Source: Balneola sp. (lineage in GTDB: Bacteria; Bacteroidota; Rhodothermia; Balneolales; Balneolaceae). From it: DNA of 64,000 bases. Location of the stretch: contig JAEPPZ010000013.1 in NCBI GenBank assembly GCA_017640785.1, positions 1 to 64,000 of the forward strand, read 5' to 3'. The position numbers and the translations under genes were made by a program. The notes under the pieces are model-generated. The model searched no databases. It was not told where the DNA came from and saw only the letters and a list, made by a program, of their open reading frames with translations. Positions 1-64,000 of the stretch are shown here, in pieces. Every line of letters begins with the position of its first letter. Within the stretch, counting starts at the first letter, position 1.

Positions 1-1
1 T

Positions 2-58
2 CCAGTACCAAAAGCTCCCGACAAGAATTATTGGCGTGAACTCCATTACATCGACTAA
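2..58 (+). CDS. C-terminal end of an unidentified protein (cut by window edge)
   Basis: An open frame runs from base 2 to a TAA at 56-58 and encodes PVPKAPDKNYWRELHYID. The frame has no earlier stop, and its composition looks like real protein, with aromatic and charged residues. It is the only support for a gene entering from the left. The product cannot be identified from 18 residues. Confidence 0.4.
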   Translation, partial: PVPKAPDKNYWRELHYID

Positions 59-133
59 TCATTACAAAAGGTCTTCGCTCGTATGATACACATTCAAGAA
101 CCAGCCAGAAGTGTAATGATTGCTCCTTCGGAG

Positions 134-183
134 CCGTCGATTTCATTGCGTTCTTTCCTCGCCAATAATTCTAAAGGTCGGTG
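134..183. repeat. 50-bp dispersed repeat, copy 1
   Basis: This stretch matches 7981-8030 over its whole length with only a few substitutions. Both copies contain the cores CCGTCGATTTCATT and TCGCCAATAATTCTAAAG. Both lie in gene-free spacers just downstream of a minus-strand gene's stop. The rest of the 59-266 spacer shows no gene. Confidence 0.7.
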
Positions 184-266
184 TAATTGGAAGCTTTTTC
201 TTAAATCGTCAGAATTATAAACAAGTCAATTTTTGTAAGTGAATTATCTAACTTCTACAAGAGTGA

Positions 267-923
267 TTAAAAAGCTCTATTTAAAAAAGCGTGTAAAGGC
301 TGAATAGCCCGAAAATATTTCATAAGGGCTTCTACCTGATTGTTGTCTTTAACAAATGATGAGGTATTAAATTTCGCCATAGCATAAAATTGTTTATTTG
401 CTATGTAAGGAAGTTCGTCTTCCAGATCAGCATATTTTTTATCGAGCCTTTTATTGCGTTCGCCCTGTAGTTCTCCGAAATTACTCTTGAATTCAGGATC
501 ATTAATTATGCTGATGAACTCTTTTTTGTGAGAAGCTATTAAATCCCTGCTTTTTGTAAGTCTGTCTTTAGAAAGCTGATATAAACCGCCTCCAACATGG
601 ACATGCTCAGCTCCGATCCCAACATAAAAACCCGGTACCTCCGATTTTTTACCTTCAGAAGATAAACTTGCTTTCATTAGTGTGTTATAGGGAGTTTTGT
701 CTTTCGAAAAGCGGATATCTCTGTTGATCCTGAATAGGGTTTTCTTGGCATCTGTATGTAGATCAGATTCAATTTCGAGGAGGGCAGGAATTAAGGCTTC
801 TATCAATTCGATAAAAGGTTTACGAACGTGATTTTCATAATCTTTTCGATGTTCATCAAACCATTCTTTATGGTTATTCTTTTCAAGTTCTTCAAAAAAC
901 GAGATGTAGCTTTGATCAATCAT
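267..923 (-). CDS. DUF2461 domain-containing protein
   Basis: This 218-residue protein matches the DUF2461 (TIGR02453) family in length and pattern. It has an N-terminal FFEELEKNNHKEWFDEH block, then RINRDIRFSKDKTPYNT, then a G-rich segment near YVGIGAEHVHVGGGLY. The family's biochemical function is unknown. The ATG at 923 is preceded two bases away by the stop of the TfoX-like gene, so the genes at 1584, 1258 and 923 probably form one minus-strand transcript. No signal peptide or membrane segment is visible, so it should be cytoplasmic. Confidence 0.85.
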   Translation of the reverse strand: MIDQSYISFFEELEKNNHKEWFDEHRKDYENHVRKPFIELIEALIPALLEIESDLHTDAKKTLFRINRDIRFSKDKTPYNTLMKASLSSEGKKSEVPGFYVGIGAEHVHVGGGLYQLSKDRLTKSRDLIASHKKEFISIINDPEFKSNFGELQGERNKRLDKKYADLEDELPYIANKQFYAMAKFNTSSFVKDNNQVEALMKYFRAIQPLHAFLNRAF

Positions 924-925
924 GA

Positions 926-1258
926 TTACTTCTTTTTGGCTAAAACTGCAGCTTCATAGGAGTCTTCAGCCCATTGTTTCATTAGTTGCTTGTCTTCAAT
1001 TACATGAGCCGGCGCTGACCAATAAGGCATTCCTTTCCCTTTTTTGGCATGATCAAACGGTTTCATTCCTTCGGCTTCAAACTTTGGGATCAATTCATTA
1101 TTCACTCTGAAATAGAATGCATTTTCACTGGTCACCATGGCAAACATGATCTTGTCTTTGAAGATCCCAACACCGCCAAACATTTTTCTGGATGATGTGC
1201 CTTCAAATTCTGATAGTTGATCAACGATGTAATCGATATATTCCTGATTTAAAGCCAT
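926..1258 (-). CDS. TfoX/Sxy N-terminal domain protein
   Basis: The 110-residue protein carries the TfoX_N signature: SSRKMFGGVGIFKDKIMFAMV, followed by FYFRVNNE and PFDHAKKGKGMPYW. Only the N-terminal domain is present, as in most short Bacteroidota members. In Gammaproteobacteria TfoX/Sxy drives competence genes. For stand-alone N-domains no such role is established and none is inferred here. The gene sits between two others with 2-bp gaps, which suggests translational coupling in a three-gene operon. Start ATG at 1258. Confidence 0.85.
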   Translation of the reverse strand: MALNQEYIDYIVDQLSEFEGTSSRKMFGGVGIFKDKIMFAMVTSENAFYFRVNNELIPKFEAEGMKPFDHAKKGKGMPYWSAPAHVIEDKQLMKQWAEDSYEAAVLAKKK

Positions 1259-1260
1259 GA

Positions 1261-1584
1261 TTATTTATTTTTTTTGATGACAGTTAATGCTTCCAGAGTA
1301 AGCGATTCCCATAATTCATATTGGGAAAAGGAAACTTCAAACCAGCCCGCCAACGGACCTTTATTTTTGAATGGATTGAAAGGAATAGATTCAAAATCCT
1401 GAGCTTCCGGATCAAAGTTCTTCCCGAATTTGAAAACCATATTTCCGTTCTTAGAAATAAATGCGAATACATTCCCATCATATTTGATGGCTTCGGTACT
1501 CATCATTTTTCCGGTGGTAACCAGCTTTTCCTTTTCGATCAGCTTAGCTCGGATCTGCTCAAATAATGCTTTTTGTTCTTCCAT
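1261..1584 (-). CDS. Hypothetical protein, possibly a divergent TfoX-like fold
   Basis: This 107-residue soluble protein is first in the three-gene minus-strand run. I do not recognise a named family with certainty. The order of elements (an N-terminal helix, GKMMSTEAIKYDGNVFAFI, then MVFKFGKN) resembles the TfoX_N/YjbR type of small alpha-beta domain encoded immediately downstream. It may therefore be a diverged relative, but that is inference from pattern only. There are no cysteines and no signal peptide. Confidence 0.7.
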   Translation of the reverse strand: MEEQKALFEQIRAKLIEKEKLVTTGKMMSTEAIKYDGNVFAFISKNGNMVFKFGKNFDPEAQDFESIPFNPFKNKGPLAGWFEVSFSQYELWESLTLEALTVIKKNK

Positions 1585-1660
1585 TCGATCAATTTATAGA
1601 ATGACAACTGAGAATCCGAATGGGGGACATGGTTTTGTAAGGAATGGTGCGTGAGGTTGT

Positions 1661-1710
1661 CTTACTGTTTATCCGCGAAGACCTGAAGGACTTCGCGGAT
1701 AAACAGTAAG
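1661..1710. repeat. Perfect 20-bp inverted repeat (REP element, upstream copy)
   Basis: Bases 1661-1680 are exactly complementary to 1691-1710, around the 10-base loop ACCTGAAGGA. The inner 22 bases (1675-1696, GCGAAGACCTGAAGG plus ACTTCGC) recur with one change at 2380-2401 and inverted with small changes at 2160-2181. The element ends 14 bases before the start region of the transposase gene, the usual arrangement for a REP-associated tyrosine transposase. Confidence 0.85.
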
Positions 1711-1724
1711 AAACATATTTCAAT

Positions 1725-2139
1725 ATGCCGAAAAACGTATTCATCAGTTTGGCTTCATATTGTTTGGAGCACTAAACTACGGAAACCTAATTTGTTCAGG
1801 TCTTTCAGATATGATCTATTTAATTATTTAAAATCATATGGTGAGAAAAATGAAATCACAGTTGATGTAATAAATGGAATTGAAGACCATGTTCATTTAT
1901 TGATTCGTCTAAAAACCACACAGAAAATTTCAGAGGTAATAAATTTATTGAAGGGAGCCTCATCAAGATGGATAAATCTGAACGCGAACATGGAAGAAAC
2001 TTTCAAATGGCAGAATGGTTATGGCGTTTTCTCAGTAAGCGAAAAAGATATACCGAAAGTCAGAAACTATATTTACAATCAAGAAGAATATCATAAATCC
2101 ATATCCTACTCAAAAGAATTGAAGAAATTGGTCAAATAA
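1725..2139 (+). pseudogene. REP-associated tyrosine transposase (IS200-like, Y1), frameshifted near its N-terminus
   Basis: The main frame encodes the body of a Y1/HUH transposase: VWLHIVWSTKLRKPNLF, then GIEDHVHLLIRL (the HUH metal-binding pair) and NYIYNQEEYHK, which holds the likely nucleophilic tyrosine. This frame has no ATG at its beginning. An ATG at 1725 opens MPK in another frame and reaches a stop after 16 codons. Removing one A from the run at 1731-1735 would join them into MPKTYSSVWLHIVW, the usual family N-terminus. The gene is therefore either broken, read by slippage, or affected by a base-call error. REP hairpins flank it on both sides. Confidence 0.8.
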
Positions 2140-2159
2140 CTGCACTGAAACATTAGCCA

Positions 2160-2181
2160 GCGAATTCCTTCAGGTATTCGC
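2160..2181. repeat. REP hairpin, inverted copy
   Basis: The 22 bases form an imperfect hairpin. Their reverse complement, GCGAATACCTGAAGG followed by AATTCGC, matches the core of the 1675-1696 element at all but two positions. It starts 21 bases after the transposase stop, so the gene is bracketed by REPs in opposite orientation. Confidence 0.7.
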
Positions 2182-2262
2182 GAGTAGTTTAGCAATGAAT
2201 GTAGTGTAAGAGAAAAAAGAATTATTGGTTATAGATGAAATTCTAATGTGATGAGTTAAGAT

Positions 2263-2311
2263 GGAAGTCACAGACTTCCTTGTCTTGTATTTTCAAGTTA
2301 CAAACTTGAAA
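2263..2311. repeat. Pair of short hairpins in the transposase 3' spacer
   Basis: GGAAGTC (2263-2269) pairs with GACTTCC (2273-2279). TTTCAAGTT (2291-2299) pairs with AACTTGAAA (2303-2311). Two hairpins in tandem, with no gene around them, look like part of the REP-type array that fills 2140-2533. Nothing else is visible in that 394-base spacer apart from the REP at 2380. Confidence 0.55.
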
Positions 2312-2379
2312 AATCTGTGCCGGTTTGATATGGATAAAATCTTAATGTAACGATCATTGACATAAGACACGACATCATA

Positions 2380-2401
2380 GCGAAGACCTGAAGTACTTCG
2401 C
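2380..2401. repeat. REP hairpin, direct copy
   Basis: GCGAAGACCTGAAG followed by TACTTCGC is a hairpin differing by one base from 1675-1696. The similarity continues outwards: AAACAGTAA and AAACAT follow in both copies. It lies between the transposase and pyrC. Confidence 0.75.
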
Positions 2402-2533
2402 TGGCAAACAGTAATAAACATGATTCGTTATGCTGAAGACATTAAGATATTAACTAAGATTCCAATAATGCCTTTCAATATTCAAATCATAAAGCCTTAT
2501 ATTTGACCAATTCAAAAATCTAAATAGCTTAAA

Positions 2534-3814
2534 ATGCTCCTGAAAAATCTTCGTCCGGTTAGTAAAGAACACAACGGAAAAGACACAATCGACATCAGAA
2601 TACAAGATGGAAAGATCTCAGAAATAGGAAAATCTTTAAAAGCCGAGAAGGGAGAAGATTCTCATGACTTTGAAGGAGCTTATGTAAGTCCGGGTTGGAT
2701 GGACATGCATATACATTTAAGAGAGCCTGGTTATGAGCACAAAGAAACGATCAAAACCGGTTGTGCAGCAGCGGCTTTTGGCGGATTTACAGCGGTTGCT
2801 TGTATGCCGAATACTCAACCGGCTACACACACCAGAGATGTAGTAGAATACATCATCAAAAAAGGAAATGAAACTCCGGTAGATGTACACCCGATCGGTT
2901 GTGTAACCAAAGACAGAGCAGGAAAGTCGATCGCTGAAATGGGAGATATGAAAGACGGTGGAGCGGTTGCATTCAGTGACGACGGAGATCCGGTTTATGA
3001 TTCTCAGGTGATGCGCGTTGCTTTGGAATATTCTTCAATGCTTGGAATGCCGATCATCAATCATGAAGAAGATCTCGCGCTTTCAAGACCAGGACATATG
3101 AATGAGGGAAGAGTTTCTACCAGACTTGGTTTAGATGGAACTCCTTCAATTGCTGAAGAAACCATGATCGCACGTGATATTTTATTGGCTGAATACACCG
3201 GTGGACATATTCATGTAGCACACATCAGTACAAAAGGAGCAGTTGATCTGGTTCGGGAAGGAAAGAAAAAAGGAATTAATGTAACCACAGAAGTGTGTGC
3301 TCATCATTTTGATCTGACGGACGAAGAAATTGAGAAGCAAAAGTTCAATACAAACTTTAAAATGCACCCACCGCTTAGAACACAAGAAGATGTGGACGCG
3401 ATGATCGAAGGATTGGTTGACGGAACTATTGATGTGATCTGTACTGATCATGCGCCTCATGCTATTGAAGAAAAAGAAGTGGAATTCATTTATGCTCCGA
3501 ACGGAATAATTGGGCTCGAAACAGCCTGGAGTATCTCAAACATGAGATTATTCAAAACCAAGAAACTTGACCTTCAGCAACTGGTTGAAAAGCTGTGTTA
3601 TAGTCCACGGAAGATCTTAAATCTTGAAGTTCCTGCGCTCGAAGAAGGCGCACAAGCAAATCTGACATTCTTCAATACTGATGAAGAGTGGACCTTTGAT
3701 CCGAAAAACGTTCGTTCAAAATCTAAAAACTCTCCGTATCTGAATAAGAAGCTGACCGGTAGAGCGGTCGGGATCTTTAACCGTGGTGAGTTGGTGATTA
3801 ATGAGTTGAGGTAA
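2534..3814 (+). CDS. pyrC: Dihydroorotase
   Basis: Dihydroorotase closes N-carbamoyl-aspartate to dihydroorotate in pyrimidine synthesis. The 426-residue length and motifs fit the long (type I) class: the metal-binding DMHIHLREPG near residue 57-66, KETIKTGCAAAAFGGFTAV, the NHEED block, HVAHIST, and CTDHAPHA near residue 300. The amidohydrolase fold is complete, ending with the GRAVGIFNRG beta-sandwich return. It is cytoplasmic and zinc dependent. It stands alone, with a repeat-filled spacer on each side, so no pyrimidine operon is visible. Confidence 0.96.
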   Translation: MLLKNLRPVSKEHNGKDTIDIRIQDGKISEIGKSLKAEKGEDSHDFEGAYVSPGWMDMHIHLREPGYEHKETIKTGCAAAAFGGFTAVACMPNTQPATHTRDVVEYIIKKGNETPVDVHPIGCVTKDRAGKSIAEMGDMKDGGAVAFSDDGDPVYDSQVMRVALEYSSMLGMPIINHEEDLALSRPGHMNEGRVSTRLGLDGTPSIAEETMIARDILLAEYTGGHIHVAHISTKGAVDLVREGKKKGINVTTEVCAHHFDLTDEEIEKQKFNTNFKMHPPLRTQEDVDAMIEGLVDGTIDVICTDHAPHAIEEKEVEFIYAPNGIIGLETAWSISNMRLFKTKKLDLQQLVEKLCYSPRKILNLEVPALEEGAQANLTFFNTDEEWTFDPKNVRSKSKNSPYLNKKLTGRAVGIFNRGELVINELR

Positions 3815-3829
3815 GTAAGAACGAATATT

Positions 3830-3933
3830 TGTCATGTCGAACGAATGTGAGACATCTAATGATTATCGAAATAAATTATAGTTATGAAGATTTCTCGGTC
3901 ATCCGCTGTGCAGCGGATTCAACTCGAAATGAC
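3830..3933. repeat. BIME-like composite palindrome between pyrC and tsaB
   Basis: The outer ends TGTCATGTCGAA and TCGAAATGACA are near-complementary. AGACATCT and AGATTTCT form a second inner pair, and ATCCGCT/AGCGGAT (3901-3918) makes a third hairpin. Such nested elements are common in intergenic spacers of this group. It could also terminate pyrC transcription, although no clear T-run follows. Confidence 0.6.
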
Positions 3934-3948
3934 AGAAGATGGTGAGGA

Positions 3949-4620
3949 ATGATTAAAAAAATCCTAGCTTACGAAACTACAACAAACATTTGTTCGGTAG
4001 CTTTTCAGAATACAGACGGAAAGGTATTCGAGAAACGAATTCAGGGAAGAAGTGTACATTCTGATAATCTGTTTATGTTCACTCAGGAATTAATGAAAGA
4101 GCATGACTTCAAAATAGAAGATCTGAATGCTGTATTAGTAAGCAATGGTCCGGGTTCCTATACAGGATTGCGAATAGCGGCAAGTGCGATCAAAGGAATC
4201 ATGTTTGGTAAGGATGTGGACCTGTTTGCTTGTAATACATTAGCATCCTTTGCAATGGCTACAGAAAATAGCTCAGAAGCTGTTCACTCGATCATCGATG
4301 CAAGAAGGAATCATGTGTATCATCAGGAATTTAAGCTTAATGAGGAGCTTGAAATTATTTCAGAAGCAAAAGTGATCGAACTTTCTGATCTGGAAGAGCA
4401 AATTGAACCCAGGGACACTTTGATTGGAACAGGAATTGATCGTATTAGTAAAAAAGCTTTGGAAAACGTACAGATCTTTGACGATAGTTTTATTTCAGCG
4501 AAGTCTTTGATCAGACTTTTTCATCTGAAGAATCAAACCGATTTCTGTATTAAAACACATCCTGAAGAGCTGAATTCGAATTATATCAGCAGTAGTCAGG
4601 TTAATAACACGAAGGCATAA
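3949..4620 (+). CDS. tsaB: tRNA threonylcarbamoyladenosine biosynthesis protein TsaB
   Basis: TsaB is the inactive-kinase partner of TsaD (with TsaE) that makes the t6A modification next to the anticodon of ANN-reading tRNAs. The 223-residue protein opens with ILAYETTTNICSVAF and has the diagnostic VSNGPGSYTGLRIA (about residues 64-77), followed by the DARRNHVYH block. A GGTGAGGA ribosome site lies just before the ATG. It is followed after 64 bases by accD, and the two may be cotranscribed. tsaD and tsaE are not in the window. Confidence 0.93.
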   Translation: MIKKILAYETTTNICSVAFQNTDGKVFEKRIQGRSVHSDNLFMFTQELMKEHDFKIEDLNAVLVSNGPGSYTGLRIAASAIKGIMFGKDVDLFACNTLASFAMATENSSEAVHSIIDARRNHVYHQEFKLNEELEIISEAKVIELSDLEEQIEPRDTLIGTGIDRISKKALENVQIFDDSFISAKSLIRLFHLKNQTDFCIKTHPEELNSNYISSSQVNNTKA

Positions 4621-4684
4621 TCAGATTCTTATTTAAGGTTAAGATTGGTTATTTTGTGCCTCTAAAAAAATTCAATTACAAACT

Positions 4685-5530
4685 ATGAGTTGGTTTAAAA
4701 GAAAAGACGAAAATATTCAGACCGAGACTAAAAAAGAAATGCCGGAAGGCGTTTGGGTTAAGGTTCCAACTACCGGTGAAACGATTCATCGGCGCGAATT
4801 GGAAGACAATTTATGGGTTGATCCTTTAAGCGGTCATCACTTCAGAATTGGAAGCAAGCAGTACTTTTCGATCATTTTTGATGACAATAAATTTGAGGAA
4901 TTAGGTCAGAATATAATGCCGACCGATCCTCTGGAGTTTTCTGATACAAAGAAATACAAAGACCGACTTGAAGCGACTCAAAATAAATCAGGATTGTCTG
5001 ATGCAGCTCGGGTTGGCGTTGGTAAAATGAATGGAATCGATCTTGTAGTTGGTTGTATGGACTTCGGTTTTATCGGTGGAAGTATGGGTTCGGTAGTAGG
5101 TGAACGACTTGGAATTGCTATTGATCATGCCAGGGAGAATAAAATACCTTTGATCATTATTTCACAAACAGGTGGTGCCAGAATGATGGAAAGTGTGTTG
5201 AGTTTGATGCAAATGGCTAAGACTTCAGCAAAACTGGCTCAGCTGGAAGAAGATGGAGTGCCGTACATTTCTTATATGACTCACCCAACAACTGGTGGTG
5301 TGACTGCAAGTTATGCCATGCTTGGTGATTTTAATGTTGCAGAGCCCGGCGCACTTATTGCTTTTGCAGGACCAAGAGTAGTTCGTCAGACAATTGGTCG
5401 TGATCTTCCGGAAGGATTCCAAACCGCAGAATATTTACTGGAGCATGGTTTTCTGGATTTTATAGTTCCAAGAAATACGATGAAATCCAAGCTTACAAAA
5501 CTTTTGAAATTGGTTCTTCATAAGAAGTAA
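4685..5530 (+). CDS. accD: Acetyl-CoA carboxylase carboxyltransferase subunit beta, zinc-ribbon cysteines absent
   Basis: AccD pairs with AccA to transfer carboxyl from biotin-BCCP to acetyl-CoA, making malonyl-CoA for fatty-acid synthesis. The 281-residue protein begins MSWFKRK and has the crotonase-type core, with [18 protein letters not shown] and [12 protein letters not shown]. The N-terminal zinc ribbon is degenerate. The usual CPSC and CPKCG pairs read VPTT and DPLSG, so all four metal ligands are missing. From memory, other Bacteroidota AccD proteins share this loss, so it is probably lineage-typical and not a defect. accA and accBC are elsewhere. Confidence 0.95.
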
Positions 5531-5559
5531 CTGATTAAGACCCGTCAATTTTTAAAAAA

Positions 5560-5607
5560 GTTATTAGTTATTGGTTAATTGTAGAAATGAAACCAATAAC
5601 TAATAAC
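5560..5607. repeat. 17-bp perfect inverted repeat between accD and obg
   Basis: GTTATTAGTTATTGGTT at 5560-5576 is exactly complementary to 5591-5607 across a 14-base loop. It is AT-rich and lacks a terminal T-run, so it is not a clear intrinsic terminator. It may be a small repeat element or an RNA processing hairpin between the two genes. Confidence 0.65.
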
Positions 5608-5622
5608 CATTAAGCTCGAAGA

Positions 5623-6618
5623 ATGAGATTCGCAGATTACGCTAAAATTTATGTTACCGCCGGAAAGGGTGGAGATGGTTCTGCTCATATGAGACGGGAA
5701 AAATATGTCCCTAAAGGCGGTCCGGATGGAGGAGATGGAGGAAGAGGCGGAAGTATCATTCTGAAAGGAAATGCGCAATTAAATACCATTCTGGATCTTC
5801 GTTATAAGAAATACATCAAAGCCAAAGGCGGAGCAAACGGTGGAAGTAGTCGTTCTACCGGGAAAGACGGAGAATCGATCATACTTCAGGTTCCTTTGGG
5901 AACGGTAGCTTTTGATGCAGAAACCCGGGAAAGAATGGGTGAGATCACCGAAGATGAAGAAGAGATCGTTATCGCCAAAGGAGGAAGAGGCGGACTCGGA
6001 AACTGGCATTTTAAAAGTTCTGTAAATCAAACTCCTCAATATGCTCAGGAAGGAGAAATAGGAGAGGAGAGAGTAGTTGAGCTTGAGCTTAAACTTATTG
6101 CGGATGTAGGATTGGTTGGATTTCCGAACGCCGGAAAAAGCACATTGCTTTCAGCACTTTCTCATGCAAAACCGAAAATAGCTGACTATCCGTTTACTAC
6201 ACTTGAACCAAATTTAGGAGTAGTTAAATTCTCAGATTACAGAAGTTTTGTAATGGCTGATATTCCCGGAATAATTGAAGAAGCACATCAGGGAAAAGGA
6301 TTGGGAATACAGTTTCTTCGCCATATTGAACGAAACAGCATTTTGTTGTTCATGGTGAGTTCTCAAACAGATATTGAGTATGAGTACAATGCTTTGGTGA
6401 ACGAGTTAAAAGCCTATCGGAAAGACCTTCTTGATAAGCCCAGAGTACTGGCTATAACTAAGATGGATTTAAAACAAGGTTTTAAGTTAGATAAAAAACT
6501 TCATTTTGATGATGAAATTCCCGTAATTCCAATTTCATCTGCTACCGGACATGGTGTGGATGAACTTAGAGAAGCACTTTGGGAAAAACTTCAACATGCA
6601 AAACAAGAAGATTCTTAG
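5623..6618 (+). CDS. obg: GTPase Obg/CgtA
   Basis: Obg is an essential GTPase that acts in large-subunit ribosome assembly and growth control. The 331-residue protein starts with the glycine-rich OBG fold (AGKGGDGSAHMRREKYVPKG, then GPDGGDGGRGGSI). It continues with the G domain: GFPNAGKSTL (G1, about residue 167), TTLEP (G2), DIPGIIE (G3), TKMD (G4) and SSATG (G5). There is no C-terminal OCT domain, as is common outside Firmicutes. Its 3' end overlaps the start of dprA by 23 bases. Confidence 0.96.
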   Translation: MRFADYAKIYVTAGKGGDGSAHMRREKYVPKGGPDGGDGGRGGSIILKGNAQLNTILDLRYKKYIKAKGGANGGSSRSTGKDGESIILQVPLGTVAFDAETRERMGEITEDEEEIVIAKGGRGGLGNWHFKSSVNQTPQYAQEGEIGEERVVELELKLIADVGLVGFPNAGKSTLLSALSHAKPKIADYPFTTLEPNLGVVKFSDYRSFVMADIPGIIEEAHQGKGLGIQFLRHIERNSILLFMVSSQTDIEYEYNALVNELKAYRKDLLDKPRVLAITKMDLKQGFKLDKKLHFDDEIPVIPISSATGHGVDELREALWEKLQHAKQEDS

Positions 6619-7720
6619 AAACTTAATTGCGCTAACTCTGATTCCCGGACTGGGAAGTAAGAGAGTCAGGCATTTAGTTCAGGAATGTGATCAACTCGAA
6701 AATCTATTCAATCTCAGTAAAACTCAGCTCAGAAGTTACGAAGGAGTTGGGGAAGCTACAGCTTTGGCCATTTTATCATTTGATGACTGGGAAAGTGTCG
6801 ATCAGCAAATAGAAGATACGGATAAGATCGGCGCTCAAATCATTACAATGAGAGATCCGGAATACCCGAACTTATTGAAAGAAATTTACGATCCACCAAT
6901 TCTGTATTGGCTTAAAGGCGATCCAGAAGCTCTAAAAAAACCCGGAGTAGCAGTAGTAGGAACCAGAAATGCATCAACTTACGGAAAGAAACAAGCCCAG
7001 AAATTTTCCACTAAGCTGGCAGAAAAAGGATTGTGTATTTTCAGTGGATTGGCATATGGAATTGATACCATCGGACATCAATCCGCTTTGAATGTTGGGG
7101 CTACAACAGTGGCTGTTTTGGGTTCAGGAATTGATAATCTCTATCCAAAAAGTAATACGGAAATTGCGAATGCAATTGTGAAATCAGGAGGGGCAGTTAT
7201 TTCAGAATTCCCTTTGGGGATGATTCCCGAAAAAAATAATTTTCCATTACGAAACAGAGTTGTAAGCGGACTAAGCCTTGGTGTAGTTGTAATTGAATCC
7301 GGAATAAAAGGAGGTAGCATGATCACTGCTGAACTGGCTCTCGATCAGAATCGAGAAGTTTTCGCAATTCCCCATCATCTAGAAAACCCTTCAGGCACAG
7401 GATGTAATTATCTCATAAAAAAAGGAGCTGCTAAACTGGTTCAGGTAGTTGATGATATTTTGGTGGAATTACCCATCGATTTTGAATCTGATGGAAATAG
7501 TGCAAAAGAACTCCCTAAAAAAGCACCAAGTTGGAAAGAATATAAGCTGGATAAACTAAGTACTTCCATTTGCGAGCAACTTGAACAACAATCTTTTCAA
7601 ATAGACGACCTGGCTGACGAATTGAATCTTCATACAAGTGAATTATTAGTTGCTCTGCTACAACTGGAAATGCAGGATATTATCACTCAAAAAGCCGGTA
7701 AGATCTTTGAGTTGAGGTGA
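6596..7720 (+). CDS. dprA: DNA-processing protein DprA
   Basis: DprA loads RecA on incoming single-stranded DNA during natural transformation. From the chosen start (MQNKKILRNLIAL, 374 residues) the protein has an N-terminal helix-hairpin-helix region and the Rossmann-like DprA core with VGTRNASTYGKKQA, FSGLAYGIDTIGHQSAL, GSGIDNLYP, FPLRNRVVSGLS and GGSMITAELALDQ. It ends in a winged-helix-like tail (DDLADELNL). A longer in-frame start at 6551 exists but lies deep inside obg. The 6596 start matches the family N-terminus and suggests coupling to obg. Confidence 0.94.
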   Translation: MQNKKILRNLIALTLIPGLGSKRVRHLVQECDQLENLFNLSKTQLRSYEGVGEATALAILSFDDWESVDQQIEDTDKIGAQIITMRDPEYPNLLKEIYDPPILYWLKGDPEALKKPGVAVVGTRNASTYGKKQAQKFSTKLAEKGLCIFSGLAYGIDTIGHQSALNVGATTVAVLGSGIDNLYPKSNTEIANAIVKSGGAVISEFPLGMIPEKNNFPLRNRVVSGLSLGVVVIESGIKGGSMITAELALDQNREVFAIPHHLENPSGTGCNYLIKKGAAKLVQVVDDILVELPIDFESDGNSAKELPKKAPSWKEYKLDKLSTSICEQLEQQSFQIDDLADELNLHTSELLVALLQLEMQDIITQKAGKIFELR

Positions 7721-7813
7721 TCAACTTTGTATACACTTTAGTATTTTCTGCTTCTTTGTCTATAAATAATGAACGATTCTATAGGAGAACTATATCATAA
7801 ATACATAGAAATT

Positions 7814-7849
7814 GGTCATCCCGAACTTGTTTCGGGATCTTTGTAAGGG
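7814..7849. repeat. Dispersed palindromic repeat (ATCCCGAA/TTCGGGAT), copy 1
   Basis: GGTCATCCCGAACTTG followed by TTTCGGGATCTTTGTAAGG is a hairpin repeat. It is almost identical to 41394-41428 and inverted with respect to 41775-41805. Here it lies in the 325-base gene-free spacer between dprA and the convergent P19-like gene. Confidence 0.75.
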
Positions 7850-7875
7850 TAGGTTTATGAATAGCTTTAATCATC

Positions 7876-7915
7876 TAGAACAAAGGCTACTCACATTTTT
7901 TCAACTAACTTAGGA
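7876..7915 (+). pseudogene. Possible remnant of the 5' end of a GIY-YIG gene
   Basis: GAACAAAGGCTAC, then a T/C-rich stretch, then AACTAACT, resembles the first 40 bases of the intact GIY-YIG gene at 41457 (GAACAAAGGCTAT ... AACTAACT). In both places the sequence follows the same palindromic repeat. The remnant has no ATG and meets a stop within about ten codons. The resemblance is short, so the assignment is tentative. Confidence 0.4.
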
Positions 7916-7980
7916 TTGATTTTGATCCGCTGAAGAGCTTGATATCAAGACAAAAGTAGGTAGCATTGTGCTCAACTAAG

Positions 7981-8030
7981 CCGTCGATTTCATTACTTTC
8001 TTGGCTCGCCAATAATTCTAAAGATCGATG
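7981..8030. repeat. 50-bp dispersed repeat, copy 2
   Basis: This is the counterpart of 134-183 with a few substitutions. It ends 17 bases after the stop of the minus-strand gene at 8047-8601. It has no coding frame and no strong internal hairpin, so its role is unknown. Confidence 0.7.
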
Positions 8031-8046
8031 AAAACGTAGCATTCAA

Positions 8047-8601
8047 TTATCGTCTGCTTGCATTCGCAATTTCTTCAAAATCAACGTTTTTGTATTCAAA
8101 TTGAGTTTGTTCGAATAACTGATCGCTGTGATTTTCTCTCCAGTCTTTGTGAAGGGCTAACTGAGCTCCTTCCGGCGGATAAACAGTAAATTTTACGGTG
8201 TAGAGATCATCTCTTTTTCCGGGCAAGCTGATGTTTCTTGCATAGTGAAGATTATCGATCAAATTGATATGTGGAACGACCTGAATATCCTCTAATCGTT
8301 CTCCGGTGCGCTCATTGATCACTTCAGCAGTAATAGTGAGATAAGCCACAAAGCCACCTCTGGGCGCTCCTTCAGGAACTGTCACAGTTTTATCTGATGC
8401 CCAATTAACTCTGGCTTCGAGATGAACATCAGTTTTTGATTCTTCCAGATGAAGATCAGAAGGAGTGACGTTATCCTTAATAGCACCTTCAAAAATTACC
8501 CGGATTCCGGGTTTAACAAGCTCACTCCCGATGATCAGTTCCTGAGCCGGAAGTAAATTAGTAGATAAAAAAGTTATCAGGAGTAAAAGAAGTAGTCTCA
8601 T
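8047..8601 (-). CDS. P19/Tp34-type periplasmic metal-binding protein (Iron_transport family)
   Basis: The 184-residue protein has a cleavable signal peptide (MRLLLLLLITFLSTNLLPAQE) and a single beta-sandwich-like domain. The DLHLEESKTDVHLEARVNW block, GGFVAYLTITAEV and HYARNISLPGKRDDLYTVKF resemble the P19/FetP/Tp34 family, which binds copper and iron in the periplasm and feeds FTR1-type iron permeases. The methionine and histidine ligands of characterised members are only partly recognisable, so the family call is moderate. No permease neighbours are present; the gene appears monocistronic with a repeat-rich 3' spacer. Confidence 0.6.
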   Translation of the reverse strand: MRLLLLLLITFLSTNLLPAQELIIGSELVKPGIRVIFEGAIKDNVTPSDLHLEESKTDVHLEARVNWASDKTVTVPEGAPRGGFVAYLTITAEVINERTGERLEDIQVVPHINLIDNLHYARNISLPGKRDDLYTVKFTVYPPEGAQLALHKDWRENHSDQLFEQTQFEYKNVDFEEIANASRR

Positions 8602-8670
8602 TGATGAAATTGGATTTAAGTTTCACCAAAGATATCACTATTAAGATTAATTCTAAATAGCAATTTAATA

Positions 8671-10404
8671 TCAGCTGAGTTCTTCCATGATCTGATCGAT
8701 CTTATCCATCAATTTTTTCTGAACAAACGGGTATTCATGAACGGTTGCGATGGTATCGTTAACGCTGCAATAGAATTTGATCTTTGGCTCTGTACCGGAA
8801 GGACGAGCAGAAATAATTGCACCATCTTCAGTTATAAATTGCAGCACGTTTGATGAAGGGAGGTCAATCTCAGAAACCTCACCTGTCTTCACATTCTTTT
8901 CTTCCGTCGATTTATAATCCTTAATAGTAACCACATCAGAACCACCAAGCGAAGTTGGAGGGTTTTCTCTGAAGTTTTTCATCATCTCCAGAATTTCTTC
9001 TGCACCTGCTTTTCCTTTCTTAGTAATTGAGATCAGTTTTTCCTGATAGATACCGAAGTTTACATACATTTCCAGAAGTGCTTCATACAGACTAGATCCA
9101 TTATCTTTGTAATACGCCGCCATTTCTGCAATAATTACTGCTGAAACTACAGCATCTTTATCACGAACGTGTTCACCGATCAGGTAACCGTAACTTTCTT
9201 CACCACCGGCAATGAACTCTTTTTCACCTTCAAAATTGGTCATGAGTTCACCAATATATTTGAAACCGGTTAAGGTGTTGAAACAATCCACAGAATAAGA
9301 TTCCGCGATCTCATCAATCAGGTAAGAGGTAACCACCGTTTTTACGATATACTGATTTCCATTCAGTTTACCGGCGTTCTTCCAGGCAGTTAGCATATAA
9401 TTAATGATCAGGCAGGCAGTCTGGTTACCATTTAAAAGCGTCCATTCACCCGAGGTATCTTTTACTGCAATTCCTATTCTGTCCGCATCGGGATCGGTTG
9501 CCATTACTAATTCAGCATCAATTTCTTTGGCTTTATCCAGAGCCATTGCCAGAGCATCCTGTTCTTCCGGGTTCGGGTATACTACCGTTGGGAAATTTCC
9601 ATCCACAACCATTTGCTCTTCAACCAATGTCACATTTTCAAAACCATACATTTTGAGCGCAGGCGGTACTAATACACCTGCAGTTCCGTGAATGGGGGAG
9701 AAAACGATCTTCAGATCTTTCTGATTCTGTATTTCCTTCTCAGAAACGGAGAGTTTCTTTAGTTCGGCTAAATATTTCTGATCGACATCTTCTCCAATCA
9801 TTTCGATTAGCTCATTATTTCCTTCAAACTTAACATCATCGATAGAAGCTACTTTTTGTACTTCTTCCATTACGGCTTTGTCGTGTGGCGATACCAATTG
9901 TCCACCATCAGCTCCGTACGCTTTAAAGCCGTTGTACTCCTTTGGGTTGTGAGAAGCGGTAAGAACTACACCTCCCTGACAATTCAGCTCTCTTACTGCA
10001 TACGATAATTCCGGAGTTGGGCGTAATCCTTCAAAGAAATATACTTTGATTCCATTTGCTGAAAACACATCTGCAACCACTTTAGCCAGCGTGTCTGAAT
10101 TATTTCTGCAATCGTGCGCAATAGCCACTTTTATCTGCTGATCAGGATAGGTTTTCTTCAGAAAATTGCTAAATCCCTGAGTTGCTACTCCAAAAGTGTA
10201 TTTGTTCACCCGATTGGAGCCAACTCCCATAATTCCGCGCAAACCACCTGTTCCAAATTCCAGATCTTTGTAAAAAGCATCTGTTAACTCTTCGAACTTT
10301 TCTTGATCGATTAACGAGCGAATCTCTTGTTTGGAATTCTCGTCATAGCTGCCTTCCAGCCATTGATCAATTTTTTGTTGAACGGAAGAGTCAAGATTTT
10401 TCAT
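8671..10404 (-). CDS. Phospho-sugar mutase (phosphoglucomutase/phosphomannomutase)
   Basis: This alpha-D-phosphohexomutase probably interconverts glucose-1-phosphate and glucose-6-phosphate, or the mannose equivalents. The start at ATG 10404 (MKNLDSSVQQ) gives 577 residues; a TTG six codons earlier is less likely. Family motifs are all present: GTGGLRGIMG near the N-terminus, the phosphoserine loop TASHNPKEYNG, the metal-binding DPDADRIG, the sugar-binding GGEESYGYL, and the phosphate-binding RPSGTEPKIKFY near the C-terminus. The length fits the PgcA-like subgroup of about 570-580 residues. It is cytoplasmic. Substrate preference cannot be read from sequence alone. Confidence 0.93.
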   Translation of the reverse strand: MKNLDSSVQQKIDQWLEGSYDENSKQEIRSLIDQEKFEELTDAFYKDLEFGTGGLRGIMGVGSNRVNKYTFGVATQGFSNFLKKTYPDQQIKVAIAHDCRNNSDTLAKVVADVFSANGIKVYFFEGLRPTPELSYAVRELNCQGGVVLTASHNPKEYNGFKAYGADGGQLVSPHDKAVMEEVQKVASIDDVKFEGNNELIEMIGEDVDQKYLAELKKLSVSEKEIQNQKDLKIVFSPIHGTAGVLVPPALKMYGFENVTLVEEQMVVDGNFPTVVYPNPEEQDALAMALDKAKEIDAELVMATDPDADRIGIAVKDTSGEWTLLNGNQTACLIINYMLTAWKNAGKLNGNQYIVKTVVTSYLIDEIAESYSVDCFNTLTGFKYIGELMTNFEGEKEFIAGGEESYGYLIGEHVRDKDAVVSAVIIAEMAAYYKDNGSSLYEALLEMYVNFGIYQEKLISITKKGKAGAEEILEMMKNFRENPPTSLGGSDVVTIKDYKSTEEKNVKTGEVSEIDLPSSNVLQFITEDGAIISARPSGTEPKIKFYCSVNDTIATVHEYPFVQKKLMDKIDQIMEELS

Positions 10405-10493
10405 ACGGGTAATTAGTTTCAAAATTTAGATGTCGAATATAAAGATTCTAGCTTTGAATCTTTAGTGTTAGATATGATGAAAATATAAAAGTT

Positions 10494-10994
10494 CTACCTT
10501 GAAAGGCGATCAATTATCGCAAAGTGGTTTGGGAATTCTGAAAGGAGAGAGTCTTTTTCTGCAAGCTCGAAATCCTTGAAATCAAAACCGGGAGAAACAG
10601 TACATCCTACAAGGGAATATGAATCAGGTTCTTGAACTTCAGAAGCAAACCAAACTTCCTTAGGCACTACAAATTGTGGAACTTGTCCGTCTTCGAAATC
10701 TAATCCAATCTTTTGGAAAGAGTAATTTCCTTCTTTGTCAATCAGATGAACAACAAGGGGAGAGCCTTCATAAAAATGCCACATCTCATCTTGTTTGATT
10801 CGATGAAAGGTTGAAAAGTTGTCTGAGGTGAGTAAGAAGTAAATACCCGTACAATAGTTTCGGTCTCCATTGATATCGTTACTCAAAACCTCAGAAGGAA
10901 TTACTCCTTCACTTCTGTAAGTTTCCTTGAAGTAGCCACCTTCCGGGTGTTTTTGAAGGTTGAGTAAATTAATTAGTTGTTCTATTCTTTTCAT
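10494..10994 (-). CDS. Cupin domain-containing protein (DUF985, cupin_5)
   Basis: The 166-residue protein matches the DUF985 cupin family: LNLQKHPEGGYFKETYRS at the start, STFHRIKQDEMWHFYEGSPL in the cupin barrel, and the C-terminal SLVGCTVSPGFDFKDFELA. The HxxxxDExWHFY pattern supplies the usual cupin metal-site histidine and glutamate. The function of the family is undefined, though some members are annotated as sugar-epimerase-like. It is separated from the upstream M16 gene by a 42-bp perfect palindrome. Confidence 0.88.
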   Translation of the reverse strand: MKRIEQLINLLNLQKHPEGGYFKETYRSEGVIPSEVLSNDINGDRNYCTGIYFLLTSDNFSTFHRIKQDEMWHFYEGSPLVVHLIDKEGNYSFQKIGLDFEDGQVPQFVVPKEVWFASEVQEPDSYSLVGCTVSPGFDFKDFELAEKDSLLSEFPNHFAIIDRLSR

Positions 10995-11008
10995 ATAGAA
11001 TTCCCATC

Positions 11009-11050
11009 ATATACAGTAGGGACGTATCGCGATACGTCCCTACTGTATAT
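11009..11050. repeat. 42-bp perfect palindrome
   Basis: The sequence is symmetric about 11029/11030, reading ATATACAGTAGGGACGTATCG and then its reverse complement. It lies in the 78-base gap between the M16 gene and the cupin gene, both on the minus strand. It can form a 20-bp stem with no loop. On the minus strand no T-run follows it, so it is not a standard terminator. It could act as an mRNA-stabilising hairpin or be a mobile palindromic element. Confidence 0.85.
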
Positions 11051-11072
11051 TGAAAAAGAAAATAAGCTTGTT

Positions 11073-13907
11073 TTAATTCCCTTCTTTAAACCTGTTATTG
11101 ATAAGAACAGGCTCACCGAAACCTAGTTGTTCCAATCTATCCATTTGTGTTTTGGCATCACCAACAACCAACCAGATCATTTGATCGGGATTAGCGTATT
11201 TATGAGCCAGCTCTGAAATCTGTTCTTTGGTCATGTTTTTTACGATCTGCTCACGCTCTTTCACATAATCCGGGCTCCAGCCATAGTCACTTATATTATC
11301 CAGCATATTTAGCTTGGCACCAAGAGTTTCAAAGCTTCGGGCATTACTTTTCAGTAAAAAACTTTTAGTAGTTTCAAGATCTGTATCAGTAAAAGTAGAT
11401 GGGTATTCTTCCAGAATTTCCTTAACCAATGCAGCAGATTCGTAAGTCACGTTGGTGCGAACACCACTGCTGATGGTAAACGGTCCGGCAATGTTTGAAC
11501 CTGAAAACCCCGATCTGATTCCATAGGTATAACCTTTACCTTCGCGAAGCTCTTGTGTAAACCTGGATGCAAAACCACCACCACCAAGTATGTAATTCAT
11601 AACGGTAGCAGGATAATAATCTTCGTGAGTTTCAGGCATAGCAAGATATCCGAATCTTATTACGGATTGTTTAGCGTTTGGAACATCATAAAAATATACA
11701 GTAGATTTTTCAGGTCTTTCCGGAGTTTCAAATTCAGGAATATCTACCGACTTAGCTTCCCACTTAGCTTCAAGATCAGTCAATGAACTCATTACTTCAC
11801 TTTTCGATATAGAACCAACGATCATGAAATCAGCGACAGAAGGAGAGAAGTTTGCATTGTAATAATCCTTAAGGTCCTGGATGGTAATAGATTCCACGCT
11901 CGAAGTAGTTCCGATGGAGTTGTAAGAAAGAATATGATCTTCACCATACAGCAATTTGTTGTATGCATTTGAAGCAATACTATTTGGATTGGCGCTTTGC
12001 TGAGCTATCTGACTTAAAGTACTTTGCTTAGCAAGTTCAAATTCTGTCTCATCCCAGCGTGGTTCCAATATAATTTCTTCGACCAGATCAAGGGTTTTAC
12101 CATAATTACGAGCTAATGTATTTGCTGTGATGGTGATTGTTTGTCTGCCGGCATTTACATTGATGGAAGCACCTAGTTCATTAATAGCTTCTTCCAGTTG
12201 CTCTGGAGTTTTGTTAGCAGTTCCTCTTGTCATAAGATCTGCCATTAAATTTGAAACTCCGGTTTTCGAGGTGTTTTCTAACAGCAATCCACCTTCTATC
12301 TCTATTGTAAATTGAACGAGTGGCAATTCAGTATTTTCAATCCCGAAGACCTGCATTCCGTTTTCTAATGAACCTTCCCAAACATCCGGGACTTTCACAT
12401 CGGGGCTTTCACCATACGGAGGCTCAACAGTTCTATCAAAGCTTGAAGCTGTTCTTTCATATTCAGTTTCTTCAGGAAACTTAAATTCTTCATTTGCTTT
12501 TCCTTGTACTATCTGCTCTTCTACCACTTCCGCAGGTTTTGAATTTTCGAGAGCGAGTTCGGCTTGTCCCTGAGGAACAAAACTGGTCGCTATGAAATTC
12601 TCACCTTTGATGTATTCTTCATAAACCCTCATAACATCATCTTTAGTAACGGCAAGAGTCTTTTGAATATCTTCATTGATATATCCCGGATCACCTGCAA
12701 AAATATTGTATTGAGCCAACTGGAAAGCTTTTCCTAATACACTTGAAAGTCCATTGTAGAACTGAGTTTCAATTCCGGCTTTTATTCGATCCAGATCCGA
12801 TTCACTAAACCCTTCGGTTTCGAATTTTTTAAACGCTTTGTTTACTGATTCCGATACTTTATCAAGATCTGTTCCCGGATAGGCTCGGATTAATAAGGTA
12901 GTTTCGCCTGCTATTTCTGCATTTTGACTGAACATGAATACATTTGAAGAAAGCTGATCTTCTTCCACCAATACTTTATTGAACGGTGCTTTTTTACCGT
13001 CAGTGAGTAGCTGAGTTAAAATATCAAGGGCGTACATATCAGGATGATATTGCTTTACCGTTGGCCAAACCATTCTCAGTTCAGGTAGACGGGCAAAGTT
13101 ATCTTCATAGAATAATTTCTTTGTTTCATCAACTTCAATAGGAGCATCGGGAAGAGGAGTGATCTCTTCTCCACGTGGAATTTCAGCAAAATATTTTTCT
13201 ACCCATTCTTTGGCTTGTTCAGTATCAAAATCTCCGGCAATTACCAGAGTTGCATTATTGGGTACATACCATTTACGGTAAAACTCTTTTACATCAGCAA
13301 GCGTAGCGTTCTGAAGATCTTCCAGAGAACCAATAACCTGATGATTATAGGGATGTCCCTGTGGATACAGATTCTTACCAATCACATAGCTTGCATGACC
13401 GTAAGGTGCATTATCAACGCCCTGACGTTTTTCATTTTTCACAACTTGTTTCTCTTTGGCAACTACTGCTTCAGTAACCGTATTGATGAAATAGCCTAAT
13501 TTATCAGCTTCGGCCCAGATCATTTTTTCGAGAGCGTCATTTGGTACGGTCTGGAAATAATTGGTTCGGTCTCTGCTTGTAGAACCATTTGCACCGGAAC
13601 CTCCAATACGACTACTCATTTTATCCAATCCGCCTTTTCCCAGATTTTCAGATTCTAAAAAAAGTAAGTGTTCGAAAAGATGTGCAAAACCGGTTTTCCC
13701 TTCTTTTTCTCTTGCTGAACCAACATGGAAAGTTAAGGCCACAGCAGTAACTGGATCTGAATCATCCTGATGGAATACTACTTCTAATCCGTTATCGAGA
13801 GTAAATTTCTCATAGTTAACTGAGAATTCTTGTTTGTTGTTGGAGCATGAGCTCAAAAGAAGACCTGTAAACAGGAATGCAAAAAGGAATCTGAATTGTA
13901 ATTTCAT
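11073..13907 (-). CDS. M16 family zinc metallopeptidase, lipoprotein
   Basis: The 944-residue protein carries a lipoprotein signal peptide with lipobox LLSSC (Cys 21), so it is probably anchored in the envelope. The active-site HLFEH (HxxEH, residues 76-80) lies in the first M16 domain, with the downstream EKQVVKNEKRQG helix giving the third ligand. The second half is the inactive partner domain (NLMADLMTRGT ..., then RFTQELREGKGYTYGIRSGF). Both halves are joined in one chain, as in the tandem M16B peptidases. It is expected to degrade peptides in the periplasm. It is divergent from atpD across 362 bases. Confidence 0.93.
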   Translation of the reverse strand: MKLQFRFLFAFLFTGLLLSSCSNNKQEFSVNYEKFTLDNGLEVVFHQDDSDPVTAVALTFHVGSAREKEGKTGFAHLFEHLLFLESENLGKGGLDKMSSRIGGSGANGSTSRDRTNYFQTVPNDALEKMIWAEADKLGYFINTVTEAVVAKEKQVVKNEKRQGVDNAPYGHASYVIGKNLYPQGHPYNHQVIGSLEDLQNATLADVKEFYRKWYVPNNATLVIAGDFDTEQAKEWVEKYFAEIPRGEEITPLPDAPIEVDETKKLFYEDNFARLPELRMVWPTVKQYHPDMYALDILTQLLTDGKKAPFNKVLVEEDQLSSNVFMFSQNAEIAGETTLLIRAYPGTDLDKVSESVNKAFKKFETEGFSESDLDRIKAGIETQFYNGLSSVLGKAFQLAQYNIFAGDPGYINEDIQKTLAVTKDDVMRVYEEYIKGENFIATSFVPQGQAELALENSKPAEVVEEQIVQGKANEEFKFPEETEYERTASSFDRTVEPPYGESPDVKVPDVWEGSLENGMQVFGIENTELPLVQFTIEIEGGLLLENTSKTGVSNLMADLMTRGTANKTPEQLEEAINELGASINVNAGRQTITITANTLARNYGKTLDLVEEIILEPRWDETEFELAKQSTLSQIAQQSANPNSIASNAYNKLLYGEDHILSYNSIGTTSSVESITIQDLKDYYNANFSPSVADFMIVGSISKSEVMSSLTDLEAKWEAKSVDIPEFETPERPEKSTVYFYDVPNAKQSVIRFGYLAMPETHEDYYPATVMNYILGGGGFASRFTQELREGKGYTYGIRSGFSGSNIAGPFTISSGVRTNVTYESAALVKEILEEYPSTFTDTDLETTKSFLLKSNARSFETLGAKLNMLDNISDYGWSPDYVKEREQIVKNMTKEQISELAHKYANPDQMIWLVVGDAKTQMDRLEQLGFGEPVLINNRFKEGN

Positions 13908-14011
13908 TGTGATGATAAGAGATTGATAATTAGATCGAATATAGGACGAGATAAAATCAGAAAATGTTAAAGTAATTTCTGAGATTTTACATGAATTGAT
14001 TTTTAGGGTAA

Positions 14012-14107
14012 TGTGTCACTCAGAGCGGCAGCGAAGAGTCTGCCCATTTAAAGAACCGAGCAAGATTCACGTTGTGCAGATTCATCGGCAGTAGCCTCTG
14101 GATGACT
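14012..14107. repeat. BIME-like mosaic in the M16/atpD divergent spacer
   Basis: GTGTCACTCAGAG at one end and CCTCTGGATGACTC at the other are roughly complementary. GAGTCTGCCCAT and TGCAGATTC form a looser inner pair. The remainder of 13908-14269 holds no gene and must contain the promoters of both divergent genes, although no confident -35/-10 pair could be picked. Confidence 0.45.
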
Positions 14108-14266
14108 CGTTGTTTTAATAATATTGTTTGAACGGCTATTCATTTAAATTTAAGATGAAAAAGGATTGCCTCTAACGGCATATCTCCCTATCTTTACCAG
14201 CCTTTGCAGGAGTGCAAAATTTCAACTACTCAGACTATCAAAAATTTTAATAAAATCGCGATTTAG

Positions 14267-15763
<1,497 letters not shown>

Positions 15764-15772
15764 TTATAAAGC

Positions 15773-16030
15773 ATGAGTACTTTTATAGCACAGATCTTAA
15801 CTCCTGAAGGCTCTCTATTTGAAGGCGATGTTACCGGTGTAAAAATGCCCGGTACTGAGGGAAGTTTTGAAGTTAAAGCAAATCACGCTCCTATCGTTTC
15901 TACTCTAGAAGAAGGAGATGTGTTGGTTCGTAAATCTGAGGGAGAAACTAATTATAAGATCTCCGGTGGATTTGTAGAAGTAGCTGAAAACAAACTCACT
16001 TTATTAGCTGAATCTGTTATTGAAGAATAA
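15773..16030 (+). CDS. atpC: F0F1 ATP synthase subunit epsilon, short form
   Basis: The 85-residue protein contains the N-terminal beta-sandwich of epsilon (LTPEGSLFEGDVTGVKMPG, HAPIVSTLEEGDV, GGFVEVAENKLTLLAE). It stops where the two-helix C-terminal domain of the usual 130-140-residue epsilon would begin. That missing domain inhibits ATP hydrolysis in other bacteria, so inhibition by epsilon is unlikely here. Short epsilons occur in related lineages. It lies in an atpD-atpC operon that ends at a clear intrinsic terminator. Confidence 0.93.
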   Translation: MSTFIAQILTPEGSLFEGDVTGVKMPGTEGSFEVKANHAPIVSTLEEGDVLVRKSEGETNYKISGGFVEVAENKLTLLAESVIEE

Positions 16031-16106
16031 AACATCTGCGAGTAACGAAGTAGTCTCCCTTTAAAACAGATTACTTCACCTTGTTCGTAAATGAAAATAA
16101 ATTTAT

Positions 16107-16141
16107 AAAGCCGGTTTTCGAAAGAGAATCGGCTTTTTTTT
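16107..16141 (+). terminator. Intrinsic terminator after atpDC
   Basis: AAAGCCGGTTTTC pairs with the downstream GAATCGGCTTT and is followed by a run of T. It ends the atpDC transcript 77 bases after the atpC stop. The same terminator, with one main change, recurs at 16812-16847. Confidence 0.85.
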
Positions 16142-16246
16142 GACATTATATTCATATTCAATCCTTCTAAAAATCTATCTACACAATAATTAGAGCTTTG
16201 TTCTATTATTAAGTCTGTGTTTTTAAATTATTGATAAAACCTAAAT

Positions 16247-16738
16247 ATGAGATTAATTTTATTGATCATAGTCGTCTTATTTGCCTGTTCCGATGATAAA
16301 AGTAGCTTTATGAATAAGCTTCCGGAAAAGGTTAAAATAGATGGCGTTGCCAAGGGTGAAGTAGATGGGATTAGTATAAATTGTTTTATTGATTTCTCTT
16401 CAATTGAAATAAAAAAAGAGAATGGAAATACCTATTTAGATTTCAGTGGTTATGCCGGTAGAAGTGCTTTGCAAAATGATGGCAGTGGAGTTGCATTCGA
16501 TGCCTTAGCTGCAGGTTCTTTTAGAATTGATTTTTCGAATAAGGACGAAATAATTTTGATAGATACTTTTCATGTACCTAATGATCCTCCTGATTTTTGG
16601 GGTGAATTGCTTTTTCTTGAAGGTGAGTTAATTGATGATCAAAAGTGGAGAGGAAAATGGACTTGTTATCCATTTTATACTAGAGGAGATACCATAGGTA
16701 ACATAAATGGAAATTGGAACTTGTACGAAGCAGATTAA
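16247..16738 (+). CDS. Small hypothetical lipoprotein
   Basis: The 163-residue protein has a short lipoprotein signal (MRLILLIIVVLFAC, lipobox LFAC, Cys 14) followed by a beta-rich domain with DGISINCFIDFSS, YLDFSGYAGRSALQN and KWTCYPFYTRGD. I do not recognise a family. It is probably exported and membrane-anchored. The gene and its spacers are AT-rich, and the segment is enclosed between two near-identical terminators, which hints that it was inserted or duplicated between atpDC and the MFS gene. Confidence 0.7.
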   Translation: MRLILLIIVVLFACSDDKSSFMNKLPEKVKIDGVAKGEVDGISINCFIDFSSIEIKKENGNTYLDFSGYAGRSALQNDGSGVAFDALAAGSFRIDFSNKDEIILIDTFHVPNDPPDFWGELLFLEGELIDDQKWRGKWTCYPFYTRGDTIGNINGNWNLYEAD

Positions 16739-16811
16739 ATTTTTTTTAATTCTATCTAATCTCAAAAAAGAAAGGCAATCAAGTAAAATATCATGTTACC
16801 TGCCTGCTAAG

Positions 16812-16847
16812 AAAAGCCGATTTTCGAAAGAGAATCGGCTTTTTTTT
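16812..16847 (+). terminator. Intrinsic terminator, near-copy of the atpDC terminator
   Basis: AAAAGCCGATTTTC pairs with GAATCGGCTTTT and is followed by T8. The 30-plus-base match to 16107-16141 is too long to be chance convergence of two terminators. Confidence 0.85.
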
Positions 16848-16891
16848 GTACTAATATTTAATGTATTATTTTGGATTAAAAAATAATACGT

Positions 16892-18277
16892 ATGAATAAT
16901 AGATTATTAATTCTTGCTACTGTTGTAGCTTCTTTAGGTGGTTTACTTTTTGGGTACGATACAGGCGTCATAAACGGTTCTCAGTTTTACTTTTCTAAAT
17001 TTTTTGAACTTTCAACTTTTATGAAAGGTTGGGCGGTAAGCAGTGCCTTAGTGGGTTGCTTTTTAGGAGCTATTATCGCCGGCTTCTTAAGTAATTATTT
17101 AGGAAGGAAAACGACTTTAATATTATCAGCGGTTCTTTTTACTCTGTCAGCTTGGGGATCAGGATTACCATCATTTTTCCCACAATCTATTGAAATCTTG
17201 ATTTTCTTCAGAGTATTGGGAGGGTTAGGAATTGGTATAGCTTCGATGACTGCCCCAATGTATATAGCTGAAATCTCTCCTGCAGCTAGTAGAGGTAAAA
17301 TGGTTACCTATTATCAGGTAGCAATAGTGACTGGTTTTTTTGTAGTATTCTTAGCTACCTATTTTATTGGAAGTTCGATGACTGAGATTGAAAACTTAGA
17401 ATATGGATGGAGATACATGTTTTGGTCTGAACTCATTCCCTGCATTCTATTTTTAGGTTTGTTGTTTTTTGTACCAAGAAGCCCAAGATGGCTAGTGATA
17501 AAAAACAGAACAAATGAAGCTTTAGATATTCTAAGATCAATACATGGAGAAGAACTTGCAAAAAAAGAATATGAAGAGATAAAACTTTCAATAGTAAACG
17601 ACAATAAAAAGGAATTAAAATCAATATTAAGTAAGTCTGTTTTACCTGTTATTATTATTGGTAGCGTGTTATCAATCTTACAACAAACAACAGGTATAAA
17701 TGCCGTTTTATATTATGGCGCTGATATCTTTGAAAAGGCTTTAGGTTTTGGGCAGGAAGATATTTTAAAACAGCAAATATTGTTAGCAGGTATAAATTTC
17801 ATATGCACATTTATTGCTATGTATTCTGTAGATAAACTAGGTCGTAAGCCACTTATTATTTATGGATCTTTAGGAATGTTAGCCGGGTTCTTACTACTTG
17901 GCATTACACTTATGAGCAATCAGGTTGGGTTACTTTCTTTGATCGGTATTTTGATATTTATAGGATCATTTTCTCTATCTATGGGGCCTGTAACTTGGGT
18001 TTTGTTATCTGAAATATTCCCAAACAGTGTACGTAGTAAAGCGTTATCCATAGCCGTGGCAGCACAATGGGCCGCTAATTATGCTGTTTCTCAATCTTTT
18101 CCGGTAGTAGCTGAAAGCACTGTAAATACAGAAGGGTTTTGGAATAATTCTTTGCCGTATTTCATTTTTTCAGGATTTATAATTCTCTTGATCATTTTTA
18201 CACTCAAATTTATTCCTGAAACGAAAGGCAAAAGTCTGGAAGAATTGGAAGAAATATGGGAAAATAAATATGCTTAG
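16892..18277 (+). CDS. Sugar porter (MFS superfamily)
   Basis: The 461-residue inner-membrane protein has the 12-helix layout of the MFS sugar porter family (XylE/GalP/GLUT-like), which imports sugars with protons. Diagnostic motifs are GGLLFGYDTGVINGS in helix 1, GRKTT after helix 2, PRSPRWL before the central loop, QQTTGINAVLYY in helix 7, DKLGRKPL between helices 8 and 9, GPVTWVLLSEIFP in helix 10, and PETKGKSLEELEEIW at the C-terminus. The substrate is not predictable. The gene is more AT-rich than atpD. It is 21 bases upstream of the split DUF4350-like gene. Confidence 0.93.
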   Translation: MNNRLLILATVVASLGGLLFGYDTGVINGSQFYFSKFFELSTFMKGWAVSSALVGCFLGAIIAGFLSNYLGRKTTLILSAVLFTLSAWGSGLPSFFPQSIEILIFFRVLGGLGIGIASMTAPMYIAEISPAASRGKMVTYYQVAIVTGFFVVFLATYFIGSSMTEIENLEYGWRYMFWSELIPCILFLGLLFFVPRSPRWLVIKNRTNEALDILRSIHGEELAKKEYEEIKLSIVNDNKKELKSILSKSVLPVIIIGSVLSILQQTTGINAVLYYGADIFEKALGFGQEDILKQQILLAGINFICTFIAMYSVDKLGRKPLIIYGSLGMLAGFLLLGITLMSNQVGLLSLIGILIFIGSFSLSMGPVTWVLLSEIFPNSVRSKALSIAVAAQWAANYAVSQSFPVVAESTVNTEGFWNNSLPYFIFSGFIILLIIFTLKFIPETKGKSLEELEEIWENKYA

Positions 18278-18298
18278 TACTCACTTATAGAAATTAAA

Positions 18299-19205
18299 AT
18301 GAGTAAAGCATTATTTATAGTATTGATAAATCTTGTGTTCATCTGGTCTGTATCAGCTCAACAAAGACCCGATACCACATTCATTCCTGAAATTGTTGAA
18401 CCTTTGTTTGATGTGTCTGTTGCACCGGTTATATGCATCGATTCAGCCCACAACAATTTGCACACATTGGACGGTGGTTTTTCACCTTTTGCACGTTTAA
18501 TGAAAGCAAACGGTTTTCAAATGCGAGACTTGAGTTCTTCTGTTTCAAATAGAGAAGTACTTTTGGGTTGTGATATTTATGCAATTATCAATCCGCTGCA
18601 TGAAAGTAACCTGGGTAACTTGGGTGTTACCTAATCCTTCTGCTTTTACGGCGCAGGAAGTCAAGGAGATCAATCAGTGGGTAAATGAGGGCGGTAGATT
18701 ATTTTTGGTGGCGGATCATATGCCGTTTGGGGGAGCTGCATTTAATTTAGCTGAGTCTTTTGGGTTCGAATTCAGCAATGGCTTTGCCCGATTGAAAAAA
18801 GAAGGAAATCATACGGATTATTTCTCTCTGCAAAACGAAAGACTAAAAGAGCATCCAATGCTGGAAGGTGAAATTCAATCCGTTACAACTTTTACCGGCA
18901 GTGCTTTTACATATCCGGAGGAAGCTGAACTTATTCTGAGATTTAAAGAAGGAGACATTAGCCTTGAACCGGAAATTGCATGGCAGTTTGCTGATACCAC
19001 AAAAACCATTGATCTGGAAAATTACGCACAGGGAGCTGTGATGAATTATGGAAAGGGAAAACTAGCTGTATTTGGTGAGGCAGCAATGTTTACAGCACGG
19101 GATATAACCAATGAAAACGGTACTTTTAAAGTGGGTTTTAATTCCCGCTTAGCTCCAAATAATCAGCGATTTGCAGTGAGATTGATGAGGTATTTGGTGG
19201 AGTAA
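18299..19205 (+). pseudogene. DUF4350-like secreted protein, split by a one-base frameshift
   Basis: The first part (18299-18634) has a signal peptide ending VSAQQ and continues with the CIDSAHNNLHTLDGGFSPFARL block. The second part, in another frame up to 19205, continues with PNPSAFTAQEVKEINQWVNEGG, LFLVADHMPFGGAAFNLAESF and YGKGKLAVFGEAAMF. Dropping one T at 18620/18621 changes LGNLGVT-stop into LGNWVLPNPSAF and fuses both parts into one protein of about 300 residues. It resembles DUF4350/GATase-like periplasmic domains, function unknown. It is either a recent pseudogene or a sequencing error. Its stop overlaps the attC-like element that follows. Confidence 0.7.
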
Positions 19206-19330
19206 CGTACTGTATAAGAGCAGTAGCAGGATTATTAAACTTACCTTTCGAATTATAATATACTTATTTAAATGCAAATCGGTTTGAGTTTAAACCCAAA
19301 CCGCTATTGCTTTTATACCTTGTTACCTGC
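19201..19330. repeat. attC-like imperfect palindrome A
   Basis: The left arm contains GTAAC (19202-19206), a 5-base spacer, then GTATAAGAGCAGTAGCAGG. The right arm is its near-complement CCGCTATTGCTTTTATAC, a 3-base spacer, then GTTAC (19322-19326). The arms are about 30 bases, with mismatches and two unpaired extra bases in the left arm, separated by about 70 bases. The layout (AAC ... GTT outer boxes, conserved inner boxes, unpaired bases) resembles integron attC sites. The inner box is shared with the element at 21601. Confidence 0.55.
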
Positions 19331-19335
19331 TTTTT

Positions 19336-20169
19336 TTATCCAAATTTTATACTTGTCATAGTCAGAGAACCGCCTAAAGGACTATCGTTAAAGATTGTAG
19401 TATTATCCTTTTCGTCTTTTAATCCTAAGGTGTATAATAAGGGCAAATAGTGCTCTGGCGTTGGAATCGCTAGGTTAAAAGCTTTACCTTGCTTATTAAA
19501 GTCAATTAAGTTTCGGTGATTTCCTTCCAAAATCCACTTCTTCATTTTGCTATCAGCTTCTATTGCCCAATCATAGCCGTAGTTTTCATTAATTTTTCTA
19601 AAATCAACTTTTCTTAAATTATGAACCATATTACCACTACCAACTATAAGCACGCCTTTTTCCCTTAGCTTTTTTAATTGTTGTGCCAACTCGTAATGTT
19701 GCTGTGGCGTCATCTTATAATCTAAGCTAAGTTGAATCACAGGTACATCAGCATCAGGAAATAAATGTTTTATTACAGTCCAAGCCCCATGATCCAAACC
19801 CCATTTATCATCTAAGTGAACAGTTCCTGTTGGATTAACATATTCTGATATCTCTTTAGCCAGTTCTGGGTGTCCAGGTGCTGGATATTGTACCTCATAA
19901 AGCTCTTTTGGGAATCCACCAAAATCATGAATTGTTCTTGGGTTTTGCATGGCTGTTACAAAAGTTCCATTTGTTTCCCAATGAGCAGAAACCACAATAA
20001 TAGCATTGGGTTTATCCAATTGTTGTCCTTGTTTTTTAAACTCTCTAACAAATTCATTGTCTTCAATACCATTCATAGGCGAGCCATGCCCTAAAAATAG
20101 GACAGGCATTCGCTTAGAAGATTCAAAAGAATCTGTTATGTTTTCTAATTTGTTTAATGTTGACATCAT
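19336..20169 (-). CDS. ygiD: 4,5-DOPA-extradiol-dioxygenase-like protein (LigB superfamily)
   Basis: The 277-residue protein belongs to the YgiD/DODA group of class III extradiol dioxygenases, which use a non-haem metal to cleave catechol rings. Visible motifs are MPVLFLGHGSPMNGIEDNEF near residue 18, VVSAHWETNGTFVTA (metal-site His), IHDFGGFPKELYEVQYPAPG, DHGAWTVIKHLFPDADVPVIQLS, and GSGNMVHNLRKVD. The physiological substrate in bacteria is uncertain. It is transcribed with the SDR gene upstream (54-base gap) as part of an AT-rich accessory block regulated by an HxlR protein. Confidence 0.9.
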   Translation of the reverse strand: MMSTLNKLENITDSFESSKRMPVLFLGHGSPMNGIEDNEFVREFKKQGQQLDKPNAIIVVSAHWETNGTFVTAMQNPRTIHDFGGFPKELYEVQYPAPGHPELAKEISEYVNPTGTVHLDDKWGLDHGAWTVIKHLFPDADVPVIQLSLDYKMTPQQHYELAQQLKKLREKGVLIVGSGNMVHNLRKVDFRKINENYGYDWAIEADSKMKKWILEGNHRNLIDFNKQGKAFNLAIPTPEHYLPLLYTLGLKDEKDNTTIFNDSPLGGSLTMTSIKFG

Positions 20170-20223
20170 AGGAATACTTAATGTGGTTAGTCCAGCTACC
20201 TTTAAAACTCTTTACGCTGCATA

Positions 20224-21093
20224 TTAAACGTATACTTTGGTCAAAAATTCTTTAGCGGTTGTTGGTTTTCTTCCCAATAACTTCTCTAATGAATTGTCTG
20301 ACATTTCTAATTCGCCATTGGCTTGTGCTACCGAAAATGCGGTAAATAATCCAATGTATTCATCTGGAACACCATACGTTTTTAGTGTAGCCTGATACTC
20401 TTCTGGTGAAGGCGATTTATAGGTGATGTTTTTACCACTTATCTCAGCAATTAGTTCAGCTACTTCATTGTATGAAATCGCTTGATTGTTCACTAGTGGA
20501 TAGGCTTTATTTTCATGCCCTTCAGAAGTCAATACCACAGCTGCTGCTTCTGCCAATTCTTGTCTTAACACTGAACTGGATTTTCCATTTTCTGCTGGTT
20601 GCATAATTACACCGGTCTCCAAAACTTGCTCTCCTATAAAAATAGGTAGCATATCCAAATAAGTGGCATTTTGCAAAATTGTATAGTTTATACCACTATC
20701 TTTTATCCAGTTTTCGGTTTTTAGATGCGAATCCATTAAAAATGCAATTGCAGAATTATCGGTCTCCTGTTTTCTCATAAACGAAGTATAGACAATATTC
20801 TTTACTCCAGTGGCTTTTGCTGCTTTAACCACATTTTGATGTTGCTCTGCTCGGTTTTCTATTTCGCTGCTAGAAACAAATAAAAGTTTATCTACGCCTT
20901 CAAAGGCTTTTACTAAAGAGTCATAGTTGGTATAATCACCTATTTTAACTGTAATCCCATCTTCTTTATAGTTGTTTGCCTTTTCCATACTTCTAGAGAG
21001 TACCGAAATATCAGAGGTATTTACTCCTTTTTTCATTAATTGCTGAACGGCATGTTTACCAAACATCCCTGTTGCTCCTGTTACTAATATCAT
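20224..21093 (-). CDS. NmrA-like SDR / QorB-type NAD(P)H quinone oxidoreductase
   Basis: The 289-residue protein starts with the Rossmann motif MILVTGATGMFGKHAV and has SVLSRS (NADP ribose/phosphate region), GVDKLLFVSS, and the GVKNIVYTSF strand. This is the atypical SDR (NmrA/TMR/QorB) pattern, which lacks the YxxxK catalytic pair. Related proteins reduce quinones or sense NADP. It is divergent from an HxlR-family regulator across 114 bases containing a palindromic operator, a very common HxlR/oxidoreductase arrangement for response to quinones or electrophiles. Confidence 0.88.
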   Translation of the reverse strand: MILVTGATGMFGKHAVQQLMKKGVNTSDISVLSRSMEKANNYKEDGITVKIGDYTNYDSLVKAFEGVDKLLFVSSSEIENRAEQHQNVVKAAKATGVKNIVYTSFMRKQETDNSAIAFLMDSHLKTENWIKDSGINYTILQNATYLDMLPIFIGEQVLETGVIMQPAENGKSSSVLRQELAEAAAVVLTSEGHENKAYPLVNNQAISYNEVAELIAEISGKNITYKSPSPEEYQATLKTYGVPDEYIGLFTAFSVAQANGELEMSDNSLEKLLGRKPTTAKEFLTKVYV

Positions 21094-21150
21094 TTTTTAA
21101 AATTTTTTATCGTTAATAATAACACAAAAGTATTAAGTTTGCTATTCAAA

Positions 21151-21197
21151 GTATAGTTAGTTACTAATTAATACTACTATACTTTTGTATAGTAGTA
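21151..21197. promoter_or_regulatory. HxlR operator candidate 1 (divergent SDR/hxlR promoter)
   Basis: An 11-bp perfect inverted repeat lies at 21172-21182 and 21187-21197 (TACTACTATAC, TTTT, GTATAGTAGTA). A further GTATAGT half-site at 21151-21157 is exactly 36 bases from the one at 21187. The site is between the divergent starts at 21093 and 21208, where a self-regulating HxlR protein would bind. Confidence 0.65.
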
Positions 21198-21207
21198 ACA
21201 CTAACTG

Positions 21208-21579
21208 ATGATAATGAACGATTTGAAAAATATTTCTGAGATAAAAAAATGCCCTGTACAATATGTTTTGGCGATTAATGATACTTTGAACGTGATAAGT
21301 GGTAAATGGAAGTTACCTATACTTGCTTCTATTCTTTACGGTAATTATAGGTACAAAGACATACAGGCCAATATCGATAAAATTACACCTAGAATGTTGT
21401 CTAAGGAGTTAAAAGAATTAGAGCTTAATGGTGTTATAACAAGAAACGTTTATGATTCAACGCCAGTTCGCATTGAATACAAAATGACCGAATCAGGTAA
21501 AAACATTCTCTCAGTTCTTGATGCAATGGTTGATTGGGGTGTTTCCCACAGAAAATCTACATTCAAACATTCGGATTAA
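21208..21579 (+). CDS. HxlR family transcriptional regulator
   Basis: The 123-residue winged-helix regulator has the HxlR core: CPVQYVLAINDTLNVISGKWKLPIL, RYKDIQANIDKITPRMLSKELKELE (recognition helix) and VRIEYKMTESGKNILSVLDAMVDWG. The N-terminal CPV cysteine is the conserved sensing residue in redox and electrophile-responsive members such as YodB and HypR. It should regulate the divergent SDR-dioxygenase pair through the palindrome at 21172-21197. Start ATG 21208; an alternative ATG two codons downstream is equally possible. Confidence 0.93.
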   Translation: MIMNDLKNISEIKKCPVQYVLAINDTLNVISGKWKLPILASILYGNYRYKDIQANIDKITPRMLSKELKELELNGVITRNVYDSTPVRIEYKMTESGKNILSVLDAMVDWGVSHRKSTFKHSD

Positions 21580-21600
21580 AAGTATTTTTTCTGCAAATTG

Positions 21601-21733
21601 CAGCTAACGGTCTCGTATATGAGCCGTAGCGGATTTATATGCTATTTCTTCGGTTTAATACAGACAATAAATATACAAAAAAAGCCATTGGTGAAGAATT
21701 AACTCCGCTATGGCTTATATACAATGTTGGCAG
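21601..21733. repeat. attC-like imperfect palindrome B
   Basis: The left arm has GCTAAC (21603-21608), a 6-base spacer, then GTATATGAGCCGTAGCGGA. The right arm has TCCGCTATGGCTTATATAC, a 3-base spacer, then GTTGGC (21726-21731). Seventeen of nineteen inner-box positions pair. The inner box has the same consensus as element A (GTATAWRAGCMRTAGCRG). It fills most of the spacer between the first HxlR gene and the DoxX gene. Confidence 0.6.
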
Positions 21734-21778
21734 TAGTGTTTTAATTACTTCCTGCTCATAGAAAAGAATTTTTTTTTT

Positions 21779-22159
21779 CTATTTACCTTTTATGATTGGT
21801 TCGTATTTATTCCAGTTAGTAACAATTGCCCAAATATTAATTGCGAATAGTATTAATGCGATTCCAATTCCTGATAGGTCGTGTACTAAATGATGAACAA
21901 ATATTCCTACCATAACAGGAAGAATTACTAGCGCTCCCAATGCTCTTGTTTTTGGGATTGCTATTAAAGCACCTCCAATGATTTCAATAATTGCTACAAG
22001 TGGGAAAATCCATTTAATTGTCATAAATCCGCCCATAATTTGCATCATTTCTTCAGACATTTCGGGCATAGGCATATAGTTGAAGAATTTGTTTAATCCT
22101 GAATTAATCATCATTAATCCGAATAGAATACATAAAGTTGTAAAAATCTTGTTTTTCAT
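21779..22159 (-). CDS. DoxX-like small membrane protein
   Basis: The 126-residue protein has four predicted membrane helices, with GLMMINSGLNKFFNYMP in the first loop region, typical of DoxX/DoxD-like proteins. Family members are linked to thiol or quinone redox and oxidative-stress protection, but the biochemical role is unclear. It is divergent from a second HxlR regulator across 113 bases of repeated GTAATCA motifs, so it is probably the regulator's target. Confidence 0.85.
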   Translation of the reverse strand: MKNKIFTTLCILFGLMMINSGLNKFFNYMPMPEMSEEMMQIMGGFMTIKWIFPLVAIIEIIGGALIAIPKTRALGALVILPVMVGIFVHHLVHDLSGIGIALILFAINIWAIVTNWNKYEPIIKGK

Positions 22160-22203
22160 TTTTCAATTGTTGTTGTTAATAATATGGCAAAATTAACTAT
22201 TTT

Positions 22204-22258
22204 TGATTACCAATAGTAATCAGCTACCTGTAGGTAATCAGTTACTTCAAGGTAATCA
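22204..22258. promoter_or_regulatory. HxlR operator candidate 2 (direct GTAATCA repeats)
   Basis: GTAATCA occurs at 22216, 22234 and 22252, exactly 18 bases apart, with an inverted TGATTAC at 22204-22210. The array sits between the divergent DoxX (22159) and HxlR (22273) starts. The repeated phase suggests several regulator dimers on the same DNA face. Confidence 0.65.
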
Positions 22259-22272
22259 TTAAATTAGTAGAT

Positions 22273-22647
22273 ATGAAAAAAAAGGAACATAAAGAGTGTA
22301 TGTCCGCCTTGTTACCTGTAAGGGACACTTTAGATGTAATAGGTGGAAAATGGAAACTTTTAATCTTAATTTCAATTTGGGAAGGAAATAAGCACTTTAG
22401 GGAAATAGAGAGAAGTATTCCAAAGTTAAGTACCAAAGTTTTGTCAAAGGAATTGAAAGATTTGGAAGAAAATCAGTTGATTACAAGAACTGTTTTAAAT
22501 GGTTTTCCTGTCAGAACAGAATATATGCCTACAGAGCATTCCAAAACGCTGGAAAAAGTCATTTTTGAATTACATAATTGGGGTATCCATCACAGAAAGA
22601 AAATCTTTGGCGATAAGTCCTTTAAAAATAATTCAGTTCGTGTGTAG
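22273..22647 (+). CDS. HxlR family transcriptional regulator (second)
   Basis: The 124-residue protein carries the full HxlR core: CMSALLPVRDTLDVIGGKWKLLIL, HFREIERSIPKLSTKVLSKELKDLE and VRTEYMPTEHSKTLEKVIFELHNWG. It resembles the regulator at 21208 but the two are not close copies. A cysteine lies just before the first helix, as expected for a redox-sensing HxlR. Its expected target is the divergent DoxX gene and its own promoter. Confidence 0.93.
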   Translation: MKKKEHKECMSALLPVRDTLDVIGGKWKLLILISIWEGNKHFREIERSIPKLSTKVLSKELKDLEENQLITRTVLNGFPVRTEYMPTEHSKTLEKVIFELHNWGIHHRKKIFGDKSFKNNSVRV

Positions 22648-22667
22648 TGTGAATTCGGATTACATTA

Positions 22668-22721
22668 CTGCCAACTTATGTATACACGCATTGCGTGTAT
22701 GCCTGTCTTATTTTGTTGCGT
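22668..22721. repeat. attC-like palindrome C (short, degenerate)
   Basis: CTGCCAAC (22668-22675) is followed by GTATACACGC, a 3-base loop, its complement GCGTGTATGC, and then GTTGCGT at 22715-22721. The inner 8-bp arms pair perfectly. The outer AAC/GTT boxes sit at unequal distances. It is much shorter than elements A and B, and its membership of the same family is less certain. Confidence 0.4.
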
Positions 22722-22778
22722 ATATACATTCTATTTTATTACTATACGAATGTAATAGATAATGCTATATGCTGCAAC
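22715..22778. repeat. Nested inverted repeats spanning the recombinase start
   Basis: GTTGC (22715-22719) pairs with GCAAC (22774-22778), the adjacent GTATATA roughly mirrors TATATGC, and TACATTC pairs with GAATGTA around a central AT-rich loop. The right side covers the first codons of the recombinase gene (ATG at 22769). Such a site could be the recombinase's own attachment or operator sequence. Confidence 0.45.
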
Positions 22779-23605
22779 GCAAATTAATACAGAAGTTTGA
22801 ACGTAGATTAAAAGCTCAGAGATTTAGCGTTAATACCATTTCAAATTATTCAAGCGCTTTAAAAATGGCACTTAAAGAAATGAAACAATCCGGTGTTAAG
22901 GCTTTGCCTTTAGAGCTTATCGAAAGGTATATCAACTACAAAATTACTGAACATAATATTTCGCATTCTTATCAAAGAAATATAATTGCAGCACTCATTA
23001 AGTATCATGACTTAGTTTTGGAAAAAAACTTGCCGGCAGAATATTTATACCCAAAAAGAAAACAAAACAAGATCCCGGATGTGTTATCTCAGAATGAAGT
23101 AAGAAAACTTTTTTCGGTGATCACAAATATTAAACATAAGGCAATCCTTCAAACCATTTATTCCGGCGGGTTAAGAATGTCTGAGGTTCTTAACTTGAAA
23201 GTTTGTGATATCGATTCTGATAGAATGATCATAAAAATCAGGCAATCTAAAGGCGCCAAAGATCGAGAAGTAATGCTGGCTGAGAAGTTGCTATCATTAT
23301 TGCGGGAGTATGTTACCGAATATCAACCCAAAGAATATTTATTTGAGGGGCAAAAGGGCGGGAAGTATTCTTCAAGAAGTGTTCAGCAAATTATGAAAAG
23401 AGCTTTAAAAAAATCCAACAACACTAAAAATGCTACTGTACATACTTTAAGGCATAGTTTTGCTACACATTTGTTGGAATCAGGAACAGATCTAAGATAT
23501 ATTCAGGAATTTTTAGGTCATCAATCAATTCAAACGACAGAAATATATACGCATGTAACTAAGGTTGGTAAATCAAACGTTAAAAGTCCGTTAGACACTC
23601 TTTAA
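22769..23605 (+). CDS. Tyrosine recombinase, XerC/D-sized with an integron-integrase-like C-terminus
   Basis: The 278-residue protein has an N-terminal SAM-like core-binding domain (residues 1-95) and a catalytic domain with the full set R136 (GGLRMSE), K161, H225-x-x-R228 (HTLRH), H251 (LGHQ) and Tyr260 (EIYTHV). The tail KVGKSNVKSPLDTL resembles the end of integron integrases. However, the extra I2 helix that defines IntI between K161 and the HxxR box is absent, so it is of Xer-like length. It lies at the edge of an accessory block with attC-like palindromes and directly before the housekeeping PBP1A gene. A role as an integrase of that block is inferred. Confidence 0.9.
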   Translation: MLQRKLIQKFERRLKAQRFSVNTISNYSSALKMALKEMKQSGVKALPLELIERYINYKITEHNISHSYQRNIIAALIKYHDLVLEKNLPAEYLYPKRKQNKIPDVLSQNEVRKLFSVITNIKHKAILQTIYSGGLRMSEVLNLKVCDIDSDRMIIKIRQSKGAKDREVMLAEKLLSLLREYVTEYQPKEYLFEGQKGGKYSSRSVQQIMKRALKKSNNTKNATVHTLRHSFATHLLESGTDLRYIQEFLGHQSIQTTEIYTHVTKVGKSNVKSPLDTL

Positions 23606-23609
23606 ACTC

Positions 23610-25958
23610 CTACCACCCAATCCGGCCACGATTTTTATCAGTCCCCAATTCATCACGTACTTCTTTGGGATCTTCGGGCATTACAAAGCCGGGAGGGGGA
23701 GAAAAGGCGTCGTAACCCCAATAGGCTTCCGGATCATCAGTTACATAATTAATGAAAGTACCAACAATAGGAAGAGCAGTTCTTGCACCCTGTCCAATAC
23801 TGTAGCTTCCATCCTGTGGAAAACGAATCCGACGATCTTCACCACCAACCCATGCACCCATTACTATATGTGGGGTCATTCCAATAAACCAGTTATCAGA
23901 AGCATCATTGGTAGTTCCTGTTTTTCCGGCGATATCCTGTCGAACGCCATACACATTTCTCAATCGAACTCCGGTTCCGAAGTATCCATCACCGCCTCTG
24001 ATCACGCCACGCATCATATCAACCATCATATACGCTGTTTCCGGACTGATCACTTCCTTGCGGTATTCAGGGAAATATTCCTGAAGTACATTTCCCTCTT
24101 TGTCTTCAATTCTTGTGATTGCAATAGGTTCAATATGAACTCCATTATTAGCAAAAGTAGTATAAGCAGAAGTCATTTCTAACAATGAAGCTTCTGCTGT
24201 TCCCAAAGCGATGGAAGGGTAGGCTGGAGTTCTGCTCATATCCACTCCTAAGTTTGAAGCCATTTCCTTTATCTTTCTTGCTGCGGCATCTAATTCCCAT
24301 AATTTATTGGTTCCGGGATAGCCTGCCAGTTCAGGAAGTAAACGTACAGTTACATTATTCATACTTCGTGCTAATGCTTCCCGCAAAGGAACTTCATTTG
24401 GTCCACTGGCAACTTCAGCATCTTTTGGATTCCATACTTTCCCGTTTCGGTCACGAAATGAGATCGGAAATTTTGAAAATTTGTGATAAGGTTTAAACCC
24501 ATTATCAATAGCAACAGAATACACAAAAGGTTTAAAAGTGGAGCCCACTTGTCGGCGTGACTGATACACATGATCGAACTGTACGCTTCCATAATTGGAA
24601 CCACCAACCCAAGCTAATATATTTCCATTTGAAGGTTCAATAGCTACAAAACTGGCTTCTAATCTTGTTCGGGCTTTAAGTACAGAATCCACAAAGGCGG
24701 TATCAGCTTTAAGGCTGTCGAGAACTACTTTTCGAATCTTGGTATTATAGGTTTGGTATCCATTTTTATAGCGGTCGGTTTCTTCCAGGAAACTATCCTT
24801 AAATGTTGGGAACTCATCCCAAAGCTTATCCATATATTCATTGCTTCCTCTGGATGTCCACTCATACTCAAAAATCTTTTGGAGTGAATCTAACTTAGTG
24901 CTCAATGCTTTTTCAGCATGTTTTTGTAATCGGGAATCAATAGTAGTGTAAATAACCAGACCGTCTTTATAAATATCGTATCCGTTTTCTTCAGCCCAAC
25001 CGGAAACTTTTTGGCGAACATACTCACCGAAATATCGGCTAACCCGCCCGGCTTTTGATGGAGGTTGGTAATCCAAAGTGATAGGCTCTTCTCTTAATTG
25101 ATGGTAGGAGGTTGAATCGATAAAGCCTCTGTTATTCATCAAATAAAGAACTACATTTCGTCTGTAAGTTGATTTTTCCGGATTAATTCTTGGATTGTAA
25201 GCATACACGGCATTTACTGAACCTACAAGAACGGCTGCCTCAGAAAGAGTAAGCTCTTTTGCAGCTTTATTATAATGTGTTCTTGCCGCTGCTTCAATGC
25301 CAAATGCACTGTTTGCATATTCCACCGTGTTCAGGTACATCTCAATGATCTCTCTTTTAGTATAATTTTGTTCGATCTGAACTGCGGTGATCATTTCTCT
25401 GAATTTTCTGGAAATAGAGAATTTTAGTCCGATTTCTTTATAAAGATTTCGAGCTAATTGTTGACTTAATGTTGAACCACCTTCCACTCTTCCTCTCATC
25501 AGGTTTATTGGAATGGCAAGAGTTCTTACCATGTCAATACCCCAATGGTTATAAAAACGATGATCTTCCGTTGCTACAAGGGCGTTTATGACATGAGGAG
25601 AGATCTCATCATAGGGAACCCATGTTCTGTTTTCGGTAAAATATTTATCTAACACAGCTCCGTCTCTGCTTCGCACTTCGGTTGCAATAGCAGTATCAGG
25701 GTTTTCAAGTTTCTCTAAAGGTGGGAGGCCCTGAAAAAGAAATATTACATAACCAATTACAGCAACTAAAAACACCGCTGCCACGCAGCCTGTCCAAATT
25801 AAGATCTTGTTACGGATTTTATCTGATTGTGAACCATATTTAGAAGATGAGCTTTCATTATTTTCATCCCTGCTTTTTTTCTCAGCCAACACTTGCTTAC
25901 GGTATTCCGGATCGTTGAAATATCGTTGATGATCAATAGGGTCTTTTTTTTCACTCAT
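23610..25958 (-). CDS. Penicillin-binding protein 1A (bifunctional transglycosylase/transpeptidase)
   Basis: This class A PBP polymerises and crosslinks peptidoglycan in the periplasm. The 782-residue protein has a cytoplasmic N-terminus, one membrane anchor (about residues 52-74), and a GT51 domain with ATEDHRFYNHWGID and EGGSTLSQQLARN. Its transpeptidase domain contains GSTFKPFVY (active-site STFK), a SMNN box and GKTGTTNDASDNWF. It follows lpxH with a 4-base ATGA overlap, so the two are translationally coupled. Confidence 0.95.
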   Translation of the reverse strand: MSEKKDPIDHQRYFNDPEYRKQVLAEKKSRDENNESSSSKYGSQSDKIRNKILIWTGCVAAVFLVAVIGYVIFLFQGLPPLEKLENPDTAIATEVRSRDGAVLDKYFTENRTWVPYDEISPHVINALVATEDHRFYNHWGIDMVRTLAIPINLMRGRVEGGSTLSQQLARNLYKEIGLKFSISRKFREMITAVQIEQNYTKREIIEMYLNTVEYANSAFGIEAAARTHYNKAAKELTLSEAAVLVGSVNAVYAYNPRINPEKSTYRRNVVLYLMNNRGFIDSTSYHQLREEPITLDYQPPSKAGRVSRYFGEYVRQKVSGWAEENGYDIYKDGLVIYTTIDSRLQKHAEKALSTKLDSLQKIFEYEWTSRGSNEYMDKLWDEFPTFKDSFLEETDRYKNGYQTYNTKIRKVVLDSLKADTAFVDSVLKARTRLEASFVAIEPSNGNILAWVGGSNYGSVQFDHVYQSRRQVGSTFKPFVYSVAIDNGFKPYHKFSKFPISFRDRNGKVWNPKDAEVASGPNEVPLREALARSMNNVTVRLLPELAGYPGTNKLWELDAAARKIKEMASNLGVDMSRTPAYPSIALGTAEASLLEMTSAYTTFANNGVHIEPIAITRIEDKEGNVLQEYFPEYRKEVISPETAYMMVDMMRGVIRGGDGYFGTGVRLRNVYGVRQDIAGKTGTTNDASDNWFIGMTPHIVMGAWVGGEDRRIRFPQDGSYSIGQGARTALPIVGTFINYVTDDPEAYWGYDAFSPPPGFVMPEDPKEVRDELGTDKNRGRIGW

Positions 25959-26734
25959 TTTTGTGCACTTGATTCTGTGAAAGGTACAAATTCTTTATCA
26001 GAAGCTCTCCATCTAACGAGTTGGTATTCTCCATTGTTGTAAAGAGCCACTGTTTTATGATAGAAAAAGGTTCCAAGGTTTATATACGTTCCTTCCGAAA
26101 AAGTTTCCACTCTTGGGATATGATCGTGCCCCATAATGATGACATCAATATCTTTTTCTCCTAAAACTCTTTTAGCATGCTTATCTAACGGAACAGGAGT
26201 TCTGTGATCTTTCATTTTAGAAAACCCGGAGAACTTTTTCATAACGGGTATTCCGATCTCAGGAGGGAGCATAGCTTGGAAAAATTTCACAAAATATTTA
26301 CTGCGTAAAAGCCCATGAAAGAAAGGACGCAGAAGATCATCACTTCTGCCAAATCTTCCATCTCCATGCATTAGCAAGGTATTATATCCATTTTGTTGGA
26401 TAATTCGATAGTTGCACTCTACATCAAAACCCATTTCTTCAAAATAACCATATGTCCAGTTATCATGATTTCCGGTAATGTAAGTGGTTGGCTGGCATTC
26501 GGTATTATGTTTTTGAAATGCCTCTATTACTGTTTTACCAACTGTAGGAATAAATTTCTTTTTTGGATATTCCATCCAATAATCAAAAAGATCACCAAGA
26601 ACAAAGATCTTAATTTTATGCTTGCAACAATAGTTAATAAGTGAGATCAACTCTTGTTCGATCTTTTTTTCTGTATTGGTATCAAAAGCTCCGAGATGTA
26701 CATCAGAAATAAACAAACTGGTTTGGTTGTACAT
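25955..26734 (-). CDS. lpxH: UDP-2,3-diacylglucosamine diphosphatase (LpxH-like)
   Basis: LpxH hydrolyses UDP-2,3-diacylglucosamine to lipid X in lipid A synthesis, which indicates an LPS-bearing outer membrane. The 259-residue calcineurin-type phosphoesterase has the metal motifs FISDVHLG, GDLFDYW, TGNHDNW, MHGDGRFG and MGHDHIP. It is cytoplasmic and probably membrane-associated. It overlaps the PBP1A start by 4 bases and is 6 bases after the polyprenyl synthase gene. This makes a three-gene envelope operon. Confidence 0.88.
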   Translation of the reverse strand: MYNQTSLFISDVHLGAFDTNTEKKIEQELISLINYCCKHKIKIFVLGDLFDYWMEYPKKKFIPTVGKTVIEAFQKHNTECQPTTYITGNHDNWTYGYFEEMGFDVECNYRIIQQNGYNTLLMHGDGRFGRSDDLLRPFFHGLLRSKYFVKFFQAMLPPEIGIPVMKKFSGFSKMKDHRTPVPLDKHAKRVLGEKDIDVIIMGHDHIPRVETFSEGTYINLGTFFYHKTVALYNNGEYQLVRWRASDKEFVPFTESSAQK

Positions 26735-26739
26735 CAGCT

Positions 26740-27759
26740 CTATTTCTTTCGGGTAATTACGTAATGGATGAGGTCAGTGAAATCGATTCTGGCTTGCGAT
26801 TCAGGTAGCTTCTCTAGCCCTTCAATCGCTTTGTTTGCATATTCATACATATGCTGTTTTGCATAATCCATTCCACCTTTATCATGAACAAAGTCTACGA
26901 TCTCATCAATATTTTTCGAAGTCTTTTTTCTTTTCTTCATTAACGCCCGAATATGAGAAGCCTCTTTCTTAGAGCAGTGCTCCAATGCTTTTATAAGTGG
27001 CAATGTTACTTTACGCTCCTGAATATCATTTCGCTTTGGCTTGCCAATATCATACATACCATAATCAAAAAGGTCGTCTCTGATCTGAAAAGCAATTCCA
27101 ATGCTCATCCCGATATTTGCCATTAATTTATGTTGTTCTGTATCATTAGTGGCAGAAACGGCTCCACACTCACAGCAGGTAGAGATAAGGCTCGCTGTTT
27201 TTTCAGAGATGATCTGAAAGTATCGCTCTTCAGTCATGTTAAATAACCCGGCTGTTTTAAGCTGACGAAGTTCCCCCTCGCTCATTTTTTGAACTGCTTT
27301 GGATTGTACTTCCAGTAACTTGTACTCTTTGTTCTCAAGCGATACCAATAATCCCCGGGAAAGCAAAAAATCACCAAGAAGCACTCCCGCTTTATTTTTC
27401 CATATCTTATTAATGCTCACAAATCCGCGTCTGGAATTAGCTTCATCAACAACATCGTCATGAATCAGGGTAGCCGTGTGTAGCAATTCGATCATTGTAG
27501 CTGCAATATGACTTCTGCCGGAAATACCATCGAATAAATTGGCAGTCATAAAAACAAGAGTAGGACGAAGTTCTTTCCCTTTTTGTTTGTGCAGATATCT
27601 AAGAATTTGATCCAGTAGAAACACATCTGTTTTAACGGTATCTTTGAAAAAAGATCTGAATTCAGATAAATGTTCTGAAACAGGGGCGGTAATTTCTTTT
27701 AAAGATTTACGAACCACAGAATCTTTTTCAATTCTGGCAAGGGAAACGTTATCAGCCAT
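26740..27759 (-). CDS. Polyprenyl (all-trans) diphosphate synthase
   Basis: The enzyme extends isoprenoid diphosphates for the menaquinone side chain or other lipid carriers. The protein has both aspartate-rich motifs: LIHDDVVDEANSRRG (first DDxxD) and IRDDLFDY (second), plus GKELRPTLV near the N-terminus and GVLLGDFLLSRG. The start is taken at ATG 27759 (MADNVSLARIEKD), since the codon just before is TTG. Chain length is not predictable with certainty. With menA, menC and menE in the window, a menaquinone tail is a plausible product. Confidence 0.92.
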   Translation of the reverse strand: MADNVSLARIEKDSVVRKSLKEITAPVSEHLSEFRSFFKDTVKTDVFLLDQILRYLHKQKGKELRPTLVFMTANLFDGISGRSHIAATMIELLHTATLIHDDVVDEANSRRGFVSINKIWKNKAGVLLGDFLLSRGLLVSLENKEYKLLEVQSKAVQKMSEGELRQLKTAGLFNMTEERYFQIISEKTASLISTCCECGAVSATNDTEQHKLMANIGMSIGIAFQIRDDLFDYGMYDIGKPKRNDIQERKVTLPLIKALEHCSKKEASHIRALMKKRKKTSKNIDEIVDFVHDKGGMDYAKQHMYEYANKAIEGLEKLPESQARIDFTDLIHYVITRKK

Positions 27760-27861
27760 CAAATATGTTTAAATTTTCTTAAACTTGAACAGCTCTAAAT
27801 TTAGTTAATATATACGACAAATATTTAGGACTAATCACACTCACTCACTTAAAATAAAATT

Positions 27862-28851
27862 ATGATTACGAAGTTAGCCGGGCTTGAAACCATTGGGGTT
27901 TTAACAAGCGGAGGAGATTCACCCGGAATGAATGCGGCTGTACGTGCCGTGGTAAGGGTTGCAGCAAAAAATGACTTAAAAGTTTTTGGAATCAGACATG
28001 GATATCATGGATTAATTCACGATGAAGTGAAGCCCATGAAAAATAATTCTGTTTCAAATATCATCCAAAGAGGAGGCACTATTCTCAAGTCTGCGCGCTC
28101 TCAGGAATTCAGAACTGTAGAAGGAAGAAAGAAGGCAGCAGAAACTATTAAGAAATATAATATAGATGCGCTGGTAGCTATCGGAGGAGACGGAACCTTT
28201 ACCGGAGCAAATATTTTTAGTCAGGAACACGGGATAAAAGTAATTGGGATTCCCGCAACTATCGACAATGATATAATCGGGACCGATGAAACAATCGGAT
28301 ATGATACAGCATTAAATACGGCACTTGATGCTGTAGATAAAATACGTGACACCGCTGATGCTCATGAACGAATGTTCTTGGTGGAGGTTATGGGAAGGGA
28401 TGCCGGTTTCATAGCACTTGAAACCAGCATAGCCGGTGGAGCTGAACTTGCTTTACTTCCGGAAGAGTTGATGGATATCGAAGATGTAAAGTCCCAGCTT
28501 AAAACTATGCTTAAGAATCAGGTTAGAAGTAGTCTGGTTGTAGTAGCAGAAGGGGATGAATCCGGAGGAGCTATTCAATTGGCAGAGCAGATTCGAGACG
28601 ATTTCAAAAAATACGATATGCGTGTCTGTATTTTAGGACATATTCAAAGAGGAGGTTCCCCAACAGCGCGGGATCGTGTTTTGGCAAGCAGATTGGGAGC
28701 TGCTGCAATTAAAACATTGATGGAAGGACATAGTGGTGTAATGGTTGGAATCGTTAATGGTAAAATTAAAATTACTCCAATTAAAGTTGCTGTAGATAGA
28801 AAAAAAGATCTTGATCACTCACTTATAGAATTAGCCAAACTACTTAGATAA
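27862..28851 (+). CDS. pfkA: 6-phosphofructokinase
   Basis: PfkA phosphorylates fructose-6-phosphate at the committing step of glycolysis. The 329-residue protein has GVLTSGGDSPGMNAAVRAVVR (ATP and metal loop), IGGDGTFTGA, IPATIDNDI (catalytic Asp) and EVMGRDAGFIAL. The GGDG form, and not GGDD, points to ATP over pyrophosphate as donor. Its stop overlaps the pgi start by one base (TAATG), so consecutive glycolytic steps are coupled. Confidence 0.95.
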   Translation: MITKLAGLETIGVLTSGGDSPGMNAAVRAVVRVAAKNDLKVFGIRHGYHGLIHDEVKPMKNNSVSNIIQRGGTILKSARSQEFRTVEGRKKAAETIKKYNIDALVAIGGDGTFTGANIFSQEHGIKVIGIPATIDNDIIGTDETIGYDTALNTALDAVDKIRDTADAHERMFLVEVMGRDAGFIALETSIAGGAELALLPEELMDIEDVKSQLKTMLKNQVRSSLVVVAEGDESGGAIQLAEQIRDDFKKYDMRVCILGHIQRGGSPTARDRVLASRLGAAAIKTLMEGHSGVMVGIVNGKIKITPIKVAVDRKKDLDHSLIELAKLLR

Positions 28852-30140
28852 TGATTTCAATTAACACCGACATTGCTAAAGAATTTATTTCCGAAGAAGC
28901 ATACACTGAATCTCTCGAAAAGTGCGAAGAGGCACTTATTCAGCTAAAAGATAAAACTGGTAAAGGATCCGAATGGTTAGGTTGGAGAGATCTGCTGAAG
29001 TCTCCAAACGACGCTTTGCTGGAAAAAATAAGTTCTTTAGGCAGAGATATCAGAGATAATGCTGATATTTTTATTGTCTGCGGTATCGGAGGTTCCTATT
29101 TAGGGGCAAAAGCTGTTATCGACGCACTTTCTCCTCATTTCAATAAAAAGGGACCGGAAATACTTTTTGCGGGACACCATATGGGAGGAAAATACCTTCA
29201 GGAGCTTTTAGCTTATATAAAAACTCCGAAACAGGATGGAAGCCCGAAAAGCGTGTATGTTAATGTAATCTCAAAATCGGGCTCTACATTAGAAACAGCA
29301 CTCTCATTCAGAATGATTCGTGAAGTCATGGATCACATGTATGGAGACAAAGCCGCTGATCGGATTATCTGTACTACCAGCAATGAAGGTGGAGTTCTGA
29401 ATGGGTTGATCGAAGAAAAAGGGTATAGAAAATTTATTATTCCTGAAGATGTTGGAGGTAGATTTTCAGTGTTAACACCTGTTGGGCTGATACCAATAGC
29501 TGTTGCCGGTATAGATGTAAAGACACTTTTTTATGGCGCAGTATCCGCATTCAATAAATATGAAGAGGACGCAACAGAAATAGTGAACTACGCAGCTGTC
29601 CGAAGATCTCTTCATGAAAAAGGAATTACCATTGATGTATTTTCATGCTTTGAGCCTGAGTTGCAATCTTTTGGAGGTTGGATACAGCAACTAATGGGAG
29701 AGAGTGAAGGCAAAGAGGGTAAAGGAATTTTCCCAACCGTAGCTACTTTTTCAACTGATCTGCATAGTTTAGGCCAATTTATTCAACAAGGTACCAGAAG
29801 TTTGATGGAAACTTTTATAATTGTTGAAAAACCCATTTCAGATTTAAAGGTGAACTCTTTAGAAGGAGATCATGATAAATTAAATTATCTGGCAGGAAAT
29901 TCTTTCCATGAAATTAATACCAAGGCAAGAATCGGTACTACTGAAGCGCACAAAGATGGAGAGGTTCCGATTATAAATTTATCATTGAGCTCTTTGAATG
30001 CAGAAGTAATGGGGGAGCTTATTTACTTTTTTGAATTGCTGACGGGGGTATTTGTATATAGTTTGGGAGTTAACCCATTTAACCAACCTGGGGTTGAAGA
30101 TTACAAAAAAGCGATGTACCGTTTGCTTGGAAAAGATTAA
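28851..30140 (+). CDS. pgi: Glucose-6-phosphate isomerase
   Basis: Pgi interconverts glucose-6-phosphate and fructose-6-phosphate. The 429-residue protein is the short, Bacillus-type form, with VCGIGGSYLGAKAVIDAL, VISKSGSTLETALSFR, GGRFSVLTPVGLIPIAV, QQLMGESEGKEGKGIFP and the C-terminal GVNPFNQPGVEDYK with the catalytic lysine region. It lies between pfkA (1-base overlap) and a deoxynucleoside kinase (9-base gap). Confidence 0.96.
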   Translation: MISINTDIAKEFISEEAYTESLEKCEEALIQLKDKTGKGSEWLGWRDLLKSPNDALLEKISSLGRDIRDNADIFIVCGIGGSYLGAKAVIDALSPHFNKKGPEILFAGHHMGGKYLQELLAYIKTPKQDGSPKSVYVNVISKSGSTLETALSFRMIREVMDHMYGDKAADRIICTTSNEGGVLNGLIEEKGYRKFIIPEDVGGRFSVLTPVGLIPIAVAGIDVKTLFYGAVSAFNKYEEDATEIVNYAAVRRSLHEKGITIDVFSCFEPELQSFGGWIQQLMGESEGKEGKGIFPTVATFSTDLHSLGQFIQQGTRSLMETFIIVEKPISDLKVNSLEGDHDKLNYLAGNSFHEINTKARIGTTEAHKDGEVPIINLSLSSLNAEVMGELIYFFELLTGVFVYSLGVNPFNQPGVEDYKKAMYRLLGKD

Positions 30141-30149
30141 AAGGAACTT

Positions 30150-30791
30150 ATGAGCGATTCGAAAAATAAAAACTCTAAATATATAGCAGTAGCCGGAAAT
30201 ATCGGGGCGGGGAAATCATCCCTTACCAGTTTGTTGTCAAAGCATTTTGGATGGGAGGCTTTTTATGAGTCAGTAGATGACAATCCTTATCTGGCAGATT
30301 TCTATGAAGACATGCGTAGATGGAGTTTCAATCTTCAGATCTATTTTCTGTCTAGCAGATTTAGACATCAGAAAGAGATGCTGGAAAATGATATAAGCCT
30401 GATACAGGACAGAACCATTTATGAGGATGTAGAGATCTTCGCAAAAAACCTTCATGAAATGAGTTTGATGAGTGATCGCGATTTCACGAATTATGAAGCT
30501 TTGTTTCATGAAATGAGCCATTACTTGCGTCCGCCCGACTTACTAATTTATCTGCGTGCTCAAGTTCCTACTCTGGTGAATCAAATTCAGCAGCGGGGAA
30601 GGGATTATGAGAACACTATAAGGATCGATTATCTTGAAAGGCTGAACAGATTATATGAGGATTGGATTGATCGTTATCCTCATGAAAAGCTTATTATTGA
30701 GACTGATGACCTCGATTTTGTTAATAATAATGAAGATTTAGGCTCTATAATTGAGCAAGTTGACAAGCGACTTTTTGGTCTTTTTAATTGA
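30150..30791 (+). CDS. Deoxynucleoside kinase (dNK family)
   Basis: The 213-residue salvage kinase phosphorylates deoxyadenosine or deoxyguanosine. It has a P-loop VAGNIGAGKSSLTSLLS at about residues 14-30, FYESVDDNPYLADFYED (substrate region), DRTIYEDVEIFAKNL (the DRS-type motif) and the RGRDYENTI lid. An AAGGA ribosome site precedes the ATG. It is probably cotranscribed with pfkA and pgi. Confidence 0.93.
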   Translation: MSDSKNKNSKYIAVAGNIGAGKSSLTSLLSKHFGWEAFYESVDDNPYLADFYEDMRRWSFNLQIYFLSSRFRHQKEMLENDISLIQDRTIYEDVEIFAKNLHEMSLMSDRDFTNYEALFHEMSHYLRPPDLLIYLRAQVPTLVNQIQQRGRDYENTIRIDYLERLNRLYEDWIDRYPHEKLIIETDDLDFVNNNEDLGSIIEQVDKRLFGLFN

Positions 30792-30844
30792 TTGTAAGCG
30801 TGTAGGATAATCCTTATATTTACAAGCTGTAAAGGAGACGTTCT

Positions 30845-31348
30845 ATGTTGAAGTTTAAGATCTTTGAAATACCTGAAGGACAAAGCCAAAGAACCATCGA
30901 ATTAGAAAGCGATGATCTTGAGATTGAGGAAGTTCCGTTTGAAGGAGCTGTACTTGATATCAACTTCTATCGCACGCTTCAGTTTATCCAAGTCAAATTT
31001 GGATTAAAAGCTGATATAAAACTTATTTGTGACCGATCTTTAGATGAATTTGATCATCAGATCGAAACCAATTATGAAGTTTTATTTAAAGCTGAAGAAG
31101 TGGAAGAATCGGCGGATGAAAAAGGCTCCATCAGGAATATTGATATTCATTCTAAACAAATAGACTTAGAGCAGGATGTGTTGGATAGCATATTGCTCAA
31201 TCTCCCGGTAAAAAAATTACATCCCCGTTTTTTGGATGATGAAGGAAATCCTAAAGAGTTTGTACACCAACAATTTGGTAACGACTCTGATGAAGAGGAA
31301 GAAAACATCGACCCAAGATGGGAAGCATTAAAAGAATTAAAGAAATAA
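30845..31348 (+). CDS. DUF177 (YceD) family protein
   Basis: The 167-residue protein matches DUF177, whose genes are nearly always directly upstream of rpmF, as here. The core GAVLDINFYRTLQFIQVKF is followed by LICDRSLDEFDHQIETNYEVLF and a C-terminal ILLNLPVKKLHP segment. The usual C-x-R-C-L pattern is reduced to one cysteine (ICDRSL). In other bacteria YceD affects 23S rRNA abundance. A strong AAAGGAG ribosome site precedes the ATG. It begins the fatty-acid synthesis operon. Confidence 0.88.
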   Translation: MLKFKIFEIPEGQSQRTIELESDDLEIEEVPFEGAVLDINFYRTLQFIQVKFGLKADIKLICDRSLDEFDHQIETNYEVLFKAEEVEESADEKGSIRNIDIHSKQIDLEQDVLDSILLNLPVKKLHPRFLDDEGNPKEFVHQQFGNDSDEEEENIDPRWEALKELKK

Positions 31349-31359
31349 TTAAGTAAATA

Positions 31360-31542
31360 ATGGCACATCCAAAACGAAAAACCTCGAATGCACGAAAGAA
31401 CAAACGTCGTGCACATCATGCAATTTCAGATGTTACCTTAGCGAAATGTTCAAACTGCGGCGAACTCCACAGATATCACCATGCTTGCACAGAGTGTGGG
31501 CACTACAGAGGTCGTCAGGTTACAAAAGCAGCCGCTAACTAA
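31360..31542 (+). CDS. rpmF: 50S ribosomal protein L32
   Basis: The 60-residue protein starts MAHPKRKTSNARKNKRRAHH, the canonical L32 start, and has a zinc ribbon made by CSNC and CTEC separated by nine residues. Both cysteine pairs are intact, so it is the zinc-binding form. It lies between DUF177 and plsX, the conserved order in many bacteria. Confidence 0.98.
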   Translation: MAHPKRKTSNARKNKRRAHHAISDVTLAKCSNCGELHRYHHACTECGHYRGRQVTKAAAN

Positions 31543-31553
31543 ATAAAAATTCT

Positions 31554-32537
31554 ATGATTGTTGCAGTAGATGCAGCCGGTGGAGATCATTATCCCAAAGC
31601 TCCTGTTGAAGGAGCTTTATTAGCAGTTCAGGAAGACGAAAGTTTAACTGTTCTTCTGTTGGGACCCGAGGATCTGATTAAAAAAGAGCTTGAAGGAAAA
31701 GAGTACGATAAGAAACGTGTTCTAATTCAGGATGCTCCTCAGATCATCGGAATGGAAGAGTCTCCGGCTGCTGCAGTAAAAGGTAAGCAGCAATCATCTA
31801 TTGTAATCGGAATGGGATTACACAAAGCCGGTAAATGCGATGCGTTTGTAAGCGCAGGAAATACCGGAGCTCTTCTTGCAGCGTCTACTTTTATTCTAGG
31901 TAAACTGGAAGGTATTTTGCGTCCTACAATTGGTGCGTATTACCCAACAGTAAAAGGATTCCGTCTTTTGTTAGATGCAGGCGCAAATTTAGATGTTAAA
32001 CCTGAAGTAGCCCTTCAATTTGCAAAAATGGGGCAAGTATATTGCCGTAGCATCATAGGTGTTGAATCTCCTACTGTTGGTTTGCTTAATGTTGGAGAAG
32101 AAGATGAAAAGGGAACAGAAGAACTGAAAGCCATTCATAAGCACATTAAAGACTTACCCGGTTTTATTGGTAATGTGGAAGGTAAAGATATTCTTTCAGG
32201 CAAAGCAGATGTGTATTTAACAGATGGTTTGGTTGGGAATATTTTATTGAAATTCGGAGAATCTATTCCTGCTACTATTATGAAATTAGTGGAAAGAGCA
32301 GTCTCAAAGCTGGATCTTGAAGTTGAAGAGATAGTTGCTGCTCAAAAGATTCTGAAAACAGCATTAGCTCCATTTAATTATGAAAGAGTAGGTGGTGTTC
32401 CTTTTCTGGGCGTTAATGGCGTAAGTATTGTAGGTCACGGGGGTAGCTCACCTCTTGCAATTAAAAATATGATCAAAAGCGCGGTGTCTTGCATCGAAAA
32501 TGATGTTAACGGCAAAATCGTATCATCACTAAACTGA
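31554..32537 (+). CDS. plsX: Phosphate acyltransferase PlsX
   Basis: PlsX makes acyl-phosphate from acyl-ACP for phospholipid synthesis. The 327-residue protein has VAVDAAGGDHYPKAPVEGA at the N-terminus, FVSAGNTGALLAAS, RLLLDAGANLDVKPE, GLLNVGEEDEKGTE and HGGSSPLAIKNMI near the C-terminus. Twelve bases separate it from fabH. It links phospholipid synthesis to the fatty-acid genes downstream. Confidence 0.96.
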   Translation: MIVAVDAAGGDHYPKAPVEGALLAVQEDESLTVLLLGPEDLIKKELEGKEYDKKRVLIQDAPQIIGMEESPAAAVKGKQQSSIVIGMGLHKAGKCDAFVSAGNTGALLAASTFILGKLEGILRPTIGAYYPTVKGFRLLLDAGANLDVKPEVALQFAKMGQVYCRSIIGVESPTVGLLNVGEEDEKGTEELKAIHKHIKDLPGFIGNVEGKDILSGKADVYLTDGLVGNILLKFGESIPATIMKLVERAVSKLDLEVEEIVAAQKILKTALAPFNYERVGGVPFLGVNGVSIVGHGGSSPLAIKNMIKSAVSCIENDVNGKIVSSLN

Positions 32538-32548
32538 TTTAATCTTTT

Positions 32549-33541
32549 ATGGAAGTAAAACAAGCAAAGATCACTGCAGTTGGACATTATTTGCCGGAGT
32601 TCAGAATGACCAACTTTGAGTTGGAAAAGCTCATGGACACCAATGATGAGTGGATCAGAACAAGAACAGGTATATCAGAAAGAAGAATTTTAAAAGATCC
32701 CGATAAAGCTACGGCATTTATGGGGGCAGAGGCTGCAAAAGAAGCACTTGAAAGTGCAAATGTTGACGCATCAGAAATTGATCTTGTAATATTAGCCACG
32801 GTAACTCCTGATTATTTATTCCCCGCTACTGCTTGCCTGGTTCAGAATATGATCGGCGCTACAAAGGCTTTCGCATTTGACCTTTCAGCGGCTTGTTCAG
32901 GATTTTTATACGCTCTTAGTACCGGATCAATGTACATCGAATCAGGCAGAGCTAAGAAAGTGCTTGTGATCGGTTCCGACAAAATGAGCTCAATACTGGA
33001 TTACACCGACAGAACCACAAGTATTCTTTTTGGAGATGGTGCTGGCGCTGTTTTACTTGAAGAATCTACAGATGGAACCGGATTGATCGATCAAATTCAT
33101 TACACTGAAGGCGATACAAATTGTAGTTTATATCAGCATGCAGGCGGTAGTAGAAACCCCGCTACTAAAGAAACTGTTGAGAATAAACAACATTATATTA
33201 CTCAGGATGGCCGTGCCGTATTCAAGAAAGCAACGATGGGCATGGCTGATGTTTCTCTTGAGATCATGAAGAAAAATAATCTGGAGCCTGAAGATGTAGC
33301 GTGGCTAGTTCCACATCAGGCAAACCTAAGAATTATAGATGCCACTGCAAACAGAATGGGATTATCATCAGAAAAAGTGATGATAAACATCGATAAATAC
33401 GGGAATACAACTGCAGGTACGATCCCGCTTTGTTTATACGATTGGAAAGATAAATTGAATCATGGTGATAACTTAATTTTAGCAGCATTCGGTGGCGGTT
33501 TTACATGGGGTGCTATTTATCTAAAATGGGGAATTAAATAA
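32549..33541 (+). CDS. fabH: Beta-ketoacyl-ACP synthase III
   Basis: FabH starts fatty-acid synthesis by condensing an acyl-CoA primer with malonyl-ACP. The 330-residue thiolase-fold protein has active-site Cys116 (SAACSGFLYA), His in WLVPHQANLRI and Asn in GNTTAGTIPL. The primer preference (acetyl or branched) cannot be assigned. The stop overlaps the fabD start by one base (TAATG). Confidence 0.96.
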   Translation: MEVKQAKITAVGHYLPEFRMTNFELEKLMDTNDEWIRTRTGISERRILKDPDKATAFMGAEAAKEALESANVDASEIDLVILATVTPDYLFPATACLVQNMIGATKAFAFDLSAACSGFLYALSTGSMYIESGRAKKVLVIGSDKMSSILDYTDRTTSILFGDGAGAVLLEESTDGTGLIDQIHYTEGDTNCSLYQHAGGSRNPATKETVENKQHYITQDGRAVFKKATMGMADVSLEIMKKNNLEPEDVAWLVPHQANLRIIDATANRMGLSSEKVMINIDKYGNTTAGTIPLCLYDWKDKLNHGDNLILAAFGGGFTWGAIYLKWGIK

Positions 33542-34428
33542 TGAGTACAGCATATCTGTTTCCCGGACAGGGATCTCAATTTGTTGGAATGGGAAAGGAT
33601 CATTACGATTCCAACCCTGAATTTTCCAAATTGGTTGATCAAGCAAATGAAGTGCTTGGTATAGATCTGAAATCAATAATGTTTGATGGTCCGGAAGAGA
33701 AATTAAAGCAAACTGAGTTTACACAACCGGCAATCTTTCTGCATTCTGTTGCTTTATACAAGACATTAGATGCAGCACCTGATATGGTTGCAGGCCATAG
33801 CCTTGGGGAGTTCTCAGCTTTGGTTGCCTGTGGCGCAGTAAGTTTCGAAGACGCATTGAAGATCGTTCGAAGACGTGGTGAATTAATGCAGGCTGCCGGA
33901 GCATCCAATCCTGGAACAATGGCGGCGATCATTGGTATGGATGATGACAAAGTAGAACTGGTTTGCAAAAAAGCTGTGGAACAAACTGGTAAAGAAGTAG
34001 TAGCAGCAAACTACAATTGTCCGGGACAGTTGGTAATTTCAGGATATGTGGAAGCTGTAAAGGCAGCAGTTGATATTGCTAAAGAAGACGGAGCTAGAAT
34101 GGCTATGTTATTACCGGTTTCCGGGGCGTTCCACTCTTCTTTAATGGAACCGGCTTTTGTAGGATTAAAAGAGTCTTTGGAGAATTTGGATATCAATACA
34201 CCGAATTGTCCTATTTACAGCAACTTTACTGCAGAACCAACGTCTGATGTTGATGAAATAAGATCAAATTTATTGGATCAGTTAATGAATCCCGTTCGCT
34301 GGACACAAACATTGCAGAACATGATTGCAAATGGAGCTACGGCTTTTGTTGAAGTTGGTCCGGGTAAAGTTTTACAGGGTTTGGTAAAAAGAACCGACAG
34401 AAAAGCAGAAATTTCAGGACATCAATAA
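33541..34428 (+). CDS. fabD: Malonyl-CoA:ACP transacylase
   Basis: FabD loads malonyl groups on ACP. The 295-residue protein has FPGQGSQFVGMG at the start, the nucleophile motif GHSLGEFSAL (Ser87), and VSGAFHSSLM with the catalytic His near residue 197, followed by VEVGPGKVLQGL. Translation is coupled to fabH by the one-base overlap. Confidence 0.96.
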   Translation: MSTAYLFPGQGSQFVGMGKDHYDSNPEFSKLVDQANEVLGIDLKSIMFDGPEEKLKQTEFTQPAIFLHSVALYKTLDAAPDMVAGHSLGEFSALVACGAVSFEDALKIVRRRGELMQAAGASNPGTMAAIIGMDDDKVELVCKKAVEQTGKEVVAANYNCPGQLVISGYVEAVKAAVDIAKEDGARMAMLLPVSGAFHSSLMEPAFVGLKESLENLDINTPNCPIYSNFTAEPTSDVDEIRSNLLDQLMNPVRWTQTLQNMIANGATAFVEVGPGKVLQGLVKRTDRKAEISGHQ

Positions 34429-34435
34429 AAAAATC

Positions 34436-35185
34436 ATGGGTTTATCTTTAGAAGGAAAAAGCTGTTTAGTAACCGGAGGAAGTAGAGGAATAGGAAGATC
34501 TATTGCTCTCAGACTGGCAGAATTCGGAGCCGATGTTGCCATTACTTATGCACGCTCAGCAGATGCTGCGAATGAAGTTGTTAAAGAAATTGAAGCGTTA
34601 GGAAGAAAAGGAAAAGCTTTTCAGGCCGATGCAGTGGATTACTCTCAAGCTGAAGATGTTATTAAAACGATAACGGATGAATTCGGCAAAATTGATGTAT
34701 TGGTTAACAATGCAGGTATCACAAAAGATAATTTGATCCTTCGAATGAGCGAAGAACAATGGGATGATGTGATCACCACAAACTTGAAGAGTGTTTTCAA
34801 TTATTCTAAAGCTGCTGCAAGACCAATGATGAAGAACCGAGGAGGTTCAATCATCAACATCAGTTCTGTAGTAGGAATCTCAGGAAATGGAGGTCAAACA
34901 AACTATTCTGCCTCAAAAGCAGGTATAATTGGTTTCACCAAATCTTATGCTAAGGAACTCGCTTCCCGAAATATAAGAGCGAACGTAATTGCTCCGGGAT
35001 ACATTCTTACCGATATGACTGATCAATTAGATGAAAAAGTTTTAGAAGGAATTAAGGCTGAAACTCCATTGGGAAGAGCTGGAGAAGCCACAGAAGTTGC
35101 TGATGCAGTTGTATTTTTAGCATCAGATATGAGTACGTATATTACAGGCGAAACCATCAGAGTTGATGGCGGAATGGCTATGTAA
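34436..35185 (+). CDS. fabG: 3-oxoacyl-ACP reductase
   Basis: FabG reduces beta-ketoacyl-ACP with NADPH. The 249-residue classical SDR has TGGSRGIGRSIAL (cofactor loop), VNNAGITKDNL, Ser in INISSVVG and YSASKAG with the Tyr/Lys pair, and it ends GETIRVDGGMAM. The gene is 7 bases after fabD and 82 bases before acpP, the usual order. Confidence 0.96.
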   Translation: MGLSLEGKSCLVTGGSRGIGRSIALRLAEFGADVAITYARSADAANEVVKEIEALGRKGKAFQADAVDYSQAEDVIKTITDEFGKIDVLVNNAGITKDNLILRMSEEQWDDVITTNLKSVFNYSKAAARPMMKNRGGSIINISSVVGISGNGGQTNYSASKAGIIGFTKSYAKELASRNIRANVIAPGYILTDMTDQLDEKVLEGIKAETPLGRAGEATEVADAVVFLASDMSTYITGETIRVDGGMAM

Positions 35186-35267
35186 TTTCTTATTAGTGCT
35201 TGAATGAATTTTTATGTTTAATTTATTATCGTAAAACCTAACTACTAAAAACCTTAAAGGACACAAT

Positions 35268-35507
35268 ATGTCACAAGATGTAGAATCAAAAGTAAAAGAC
35301 ATTATCATCGATAAACTTGGTGTTGATGAATCAGAAGTTGTATCAGATGCAAACTTCACAAACGATCTTGGTGCTGACTCACTAGACACTGTTGAGTTGA
35401 TCATGGAATTCGAAAAAGAATTCGATCTAAGTATTCCTGACGAAGATGCAGAGAATATCGCTACAGTTGGTGATGCAACAAGCTACCTATCAGGTAAACT
35501 CTCTTAA
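35268..35507 (+). CDS. acpP: Acyl carrier protein
   Basis: The 79-residue acidic carrier protein has the phosphopantetheine site at Ser38 in [13 protein letters not shown]. The [15 protein letters not shown] start and the [15 protein letters not shown] tail are typical. A good AAAGGA ribosome site 8 bases before the ATG fits the high expression expected of ACP. The 82-base gap upstream could hold an extra promoter. Confidence 0.97.
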
Positions 35508-35523
35508 AAACCTTATTTAATTT

Positions 35524-36768
35524 ATGACAACACGTAGAGTCGTTGTAACAGGGATTGGTGCTCTTACCCCAATTGGTAAGAGTACACCTGATTTCTGGAA
35601 CGGGTTGATTTCAGGTAAAAGTGGCGCAAAAACTATTGAGCACTTTGATACTGAAGGATTCCCTACAAAATTCGCAGCTACAATACCGGACTATGATTCT
35701 TCTAACTATTTCGATAGAAAAGAAGCCCGTAGATTGGACAATGTAGCTCAGTATGCATTAATAGCTTCGGATGAAGCAATTGAAGACAGTAAAATTGATC
35801 TTGAATCGATAGATAAAGATCGTGTAGCTGTTATTGTAGGAACAGGTATTGGTGGAATGAAAACATTCTACGAACAATCTGTTGAGTTCTATAATAGAGG
35901 TGCGCGAGGCGTTTCTCCCTTCTTTATACCAATGCTAATTCCGGATTTAGTTCCAGGACAGATCTCTATCAAGTATGGATTCAGAGGTCCGAACTACTGT
36001 GTTGTCTCAGCATGTGCAACCGGTTCCAATAATATTGGTGCAGCATACGATGCAATCCGTTACGGACAGTCAGATATGGCCATTACCGGTGGTTCTGAAG
36101 CTCCTGTAACTCAAATCGGTATTTCAGGATTTAATTCTATGAAGGCAATGTCGACCAGAAATGATGATCCGGAGACTGCTTCAAGACCGTTTGATGCAAA
36201 CCGTGATGGATTCGTTTTAGGAGAGGGTGCCGGAATTTTCTTCCTCGAAGAATATGAAATGGCTAAAAAACGTGGAGCCAGAATTTATGGCGAGATCGTT
36301 GGCTATGGTTATTCTGCGGATGCTTATCATATTACAGCTCCCGATCCTGATGGTGGTGGTGTTCAGTTAGCTATGAATAATGCATTAGAAGCTGCCGGTA
36401 TTATGCCTGAAGATGTTGATCATATTAATATGCATGGAACATCTACTCCTCTAGGAGATATCGCTGAAACCAATTCTATCAAGAAGGTTTTTGGTGATCA
36501 TGCAAAGAAAATAAATCTGAACTCTACTAAATCTATGACCGGCCATACATTAGGTGCTGCCGGAGCTATAGAATCAGTAGCTGCAATACTTGCTACTTAT
36601 CACGATTTGGTTCCTCCAACTATCAATTTGATGGATCAGGATCCTGAGTGTGATCTTAACTACACTGCAAACGAAGCAGTAGCAAGAAGAGTTAAGTATG
36701 CAGTTAACAATGCGTTCGGATTTGGCGGACACAATACATCGCTTGTATTCAAAAAATTTGAAGAATAA
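35524..36768 (+). CDS. fabF: Beta-ketoacyl-ACP synthase II
   Basis: FabF elongates acyl-ACP chains. The 414-residue protein has active-site Cys164 in SACATGSNN and the two catalytic histidines in MHGTSTPLGD and MTGHTLGAAGA, and it ends NNAFGFGGHNTSLVF. It follows acpP by 16 bases and is followed by rnc after 6 bases. Confidence 0.97.
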   Translation: MTTRRVVVTGIGALTPIGKSTPDFWNGLISGKSGAKTIEHFDTEGFPTKFAATIPDYDSSNYFDRKEARRLDNVAQYALIASDEAIEDSKIDLESIDKDRVAVIVGTGIGGMKTFYEQSVEFYNRGARGVSPFFIPMLIPDLVPGQISIKYGFRGPNYCVVSACATGSNNIGAAYDAIRYGQSDMAITGGSEAPVTQIGISGFNSMKAMSTRNDDPETASRPFDANRDGFVLGEGAGIFFLEEYEMAKKRGARIYGEIVGYGYSADAYHITAPDPDGGGVQLAMNNALEAAGIMPEDVDHINMHGTSTPLGDIAETNSIKKVFGDHAKKINLNSTKSMTGHTLGAAGAIESVAAILATYHDLVPPTINLMDQDPECDLNYTANEAVARRVKYAVNNAFGFGGHNTSLVFKKFEE

Positions 36769-36774
36769 TAGTTT

Positions 36775-37521
36775 ATGCCAACCTGGTTAAGGTCTTTATT
36801 TAAGAAGAAAGATCAATCAATAGATCAGGTTAAAAACGAACGATTATTACAATTAGAAAGGATCATTGGTTTTGAGATCGATGATCCTTCTTTATTTCTA
36901 CGTGCGCTAAGGCATAGATCCACACTTGCCAACGATCAATATTCAAGTCATGATTCCTATGAAAGGCTCGAATTCCTTGGAGATGCTGTACTTGACTTGA
37001 TAGCTGCAGAAGTTCTCTTTGAAAAATTTCCTACTGCTAACGAAGGGTTTCTAACCAAAAGCAGAGCAAAACTTGTAAAAGGAGAAACTTTGGCAAAGTT
37101 TTCCATAAAATTAGGGATTGAAGATCTACTTGAGCTGGGAGAGAGGTCAGATCAGGTTAGTATTTCGAAAAGTATTTTAGCAGATGTTTTTGAATCAATA
37201 ATAGCTGCAATCTATATAACAAAAGGATACGCTAATGCTTTTATGTTTGTATCCGAAGTATTTGAAAAACAGGTAGATTTTAAGAAACTGGTAAACCAAG
37301 TAGATAATTTTAAAAGTGCCCTTCTTGAATTTACTCAAGCAGAAAAAATGAGTTTGCCCAGCTATAGAGTTGTAACAGAATCCGGTCCCGGTCATGATAA
37401 AATATTTGAGATCATGGTTATAGTAGATGGCAAAGAGTTAGGAACGGGTCAGGGAAAAAGTAAAAAAAGCGCGGAACAGGAAGCCGCAAAAGTAGCTCTT
37501 AAAACTCTGGGTGTTCGGTAG
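36775..37521 (+). CDS. rnc: Ribonuclease III
   Basis: RNase III cleaves double-stranded RNA, including rRNA precursors. The 248-residue protein has a short N-terminal extension, the endonuclease signature YERLEFLGDAVLDL at about residue 61-74, SRAKLVKGETLA, DVFESIIAAIY (second metal site), and a C-terminal dsRNA-binding domain (FKSALLEFTQ ... GQGKSKKSAEQEAAKVAL). It is the last gene of the run beginning at DUF177. The next 233 bases hold no gene. Confidence 0.96.
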   Translation: MPTWLRSLFKKKDQSIDQVKNERLLQLERIIGFEIDDPSLFLRALRHRSTLANDQYSSHDSYERLEFLGDAVLDLIAAEVLFEKFPTANEGFLTKSRAKLVKGETLAKFSIKLGIEDLLELGERSDQVSISKSILADVFESIIAAIYITKGYANAFMFVSEVFEKQVDFKKLVNQVDNFKSALLEFTQAEKMSLPSYRVVTESGPGHDKIFEIMVIVDGKELGTGQGKSKKSAEQEAAKVALKTLGVR

Positions 37522-37754
37522 GTTCTAACCGGAAGTCAAATACTAAGGGCGAATTTTTCTTAGAGCTATCACTACTAAACTGTCAATGAATTAGCTGACT
37601 TATAAGGGATAACTATTCTTTTACTTAATGCACTATAAGTAAAGTAAGCTTGAATAAATATCACCAACAAATCATCAATATCTAAACTTGTTTTTTGGTC
37701 GATTTAATACGATTCTTAGCCTGCTGAAAGAATCATTTTTTAAGTCCTCTGACT

Positions 37755-39137
37755 ATGCTTGTGCAGCTCATAAAACCGGAATTCGAAGAACTTATCCAGG
37801 CAAAAGACTGGGTTGCTCTCAAAGACGTTCTGGCTGATGTTCCGGCAGCTGATATAGCTGACCTTTTGGTAGAACTTGAAGGGGATGTAGCGGTAGTTAT
37901 TTTCAGGCTTCTCAAAAAACCTCTGGCTGCTGATGTTTTTTCTACGCTCCCATCCGGTAAAGGAGTAGAGCTACTGGAACTCTTTAACCGCCAACAGTTG
38001 AGCGATGTAATGGTAAACCTGGAGCCTGATGAGCAAGTTTCTCTTATGGAAGAATTACCGGGGCACCTTACTCAACGTGTGATGAACTCGATGAATCTGG
38101 AAGACCAGAAGCAAGTCAAAAAGTTGCTTGGTTATCCTGAGGAGAGCGTTGGACGTTTGATGACGCCAAGATATGTTCGTGTAAAGACAGATTGGACCAT
38201 TGAGCGGAGCATGAAACACATCCGTAAATATGCAGAAGTAGCAGAGACTTTAAACCGTATATATGTAGTTGATGACAAAGAATATCTGATCGATGATCTG
38301 CGGTTAACAGAATTGATACTAGCCGATCCTGAAGAGACTATCGAAACCTTGATGGACAGATCATTCGAAACCTTGATGGCTTACGAAGATCAGGAAGAAG
38401 CGGTTAAAATGTTTGCCAAATATGACAGAGCAGCTTTGCCCGTTGTAGATACAGATGGGATCTTGGTTGGTATTGTTACTGTGGATGATGTGATCGACGT
38501 TGCTGAGGAAGAAGCAACCGAGGATATGCAGAAAATGGCGGGTATGGACGCGCTGGATGATTATTATTCTCAGACAACAGTTGGCAAGCTTGTGAAGAAA
38601 AGGATCACCTGGTTGATTGTGCTTTTTGTTGGACAGATTTTGACTGCACTAACCATGAGTGGTTATGAGGAAGTACTTCAGAAAATAGTTTTGCTCTCTT
38701 ACTTTGTGCCATTACTGATTGCAAGTGGAGGGAATTCCGGTTCACAGGCTGCAACATTGATCATTCGTGCATTGGCAACGGACGATATTAAATCAGACGG
38801 ATGGAAAATGGTTCTCAAAAAAGAAGGAAGTTCAGGCCTGATGTTAGGCTCCATACTTGGAGTTTTAGGGTTTGCTACTTTGATCGTCTGGGGTTTAATT
38901 GATGGCGATCCGATGAATATGGAACTGGTGCTTAAGGCCATTGTGGTTGCATCCAGTTTACTACTCATCGTTGTATTCGGAAATGTGATAGGAGCGATGC
39001 TTCCTTTTATATTATCTAAAGTCGGACTCGATCCGGCTGTTTCATCAGCACCTTTTGTTGCAACAATAGTGGATGTAAGCGGAATCATTATTTATTTTAG
39101 CATTGCTGTATTTTTACTCAGTGGAATTTTACTCTAA
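37755..39137 (+). CDS. mgtE: Magnesium transporter MgtE
   Basis: MgtE is a Mg2+-selective channel of the inner membrane gated by its cytoplasmic domain. The 460-residue protein has the N domain (DVLADVPAADIADLLVELEG and repeats), a CBS pair (LMTPRYVRVKTDWTIERSM; GILVGIVTVDDVIDVAEEE) and five C-terminal membrane helices with ASGGNSGSQAATLIIRAL and KVGLDPAVSSAPFVATIVDVSG, the pore region. No M-box leader was found upstream. The ATG at 37755 has no strong ribosome site. Confidence 0.95.
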   Translation: MLVQLIKPEFEELIQAKDWVALKDVLADVPAADIADLLVELEGDVAVVIFRLLKKPLAADVFSTLPSGKGVELLELFNRQQLSDVMVNLEPDEQVSLMEELPGHLTQRVMNSMNLEDQKQVKKLLGYPEESVGRLMTPRYVRVKTDWTIERSMKHIRKYAEVAETLNRIYVVDDKEYLIDDLRLTELILADPEETIETLMDRSFETLMAYEDQEEAVKMFAKYDRAALPVVDTDGILVGIVTVDDVIDVAEEEATEDMQKMAGMDALDDYYSQTTVGKLVKKRITWLIVLFVGQILTALTMSGYEEVLQKIVLLSYFVPLLIASGGNSGSQAATLIIRALATDDIKSDGWKMVLKKEGSSGLMLGSILGVLGFATLIVWGLIDGDPMNMELVLKAIVVASSLLLIVVFGNVIGAMLPFILSKVGLDPAVSSAPFVATIVDVSGIIIYFSIAVFLLSGILL

Positions 39138-39152
39138 TCGTTATATCAATCA

Positions 39153-40001
39153 ATGAAAGCATATCTGGATCTTGTAAAAAACGTTCTTGAAAACGGCGTA
39201 CGAAAAGAAAACAGAACAGGTACCGATACCATATCAAATTTCGCGGAATTCTATAAAGTAGATCTCTCAGAAGGGTTTCCTTTGTTGACTACTAAAAAAG
39301 TGTTTTTTCGCTCAGTTATTCTGGAATTGCTTTGGTATTTACGCGGAGAAGATCACATTCGTTGGCTACGCGATGAAAACGATTGCCATATCTGGGATGC
39401 CTGGGCTGATGAAGACGGACATGTTGGCCCGATCTATCCTGTGCTTTGGAGACGATTCCCTTATCTGGAAAAAGAGAATGTAAATCTTGAAGGAATCGGA
39501 GGAGCTGTTGAAAGTGAAACCTGGGTTCGTAAAGAATTCGATCAGGTTCAACGCGCTATTGATATGCTCAAAACTAATCCAAACAGCAGAAGAATTGTAG
39601 TAAGTACCTGGCATCCCGGTTTGTTGGGAGAAATGGCTCTTCCGCCGTGTCATATCATGTATATTTTTAATGTGAGTAACGGAAAACTGAACTGCCACCT
39701 TACTCAACGTTCAGGTGATATTGCACTGGGAATTCCATTTAATCTGGCTTGCTACTCAGCTTTAACGATGGCGATAGCTCAGGAAGTTGGTTTAGAACCC
39801 GGTACATTTGCTCACACCATCGTGGATGCTCATATCTACGTAAATCATGTGGACGGACTTAAAGAACAGCTTAAAAGAGAACCTCGTGAATTGCCAACTT
39901 TGGAAATAGCCAAAAAACCGGTTGATGAGCTGACTTTTGATGATTTTAAACTTCATAATTACGATCCGGATCCCGTGATCAAATTTGAGGTTGCAGTATG
40001 A
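39153..40001 (+). CDS. thyA: Thymidylate synthase ThyA
   Basis: ThyA methylates dUMP to dTMP with methylene-tetrahydrofolate. The 282-residue protein has NRTGTDTISNFAEF, the FPLLTTKKVFF block, WYLRGEDHIRWL, active-site Cys166 in LPPCHIMYIF, and QRSGDIALGIPFNLACYS. The segment usually reading GxxYGxQWR is GPIYPVLWRRF here, with an insertion of about 20 residues after it. Catalytic residues are otherwise present. The stop overlaps folA by 4 bases, so the enzyme that consumes folate and the one that regenerates it are coupled. Confidence 0.93.
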   Translation: MKAYLDLVKNVLENGVRKENRTGTDTISNFAEFYKVDLSEGFPLLTTKKVFFRSVILELLWYLRGEDHIRWLRDENDCHIWDAWADEDGHVGPIYPVLWRRFPYLEKENVNLEGIGGAVESETWVRKEFDQVQRAIDMLKTNPNSRRIVVSTWHPGLLGEMALPPCHIMYIFNVSNGKLNCHLTQRSGDIALGIPFNLACYSALTMAIAQEVGLEPGTFAHTIVDAHIYVNHVDGLKEQLKREPRELPTLEIAKKPVDELTFDDFKLHNYDPDPVIKFEVAV

Positions 40002-40465
40002 CTTTGACCATTGTTGTAGCCCATGACCCGAATTTGGTAATTGGGAAAGAAGGTGGACTACCATGGCGCTATCCTGAAGATCTGAAGCACTTCAAACAAA
40101 CCACCTTGGGAGGAACAATGATCATGGGAAGAGGTGTGTTTGAAGAACTGAATGAGATTCCGCTTCCCGGTAGAAAAAACATCGTTCTGACCAGAACCAA
40201 GACCTATGACAATGTCGATACATATACTTCTTTGCAAATTGCCTTAGATGAATTGGATGAAGAAGAAGTATTCATCATAGGTGGAGGAGTCTTGTATAGA
40301 GATGCGCTACCTATGGCCGATAAAATGATCGTAACGCAGGTAAATAAAGAATACGATGGAGATACTTACTTTCCGGAATATCGCGATGATATCGGCAAAA
40401 CCTGGATCGAAACCGATCGCCGGGAAACCGATGACTTGACCTTCTTGGTTTTCGAGAAAGCTTGA
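39998..40465 (+). CDS. folA: Dihydrofolate reductase
   Basis: FolA regenerates tetrahydrofolate after ThyA. The 155-residue protein has IVVAHDPNLVIGKEGGLPWRYPEDLKHF split into the standard Met20-loop and substrate region, MIMGRGVFEEL, RKNIVLTRT (NADPH binding), and EEVFIIGGGVLYRDALP. The start ATG overlaps the thyA stop (ATGA). The fold ends in FLVFEKA, a normal C-terminus. Confidence 0.95.
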   Translation: MTLTIVVAHDPNLVIGKEGGLPWRYPEDLKHFKQTTLGGTMIMGRGVFEELNEIPLPGRKNIVLTRTKTYDNVDTYTSLQIALDELDEEEVFIIGGGVLYRDALPMADKMIVTQVNKEYDGDTYFPEYRDDIGKTWIETDRRETDDLTFLVFEKA

Positions 40466-40550
40466 TCTGTATTTTTTTACTTTAGATTTATATAAAAGTC
40501 TACGGATTAAGCTATAAGAGTAAAGTAAATTTTTTCCGAAGAATTCAGAG

Positions 40551-41210
40551 ATGAATAAAAATTCAAAAAAACCATGGCCTACCAAAGCAGCAATGGCTCA
40601 GGTTTATGAAATGAATCTTTGGGGAGGAGAGAGCGACGAATTTTATTCAGGAGATGGCTCACATTTTTCTGAGTTAGTAGATCCGTATATCAATGTTGTT
40701 AAATCATTTTTGTCTTCTTTTGATGATTCACTAACAGTTTGTGACTTGGGGTGTGGAGATTTCAATGTTGGGAAAGAGCTGGTACAACATTCAAAAAAAT
40801 ACATCGCTGTAGATATTGTCCCTGAATTGATCGAGAGAAATAAGCAGATGTTCAAAGCTGATCATTTGGAATTCCGGTGTTTGAATATCGCCAATGATGA
40901 TCTTCCTGAAGCTGATTGTGCAATACTGAGACAAGTTCTTCAGCACTTATCGAATGCAGAAGTAAAGAGTGTAGTTCAAAAATTGAAAGACTATAAATAC
41001 GTTATTCTCACAGAACATATTCCTGAAGGAGGTTTTGATCCTAACACAGATATCATCTCAGGACAGGGAACCAGGCTAAAAAAGAAAAGTGGTTTAAGAA
41101 TATTGGAGTCCCCGTTCAATTTTAAGGTAAAAGAGAAGCAAAAGTTATTATCAATTGTTTTGGATGACGGAAGAGGAATTATAGAAACCTGGCTTTATCG
41201 GATTTTCTAG
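40551..41210 (+). CDS. Class I SAM-dependent methyltransferase
   Basis: The 219-residue protein has the SAM-binding motif VCDLGCGDFNVGKEL, then KYIAVDIVPELIERNK (motif II acidic residue) and FRCLNIANDDLPEADCAILRQVLQHL (motifs III-IV). The N-terminal MNLWGGESDEFYSGDGSH is seen in methyltransferases acting on small molecules or glycans, but no substrate can be named. It appears monocistronic, and a repeat-rich spacer follows. Confidence 0.85.
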   Translation: MNKNSKKPWPTKAAMAQVYEMNLWGGESDEFYSGDGSHFSELVDPYINVVKSFLSSFDDSLTVCDLGCGDFNVGKELVQHSKKYIAVDIVPELIERNKQMFKADHLEFRCLNIANDDLPEADCAILRQVLQHLSNAEVKSVVQKLKDYKYVILTEHIPEGGFDPNTDIISGQGTRLKKKSGLRILESPFNFKVKEKQKLLSIVLDDGRGIIETWLYRIF

Positions 41211-41393
41211 CATCTCAGAATAATTCTAAGAGACCTTTTAAATTATTCGGATTCAAGTAAGCGGTCTCTATAGTACTATTAGGTTAAGCTTTACACTAGA
41301 AGAGCCTTCAGGCTCGGCTTAAAGCACAGAGGTTGGTCATTCTTGTAGATGTCAGGTAATTCACTGACAGTTTTTGAACAGTAAAATATATAG

Positions 41394-41428
41394 GGTCATC
41401 CCGAACTCGTTTCGGGATCTTTGTAAGG
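41394..41428. repeat. Dispersed palindromic repeat, copy 2 (left flank of GIY-YIG gene)
   Basis: GGTCATCCCGAACTCG then TTTCGGGATCTTTGTAAGG is nearly identical to 7814-7849. It contains the ATCCCGAA/TTCGGGAT hairpin. It is 28 bases before the GIY-YIG start. The remaining spacer from 41211 holds two short hairpins (GAGCC/GGCTC near 41315 and GTCAG/CTGAC near 41355) and no gene. Confidence 0.8.
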
Positions 41429-41456
41429 AATTGCTCTTGAAACGGTCTTACTTACT

Positions 41457-41750
41457 ATGAACAAAGGCTATGTGTACTTTCTAACTAACTATCGAAGAAC
41501 TACGATGTACATCGGAGTTACCAATAACATTCATTCAAGAGTGTGGAAACATAAACTGGGAGAAGGGTCTTTATTTACTTCAAAGTATAAACTAACCATT
41601 CTTATATATGCGGAAGAATACGATACTATAAGTGATGCTATAGCAAGGGAGAAGCAATTAAAAAATTGGCATAAACAGTGGAAATGGAATCTGGTAAAGC
41701 AAAACAATCCAAAATTAGAGGATTGGTATGATACCTTAAGAGGATGGTAA
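41457..41750 (+). CDS. GIY-YIG nuclease family protein
   Basis: The 97-residue protein is a stand-alone GIY-YIG domain of the UPF0213/YhbQ type: GYVYFLTNYRRTTMYIGVTNN (with the Tyr pair and catalytic Arg in HSRVWKHK), KYKLTILIYAEEYDTISDAIAREKQLKNWHKQWKWNLV, and a C-terminal W(Y)DTLRGW. The glutamate in AIAREKQLK is the conserved metal ligand. Such single-domain proteins are multicopy in many Bacteroidota. Here the gene lies between inverted copies of a palindromic repeat, which suggests a mobile or repeat-linked unit. Confidence 0.92.
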   Translation: MNKGYVYFLTNYRRTTMYIGVTNNIHSRVWKHKLGEGSLFTSKYKLTILIYAEEYDTISDAIAREKQLKNWHKQWKWNLVKQNNPKLEDWYDTLRGW

Positions 41751-41774
41751 ACAAGAACAGACTAAAAGCCTTTA

Positions 41775-41805
41775 CGTAAGATCCCGAAATAAATTCGGGA
41801 TGACC
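41775..41805. repeat. Dispersed palindromic repeat, copy 3 inverted (right flank of GIY-YIG gene)
   Basis: GATCCCGAAATAAATTCGGG followed by ATGACC is the reverse complement of the left-flank element with a few changes. The GIY-YIG gene is therefore framed by inverted repeats about 350 bases apart. Confidence 0.75.
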
Positions 41806-41892
41806 TGCTTGCAATATTGAGGTTGGAATAAAGAAATTTTGTCAACGAATTATCTAACATCTACAACCCTGAACTTGATTCAGGATTGTAGA

Positions 41893-41952
41893 TGTTTAGA
41901 TTCTATTTACCAGTCCAAATATTTTCGCACAAGCGCGAGGCTTGCGCTAAGA
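41893..41952. repeat. 60-bp direct repeat, copy 1
   Basis: The stretch starts TGTTTAGATTCTATTTAC and ends CTTGCGCTAAGA. It matches 43091-43150 at most positions with no gap. It includes a CAAGC/GCTTG hairpin. It begins 33 bases after the 3' end of the minus-strand DoxX gene and could end that transcript. Confidence 0.75.
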
Positions 41953-41984
41953 AGGATGAGGATAACAGACCTTAATTTTATTAT

Positions 41985-42716
41985 TTATTTTTCGTCCATT
42001 CGTTTCTTTTGATCCGCAAACTTATCTAAACAATCATCCAAAATGTCGCCGTCTAAATGAACACATTCACAAAATTCATTTCCAATGTTCTCATATTCAG
42101 TACCGGCATATTGTTTATTACAATCAGATAATGAATTCCTTGGCATAATATCAAATCCATGCAGGAATGTTAAAATTGTTAGCGCGAAAGTTGCTCCAAC
42201 TCCACCAAAGAATAAGAAAGGAAATTTGTTTTCGTATTTCTCCGGTCTTTTTACAATACCGAAATCAGATACTTTCTTGAATGGAAAAATGTACTTTAAT
42301 CTGTCATAATTCCAAGCGAGTATATATAAATTAGCTAGAACCATTAAAGTTGAAGTGATAAACGAACCTTCAAATCTTACGGCTATAGAAAGAATACATA
42401 TATTTAAAATGATCGGGAAATAGAGTAGCGCACCTAAAGTTACTGTCCGTGGTATTAAAAGTAATATTGCTGCAAGAATTTGGGCAATTCCGATAAAGGG
42501 ATAATAAAAACCTGTATGATGTAGAGCAGTTAAATACGCTCCCATTGGATGGATTTCCGATAAACCGCCGGCAAATCTTTCGTCGATAATTTTCACGATT
42601 CCGGCCGCAATAAAAGCGTAAGCTAAAATTATTCGACAAAAAATAGAGAAATACCAATACCATCTATTTTGCTTGACTTGATAATGCAATTCATCAAGTT
42701 TTGATCCTAGGCTCAT
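41985..42716 (-). CDS. DoxX family membrane protein
   Basis: The 243-residue protein has four N-terminal membrane helices with FIAAGIVKIIDERFAGG (DoxX-type first loop) and a HPMGAYLTALHHTGFYYP segment. A fifth helix precedes a polar C-terminal tail of about 50 residues containing three cysteines (SDCNKQ, FCECVH, DDCLDK). DoxX proteins act in membrane redox or sulfur metabolism; no specific role is clear here. The cysteine-bearing tail is unusual for the family. It lies between the two 60-bp repeats. Confidence 0.78.
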   Translation of the reverse strand: MSLGSKLDELHYQVKQNRWYWYFSIFCRIILAYAFIAAGIVKIIDERFAGGLSEIHPMGAYLTALHHTGFYYPFIGIAQILAAILLLIPRTVTLGALLYFPIILNICILSIAVRFEGSFITSTLMVLANLYILAWNYDRLKYIFPFKKVSDFGIVKRPEKYENKFPFLFFGGVGATFALTILTFLHGFDIMPRNSLSDCNKQYAGTEYENIGNEFCECVHLDGDILDDCLDKFADQKKRMDEK

Positions 42717-42912
42717 AATTAATTTATCCTGTAGTTTGATTCCAGCTTGTTACATGGTGATTAGAATGATCGCTTGCATTACAAAATCATAGAGGATTAA
42801 TACTGAAGATCTTTCTTATCTCGCATTCTAAAAATTTGTAACTCCAGGATAGTAATTAAAAGTGCTTTGAAATACAAAGCGTAAATTATCTTTATGAAAA
42901 ATGAGGTTAGTA

Positions 42913-43010
42913 CTACTCCTGCTTCCTCAATAAAAACCAAGTCCCATGTATAAGAAGAGCATCAATCATAGTTACGATGGTATACTTGAGGTAAAGCCCA
43001 TTGTCATTCT
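42913..43010 (-). pseudogene. Decayed 3' end of an aquaporin gene
   Basis: Read on the minus strand, one frame ends YTIVTMIDALLI-HGTWFLLRKQE-stop. This aligns with the end of the intact aquaporin at 44473-45114 (YIVAPIIGALLASGTWFLLREKD-stop). DNA identity is roughly two thirds over about 85 bases and the stop position is preserved. No start or upstream domain remains. The rest of the 458-base spacer 42717-43174 holds a short hairpin near 42865, a TCATTCTGAGC/GAATCTGC repeat fragment at 43009-43034, and the 60-bp repeat. Confidence 0.6.
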
Positions 43011-43090
43011 GAGCATACTTGCGAAGAATCTGCACAGCTGTTTTTTTGATGAGATTTAAAAATCAGGGTCACCCTGTCCGCCAGCTGGGG

Positions 43091-43150
43091 TGTTTAGATT
43101 CTATTTACTAGTCCAAAAATTTCCACACAAGCGTGACGCTTGCGCTAAGA
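43091..43150. repeat. 60-bp direct repeat, copy 2
   Basis: This is the partner of 41893-41952. Its GCGTGACGCTTGCGC hairpin is better paired than in copy 1. It begins 25 bases after the 3' end of the minus-strand HEPN gene, the same relation to a minus-strand stop as copy 1. Confidence 0.75.
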
Positions 43151-43174
43151 TGGGGGGAATATAAAGGGGCTTGA

Positions 43175-43744
43175 TTACCCTGTTTGTCGAATCCAGTCAC
43201 GAATATTCATACCGATTCTTTCTATGTCTTCCTTTGCGACATTACCTCCATGCATTATAATATTTCTCGACCTTTCAAGAGTCGCCAAAACAGATTTACA
43301 CCATTCAAGATTTGTTAGAACATCTTCAAATAAACTCCAATTAGTTACAATTATTGATGATAGATCTCCAAAATCACAATAGCCTATTTCTTCTCCTCCT
43401 CTACTTCCATGCCATCTGAATTTTAAATCGTCCTCTAATCTTGTTTTAACCTTTTTCTGAATTCTTTCTGGAACTTTTGACCACCATTCCTCTTGATACT
43501 CCTCAGCCATCGCACTTTTAACCAAAAACCTAACCGTATTTTCAAATGCGTGAAGGGCTACATAGACAATTGACATTCTTTTAGCAATTTCAATTGAGTC
43601 ACTATCTAACATATCAAAGGAAAGTGCTTTCATTAAAGCATATTCTTCTTCTTTTCCAAAATTTGAAATGGTTCTTCTCCCTACTTTGTCAAGACTTTCT
43701 TCTGTAAGTACCCCTCTATAAATAAAATTATATAGATCATCCAT
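43175..43744 (-). CDS. Swt1-like HEPN domain protein
   Basis: The 189-residue all-helical protein resembles the Swt1-type HEPN family. Its C-terminal helix contains R160-N-I-I-M-H165, the R-x4-H motif that forms the RNase active site in HEPN toxins. An upstream helix (SIVYVALHAFENTVRFLV) fits the first HEPN helix pair. There is no signal peptide. Its start overlaps the stop of the DUF5343 gene by one base, so the two are made together. Together they look like a toxin or defence module, although no activity can be shown from sequence. Confidence 0.75.
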   Translation of the reverse strand: MDDLYNFIYRGVLTEESLDKVGRRTISNFGKEEEYALMKALSFDMLDSDSIEIAKRMSIVYVALHAFENTVRFLVKSAMAEEYQEEWWSKVPERIQKKVKTRLEDDLKFRWHGSRGGEEIGYCDFGDLSSIIVTNWSLFEDVLTNLEWCKSVLATLERSRNIIMHGGNVAKEDIERIGMNIRDWIRQTG

Positions 43745-44373
43745 TATCCTAAATGTTCTCTTAGGCTTTTAAATATAGCATCGTATACTGCTTGGTCTCT
43801 TGTATCAGGTAGAACTATGTTTATATGATACTGTAAAGAATCTAAACCAACTGTAGCTGCATTAACAGCATTTTTTTGTTGAGTTTTAGGCTCTTCCTTT
43901 TTTGCTGGAGTAGCCTTGCTAGTTTCAGTTTTTGGTTTAGAATCTCGTGGAGAAAAGTCTGCTAATTCACAAAGTCCAACAAATGTTTTGGCAATCAATT
44001 TTATTACATTATCCTTTTTCTTGCCAGCATAAAGAGTTTTTAATTTGTTCTGTACATCATCTGCTGACATTGTATTAGCATCTTTCTTGATTGCGAAAAG
44101 ATCGGAGTACATTTCTTCAATTCCTTCAGCAAGAACTTTATCTGCAATAGTTTTGTCTAAGTATTCAAAATATCTTTTCGTAGGTACTCCATTGCTATCC
44201 AAAAAACCAAGCTCTTTTAAAATACCTATAAAGGTTCTATCGTTAGTGCTTTTGAATTCTAAGTTTTGAAGGAACTTAACAGAAAATCGTTCAGGAGGTT
44301 GAGCTTCTTGAATTGCATCAAAATATGCTCCTAATGACCCATATTTAACTGTATAACTATCTGGTAATGCCAT
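43744..44373 (-). CDS. DUF5343 domain-containing protein
   Basis: From ATG 44373 (MALPDSYTVKYGSLGAYF; a start 12 codons earlier is unlikely) the protein has about 209 residues. The N-terminal PERFSVKFLQNLEFKSTNDRTFIGILKELGFLD segment and KRYFEYLDKTIADKVLAEGI match DUF5343, a helical, probably winged-helix-like domain. A Lys/Ala/Thr/Glu-rich linker (PKTETSKATPAKKEEPKTQQ) leads to a C-terminal NIVLPDTRDQAVYDAIFKSL strand-helix unit. The function is unknown. It is coupled to the HEPN gene, with which it may form a regulator/effector pair. Confidence 0.75.
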   Translation of the reverse strand: MALPDSYTVKYGSLGAYFDAIQEAQPPERFSVKFLQNLEFKSTNDRTFIGILKELGFLDSNGVPTKRYFEYLDKTIADKVLAEGIEEMYSDLFAIKKDANTMSADDVQNKLKTLYAGKKKDNVIKLIAKTFVGLCELADFSPRDSKPKTETSKATPAKKEEPKTQQKNAVNAATVGLDSLQYHINIVLPDTRDQAVYDAIFKSLREHLG

Positions 44374-44472
44374 AATTTTATTTATTAGTTTGTTGTAACA
44401 TATAGCCAATCCATATATTTGAACAATAGCGGTAAAGTCAGTAATTCCTTTCAGATAAGCAAAAACAAAAAA

Positions 44473-45114
44473 CTAATCCTTCTCCCTCAACAAAAACCAA
44501 GTTCCACTAGCTAGAAGTGCGCCTATGATTGGTGCAACGATATACATCCAAAGATGAGTTAGATTTCCCGAGACGATTGCAGGGGCGATGGAGCGGGCGG
44601 GATTCATGCTTGCACCGGTAATCGGTCCGGCGAACATGGCTTCAAGTAGAACCACAAAACCCACAGCCAATCCGGTGAATTCAGTGACGGCTTTGTTTTG
44701 ACTTACAAACAAGATCACCACCATCAAAAAGTAGGTAAGAATGATTTCCAGAATAAAAGTTTGGTGCCAGTCTCCGGCCGGGAGGGTAGCGCCTAATCCT
44801 TCATGTTCCTGAAACAGAAAGGCTAAGATTACGGAAGCAAAAATGGCTCCCCCAATCTGAGCAATGATATAGGGAGCAACCTGCTTTTCATTAAACCGAT
44901 CGGTGACTGCAAAAGCAATGGAAACCGCAGGATTGATATGCGCTCCGGAAATTTTACCAAAGGCGTAGATCATCGCCGTAACGATCAATCCAAAAGTAAT
45001 GGCTACTCCAACATGCGTTACCGTTCCTCCGGTTACATCATTGATCACAATGGCTCCGGTTCCACAAAAAACTAAAGCGAAAGTTCCGATGAATTCAGCA
45101 AAATATTTTCTCAT
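44473..45114 (-). CDS. MIP family channel (aquaporin) in the arsenic cluster
   Basis: The 213-residue protein has six membrane helices and both pore motifs: SGAHINPAVSIAF (first NPA) and GASMNPARSIAPAI (second NPA). It is coupled by a 4-base overlap to the arsC-like gene upstream. In Sinorhizobium an aquaglyceroporin in an ars operon (AqpS) lets arsenite leave the cell after arsenate reduction, and the same role is inferred here because no ArsB or Acr3 pump gene is present in the cluster. Confidence 0.88.
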   Translation of the reverse strand: MRKYFAEFIGTFALVFCGTGAIVINDVTGGTVTHVGVAITFGLIVTAMIYAFGKISGAHINPAVSIAFAVTDRFNEKQVAPYIIAQIGGAIFASVILAFLFQEHEGLGATLPAGDWHQTFILEIILTYFLMVVILFVSQNKAVTEFTGLAVGFVVLLEAMFAGPITGASMNPARSIAPAIVSGNLTHLWMYIVAPIIGALLASGTWFLLREKD

Positions 45115-45755
45115 TTCAACTCTACATTACTCATTACAAATAGCATTTCTGTACCGATCTGCTTACAGCGCGCATCGTATTTTGCATCCTGAAGATCAGT
45201 TCCGTCAAAGGCTTTGGGGTCTTTGAAAGGAAGAGACAGTCTGAAATCTGTTCCCGGCACAAAAGGGCATCCTTGATCAGCTTCAGAACACACCATAATG
45301 GCAGCGAATTCTTTAGTCGGATTCGGAGCTTCATCAAACCGGGTTGAGAAAGCTTTATATGCTTCCATTTCCGCTTTCCAGGAAATATTATAAACCGGGT
45401 TGGAGGCGTCGGTATCTTCGGCTTCTACCTTAAATCCGGCTCTTCGAACTGCGTTAACTGCATTTGGATGAAAAGCGGTGGCTTCGGTTCCACCTGAAAA
45501 AGTTTCGATCTCAGGAAGTCCGTAATGATCGGCTCCAACAGCTAACCACAACTGCCCCAAATGACTTCTTCTGGAATTATGTGTGCAAATGATAATTGCT
45601 TTCGGAGTTTGATTCGAATTCCATTTTCCCGAAAGATATTCACTCAAAGAACGCAATTTGTCTTTTCGCTCTTCCGGGATGAAATCAAAGTTCTGTTCCA
45701 GTTCTTTGGTGTAGCTCAATAGCTCATCAAAAAGGGGAGATGTAATTGTAGTCAT
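45111..45755 (-). CDS. Arsenate reductase-like low-molecular-weight phosphatase
   Basis: The 214-residue protein has the P-loop IICTHNSRRSHLGQLW with Cys57 and Arg63 (C-x5-R) and NxxxxH-type spacing, as in LMW-PTP/ArsC-thioredoxin family proteins. Further cysteines occur in MVCSEADQGCPFV and near the C-terminus (DARCKQ), which could pass electrons in arsenate reduction. The length is greater than the 130-140 residues of classic ArsC and fits the Bacteroidota 'protein-tyrosine-phosphatase' form in ars clusters. It is placed between DUF6428 and the aquaporin. Confidence 0.85.
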   Translation of the reverse strand: MTTITSPLFDELLSYTKELEQNFDFIPEERKDKLRSLSEYLSGKWNSNQTPKAIIICTHNSRRSHLGQLWLAVGADHYGLPEIETFSGGTEATAFHPNAVNAVRRAGFKVEAEDTDASNPVYNISWKAEMEAYKAFSTRFDEAPNPTKEFAAIMVCSEADQGCPFVPGTDFRLSLPFKDPKAFDGTDLQDAKYDARCKQIGTEMLFVMSNVELK

Positions 45756-45773
45756 TTTCAGATCATTAACAGA

Positions 45774-46241
45774 TTAACAGCAACCACTTCCGGGGGCACA
45801 GCACTCAGCTGTTTGAAGCTCGGATAGTTTAACTTTTGGTTTGGAAGCTGGGATGCCGCAATTTTCTTTAGCCAGACAATCAGTCGCTTTGGTAGTAAGT
45901 AGGAAATTAGTTCCGTCAAAATCGAGCCCGTATTTGCCAATGGTTTCGCCCTGATATTCTACTTCGATGTCAAGATCAGGAAGTCCTAAGGTTTTTTCTG
46001 ATAGCTCAATGATGTGTAACAGTTTTTCAGGGTGGATGCGGTGATCGTAATCGTTGGCACTCCACAACTGAAAGTTGATCACTTCCTCATTTCTGAGTGT
46101 TCCACCGCAGTCGATAAAGTTCTTCGTGATCATACCGACTTCGGTCACGTGAAAATGTCTTGGCACTAACTCGCCATTCGGTAATTGGAAGGTGATAGAT
46201 TCCAGGTCGACAAGAGTGCGTTTAATTTGAGATAATTTCAT
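45774..46241 (-). CDS. DUF6428 family protein with cysteine-rich C-terminus
   Basis: The 155-residue soluble protein matches the DUF6428 family: LSQIKRTLVDLESITFQLPNG, VPRHFHVTEVGMITKNFIDCGG, FQLWSANDYDHRIHPEKL and ETIGKYGLDFDG. The C-terminal half has CLAKENCGIP and ends AECCAPGSGCC, five of its last eleven residues being Cys or flanking them. Such a thiol cluster could bind arsenite. The family is common in arsR-arsC clusters, but its biochemistry is not known to me. Confidence 0.82.
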   Translation of the reverse strand: MKLSQIKRTLVDLESITFQLPNGELVPRHFHVTEVGMITKNFIDCGGTLRNEEVINFQLWSANDYDHRIHPEKLLHIIELSEKTLGLPDLDIEVEYQGETIGKYGLDFDGTNFLLTTKATDCLAKENCGIPASKPKVKLSELQTAECCAPGSGCC

Positions 46242-46265
46242 GATTCTGTTTTGATGAGTTTAAAG

Positions 46266-46601
46266 CTAGCAGCAGTTTAAGTTCGTTCCGTTTATATCCT
46301 GATCCAGAAATTGAGTAATGATCGATTTCATCTCTGACCAGTTTTCTTTGTTTATGCAATAGCACACACTGGTTCCTTCAATATTTCCTTGGATAAGCCC
46401 GAGATTCTTCAGCTCTTTTAAATGTTGAGAGATCGTAGGCTGGGCGAGACCAATTTCTTCAACCAAGTCACCGCATATGCAGGAATTGGTAGAAAATAAT
46501 TGTTGGAGTATGGCAACGCGGGCAGGATGAGCAAAGGCTTTTGCAAACACTGCGATCTTGTTTTGTTGCTCTGTAAAAATTTCGGTTTTGGTAAGTCCCA
46601 T
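46266..46601 (-). CDS. arsR: ArsR family metalloregulator
   Basis: The 111-residue winged-helix repressor has NSCICGDLVEEIGLAQPTISQHLKELK. The CxC pair precedes the DNA-recognition helix, a variant of the As(III)-sensing ELCVCDL motif. The C-terminus carries another CC pair (NLNCC). It should repress the ars cluster until arsenite binds. The gene is first in the operon, 24 bases before DUF6428. Confidence 0.93.
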   Translation of the reverse strand: MGLTKTEIFTEQQNKIAVFAKAFAHPARVAILQQLFSTNSCICGDLVEEIGLAQPTISQHLKELKNLGLIQGNIEGTSVCYCINKENWSEMKSIITQFLDQDINGTNLNCC

Positions 46602-46933
46602 TACATTTCTATTTGTTCATTGCAATATTACGATTAATAAAATTTTATTCCAACAAGTAATTTCTGATTCAAAAAAAATAATCGAATCGAGGCAATCTGT
46701 ATTTAGAAACCTTATCTTAAAACAGAGTTTGATTTTAAACATTAGATTGAAATTAATTCCAAGGTCATTCCACGGTGAATGCCTGGAATCTAGATCTCAT
46801 ATTTGGCACTAATTGTTTTTAAATTCAATCCAGATTCCTGCCTGCGCAGGAATGACGAAATAGTGACATCTTGAGCAATTACTAAGATCGAATTCATGTC
46901 TCAAACATTTGAAAAACTAAACTAACTACTTTT
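46602..46933. promoter_or_regulatory. Divergent arsR/purB intergenic region with repeat fragments
   Basis: This 332-base spacer separates divergent genes and must hold the ars and purB promoters. It contains a repeat-like CAGATTCCTGCCTGCGCAGG hairpin (46831-46850) followed by AATGACG. The AT-rich ATATTACGATTAATAAAATTTTATT block at about 46626-46650 is the most likely area for an ArsR operator, but no clear dyad could be fixed. Confidence 0.4.
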
Positions 46934-48226
46934 ATGATATCCCGATATTCCCGCAAAGAAATGGAAGACATTTGGACGGAAGAAAATCAATTTCAAGCCT
47001 GGTTGGAGGTTGAACTTGCAGCGTGTTGGGCATGGGCTAAGTTGGGAACTATCCCTATGGAAGATGTGGACAAGTTGTATGAAAAAGCATCTTTCAAATT
47101 GGAGAGAATAAAAGAGATCGAAGCCAAAACCCGTCACGATGTGGTGGCCTTTACGCGCGCGGTATCGGAAACGCTGGGCGAAGAAAAAAAATGGATCCAT
47201 TACGGATTGACTTCCACGGATGTGGTAGACACAGCTTGGGGAGTTCGCCTAAAGCAAGCCAATAAGCTTATCAAAGAAGATCTTGAAAGAATTATTTCAG
47301 TTCTTGGTGAAAAGGCAAAGGCTCATAAGTACACTGTGATGATGGGCAGAACGCATGGAATTCATGCGGAGCCAACTACTTTCGGATTGAAGTGCGCACT
47401 TTGGTATGCAGAGATGAAAAGAAATTTAGAGCGCTTCGAAAAAGCAGCTGCTGATGTTGAATTCGGAAAACTGTCCGGTTCGGTAGGAACTTTTGCTAAC
47501 ATTCCTCCTGAAGTAGAACAGTACACCTGCGAAAAATTAGGATTAACTCCTGCTCCGATATCAACCCAGACCTTACAGCGAGACAGACACGCTTTTTACA
47601 TATCAACTTTAGCTTTGATCGGTTCAACAATGGAAAAAATGGCGGTGGAAGTTCGTCATTTGCAACGTAGTGAAGTTCGTGAAGCTGAGGAAGCATTCAG
47701 AAAAGGGCAGAAGGGATCTTCATCTATGCCGCATAAAAGAAACCCGATCAGCTCTGAGAATATTACAGGCTGTGCAAGAGTACTTCGTGGATATATGGTC
47801 ACCGCTTTCGAAAATATCCCACTTTGGCACGAACGTGATATTTCACATTCATCTGCGGAGCGTATCATTCTTCCGGATGCAACTACATTACTGGATTACA
47901 TGCTTTCACGTTTTTCTAATGTGATCGAGAATCTGGTGGTGTTTGAGGAGAATATGGAAGCTAATATCTGGAAAACACAGGGATTGGTATTTTCTCAACG
48001 TATTCTGAATAAACTGATCGACAAGGGCATCAACAGAGAAGAAGCATACGATGCTGTTCAACCACTGGCGATGGAATCGTGGGAAAATCAAAAGCTGTTC
48101 CGCCCTTTGATCGAAAGTGATGAGTTTATTTCATCACAACTCAGCAAAGAAGAGATCGAAGATGCTTTTGATCTGAAACATCACACCAGAAATGTAGATG
48201 TTATTTTTGAAAGGGTGGGGTTGTAA
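46934..48226 (+). CDS. purB: Adenylosuccinate lyase
   Basis: PurB cleaves SAICAR and adenylosuccinate in purine synthesis. The 430-residue protein opens [19 protein letters not shown] and has [39 protein letters not shown] and the signature loop [12 protein letters not shown]. Catalytic His in THG and Ser in the signature are in place. It is cytoplasmic and homotetrameric in known members. It stands alone with 190-base spacers lacking other purine genes. Confidence 0.97.
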
Positions 48227-48418
48227 TAATCAAACAATAAGCACTCAAGCTAAGGCAGGGATCAAGCTGAGTTTTAAAATTTCTACTCAAAAAACCACTT
48301 ACTTTTGGATTCAAAGAGTATTCCCAACATATCTATACTCATAAGACAAAAAAATTAGAGGATTAAAATTCATGTAAAGCCGTCGATAAGGTTAGTAAAT
48401 TCATCAAGTAAATTTTTT

Positions 48419-49486
48419 ATGGACAGCAAATTATCATTCTATAGTCTTATAAGTAAATTAAAATGGCCAAAAGGTTATACAGGAAAAATATTTCTGATAG
48501 CTTTTATCGGAACACATATCCCGTTAATTGGTCTCTTCATTTACCTTACTATTTATTTTCCGGTTGAAGAAAGAGTTTCTATTCTTCTTGTTGTATTAGC
48601 TGCAACAGTGGTTGGAGCTTCCGTAACGCTGTATTTTATTTTTCGTTTACTTGCACCCATTTTAATGACTAATAAAGCGGTCATTAAATATAATTCTGAT
48701 AAAAAGATCCCGGCATTACCAAAGCATTTTGAAGATGAAGCGGGATTGCTAATGGCTAATACTCAAAAGTGTATAGAGGAACTTGATGATCTTTTAAAGT
48801 TGAAAAACCGTTTAATAGCTATGGTTTCTCATGATTCTAAAACGCCAATTGGATCTATAAAAATAGCAAATGAGTTGATCAGAGGTGAACTACAGGGAGA
48901 TGATCCTGACTTGAAAGATATTTTCAAGTACATAGAGTTGATCGAGATCAGTGCTGATAGTCATGCAAGGTTTTTGGATAATATGCTTACTCTGGCCAGA
49001 TTTGATGACGGAGAAATTCATGTAAATAAAAGAGAAGTAACTCCCGAAGATATTTTCAACAAGCTGGCAAAGAACCATAGAATCTATTTCGAAATGAAAG
49101 GGATTGAGTTTATAACAAACTCAGATCTTCCTAATGGGTCAAAAATTAATGTTGATGTAGAGAAGATGATCTCTGTTTTAAACAATTTAATTCAGAACTC
49201 AATTAAGTTTACCAAACAGGATGGAAAGATCGAGGTCGATCTTAAGGAGAAAAAGGGCAAATATTTAATTACAGTTAAAGACAATGGAGTCGGAATAGCT
49301 GAAGCTCAAAAGGAAACTATTTTTAATGCATTTTCTGATTCATCTGAAGGAACAAAAAATGAAATTGGATCAGGTTTAGGTCTTTGGATCGTAAAGGTAT
49401 TTACCGAATTGCACAAAGGTGAAATCAGTTTTGAAAGCGAAGAAGGGAAGGGCACAACCTTTACGTTATCGCTTCCAAAGACTTAA
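48419..49486 (+). CDS. Sensor histidine kinase (orphan)
   Basis: The 355-residue kinase has two membrane helices (about residues 22-47 and 53-80) with almost no periplasmic loop, so it probably senses the membrane or an intracellular signal. A coiled segment leads to the HisKA box with His138 in MVSHDSKTPIGSI, where a serine replaces the usual Leu/Phe. The HATPase domain is complete: NNLIQNSIKFTK (N box), VKDNGVGI (G1) and GSGLGLWIVK (G2). No response regulator is adjacent, so its partner is elsewhere. It is convergent with menE, 8 bases away. Confidence 0.92.
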   Translation: MDSKLSFYSLISKLKWPKGYTGKIFLIAFIGTHIPLIGLFIYLTIYFPVEERVSILLVVLAATVVGASVTLYFIFRLLAPILMTNKAVIKYNSDKKIPALPKHFEDEAGLLMANTQKCIEELDDLLKLKNRLIAMVSHDSKTPIGSIKIANELIRGELQGDDPDLKDIFKYIELIEISADSHARFLDNMLTLARFDDGEIHVNKREVTPEDIFNKLAKNHRIYFEMKGIEFITNSDLPNGSKINVDVEKMISVLNNLIQNSIKFTKQDGKIEVDLKEKKGKYLITVKDNGVGIAEAQKETIFNAFSDSSEGTKNEIGSGLGLWIVKVFTELHKGEISFESEEGKGTTFTLSLPKT

Positions 49487-49494
49487 TAATTAAT

Positions 49495-50985
49495 TCACTT
49501 TTTTATGATCTGTTGAGCAAGTTCCCATCTTTTCACCTTGCCCATTACTGTTTTTGGTAATTTATCTACTACAACTAATTCTTTAGGGATTTTGAAATCG
49601 GTGAGTTCTGAAGAAAGCATTTTCTTCATTTCATTAATGTCAGGAGTTTGACCATTTAATAAAGTAATAACTGCAGTAACTTTTTGACCCCATTCTTCAT
49701 CAGGAATTCCTATTACAACCGCTTCTTTTATAAGTGGTAAGCGTTGAATTGCTTCTTCAACTTCAACAGGATTTACATTTTCTCCGCCGGTGATGATCAG
49801 ATCTTCCCTTCTTGATTCTATAAAAAGCTGATCAAATCCATTTAGATGACCATAATCTCCGGTTTTAAACCAATTGTTTTTATCAAATACATCAGAATTT
49901 TCATCCATATCATAATAACCATCGAAAACCTGAGGCCCCTTCAGCCATATCATGCCCGACTGATTTTTCCCTAATACTTTTCCTTTGTTGTCTCTTATTT
50001 GTAATTCATTAGGAGGGAATGGCTTGCCCACACTTTTAAGTGGTGTATACATCCCGGATGGAGTAGTCATTGCATTGGTTACAATCTGTGCACAAGTTTC
50101 GGTCATTCCATAACTGGAAACGATCGGGATACCTCTTTCAACCGATCTTTTCAGCAATTGTTGAGTAGTTGGTCCACCTCCCAGTAATATAGCTTTGAAA
50201 TCCCTGTGGGTTTTAAATAAAGGATTCTTTAAAAGTCGGGAAAGCATTGTTGGTACAAGTGATGCTGCCTGAAATCTGGGGTTTTCAGAAAGAAACTCAG
50301 TTACCATTTCCTCATTGAAACGCCCCATTCTGTAAATAGCTGAACCATAGAGTAATGATCTGAATATTATAGAAATTCCACCTACATGGTTCAGTGGAAG
50401 GCATAAAAGCCAAAAATGATTAGGCTCAGGCTGAAAGTTTTTTGCAGATGCTTTTGCTGCTGAGATCATCTGTCGTCTTTTCAGAGGTACTATCTTAGAC
50501 TTGCCGGTAGTGCCTGAAGTCAGGAAATATCCGAAAATGGAACTCTCTTTGATTTTGGATGGAGCAGGTAGGTCCAGTTCTCTGATATCGAAAGTGAATG
50601 CATTCAGAAAGAAGTTCTCATCCATATGAACAACATCTTCACCTGAAAGTCTGTTTCGGTTTGCTGTATCACAAAAGATCAGTGAAGGACTTAATTCCTG
50701 AACTATAGCCTCAAGTTCTTTTTGAGAAAGCTTAGGGCTTAAAGGGATGATAGGTATTCCCAGATTCCATGCGGCAGCAATGGAAAATATCAACAAGTCA
50801 GAAGATTCAGACAAAAAAGCGATCGGCCATTTAATGGAATCAGATTTTTGTTTGATGATATCAAGGAAAAACCCGGTAAATCTTTCCAGATCGCTATAGG
50901 TATACATTCCATGTTCGGAAGTCAAAAAAACCTTTTGAGGTTCTGATTTTCCGAATTCAAACATATGTAATCTAGACTTAAACAC
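49495..50985 (-). CDS. menE: o-Succinylbenzoate-CoA ligase
   Basis: MenE activates o-succinylbenzoate with CoA in menaquinone synthesis. The 496-residue ANL-family enzyme has the P-loop YFLTSGTTGKSKIVPLKR, VSSYGMTETCAQ, WFKTGDYGHLN, ESRREDLIITGGENV and PKTVMGKVKRWEL with the catalytic lysine. The start is GTG at 50985, 3 bases after the menC stop; an ATG seven codons later has no better ribosome site. It is the last gene of a menA-menC-menE operon. Confidence 0.9.
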   Translation of the reverse strand: MFKSRLHMFEFGKSEPQKVFLTSEHGMYTYSDLERFTGFFLDIIKQKSDSIKWPIAFLSESSDLLIFSIAAAWNLGIPIIPLSPKLSQKELEAIVQELSPSLIFCDTANRNRLSGEDVVHMDENFFLNAFTFDIRELDLPAPSKIKESSIFGYFLTSGTTGKSKIVPLKRRQMISAAKASAKNFQPEPNHFWLLCLPLNHVGGISIIFRSLLYGSAIYRMGRFNEEMVTEFLSENPRFQAASLVPTMLSRLLKNPLFKTHRDFKAILLGGGPTTQQLLKRSVERGIPIVSSYGMTETCAQIVTNAMTTPSGMYTPLKSVGKPFPPNELQIRDNKGKVLGKNQSGMIWLKGPQVFDGYYDMDENSDVFDKNNWFKTGDYGHLNGFDQLFIESRREDLIITGGENVNPVEVEEAIQRLPLIKEAVVIGIPDEEWGQKVTAVITLLNGQTPDINEMKKMLSSELTDFKIPKELVVVDKLPKTVMGKVKRWELAQQIIKK

Positions 50986-50988
50986 TAT

Positions 50989-52062
50989 TTATTTAATCTC
51001 TTTCAAGTATTTATAATTCAAATCAATTCCAATACCCGGTTTGTCAGGAATAACATAAGAACCCGAATTTATCTCATTATCATCATTCAGATCGTGTGAT
51101 AAAAGTGAACCCGTTGCTAATCCGTGCGCATATTTTTTTGCGCCCCAACCCAGTGCTAAAATTGCCGTAATTATCCTTCCTATTTTACTTTCTAAAGATG
51201 TGGTAAACACCATATCAATATAATGAGAGTTTGCCTGTTGCTTTGTTACGTAAATTTCCGAAAAACTACCGATCATCATTGGTTTTAAAACGAAAACATC
51301 AAACCCATTTTGCACTGATAGTACCCCGGCATCTTTTTTGTTCCGAATAGATTCGTCCGCAGCTAATTTAATTGATGTTTCCTTTTTAAGAAGGCTCAGT
51401 TTATCAATTTCTTTAGTGATTAATGGCTCTTCGCAGTATTCAATATTTAAAGGCTCAAGTTGTGATAGGTTTGAAACGGCTTCATCAAAACTCCATGATT
51501 GATTGCAATCTATTCTGATCTGAATTGAAGAGTGTTCAGATCTTAAGGCTTTAAGAAGTTGGAATTCATTTTCGAAGTCTCTGCCAACTTTAACTTTGAG
51601 AGTTTTAAAACCATTTTGAATCATCTTTTTTGCTCTGCTCAGTGATAATCTTACATCTTTTATACTCAATACTGCATTTGAAGGTATTATTGATGTAGAC
51701 AACTCAGGAAATAAGTATTCTGCTAATGAAACACCTTTTTTCTTTGATAAAAAATCATGGTGTAAAGTATCCAATCCAAATTTGAGCGATGGAATATTGT
51801 GTATTTGAGATAACACATAAAAGAACTGAGGGAATTCGCCTTTTATGAGAGCATTTTCTAAGGACTCCTTATTGAGTTGAAGTACTGATACAACCTGGTC
51901 TAAGGTAAATGCAGAAAAGCCGGGCAGAGGAGCTATTTCACCAAATGCCTGAATTCCTTCATGATCAAATTCTAAAATTACACCTTCTCTGAATTCGTAA
52001 TCGGCTCCTGATATAGAAAAGGGAGTCTGAAAAGGAATTTTATAAGTATAAAATTTGAGCAT
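50989..52062 (-). CDS. menC: o-Succinylbenzoate synthase
   Basis: MenC dehydrates SHCHC to o-succinylbenzoate. The 357-residue enolase-superfamily protein has the KVKVGRDFENEF strand with the KxK-type lysine, IRIDCNQSW (metal Asp), EYCEEPL (metal Glu), LAADESI (metal Asp) and VLKPMMIG with the second catalytic lysine. It overlaps menA by one base and menE follows within 3 bases. Muconate-lactonising relatives share these motifs, but the men neighbours settle the assignment. Confidence 0.9.
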   Translation of the reverse strand: MLKFYTYKIPFQTPFSISGADYEFREGVILEFDHEGIQAFGEIAPLPGFSAFTLDQVVSVLQLNKESLENALIKGEFPQFFYVLSQIHNIPSLKFGLDTLHHDFLSKKKGVSLAEYLFPELSTSIIPSNAVLSIKDVRLSLSRAKKMIQNGFKTLKVKVGRDFENEFQLLKALRSEHSSIQIRIDCNQSWSFDEAVSNLSQLEPLNIEYCEEPLITKEIDKLSLLKKETSIKLAADESIRNKKDAGVLSVQNGFDVFVLKPMMIGSFSEIYVTKQQANSHYIDMVFTTSLESKIGRIITAILALGWGAKKYAHGLATGSLLSHDLNDDNEINSGSYVIPDKPGIGIDLNYKYLKEIK

Positions 52063-52946
52063 TATAAGATGATTCCGATAGAAAAAAGTAATCCGAATAA
52101 GGTCATAAATTTGGCAGTCTTCTCAAGCTGTTGATTAAGGTTCCTTTTTTCGGTTTCCGTCCAGATAGTTTTGGTATGTAATAACGCAACTGGGAGGATC
52201 AGAAATGGAAGAAAGATCCACTCACCATAACCAAGCTGATAATAAAAATGAGGAGGAATTGCGAAAGCAAGCATGAGCATGAATGTGTATTCCACTTTAA
52301 GCATTGTTTCGCCGAAAAGTACTCCCAGAGTTTTTTTGCCTGCTATTTTATCTTGTTCAACATCCCTGAGGTTGTTAACCACTAAAATATTAGTGCACAA
52401 AGCTCCTACTGCCAAAGAAGCCCAAAAAGTATCCATCGACCATGCTAAAGCATTAACGTAGTAGGTTGTCATAACTGCAACAATTCCGAAAAATATAAAG
52501 ACAAACAGATCCCCAAGCCCATTGTAACCCAAAGGGAATGGACCACCGGTATAAAGCACACCAAACAACAATGATAACAGACCTATGATCAAGACAACTG
52601 TCCCGCCAATCCAAACTAAATAAAGACCAAATACGAATGCTAAAGCCATACAAATGAAAGTAGCATTCAACATAGTTTTGGGAGAGATCAAGCCTTTTGC
52701 TGTAGCTCGTTCAAACCCTATTCTTTCTTCTGTATCTGCTCCTTTTACAAAGTCGAAATAATCATTAGCAAAATTAGTCCCGATCTGAATTAGAAAAGCA
52801 CAGATAAGAGCAACAGTAGTTGCCATCCAGTTAATAAGTTCATGCTGATAAGCAATAGTAGCACCGACAAGAACGGGAACGAATGCAGCGGCAAGAGTTT
52901 TTGGACGCGCAGCTTCTACCCAAATTTTTAAATTAGATGTGTTCAA
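52062..52946 (-). CDS. menA: 1,4-Dihydroxy-2-naphthoate polyprenyltransferase, TTG start
   Basis: MenA attaches the polyprenyl chain to DHNA in the inner membrane. The 294-residue UbiA-family protein has about nine helices with WVEAARPKTLAAAFVPVLVG, the first aspartate motif NFANDYFDFVKGAD, and NLRDVEQDKIAGKKTLGV (second). The start must be TTG at 52946. An in-frame TAA lies one codon upstream, and no ATG or GTG occurs before the conserved WVEAARPKT block. A weak start would limit expression of the whole men operon. Confidence 0.92.
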   Translation of the reverse strand: MNTSNLKIWVEAARPKTLAAAFVPVLVGATIAYQHELINWMATTVALICAFLIQIGTNFANDYFDFVKGADTEERIGFERATAKGLISPKTMLNATFICMALAFVFGLYLVWIGGTVVLIIGLLSLLFGVLYTGGPFPLGYNGLGDLFVFIFFGIVAVMTTYYVNALAWSMDTFWASLAVGALCTNILVVNNLRDVEQDKIAGKKTLGVLFGETMLKVEYTFMLMLAFAIPPHFYYQLGYGEWIFLPFLILPVALLHTKTIWTETEKRNLNQQLEKTAKFMTLFGLLFSIGIIL

Positions 52947-53219
52947 AAATTAAAAATTACATGAAAATTTATGTGGAAACATTTTGAATATAAGATACCA
53001 CTTTAGTTGAAGCCTAAAAAAGTGAAGTGAAAATCCTATGCCATTAAATTCTTAAGTCTGGAAGCGCTTTTGTTTTTCTAAAACATAATTAAATATGGAT
53101 AATAAATTTACAAACCTTTTTTAATTAATTGTTAATAAAAAAATACCAAAATAATTGAGTCTTATTTGATAAAGAACTTATCTTAAGTCGTTAATTTAAA
53201 TTTCAAAAATCATTACATA
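52947..53219. promoter_or_regulatory. Divergent menA/glnA promoter region
   Basis: This 273-base spacer is very AT-rich and separates the divergent menA and glutamine synthetase genes. It shows no ORF and no strong hairpin. Promoters for both genes must lie here. No confident -35/-10 pair or regulator site could be chosen. Confidence 0.45.
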
Positions 53220-54230
53220 ATGTCTGCATCAAAACTCGAATATATTTGGTTAGATGGAACGGCTCCTACGCAGGGACTTCGTAGCAAAACAAAAGTTCTT
53301 CACGATTTTTCAGGTAAACTTGAAGACGCACCAATTTGGTCTTTCGATGGAAGTTCAACTCAACAGGCGGTTGGTAATTCTTCTGATTGTTTACTAAAGC
53401 CGGTGGCTATTTACAGAGATCCGGCTCGTGTAAATGCTTATTTGGTCATGACAGAAGTATTGAATGCCGACGGAACTCCACACGAAACCAATGGAAGAGC
53501 AACCATTGATGATCACGACAATGATTTTTGGTTCGGTTTTGAGCAGGAATATTTTTTATGGGATCCGGAAACAAATATGCCTTATGGATTTCCTGTAGGT
53601 GGATATCCAGCTCCTCAGGGACCATACTATTGTGGCGTTGGAGCGGACAAGGCCTTTGGTAGAGATTTAGTTGAAGAACATCTGGATATTTGTCTTGAAG
53701 CAGGTTTAAATGTAGAGGGCATTAATGCAGAAGTAGCTGCAGGACAATGGGAGTTTCAGATTTTTGCAAAAGGTGCTGATGAAGCCGGTGATCAGATCTG
53801 GGTTGCTCGTTATTTGTTAGAAAGAACAGCTGAGCAATATGGTTTAACTATTAATTGGCATCCGAAACCACTTGGTAATACCGACTGGAATGGTTCCGGA
53901 ATGCATGCCAATTTCTCTAACTCAGTATTGAGAGAAGCCGGCTCAAAAGATATTTATGATAAGATCTGTGACGCTTTTGCTCCCGTGGTTAAAGAGCATA
54001 TGGCTGTATATGGAGCTTATAATGAAGAAAGACTTACAGGAAAGCATGAAACAGCAGCTCATGATGAATTCAGTTATGGAGTTTCTGACAGGGGAGCATC
54101 TATACGAATTCCTATAGCAACTGTTGAAAATGGATGGAAGGGATGGTTAGAAGATCGCAGACCGGCATCAAATGCAGATCCTTACACTGCTGCAGCAAGG
54201 ATTATAAAAACTGTTAAATCAGCTTCTTAA
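53220..54230 (+). CDS. Glutamine synthetase, type II (eukaryotic-like)
   Basis: The enzyme makes glutamine from glutamate, ammonia and ATP. The 336-residue length and motifs fit GSII: LEYIWLDGTAPTQGLRSKT, IWSFDGSSTQQA, WFGFEQEYFLW (metal glutamates), YYCGVGADKAFGRDLVEEH, GINAEVAAGQWEFQI, GSGMHANFS and SIRIP. It lacks the adenylylation tyrosine region of GSI. GSII is typical of eukaryotes but is present in several Bacteroidota-related lineages. It is followed by an intrinsic terminator, so it is monocistronic. Confidence 0.95.
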   Translation: MSASKLEYIWLDGTAPTQGLRSKTKVLHDFSGKLEDAPIWSFDGSSTQQAVGNSSDCLLKPVAIYRDPARVNAYLVMTEVLNADGTPHETNGRATIDDHDNDFWFGFEQEYFLWDPETNMPYGFPVGGYPAPQGPYYCGVGADKAFGRDLVEEHLDICLEAGLNVEGINAEVAAGQWEFQIFAKGADEAGDQIWVARYLLERTAEQYGLTINWHPKPLGNTDWNGSGMHANFSNSVLREAGSKDIYDKICDAFAPVVKEHMAVYGAYNEERLTGKHETAAHDEFSYGVSDRGASIRIPIATVENGWKGWLEDRRPASNADPYTAAARIIKTVKSAS

Positions 54231-54260
54231 GTTATTCACTCACTTATTGAAGTTTTCCAT

Positions 54261-54296
54261 AAAACTCTGTTAGCGAAAGTTGGCAGAGTTTTTTAT
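54261..54296 (+). terminator. Intrinsic terminator after glutamine synthetase
   Basis: AAAACTCTG (54261-54269) pairs with CAGAGTTTT (54284-54292) and is followed by a T-run. It lies 31 bases after the stop codon and before the M23 peptidase gene. Confidence 0.8.
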
Positions 54297-54329
54297 TGTT
54301 AACTACTTTTTAATTTTGGCGTTTAAGCT

Positions 54330-56039
54330 ATGAAATACTCTTTGCTTTTCCTGTTTCTGATGATGTTACATTCAGCGTCGGCTCAATTCGTAAAACCGGA
54401 CGGAGGTGGCTCTATCGATTTACCATCTGATCACCTAAGTACAGAACAGCGTTCAAAAATAATGCAAAACTTAGAGATCAAGTTGGATAGCTTGGAGAGA
54501 ATTGGAGCTATTTCTAAAGCGAAAGCAATAGATGTTAGATTTTCATGGCCATTAAGAGCAGAAAGCCATTTGTTTGATTTTGGATATCACGGAATTTCTA
54601 ATTTTGTGGATCACAACTCTAAATTTCCAAGTGTTCTTACAGATTATAATTGCGGAAGAAGAACTTATGATACCAATTCAGGTTATAATCATGCAGGAAT
54701 TGATTTCTTTACATGGCCGTTTGGTTGGAATAAGATGGATAACAGTGAAGTGGCGGTACTTGCAGCTGCTCCGGGTGTTATCTTAGATGTAGTTGACGGA
54801 AACTTTGACAGAAGCTGTTCTTTCAATAATGATAGTTGGAACGCGGTTTATGTAAGGCATTCCGATGGAAGCGTTGCCTGGTATGGTCACCTTAAAAACG
54901 GTTCTGCAACTACTAAATCAATTGGGGAAGAAGTTGAAGAGGGAGAGTATCTGGGTATAGTTGGGAGTTCCGGAAATTCTACAGGACCTCATCTTCATTT
55001 TGAAGTTCATGATGCAAGTGGAAATGTTGTAGACCCTTTTAAGGGTACATGCAATCAGATTGAAAGCAGCTTATGGCAATCTCAACGCGATTATTATGAT
55101 TCAGAGTTAAATGCATTGCATACTCAATCGGCAGGACCGGTATTTAATCAATGTCCAAGCCCCGAAACACCGAATTACAAAGATGGCTTTTTGATGGGGG
55201 ATAACCTGGTGGCCGCAGCATATTACAGAGATCAGCTTCAAGGTCAGAATACAACATACAAAATTACAACTCCGTCTGGTTCTACTTTCAGGAATTGGAA
55301 TCATTCTTCAAATGAGATTCCTCATTATTCAGCTTCATATTGGTATTGGAGTTACCCGTTGCCAACACAGGCAGAGATCGGGCTCTGGACTTTTGAGGCC
55401 GTTTTTCAAAATAAAACATACATACATAATTTTTCTGTCAGTGATCCGGATACAAAACCAATTTCAGTATATCTTGAAAGCCCTCAAAATGGAGCTGAGG
55501 TTTTAGAAACTTCACAAATGCTAAGATGGGTGCCTTTAGCAGATGCCGATGATTATGAGATCGTTATTTCGAAAGAAGAAAACTTCAACCATCCTGTTGT
55601 TGAAGAAACTCTGTTGAACAGCAGAGACTATGAATTTCAAGATCTTGATGAGAATACAGTTTATTACTGGAAAGTAAGAGCCAGGAATGAACACGGCACA
55701 GGTTCTTGGTCAGAGACCAGAACATTTAATAACGGATTATCAGTAAGCATAGAGGATGAAAGTAAAGAACTGCCTGCTGAACCCGGTCTGTCTCAAAATT
55801 ATCCAAATCCGTTTAATCCGTCTACACAGATCTCTTACAAATTACCCCGATCAGCTCATGTACAACTGAAGGTTTATAATTTATTGGGAGAAGAGGTTGC
55901 AAGCCTGGAAAATAGCCAAAAAAGAGCTGGAACCCACTCAGTAACTTTTGATGCCTCGGGTTTATCTAGTGGGATCTACTATTACAGATTACAAACTTCA
56001 GATTTTTTAGAAGTGAAATCTATGACGTTAATTAAATAA
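54330..56039 (+). CDS. Secreted M23 peptidase with fibronectin III and C-terminal sorting domain
   Basis: The 569-residue protein has a signal peptide (MKYSLLFLFLMMLHSASAQ) and an M23/LytM metalloendopeptidase domain (residues about 100-240). It has the zinc motif YNHAGIDFFTWPFG, GNSTGPHLHFEVHD, and a substrate loop. An unassigned beta region follows, then a fibronectin III-like domain (about 385-475, with YYWKVRARNEHGTG), and finally a type A-like sorting domain starting YPNPFNPSTQISYKLP and ending YYYRLQTSDFLEVKSMTLIK. Such tails direct export by the type IX secretion system or a related route. It probably cuts peptidoglycan crosslinks or another glycine-rich substrate. Confidence 0.9.
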   Translation: MKYSLLFLFLMMLHSASAQFVKPDGGGSIDLPSDHLSTEQRSKIMQNLEIKLDSLERIGAISKAKAIDVRFSWPLRAESHLFDFGYHGISNFVDHNSKFPSVLTDYNCGRRTYDTNSGYNHAGIDFFTWPFGWNKMDNSEVAVLAAAPGVILDVVDGNFDRSCSFNNDSWNAVYVRHSDGSVAWYGHLKNGSATTKSIGEEVEEGEYLGIVGSSGNSTGPHLHFEVHDASGNVVDPFKGTCNQIESSLWQSQRDYYDSELNALHTQSAGPVFNQCPSPETPNYKDGFLMGDNLVAAAYYRDQLQGQNTTYKITTPSGSTFRNWNHSSNEIPHYSASYWYWSYPLPTQAEIGLWTFEAVFQNKTYIHNFSVSDPDTKPISVYLESPQNGAEVLETSQMLRWVPLADADDYEIVISKEENFNHPVVEETLLNSRDYEFQDLDENTVYYWKVRARNEHGTGSWSETRTFNNGLSVSIEDESKELPAEPGLSQNYPNPFNPSTQISYKLPRSAHVQLKVYNLLGEEVASLENSQKRAGTHSVTFDASGLSSGIYYYRLQTSDFLEVKSMTLIK

Positions 56040-56078
56040 TAATTTAGTCTTTGTATAAACCCGGAATTTTCTAAAAAT

Positions 56079-56417
56079 ATGAAAGAAATATCATGGTCTG
56101 ACTTTGAAAAAGTCGAATTAAGAGTTGGCACGATTACAGAAGTCAAAGATTTTCCTGAAGCCAGAAAACCGGCTTATAAACTGACTGTAGATTTTGGGAA
56201 GGAGATAGGGATTAAAAAGTCTTCAGCTCAAATTACTGATCACTATCAAAAAGAAGATTTAATGGGGAAGCAGATTATTGCCGTAGTCAATTTTCCTCCT
56301 AAACAGATCGGACCTTTTATGTCGGAGTGTTTGGTGACTGGCTTACCCGATAGCGACGGAAAAGTTATTCTGATCAGCCCTGATCAAGCTGTTGAAAACG
56401 GATCAAAGTTATATTAA
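56079..56417 (+). CDS. csaA: CsaA-like tRNA-binding (OB-fold) protein
   Basis: The 112-residue protein is a single OB-fold of the CsaA/EMAPII-type tRNA-binding group: FEKVELRVGTITEVKDFPEARKP, YKLTVDFG, KKSSAQITDHY, QIIAVVNFPPKQIGPFMSECLVTG and ILISPDQAVENGSKL. CsaA binds tRNA and acts as an export-associated chaperone in Bacillus; whether it does so here is not known. It lies 40 bases after the M23 gene and 12 before the TPR lipoprotein. Confidence 0.95.
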   Translation: MKEISWSDFEKVELRVGTITEVKDFPEARKPAYKLTVDFGKEIGIKKSSAQITDHYQKEDLMGKQIIAVVNFPPKQIGPFMSECLVTGLPDSDGKVILISPDQAVENGSKLY

Positions 56418-56429
56418 TCCCAAATATCT

Positions 56430-57509
56430 ATGATGAAGAAACTCTTATATTTAATTCTTATTCCAATTTTGATCTCTTGTGGAAGTTCAAAATACGCTAT
56501 TGAACAGCCCGGCGAGTTAATTGAAGATCAACCATTGAGCTCCCAGGAGGAAGGCTGGTTAAAATTAGGGATCATTAGTCATGATGAGGGAGACTACAAA
56601 CAAGCCAAAGAATATTATAAGCGGATTCTTAAGCAAAAACCCTATTCAGCTTCTGCACTATATGAGATTTCATACTCTTCTATGGAATCAAAAAATTTAG
56701 AGGAAGCACTCGTGTATCTTAAGCAGGGCGAGCGCATTGATAGTGAGAGTTTGTATTTATTTTATCATATGCATGGTATCACACTCGATCAAATGGGAAA
56801 ACCATATGAAGCTATTAAAGCTTTTAAGAAGGGGATAGAAGTCAATCCTGAATTTCATTTATTGCATTACAGTTTAGCTATTACATCCATAAATGTTGGT
56901 GATGAAAACCAAGGGATGATCAGTTTACAAAATGCTATTTTATCTAACTTTGAACATTCAAGCAGTCATCTTCTGTTAGGAAATATGTACAGAAATCAAG
57001 GAAATTCAATTCCTGCAATACTTGCATATACCTACTTCCTTTTTTATGAACAAAATACTGCCAGAAGTGACGAGGTTTTTCAAGCGATAAACGGACTTTT
57101 TGATTCAGCTGAGAGAGATACAGCATCTAATGAAATTAATATCACCATAAACTCACTGTTGGGTGGTTCCGGCGATAAAGAGCAAATGAAAGGTCTTGAG
57201 ATGGTACTTTCTATACATAGTGTAGCATCAAAGTATAGTGAGGATAATAAAAAACTTTCAGAAATTGAGTTTATCGCAGGTAGTTATGATTATATGTTAG
57301 GACTTATCGAAGAATCTCAGGATGATTATGAGGAGAAAGGCTTTGTTCGTGAACACTATGCACCGTATTTGATACAAGTTAAAGAAGCGGGGTATTTAGA
57401 AACCCTCGTCTATTTGTTATTTGAAAACTCGGGTTATGAAGGAGTGAAGAACTGGATCATTAATGATTGTGTGAAATGTGAAGAGTTCTATGAATGGACG
57501 CCTGAATAA
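56430..57509 (+). CDS. TPR-repeat lipoprotein
   Basis: The 359-residue protein has a lipoprotein signal (KKLLYLILIPILISC, lipobox LISC) and at least three or four tetratricopeptide repeats (LGIISHDEGDYKQAKEYYKRIL, ALYEISYSSMESKNLEEALVYLKQG, then LDQMGKPYEAIKAFKKGIEVNPE). The C-terminal 150 residues are helical and unassigned. It should act as a protein-interaction scaffold at the envelope. No partner is visible. Confidence 0.85.
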   Translation: MMKKLLYLILIPILISCGSSKYAIEQPGELIEDQPLSSQEEGWLKLGIISHDEGDYKQAKEYYKRILKQKPYSASALYEISYSSMESKNLEEALVYLKQGERIDSESLYLFYHMHGITLDQMGKPYEAIKAFKKGIEVNPEFHLLHYSLAITSINVGDENQGMISLQNAILSNFEHSSSHLLLGNMYRNQGNSIPAILAYTYFLFYEQNTARSDEVFQAINGLFDSAERDTASNEINITINSLLGGSGDKEQMKGLEMVLSIHSVASKYSEDNKKLSEIEFIAGSYDYMLGLIEESQDDYEEKGFVREHYAPYLIQVKEAGYLETLVYLLFENSGYEGVKNWIINDCVKCEEFYEWTPE

Positions 57510-57580
57510 TGAGGATTAGGAAACAATAATCCATTTTTTTGGTAGTAATAATCTGCTTAGTTTCAAAAAAACAAATCATC

Positions 57581-58033
57581 ATGAGACGATCACAGATAGT
57601 AGCGACATTATTTTTGGCAACTATATTTTCAGGAATGAGTTTGAAAGCTCAGGAAATTTCCTACCCTGAAAAAGATGTTTCAGAGTTCAGACTTTATATT
57701 GAAGGGATAAATGAACTGAAAGGGGAAATTCGAATTGCAATGTTCGACTCTAAAGAAAAATATACCAAAGATCCCATACATGCTATTGTTTTGCCCGTTG
57801 ACAGTACCACAATAATATGGACTCAGGAAATGCTCCCATTCGGTGAATATGCTATAGCAGTATATCATGATAAAAATGAGAACGGAAAAATAGACACAAA
57901 TCTTCTGGGTATCCCAAAAGAGGATTATGGCTTTTCTAACAATGCAAGAGGGAGATTTGGTCCTGCATCGTGGCAAGATTCCAAATTTATGGTTGAAGAC
58001 AACTTTTACTCCACTTCCATAAAAATTAAATAG
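57581..58033 (+). CDS. DUF2141 secreted protein
   Basis: From the ATG at 57581 the protein has a signal peptide (MRRSQIVATLFLATIFSGMSLKAQE) and a beta-sandwich DUF2141 domain: LKGEIRIAMFDSKEKYTKDP, PFGEYAIAVYHDKNENGKIDTNLLGIPKEDYGFSNNARG. The DKNENGKID stretch resembles a calcium-binding loop of the family. The start 14 codons upstream (TTG) would bury the signal peptide. The function is unknown; it is probably periplasmic. Confidence 0.88.
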   Translation: MRRSQIVATLFLATIFSGMSLKAQEISYPEKDVSEFRLYIEGINELKGEIRIAMFDSKEKYTKDPIHAIVLPVDSTTIIWTQEMLPFGEYAIAVYHDKNENGKIDTNLLGIPKEDYGFSNNARGRFGPASWQDSKFMVEDNFYSTSIKIK

Positions 58034-58111
58034 ATATAAAAAGTATTTTGATTTTTGGTTTAGATTATTGATAATCTTCTAACTAGCTAATCAAAAAATT
58101 CGAGGTATGAT

Positions 58112-58363
58112 ATGGAAAATCACGAAACTGCACCCGTGATGTCAATGAAGGACTGGGTGATAACTCTTCTAATTGCTTTTATCCCTTTGGTAGGATTTGT
58201 TATGCTGTTTGTATGGGGATTTAGTGATAGTGCAAATCCGAATAAAAAGAACTTTTCAAGAGCGGCATTAATAATGGTAGCAGTGTCTATTGTGCTTTAC
58301 TTCATTCTATTTGGTTTAATTTTCGGTACCATGATGGCTGCCGGAGGATATGAAGGGTTATAA
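58112..58363 (+). CDS. Small two-helix membrane protein
   Basis: The 83-residue protein has two membrane helices (WVITLLIAFIPLVGFVMLFVWG and ALIMVAVSIVLYFILFGLIFG) separated by a polar loop with KKNFSRAAL. I do not recognise a named family with certainty; similar small proteins are annotated as hypothetical in Bacteroidota. A GAGGT ribosome site precedes the ATG. It ends 28 bases before an intrinsic terminator. Confidence 0.75.
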   Translation: MENHETAPVMSMKDWVITLLIAFIPLVGFVMLFVWGFSDSANPNKKNFSRAALIMVAVSIVLYFILFGLIFGTMMAAGGYEGL

Positions 58364-58390
58364 GGCACTAACTCTAAAGATCCAGTATTG

Positions 58391-58422
58391 AAAGCTCTGT
58401 TTGATGAAACAGAGCTTTTTTT
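58391..58422 (+). terminator. Intrinsic terminator after the small membrane protein
   Basis: AAAGCTCTGTTT (58391-58402) pairs with AAACAGAGCTTT and is followed by T7. It separates the small membrane protein from the ABC permease gene and shows that a start at 58423 for the permease, right at the T-run, is unlikely. Confidence 0.85.
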
Positions 58423-58479
58423 ATGTCTGCAACTTGCCTGAAACTCATCCGTAGTTGTGTTTCAAAAATAAAAGAGGAT

Positions 58480-59694
58480 ATGAGTCAGTTTTTTAAATCA
58501 ATTTCTATAGCCCTTCATAATATTAGAGCGAACCCACTACACACTTTCTTATCCACTTTAGGGATCATCATCGGGGTAGCTGCAATGGTTGGAATACTTG
58601 CATTAGGAGACGGGTTGGAACAAACGGGTAGAGAGCAAATAGCAAATACGACGTCACTTAATTTTATAACGGTAAACTCTAAGCGTGTAAAAGTGGTGGA
58701 TGATATTCGTATTCAAATAAAAGACAGACCGGTATTCACTATAGAAAAAATACAAGAGTTAAGGTCTTTGATTCAGGATAAAGCGCTGTTAGATTATACA
58801 GGATCCAGAGCGGCCGAAATTACCTATAAAGATTCTGTTTCAGGAATGTACTTACAAGGAACAATGGAACAAGGACTACTATTTTTGGCAGATAGTTTGG
58901 CTTTTGGAAGATACATTTCAGAAGAAGATGTGATCAATTCCGCAAAAGTAGTTGTTCTATCTCCTGAAATAGCAGAAAAGCTATTACCATCAAGTAAGGA
59001 ACTAGTAGGTAAAATGATTGAAATTGAAGATGTTGAATTCCGTATCGTCGGAATTTTGAAAGGGAGTCCTCAAAGTACTCAGAAAGTTTTTATCCCAACT
59101 TCAGTTTACACAGAGTTATCTGAGGAATACCCAAATATTGTACTAAAAGCCGCAAAAGCTGAGCAGATTCCTGAAATTGAGAATGAAATAACAGAATGGT
59201 TAGACGGAAACTTCAAAGAAACCAGTGATGCTTTTATAATTTCGACAAACAGAGCCAGAGTTGAGCAGTTTAGTCAGGGAATCTTGTTATTTAAACTAAT
59301 AATGGGAGCCATTACCGGCATATCTGTATTAGTTGGGGGAATAGGGGTAATGAACGTTTTGTTGATATCAGTTACGGAAAGAACAAAAGAAATCGGAATT
59401 CGAAAAGCCACAGGAGCTAAGAAGAAAGATATCGTACTTCAGTTTATGGCTGAATCAGTCACCATTTCGTTTGTAGGATGTATTATAGGCTGGATAGTTG
59501 GTATTGCAGGGATATTTATTTTTGTGCCTATAGTCAATTCGTTCACAGAGATCGGTGAGTACAGGGCAGCAATAGGTACTGGAACAGTGCTATCTATTTT
59601 AGTAATAGCATTATTTGTTGGAATTGTTTTCGGAACTTATCCTGCATGGCGAGCAGCTCAACTAACACCAGTTGAAGCTATTCGCCATGAATAG
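58480..59694 (+). CDS. ABC transporter permease, MacB/FtsX family
   Basis: From ATG 58480 (MSQFFKSISIALHN, with AGAGG upstream) the protein has about 404 residues. It has one N-terminal helix (TFLSTLGIIIGVAAMVGILALGDGL), a MacB_PCD periplasmic domain of about 200 residues, and three C-terminal FtsX helices with GGIGVMNVLLISVTERTKEIGIRKATGA and YPAWRAAQLTPVEAIRHE. MacB-type permeases move lipoproteins, peptides or drugs together with an ATPase and adaptor. Neither is adjacent, so the ATPase must be supplied in trans. Confidence 0.9.
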   Translation: MSQFFKSISIALHNIRANPLHTFLSTLGIIIGVAAMVGILALGDGLEQTGREQIANTTSLNFITVNSKRVKVVDDIRIQIKDRPVFTIEKIQELRSLIQDKALLDYTGSRAAEITYKDSVSGMYLQGTMEQGLLFLADSLAFGRYISEEDVINSAKVVVLSPEIAEKLLPSSKELVGKMIEIEDVEFRIVGILKGSPQSTQKVFIPTSVYTELSEEYPNIVLKAAKAEQIPEIENEITEWLDGNFKETSDAFIISTNRARVEQFSQGILLFKLIMGAITGISVLVGGIGVMNVLLISVTERTKEIGIRKATGAKKKDIVLQFMAESVTISFVGCIIGWIVGIAGIFIFVPIVNSFTEIGEYRAAIGTGTVLSILVIALFVGIVFGTYPAWRAAQLTPVEAIRHE

Positions 59695-59704
59695 ATATTA
59701 TCTT

Positions 59705-61051
59705 TTATTGGTTTATTGTCACATTTCCATTTCGGGATTCTATATACATTCTCCCATTTCCGTTTCCAACAGTTCCCTCTATTTTAGTTGAGTTTCTTTC
59801 GTCAACAAGAGTGGCGTTATTAAGTTTGTATGGATGTGATAGTTTTCCATATGTGATATTAAATCTTACATTGCCTGAAAAGGGAGAAGAAAGATTTAGC
59901 TTAATGGGGGTGTAAGATGATTCTATATTTATCAGGTTCAAATCGTTTAAAGCATTTATTTCAATATCTCCGGACCGGTTTACCATTTGTATTTCGGAGC
60001 CTTTGAAATCATCTAGCTTGATCTTGTTGTAATCTCCATTTATGATAAAAGAGCCATTGATTTCTTTTGCTGTAACTTTCCCTGAACGGTTTGTTATAGA
60101 AACATCATTCGAAATGTTTTCAAGTTCAATATTTAAATACCCTCCATTAACTATAACGCTGCCAAGAACATTACTTAGTTCCAGTTTAGCAGATCTACTT
60201 TCAATCATTATTTTATCGCCCTTTAGATTTGAAGCTTTTACATTAGAGTAGTCTCCTGAGATCAATATGCTTTCTGCATCGTCGATACTAATGGTTCCGT
60301 TCTTATTACTAATTTGAATATCACCACGTACATTAGTGAGCTCATAATTTGTATAATCACCATTCGCTATGAAATCTGAATCCAGGTCAAATGCATTTAC
60401 GGTGCCACTTTTATTTTCAATATTCAAAATACCTGTGATCTTCGAGAGATTCATTTTTGAGTAATTACTTCTCACTTTCAGATTTCCGGTTATATTTTTA
60501 GCATCTACTCTTGATGATCTGCTTGCGATATCCACATCACCGTTGATCGAATTCACGTCAATATTTCCGTACTCGTTAGATACAGTAACTGATTGGCCTA
60601 TATTATTTAGTTTTACAGAGCCACTTCTGTTTTCAATTCTAGTGGTTCGTGCAATATTTGATACATCAATTTTAGAGTACCTGCTAACCAGTTCAAGCTC
60701 GATTTGAGAAGGAATATTAAGCGTTAGAATATTCTTTTTAATCCGGTAATTGACATTCTTTTTTTTGTGAGCAGGAAACTCAATATTCAAATATCCACTG
60801 CCTCCGTTATTGCTGAACTTTGGATCAAAATTTTCAAAAAGATGGTTGTAAGCCTGATCATTTCCGTCAAACTCATAGGTATATGTGATTTGTTCAGTAT
60901 CCGAACCGGTTATATTTATGGTCATTCCTGCATCGACCCTAATCATCAATTGATCAATATTTGGGGCATTAAAGGTTCCTTCTTTATCGCCGCTTTGAGC
61001 TAAAAGTGATGTAGGGAGTAGAATGAATAGTAGTAAAGACAGGTATTTCAT
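59705..61051 (-). CDS. DUF4097-like beta-ladder secreted protein
   Basis: The 448-residue protein has a signal peptide (MKYLSLLLFILLPTSLLAQS). After an N-terminal segment it is made almost entirely of short strands of about 20 residues, with alternating NRSG and GDY-type turns (IENRSGSVKLNNIG, VSNEYGNIDVNSING, IENKSGTVNAF, ANGDYTNYELTNVRG, TNRSGKVTAKEINGS, INGDYNKIKLDDFKG). This pattern matches the DUF4097/putative-adhesin beta solenoid family. It is last in an operon with an ECF sigma factor and a membrane protein, with a 4-base overlap, so it may be the output or sensor side of that regulatory unit. Confidence 0.8.
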   Translation of the reverse strand: MKYLSLLLFILLPTSLLAQSGDKEGTFNAPNIDQLMIRVDAGMTINITGSDTEQITYTYEFDGNDQAYNHLFENFDPKFSNNGGSGYLNIEFPAHKKKNVNYRIKKNILTLNIPSQIELELVSRYSKIDVSNIARTTRIENRSGSVKLNNIGQSVTVSNEYGNIDVNSINGDVDIASRSSRVDAKNITGNLKVRSNYSKMNLSKITGILNIENKSGTVNAFDLDSDFIANGDYTNYELTNVRGDIQISNKNGTISIDDAESILISGDYSNVKASNLKGDKIMIESRSAKLELSNVLGSVIVNGGYLNIELENISNDVSITNRSGKVTAKEINGSFIINGDYNKIKLDDFKGSEIQMVNRSGDIEINALNDLNLINIESSYTPIKLNLSSPFSGNVRFNITYGKLSHPYKLNNATLVDERNSTKIEGTVGNGNGRMYIESRNGNVTINQ

Positions 61052-61542
61052 GATTGTTCCTCTTGGTTTAATAAAATTTCTTTGTAGAAATCCAGTTTTG
61101 TAGCATAAAGCCTTTTTAAGCTGGTTTCTTTTGCGGGGGATGAGCCATTTATCAGCATATCTGATTTAATCTCGTTGATGAGTTTATCGATCTCATCAAT
61201 AGCTTCAGCAGTTGATTGAATGGAGTTTTTATTCTGTTCACTGGCTTGTTGAATCAGTAAAGGAGTAAGATCCTGTAATTGTTTGGTAGCGGTATTTAAA
61301 GTCTCATAAACCTGTTCTTCGGTCGAAGACCGGTCAAATAAATTATTGTAGGTAGAGATAATCCCGATTGAGGAAAAGATCAAAAGAACAGCAGCTACGT
61401 TTCCTAATGCAAAACTCTTCCAATGAAACAGGATATTGGGTTTGTTTTTTATGGGAATACTTGCTTTTACTTTATTCCAGATTAATTCTTTTTGATTGCT
61501 AGAAGGCATGTCATCTTCTGAGTAGAAATTTTCTTTTTTCAT
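61048..61542 (-). CDS. Putative anti-sigma factor, single-pass membrane protein
   Basis: The 164-residue protein has a polar N-terminus of about 45 residues, one membrane helix (SFALGNVAAVLLIFSSIGIIS, residues 47-67) and a helical, charged C-terminal domain outside. This topology and its 4-base coupling to the ECF sigma gene suggest an anti-sigma factor, though no zinc-finger (HxxxCxxC) motif is present. It also overlaps the DUF4097-like gene by 4 bases. The function is inferred from context. Confidence 0.65.
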   Translation of the reverse strand: MKKENFYSEDDMPSSNQKELIWNKVKASIPIKNKPNILFHWKSFALGNVAAVLLIFSSIGIISTYNNLFDRSSTEEQVYETLNTATKQLQDLTPLLIQQASEQNKNSIQSTAEAIDEIDKLINEIKSDMLINGSSPAKETSLKRLYATKLDFYKEILLNQEEQS

Positions 61543-62063
61543 GATGAAACCAATGTTCTGAGTTCCTGTTTTGCTCTGTGTAAAATAACCCTTGATGTTC
61601 CTTCAGAAATGCCGATCATCTCTGCAATTTCAGCATGACTGTAATCCTCAGCGATATGAAGAAGGCAAATAACTCTTTTATCAGGAGCCAGCTGTCTGAT
61701 TGCAGCTTTCGCTTTGTACCAAATGCTGGTTTCTTCAACAGGCTCGGAGTCTACGAGATCAATTTGTTTATCATCGATATTTTCAAAATGAATTTTCTTC
61801 CTCATATCTATCCTCATTTCATTTAAACCAATTGTAAACAGCCAGGTTTTAAAGCTGGATCTTTGGTTGAATTGATCTAGCTTATTAAAGGCCTTGATAA
61901 ACGCTCGTTGTGTCCATTCTTCCTTTTGGGAGGTATTCTCTGCAAATTGGGATAGAAAACAGTATAACTCGTCTACGTGTCGTTCATACAAAGCTTTAAA
62001 TGCTGATTGTTGTCCAATCAGGGCATTTTCAATAAGTTTTGTTTCGTTTTCTGAATTGATCAA
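61539..62063 (-). CDS. ECF-type RNA polymerase sigma factor
   Basis: The 174-residue sigma-70 family protein has region 2 (QSAFKALYERHVDELYCFL, then QRAFIKAFNKLDQF) and region 4 (IRQLAPDKRVICLLHIAEDYSHAEIAEMIGISEGTSRVILHRAKQEL, a helix-turn-helix). Regions 1 and 3 are missing, as in ECF sigmas. The start is TTG at 62063 because no ATG or GTG lies upstream of the region 2 start. It is first in a tightly overlapping three-gene operon and should be held by the membrane protein encoded next. Confidence 0.9.
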   Translation of the reverse strand: MINSENETKLIENALIGQQSAFKALYERHVDELYCFLSQFAENTSQKEEWTQRAFIKAFNKLDQFNQRSSFKTWLFTIGLNEMRIDMRKKIHFENIDDKQIDLVDSEPVEETSIWYKAKAAIRQLAPDKRVICLLHIAEDYSHAEIAEMIGISEGTSRVILHRAKQELRTLVSS

Positions 62064-62133
62064 TACAAGTGTTTTTTGCTTAGATGCAGAGATACTCTAA
62101 AATGTTACAAAAAACTGAAATAAAGTTATTCCA

Positions 62134-62160
62134 TAAAAAAAGGGGCGCTTGCCCCTTTGA
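62134..62160 (-). terminator. Intrinsic terminator after the Spy-like gene
   Basis: On the minus strand AAAGGGGC pairs with GCCCCTTT around a 4-base loop, followed by T7. It ends the Spy-like transcript 5 bases after its stop and isolates the sigma operon. Confidence 0.85.
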
Positions 62161-62164
62161 AAAT

Positions 62165-62542
62165 TTATTGATTTGGTCGTCTTCTTCTGGAGAAGAGTTC
62201 ATCTTTTAATTTGTCGTATTTCTTTTTCTGATCTTCAGTAAGTAATTCTGAAAATGCTTCATCTCTTTGTTTTGAGATTGAATCCATTTTACTTCTGTCA
62301 GGTCTGTTTCCCGATGTTCTGAGTTTGTCCATGGATGTATAGAAATCAGTAAATATTTTTTTAGATGATTCCAACTGTTCCTTGGTTAAAGAAAGCTCTG
62401 TATTTACTTTTTCTAAAATAGTTTCTACACGTTCTTCAATAGGTGGCGGAGTTGCTCTGTTTTGTCCTTGTCTGTTTTGAGAAAAAACGGTACCGGATAT
62501 AAGTACCATTAAAAGAGTGATGGATAAAGTTTTCATGTTCAT
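62165..62542 (-). CDS. Spy/CpxP-like periplasmic protein
   Basis: The 125-residue protein has a signal peptide (MKTLSITLLMVLISGTVFSQ) and a helical, highly charged mature part with ERVETILEKVNTELSLTKEQLESSKKIF and SKQRDEAFSELLTEDQKKKYDKLKDELF. The LTxxQ and LTEDQ repeats are the pattern of Spy/CpxP-type chaperone-like proteins (LTxxQ motif). The end SRRRRPNQ is basic. In E. coli such proteins guard envelope proteins; here that role is inferred. It is divergent from the basic secreted protein at 62722. Confidence 0.75.
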   Translation of the reverse strand: MNMKTLSITLLMVLISGTVFSQNRQGQNRATPPPIEERVETILEKVNTELSLTKEQLESSKKIFTDFYTSMDKLRTSGNRPDRSKMDSISKQRDEAFSELLTEDQKKKYDKLKDELFSRRRRPNQ

Positions 62543-62721
62543 TTAAAATTCGATTTGTTTTGGGTTTCAAACTGTTAGGCGAGTTTGTCAGGGAAAGCTT
62601 GCTTTCAGTTCAGAGCTCCGGCATAGCATAAGTATGCTAACACGAATATGTGGTTACTGAAGTTGTTATTTCACCGTTAATTGATTCAGGCAATAAAGCT
62701 TTCACTAAAAAGGGAGTAATC

Positions 62722-63318
62722 ATGAAACGGTTAATATCAATCATCGCACTTATAGTATTTGTTTTTGGATTAGAAAACGTAACAGCACAAAAAGGTATTT
62801 CTTTCCAGGTATCCTATTATTCTGGTACAAACGCGGGAAGATATGTAAATAAGGATATCAGAGAATTTCACGCATTTCAGAAAGACCTTGATGATTTTTA
62901 TGAAGCTGCTCTTCGTGATAGAATTCGAAAATCGAAAAGAATTAAAAAAGACATCCTTAGCAGAATGAGGAATGAAGTTAACGATACCAAAAATAGAATA
63001 AGGTATGTAAAGTACGAACTGGACTATTCTAACAACCAAGGATTAAGAAAAAAAGGAACTCGTGGGAATGAATACAGTAAGAGAAAAGGGAATACAGTTC
63101 ATGTTAGTTATAAAACACTAGCGGCTCTGCAAAGACAATTGAATAAACAAAGCAGAATTGTTGTGAAACTGGAAAATATGTATTTGAATGATGGAAGAAA
63201 TTTCTTCGCGCAAGCAAGAAGACATCAAAAACTAATGGAAGATTTCGCAGATATATTAAAAGACGATATAAATTATTCTTTTAAGGAATATCGAAATCGT
63301 AACAGAAGAGGTAGATAA
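62722..63318 (+). CDS. Basic secreted hypothetical protein
   Basis: From ATG 62722 (AAGGGAG upstream) the protein has 198 residues with a signal peptide (MKRLISIIALIVFVFGLENVTAQ). The mature part is unusually rich in Lys and Arg (RDRIRKSKRIKKDILSRM, RKKGTRGNEYSKRKGN, EYRNRNRRGR at the end) and is probably alpha-helical. I do not recognise a family. It shares the divergent 179-base promoter spacer with the Spy-like gene, so they may be co-regulated. The longer start at 62650 would put the signal peptide internally and is rejected. Confidence 0.75.
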   Translation: MKRLISIIALIVFVFGLENVTAQKGISFQVSYYSGTNAGRYVNKDIREFHAFQKDLDDFYEAALRDRIRKSKRIKKDILSRMRNEVNDTKNRIRYVKYELDYSNNQGLRKKGTRGNEYSKRKGNTVHVSYKTLAALQRQLNKQSRIVVKLENMYLNDGRNFFAQARRHQKLMEDFADILKDDINYSFKEYRNRNRRGR

Positions 63319-63327
63319 GTAGCTTGA

Positions 63328-63360
63328 AAGGAGCTGTTATAAACAACAGCTCCTTTTTTT
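63328..63360 (+). terminator. Terminator between convergent genes
   Basis: AAAGGAGCTGTT pairs with AACAGCTCCTTT and is followed by T7. It lies between the plus-strand basic secreted protein and the minus-strand GNAT gene, whose stop lies at its edge. Confidence 0.85.
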
Positions 63361-63637
63361 ATGTTACATCCCTAATGTCTTTATTTTTTGAAAATACAGC
63401 TCTTGCATAAGGGCAGAGAGGAAGAATTTTAAGATTATGTTTTCGTGCAAAATCTACAGAATGATAGACAAGCTTTTTCCCCAGACTTTCACCACGGTGC
63501 TTATCAGAAACTTCAGTATGGTCCAGTATAATTTTATCGTTACCTGCTTTAGAATAGGTTAGTTCTGCAATTTTTTCATCCTCTGCTAAAATATAAAATG
63601 AGCCTTTTGTTTCAGTTTCTTCGTGTTGTATTTTCAT
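63359..63637 (-). CDS. Small GNAT-type N-acetyltransferase (YjdJ-like)
   Basis: From ATG 63637 (MKIQHEETETKGSFYILAEDEK) the protein has 92 residues. It is the minimal GNAT domain: a strand pair, IILDHTEVSDKHRGESLGKKLVYHSVDFARKHNLKILPLCPYARAVF. The HRGxxLGKxLV block is the acetyl-CoA loop, with the usual C/S residue at PLCPYA. Members of this YjdJ/GTNAT group are very short, and their substrates are unknown. The first 7 codons of the longest frame lack ribosome-site support. Confidence 0.88.
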   Translation of the reverse strand: MKIQHEETETKGSFYILAEDEKIAELTYSKAGNDKIILDHTEVSDKHRGESLGKKLVYHSVDFARKHNLKILPLCPYARAVFSKNKDIRDVT

Positions 63638-63683
63638 CTTCAATCCTAAAAAAATCATATTAACGGGTAAACGAATCTACTAA

Positions 63684-64000
63684 ATGAATTTCAGAACTGT
63701 CCTATTTTTATTTTTAATGCTGAGTTTTGGTCTAAGTTCAGATTCTTATTCCCAATCAACGAAAAAAGTAGATCTCGAAAAGTTTAAACGTATTGATGAA
63801 CCGGCGCGAGATGAAGTATCAGGAATAGTAAAAGATTCAAGATTTAGGGATGTTTATTGGGTTCACGGAGATTCCGGAACCAAAAACCGAATTTATGCCA
63901 TAAACAATGAAGGTGAAGTACTTCCGGATAAGGATTCAAAAGGGCTGGAAATCAAAGGTATCAAGAACAGAGATTGGGAAGACATTACAATTGATGAGAA
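63684..64000 (+). CDS. Secreted protein, truncated by the window end
   Basis: An open frame begins with ATG at 63684 and runs off the window. It encodes a signal peptide (MNFRTVLFLFLMLSFGLSSDSYSQ) followed by a beta-rich sequence with DEPARDEVSGIVKDSRF, VYWVHGDSGTKNRIYAIN and IKNRDWEDITIDE. The spacing of SGIVKD, HGDSG and DWEDI resembles propeller-type SdiA/esterase-like proteins, but the piece is too short for a family name. It is not coupled to the divergent GNAT gene. Confidence 0.75.
   Translation, partial: MNFRTVLFLFLMLSFGLSSDSYSQSTKKVDLEKFKRIDEPARDEVSGIVKDSRFRDVYWVHGDSGTKNRIYAINNEGEVLPDKDSKGLEIKGIKNRDWEDITIDE

What the first reader, a model, noticed from the sequence alone, without database searches (positions are those of the whole stretch)
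41394..41805. GIY-YIG gene framed by inverted palindromic repeats
The gene for a stand-alone GIY-YIG nuclease lies between GGTCATCCCGA... and ...TCGGGATGACC, inverted copies of a hairpin repeat that also occurs at 7814. A nuclease gene bounded by such repeats could be a small mobile or gene-conversion unit, with the repeat as recognition site.
Basis: partly seen in the sequence, partly recalled or inferred. Interest (0 to 1): 0.5.

Follow-up and report, generated by a model that had tools for sequence, protein, structure and literature searches.

The report
Nuclease gene framed by its repeats
In a bacterium that is probably a Balneola, a tiny gene for a likely DNA-cutting enzyme sits between two mirror copies of a short hairpin repeat scattered through the genome; the gene-plus-repeat unit is found at several places, and related enzymes carry related repeats, so the repeat is probably what the enzyme recognises.

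Summary
A 97-aa GIY-YIG gene (41457-41750) lies between convergent copies of a 28-nt hairpin repeat (41394-41421, 41778-41805). The unit is not unique: the own genome holds a second near-identical copy, and Balneola sp. EhC07 holds further intact and decayed copies. The repeat occurs 45 times genome-wide, against 0 in the reversed control. Opposite-strand neighbours within 600 bp were convergent in 29 of 29 cases in four genomes, 9 of them 81-89 bp apart: REPIN-like doublets without the gene. Some are present or absent between species. Across 77 loci, closely related GIY-YIG proteins from different genera mostly share a flanking repeat and distant ones rarely do (within-genome permutation 0 of 2000). 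In the window the unit is nested in a 522-bp element with 26-nt imperfect outer inverted repeats, copies of which lie inside such repeats. Best reading: a nuclease with its own recognition hairpin, spread as a selfish unit, like the ssDNA nuclease Ssn with its target repeats (recalled; paper not held) and organised like REPINs. That the nuclease itself drives movement is not shown.

The parts
41394..41421 (+). Left repeat, type A REP-like hairpin GGTCATCCCGAACTCGTTTCGGGATCTT
41457..41750 (+). Stand-alone GIY-YIG nuclease gene, 97 aa
   Evidence: PF01541 51.3 bits; ORF; dN/dS 0.06-0.16 in five comparisons of this copy (L008) with other close copies
41778..41805 (-). Right repeat, inverted copy of the hairpin (reads GGTCATCCCGAATTTATTTCGGGATCTT on the minus strand)
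41344..41369 (+). Outer terminal inverted repeat, left (TGTAGATGTCAGGTAATTCACTGACA)
   Evidence: similar arms in L044, L045, L047
41840..41865 (-). Outer terminal inverted repeat, right
   Evidence: outer element is 522 bp
41335..41343 (+). Left remnant of another repeat (GGTCATTCT) into which the outer element appears inserted
   Evidence: left against right flank matches 3 of 5 bases here, 4 of 5 at the orthologous site L045
41866..41886 (+). Right remnant of that repeat (ACCCTGAACTTGATTCAGGAT)
7814..7841 (+). Left-end copy of the type A repeat, no nuclease gene; about 90 bp downstream of a DprA gene (6551-7720)

Best explanation
The gene encodes a small site-specific GIY-YIG nuclease whose recognition site is the GTCAT-hairpin-ATCT repeat that frames it. 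Gene plus two convergent repeats is a unit that has multiplied in Balneola. Pairs of repeats that have lost or never had the gene form a population of REPIN-like, non-autonomous doublets. Different clades of the nuclease have different repeat types. SHOWN: unit anatomy; multiple copies; convergent-only pairing in four genomes; presence/absence between species; repeat type follows nuclease relatedness; purifying selection on the protein. INFERRED: the nuclease binds and cuts its repeat, most likely as a folded single-stranded hairpin (by analogy with Ssn, recalled), during replication or DNA uptake, and repair or recombination at the cut spreads or homogenises repeats and units. In the window the unit additionally rides in an outer element with its own inverted repeats that inserts into such hairpins; the transposase of that outer element is unknown.
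For: Copies: L008 and L010 in the own genome; EhC07 (G007) has 4 intact close copies, 97-aa type L044/L045/L047 and 96-aa type L053, plus several broken ones. Genome-wide repeat: 45 against 0 in the control. Pair orientation in G000, G007, G002 and G003: 29 convergent, 0 divergent, 9 tandem within 600 bp; 9 of the 29 spacings are 81-89 bp and 7 are 370-397 bp (gene-sized). Second repeat type in G000: 10 convergent, 0 divergent, 0 tandem, spacing 52-53 bp in 9 of 10. Two doublets folded as one long ssDNA hairpin each (z -4.8, -3.3). Repeats present or absent between species at sites B, D, G (doublets) and F (single repeat). Clade-repeat co-variation: different-genus pairs with protein identity >=0.75 share a flank repeat (score >=36) in 90% of 41 pairs, 0.60-0.75 in 53% of 115, 0.50-0.60 in 9% of 234, below 0.50 in about 1% of 1971; permuting flanks among paralogs within genomes gives 0 of 2000 at or above observed. 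Inverted flank match above all 113 in-locus controls in 40 of 57 loci from many phyla. Genomes: 10 of 10 with a close homologue (E<1e-40) have the type A repeat, 9 of 48 without have it (P 1.8e-6). dN/dS 0.06-0.16 for five comparisons of L008 with close copies.
Against: The genome-level association is not type-specific: type A repeat against clade B gene is also significant (P 3e-4), type B repeat against clade A gene too (P 4e-6), so shared ancestry confounds it. Repeats occur without a close homologue (type A in G004 and G009; type B in G001, G007, G012, G017), and G032 has a clade B gene but no type B match. L258 (G030), 80% identical to L004, lacks its flank repeat (score 18). Y1 transposases also correlate with type A repeats (18 of 19 repeat-bearing genomes, P 6e-5). 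The only clean insertion (L044) has the ends of the outer element, and the sequence to its left differs from that of the relatives. L048, a unit with perfect 28-nt ends and no outer repeats, has no orthologous site in 7 congeners. Presence/absence sites show no clean boundaries or target duplications. Outside Balneolaceae a strict GTC-hairpin motif frames the gene in only 8 of 42 loci and is on either flank in 18 of 42. L012 has no such repeats in the flanks compared and L001 one side only. Two pairs of very close copies have higher dN/dS on few changes (L010/L046 0.59 on 7; L050/L054 0.24 on 4).
Confidence: 0.7

Rival explanations
1. The repeats are ordinary RAYT-driven REPs/REPINs, moved by a Y1 (HUH) transposase elsewhere in the genome; the GIY-YIG gene is a passenger.
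For: Eight Y1_Tnp matches in the own genome, one in the window at 1738-2082; 18 of 19 genomes with type A repeats have a Y1 match; doublet anatomy equals REPINs as described in PMC3116915 (abstract and Discussion read).
Against: The eight Y1 matches of the own genome lie 682 bp (one) and 5.7 to 87 kb (seven) from the nearest type A repeat on their contig; the window's Y1 gene has a different hairpin beside it; G013 has 18 repeats and no Y1 match, and 16 Y1-bearing genomes have no type A repeat. Repeat type follows GIY-YIG relatedness. The matching test for Y1 clades was not done.
Confidence: 0.1
2. The GIY-YIG unit is only cargo of the outer inverted-repeat element, a MITE moved in trans by an unknown transposase with 5-bp target duplications that targets REP hairpins.
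For: L044: element flanked by GAAAT on both sides where G000, G001 and G002 have an uninterrupted repeat. The outer motif occurs 56 times against 7 in the control (up to 3 mismatches), including three 607-bp elements without an evident gene; 6 of 15 elements match in at least 4 of 5 flank bases, permutation P 0.015.
Against: Units without outer repeats in the flanks shown exist (L048; L003, L006, L007; L050, L052, L054 in relatives), and so do doublets (L014, L017, L040; L038 has a degenerate right arm). The nuclease/repeat pairing is found in other phyla. 9 of 15 outer elements match in 3 or fewer flank bases.
Confidence: 0.25
3. A host-serving role: the nuclease cuts incoming or lagging-strand ssDNA at the repeats and so tunes natural transformation or recombination next to repeat-marked genes, as recalled for Ssn in Neisseria; spread of the unit is incidental.
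For: Purifying selection; repeat at 7814 just downstream of DprA, a transformation protein (role recalled); Ssn analogy (recalled).
Against: Several copies are broken in EhC07, UBA3186 and others, which suggests that no single copy is essential; competence of Balneola was not tested here.
Confidence: 0.3
4. Chance or mere intergenic clustering: REP-like repeats are common in intergenic DNA and small genes happen to lie among them.
For: Such repeats are extragenic in general (recalled), and the uniform expectation overstates significance.
Against: Even with an assumed 12% intergenic correction P is 9e-5; relatedness-dependent pairing and 29:0 orientation.
Confidence: 0.03

Closest known systems
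Ssn site-specific ssDNA nucleases of the GIY-YIG superfamily and their target repeats NTS/dRS3 (Neisseria meningitidis; Chenal et al., Nat Commun 2025, RECALLED; nothing of it seen; not found)
   Same: Small stand-alone GIY-YIG protein; many hairpin repeats in intergenic DNA; repeat paired with the nuclease (all recalled). dRS3 pattern ATTCCC(N8)GGGAAT, almost 700 copies, and the dRS3/RS mosaic elements: passages read in PMC3898611.
   Different: Here the gene itself is multicopy inside a repeat-bounded unit, with decayed copies and gene-less doublets, nested in another element; cleavage not tested.
REPINs and RAYTs (PMC3116915; abstract and Discussion read)
   Same: Short palindromic repeats arranged as inverted doublets with preferred spacing that fold into one hairpin; repeat type tied to an enzyme; singlets arising by deletion between the two repeats (site C in G004 matches this route).
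   Different: Enzyme is GIY-YIG, not a Y1 HUH transposase; per PMC3116915 RAYTs are single-copy, here the gene is multicopy.
MITEs / insertion sequences
   Same: Outer element with terminal inverted repeats, apparent 5-bp target duplication in some copies, and a 607-bp relative without an evident gene.
   Different: No transposase found in the element; sits in REP-like hairpins.
UPF0213 proteins of known structure (1ywl, 1zg2)
   Same: Weak sequence match, E 0.003 and 0.05.
   Different: Distant; function of those proteins not established by this search.

Membership tests
GIY-YIG nuclease superfamily (PF01541) | Domain score above Pfam cut-off | tested here: met
   51.3 bits against 22.6
GIY-YIG nuclease superfamily (PF01541) | Conserved GIY/YIG tyrosines, Arg, Glu and C-terminal Asn | tested here: met
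   Y, Y, N, Y-G, R, EKQLK and NP columns invariant or nearly so in a 23-sequence alignment; assignment of catalytic roles recalled
Ssn-type site-specific ssDNA nuclease | Genome-wide hairpin repeat population paired with the gene (feature recalled) | tested here: met
Ssn-type site-specific ssDNA nuclease | Repeat type co-varies with nuclease clade (feature recalled) | tested here: met
   0 of 2000 permutations; whole-unit descent not excluded
Ssn-type site-specific ssDNA nuclease | Cleaves its repeat in ssDNA, sequence-specifically | not testable with these tools
   needs purified protein
Ssn-type site-specific ssDNA nuclease | Sequence kinship with Neisseria Ssn | not tested
   no Neisseria Ssn sequence fetched; no NCBIfam hit for the window protein
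REPIN | Inverted REP doublets, preferred spacing, single ssDNA hairpin | tested here: met
   29 convergent, 0 divergent, 9 tandem; 9 of 29 at 81-89 bp; two doublets fold with z -4.8 and -3.3
REPIN | Associated with a Y1 tyrosine transposase (RAYT) in the vicinity | tested here: not met
   None of 8 Y1 matches within 600 bp of a type A repeat in the own genome
Insertion sequence / DDE transposon | Transposase inside the element | tested here: not met
   Only the GIY-YIG ORF (of those >=80 aa) lies between the outer repeats
Insertion sequence / DDE transposon | Target-site duplication | tested here: inconclusive
   Outer element: 2 of 15 perfect, 6 of 15 with at least 4 of 5; inner unit: none demonstrated
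Known anti-phage defence or phage protein | Match in PADLOC or PHROGs at E<=0.001 | tested here: not met
   0 families

The most novel reading that the evidence does not exclude
GIY-YIG nucleases are the engine of a second, RAYT-independent class of REPIN-like mobile DNA: the enzyme cuts its own hairpin in single-stranded DNA and thereby spreads both gene-bearing units and gene-less doublets. This class, with the constant frame GTCAT-hairpin-ATCT, would account for many of the unexplained intergenic repeats of Bacteroidota, Balneolota, Clostridia and Proteobacteria.
Probability: 0.3. Interest if true: 0.8.

Novelty: new variant of a known kind. Interest (0 to 1): 0.55.

Why it matters
REP-like repeats are common in bacterial intergenic DNA, and outside RAYT genomes their origin is mostly unexplained (recalled). 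Here one genus holds gene-bearing units, dead units, gene-less doublets and sites without them at the same loci in different species, so the question whether a GIY-YIG nuclease maintains or spreads its repeat can be tested directly. It also offers several natural enzyme/repeat pairs with distinct repeats in one genome.

Tried and rejected
The hairpin GTAAGG...TCTTAC upstream of the start codon looked conserved by eye but does not fold better than shuffles (z -0.56), so no role is claimed. A clean empty site for the inner unit was sought and not found: L048 has no ortholog in 7 congeners; the L047 site carries outer arms with other interiors in relatives. Genome-level co-occurrence as proof of specificity was rejected, because cross-controls (other clade's gene, Y1 genes) are significant too. 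A longer, autonomous outer element was looked for only among the outer-motif pairs of the own genome, which are at most 818 bp long among those read. Paper searches on GIY-YIG with REP, REPIN, Ssn, palindromic/intergenic/transposition, Neisseria/dRS3, natural transformation, Veyrier and ssDNA listed no paper whose title or abstract start links stand-alone GIY-YIG genes with REP-like repeats; the listed papers were not read for it, except passages of PMC1564403. The Ssn paper is known to me only from memory. Structure prediction was not run.

Dropped rows: one search used 57 of 66 loci (nine partial or contig-end loci left out by me); its 113 control windows are not matched for intergenic position. 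One search used 77 loci after removing duplicates and proteins under 75 aa; the loci given to one search were a chosen subset of the matches, and of the 13 GIY-YIG loci of G000 only 10 gave a row (L005, L009 and L013 did not). One search used the type A places that one search listed: 68 of 73 for G007, 40 of 40 for G002, 28 of 29 for G003 (one strand of a palindromic site dropped), and 44 of 45 for G000; other genomes were not examined for orientation. In one search, 15 elements had both ends read (11 in G000, 4 in relatives); the window element and L045 are the same site in two species, so they are not independent.

Full report
WHAT IS THERE. Between 41394 and 41805 lies a 97-aa ORF (41457-41750) with a GIY-YIG domain (51.3 bits, cut-off 22.6), framed by two convergent copies of a 28-nt repeat, GGTCATCCCGAAYTYRTTTCGGGATCTT. 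Each copy folds as an 8-bp hairpin in single-stranded DNA (z -3.3 and -3.9). Neighbours are a methyltransferase-domain gene (40551-41210), with dihydrofolate reductase and thymidylate synthase genes before it, and an ORF without a Pfam match (41985-42716). Outside the repeats is a second, outer, imperfect inverted pair, TGTAGATGTCAGGTAATTC at 41344 and its counterpart ending at 41865, and outside that what look like the two halves of a further repeat (41335-41343 and 41866-41886). So the structure is nested: repeat half, outer inverted repeat, nuclease repeat, gene, and back.

WHERE IT COMES FROM. The closest named hits are Balneola sp. EhC07 (97% protein identity), an uncultured Balneola (96%) and Balneolaceae MAGs, so a Balneola species is inferred.

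THE UNIT IS MULTICOPY. G000 has 13 GIY-YIG matches. Two are in long frames (615 and 275 aa), the rest in frames of 89-151 aa. L010 on another contig is a near-identical second copy of the whole unit in a different context. G007 has further copies: L044, L045 and L047 intact with similar outer arms, L053 an intact copy of a related 96-aa type, L048 with perfect 28-nt ends but a stop, and several truncated ones. Broken copies between repeat pairs also occur in G000 (C10:59-292), G002 (two, one stop each) and G003 (9 stops). Five comparisons of L008 with close copies give dN/dS 0.06-0.16; two very close pairs give more on few changes (L010/L046 0.59 on 7; L050/L054 0.24 on 4). The protein therefore looks selected even though single copies decay.

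THE REPEAT POPULATION. The hairpin pattern TCATCCYGAA-N-TTCRGGAT occurs 45 times in G000 and 0 times in the reversed control. In four genomes (G000, G007, G002, G003; places as listed), neighbours within 600 bp are convergent in 29 cases, divergent in 0, tandem in 9; 9 of the 29 spacings are 81-89 bp and 7 are 370-397 bp, the gene-bearing size. Left and right ends differ next to the repeat (GGATCTTTGTRAGG against GCCTTTACGTAAGATCC, read by eye), and several short doublets share these inner ends with the gene-bearing unit, as internal-deletion derivatives would. A second repeat type, GTCATTTCGA...GAAATCT, which flanks the different GIY-YIG gene L004, gives 10 convergent, 0 divergent and 0 tandem pairs in G000, with 52-53 bp spacing in 9 of 10. 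The two doublets that were folded make one long ssDNA hairpin each (z -4.8, -3.3). This is the anatomy of REPINs as described in PMC3116915 (abstract and Discussion read).

POLYMORPHISM AND FOOTPRINTS. Flanks of seven G000 repeat sites were followed into up to four congeners each. B (doublet): present in G000, G001, G002, not in G004, G007. D (doublet): in G000, G001, G007, not in G002, G004. G (doublet): in G000, G004, not in G001, G007; the G002 stretch was not comparable. F (single repeat at 7814): in G000, G007, not in G001, G002, G004. A: shared by G000 and G007, while G002 and G004 hold other sequence there. C: in G000 and G002, a footprint in G004, none in G001 and G007. E (single repeat): in G000 and G004, not in G002. 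Boundaries are not clean, so these show gain or loss, not a mechanism. At site C, G004 keeps one composite palindrome made of the outer halves of both repeats, the singlet route that PMC3116915 describes. At site D, the left repeat of G000 has become a perfect palindrome while G001 and G007 keep the ordinary form.

THE OUTER ELEMENT. At the L044 site, G007 carries a 530-bp composite element flanked by GAAAT on both sides where G000, G001 and G002 have an uninterrupted type B repeat; the sequence further left in G007 differs from theirs, and G004 has neither. Outer-motif matches number 56 in G000 against 7 in the control (up to 3 mismatches). Of 15 elements with both ends read, 2 have a perfect and 6 at least a 4-of-5 match of the flanking pentamers (permutation P 0.015), and 9 of 15 abut GTCATNNN or its reverse complement on at least one side (counted by eye). 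Three copies are 607 bp and show no evident gene (not searched against families). So part of the spread of the nuclease gene in Balneola is probably hitch-hiking in this element. Its transposase was not found.

WHO OWNS THE REPEAT. For 77 GIY-YIG loci in Balneola and relatives, different-genus pairs share a flank repeat (score at least 36) in 90% of 41 pairs at protein identity 0.75 or more, in 53% of 115 at 0.60-0.75, in 9% of 234 at 0.50-0.60, and in about 1% of 1971 below 0.50. Exchanging flanks among paralogs within each genome never reached the observed mean (0 of 2000; 34.2 against 25.3 +/- 1.1). Exceptions exist: L258 (G030) is 80% identical to L004 but lacks its flank repeat. Whole-unit inheritance can produce part of this; either way gene and repeat travel together. 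In 57 of the 66 loci, from many phyla, the best inverted match between the two flanks exceeds all 113 in-locus controls in 40. A stricter GTC-hairpin motif is found upstream in forward orientation in 27 of 57 (reverse: 6) and downstream in reverse in 23 of 57 (forward: 10), against 10 and 8 of 340 control windows; it frames the gene in 12 of 15 Balneolaceae loci but in only 8 of 42 others, and is on either flank in 18 of those 42. By eye the frame GTCAT-hairpin-ATCT recurs from Balneola to Clostridia and Proteobacteria.

GENOME-LEVEL ASSOCIATION AND ITS LIMITS. Of 58 genomes, 10 of 10 with a close homologue (E<1e-40) have the type A repeat and 9 of 48 without have it (P 1.8e-6); in the family outside the own genus, Spearman is 0.76 over 27 genomes. 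For type B it is 8 of 9 against 7 of 49 (P 2.6e-5). But the crossed tests (A repeat with B gene, P 3e-4; B repeat with A gene, P 4e-6) and Y1 genes (P 6e-5) are significant too, so these counts alone do not prove specificity. In several genomes repeats occur without a close homologue (G004, G009 for type A; G001, G007, G012, G017 for type B).

RIVALS. RAYT: Y1 genes exist (8 matches in G000, one at 1738-2082 of the window), but none lies within 600 bp of a type A repeat, the window's Y1 gene has a different hairpin beside it, and G013 has 18 repeats without any Y1 match. Cargo of the outer element: likely for some copies, but units and doublets without it exist. Host role in transformation: open.

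VERDICT. By anatomy, though not by biochemistry, this belongs with the GIY-YIG nuclease/cognate-repeat kind (Ssn, recalled). The new aspects are the multicopy, nested, decaying unit and the REPIN-like gene-less doublets.

Noticed in passing
window 1660-2420: A Y1_Tnp (RAYT-like) match at 1738-2082 with a 25-bp hairpin just upstream (1660-1711) and a related hairpin downstream near 2390: possibly a second, independent enzyme/REP pair in the same window.
   Followed up: partly
window 6551-7841: The lone left-end repeat at 7814 lies about 90 bp downstream of a DprA gene, a protein of natural transformation (role recalled).
   Followed up: no
G000 C11:11496-12102, C5:18499-19105, C13:38501-39107 (L116, L125, L129): Three 607-bp elements without an evident gene, with similar outer inverted repeats and internal palindromes, lying in REP-like repeats.
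   Followed up: partly
L055, L056, L106: The GIY-YIG gene is interrupted by a foreign stretch with TTCAAGCGTCAC...AGACGCTTGCGTTAGCTGG in L056 and, by its translation, in L055; L106 shows a similar stretch after its broken gene.
   Followed up: no
L002 (G000) and L270 (G003): Another GIY-YIG clade is flanked by a different inverted repeat, CCCCGCACATAACAT / CCCAGCACATAACGT, unlike the GTCAT hairpins.
   Followed up: no
L231 and L026: Footprints: a deletion between the two repeats leaving one composite palindrome (G004), and a repeat turned into a perfect palindrome (G000).
   Followed up: partly
L047 site (L182-L186): The left outer arm is seen in five species and the right arm in G007 and G002, but the interiors differ, as expected of gene conversion or repeated nested insertion.
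   Followed up: partly
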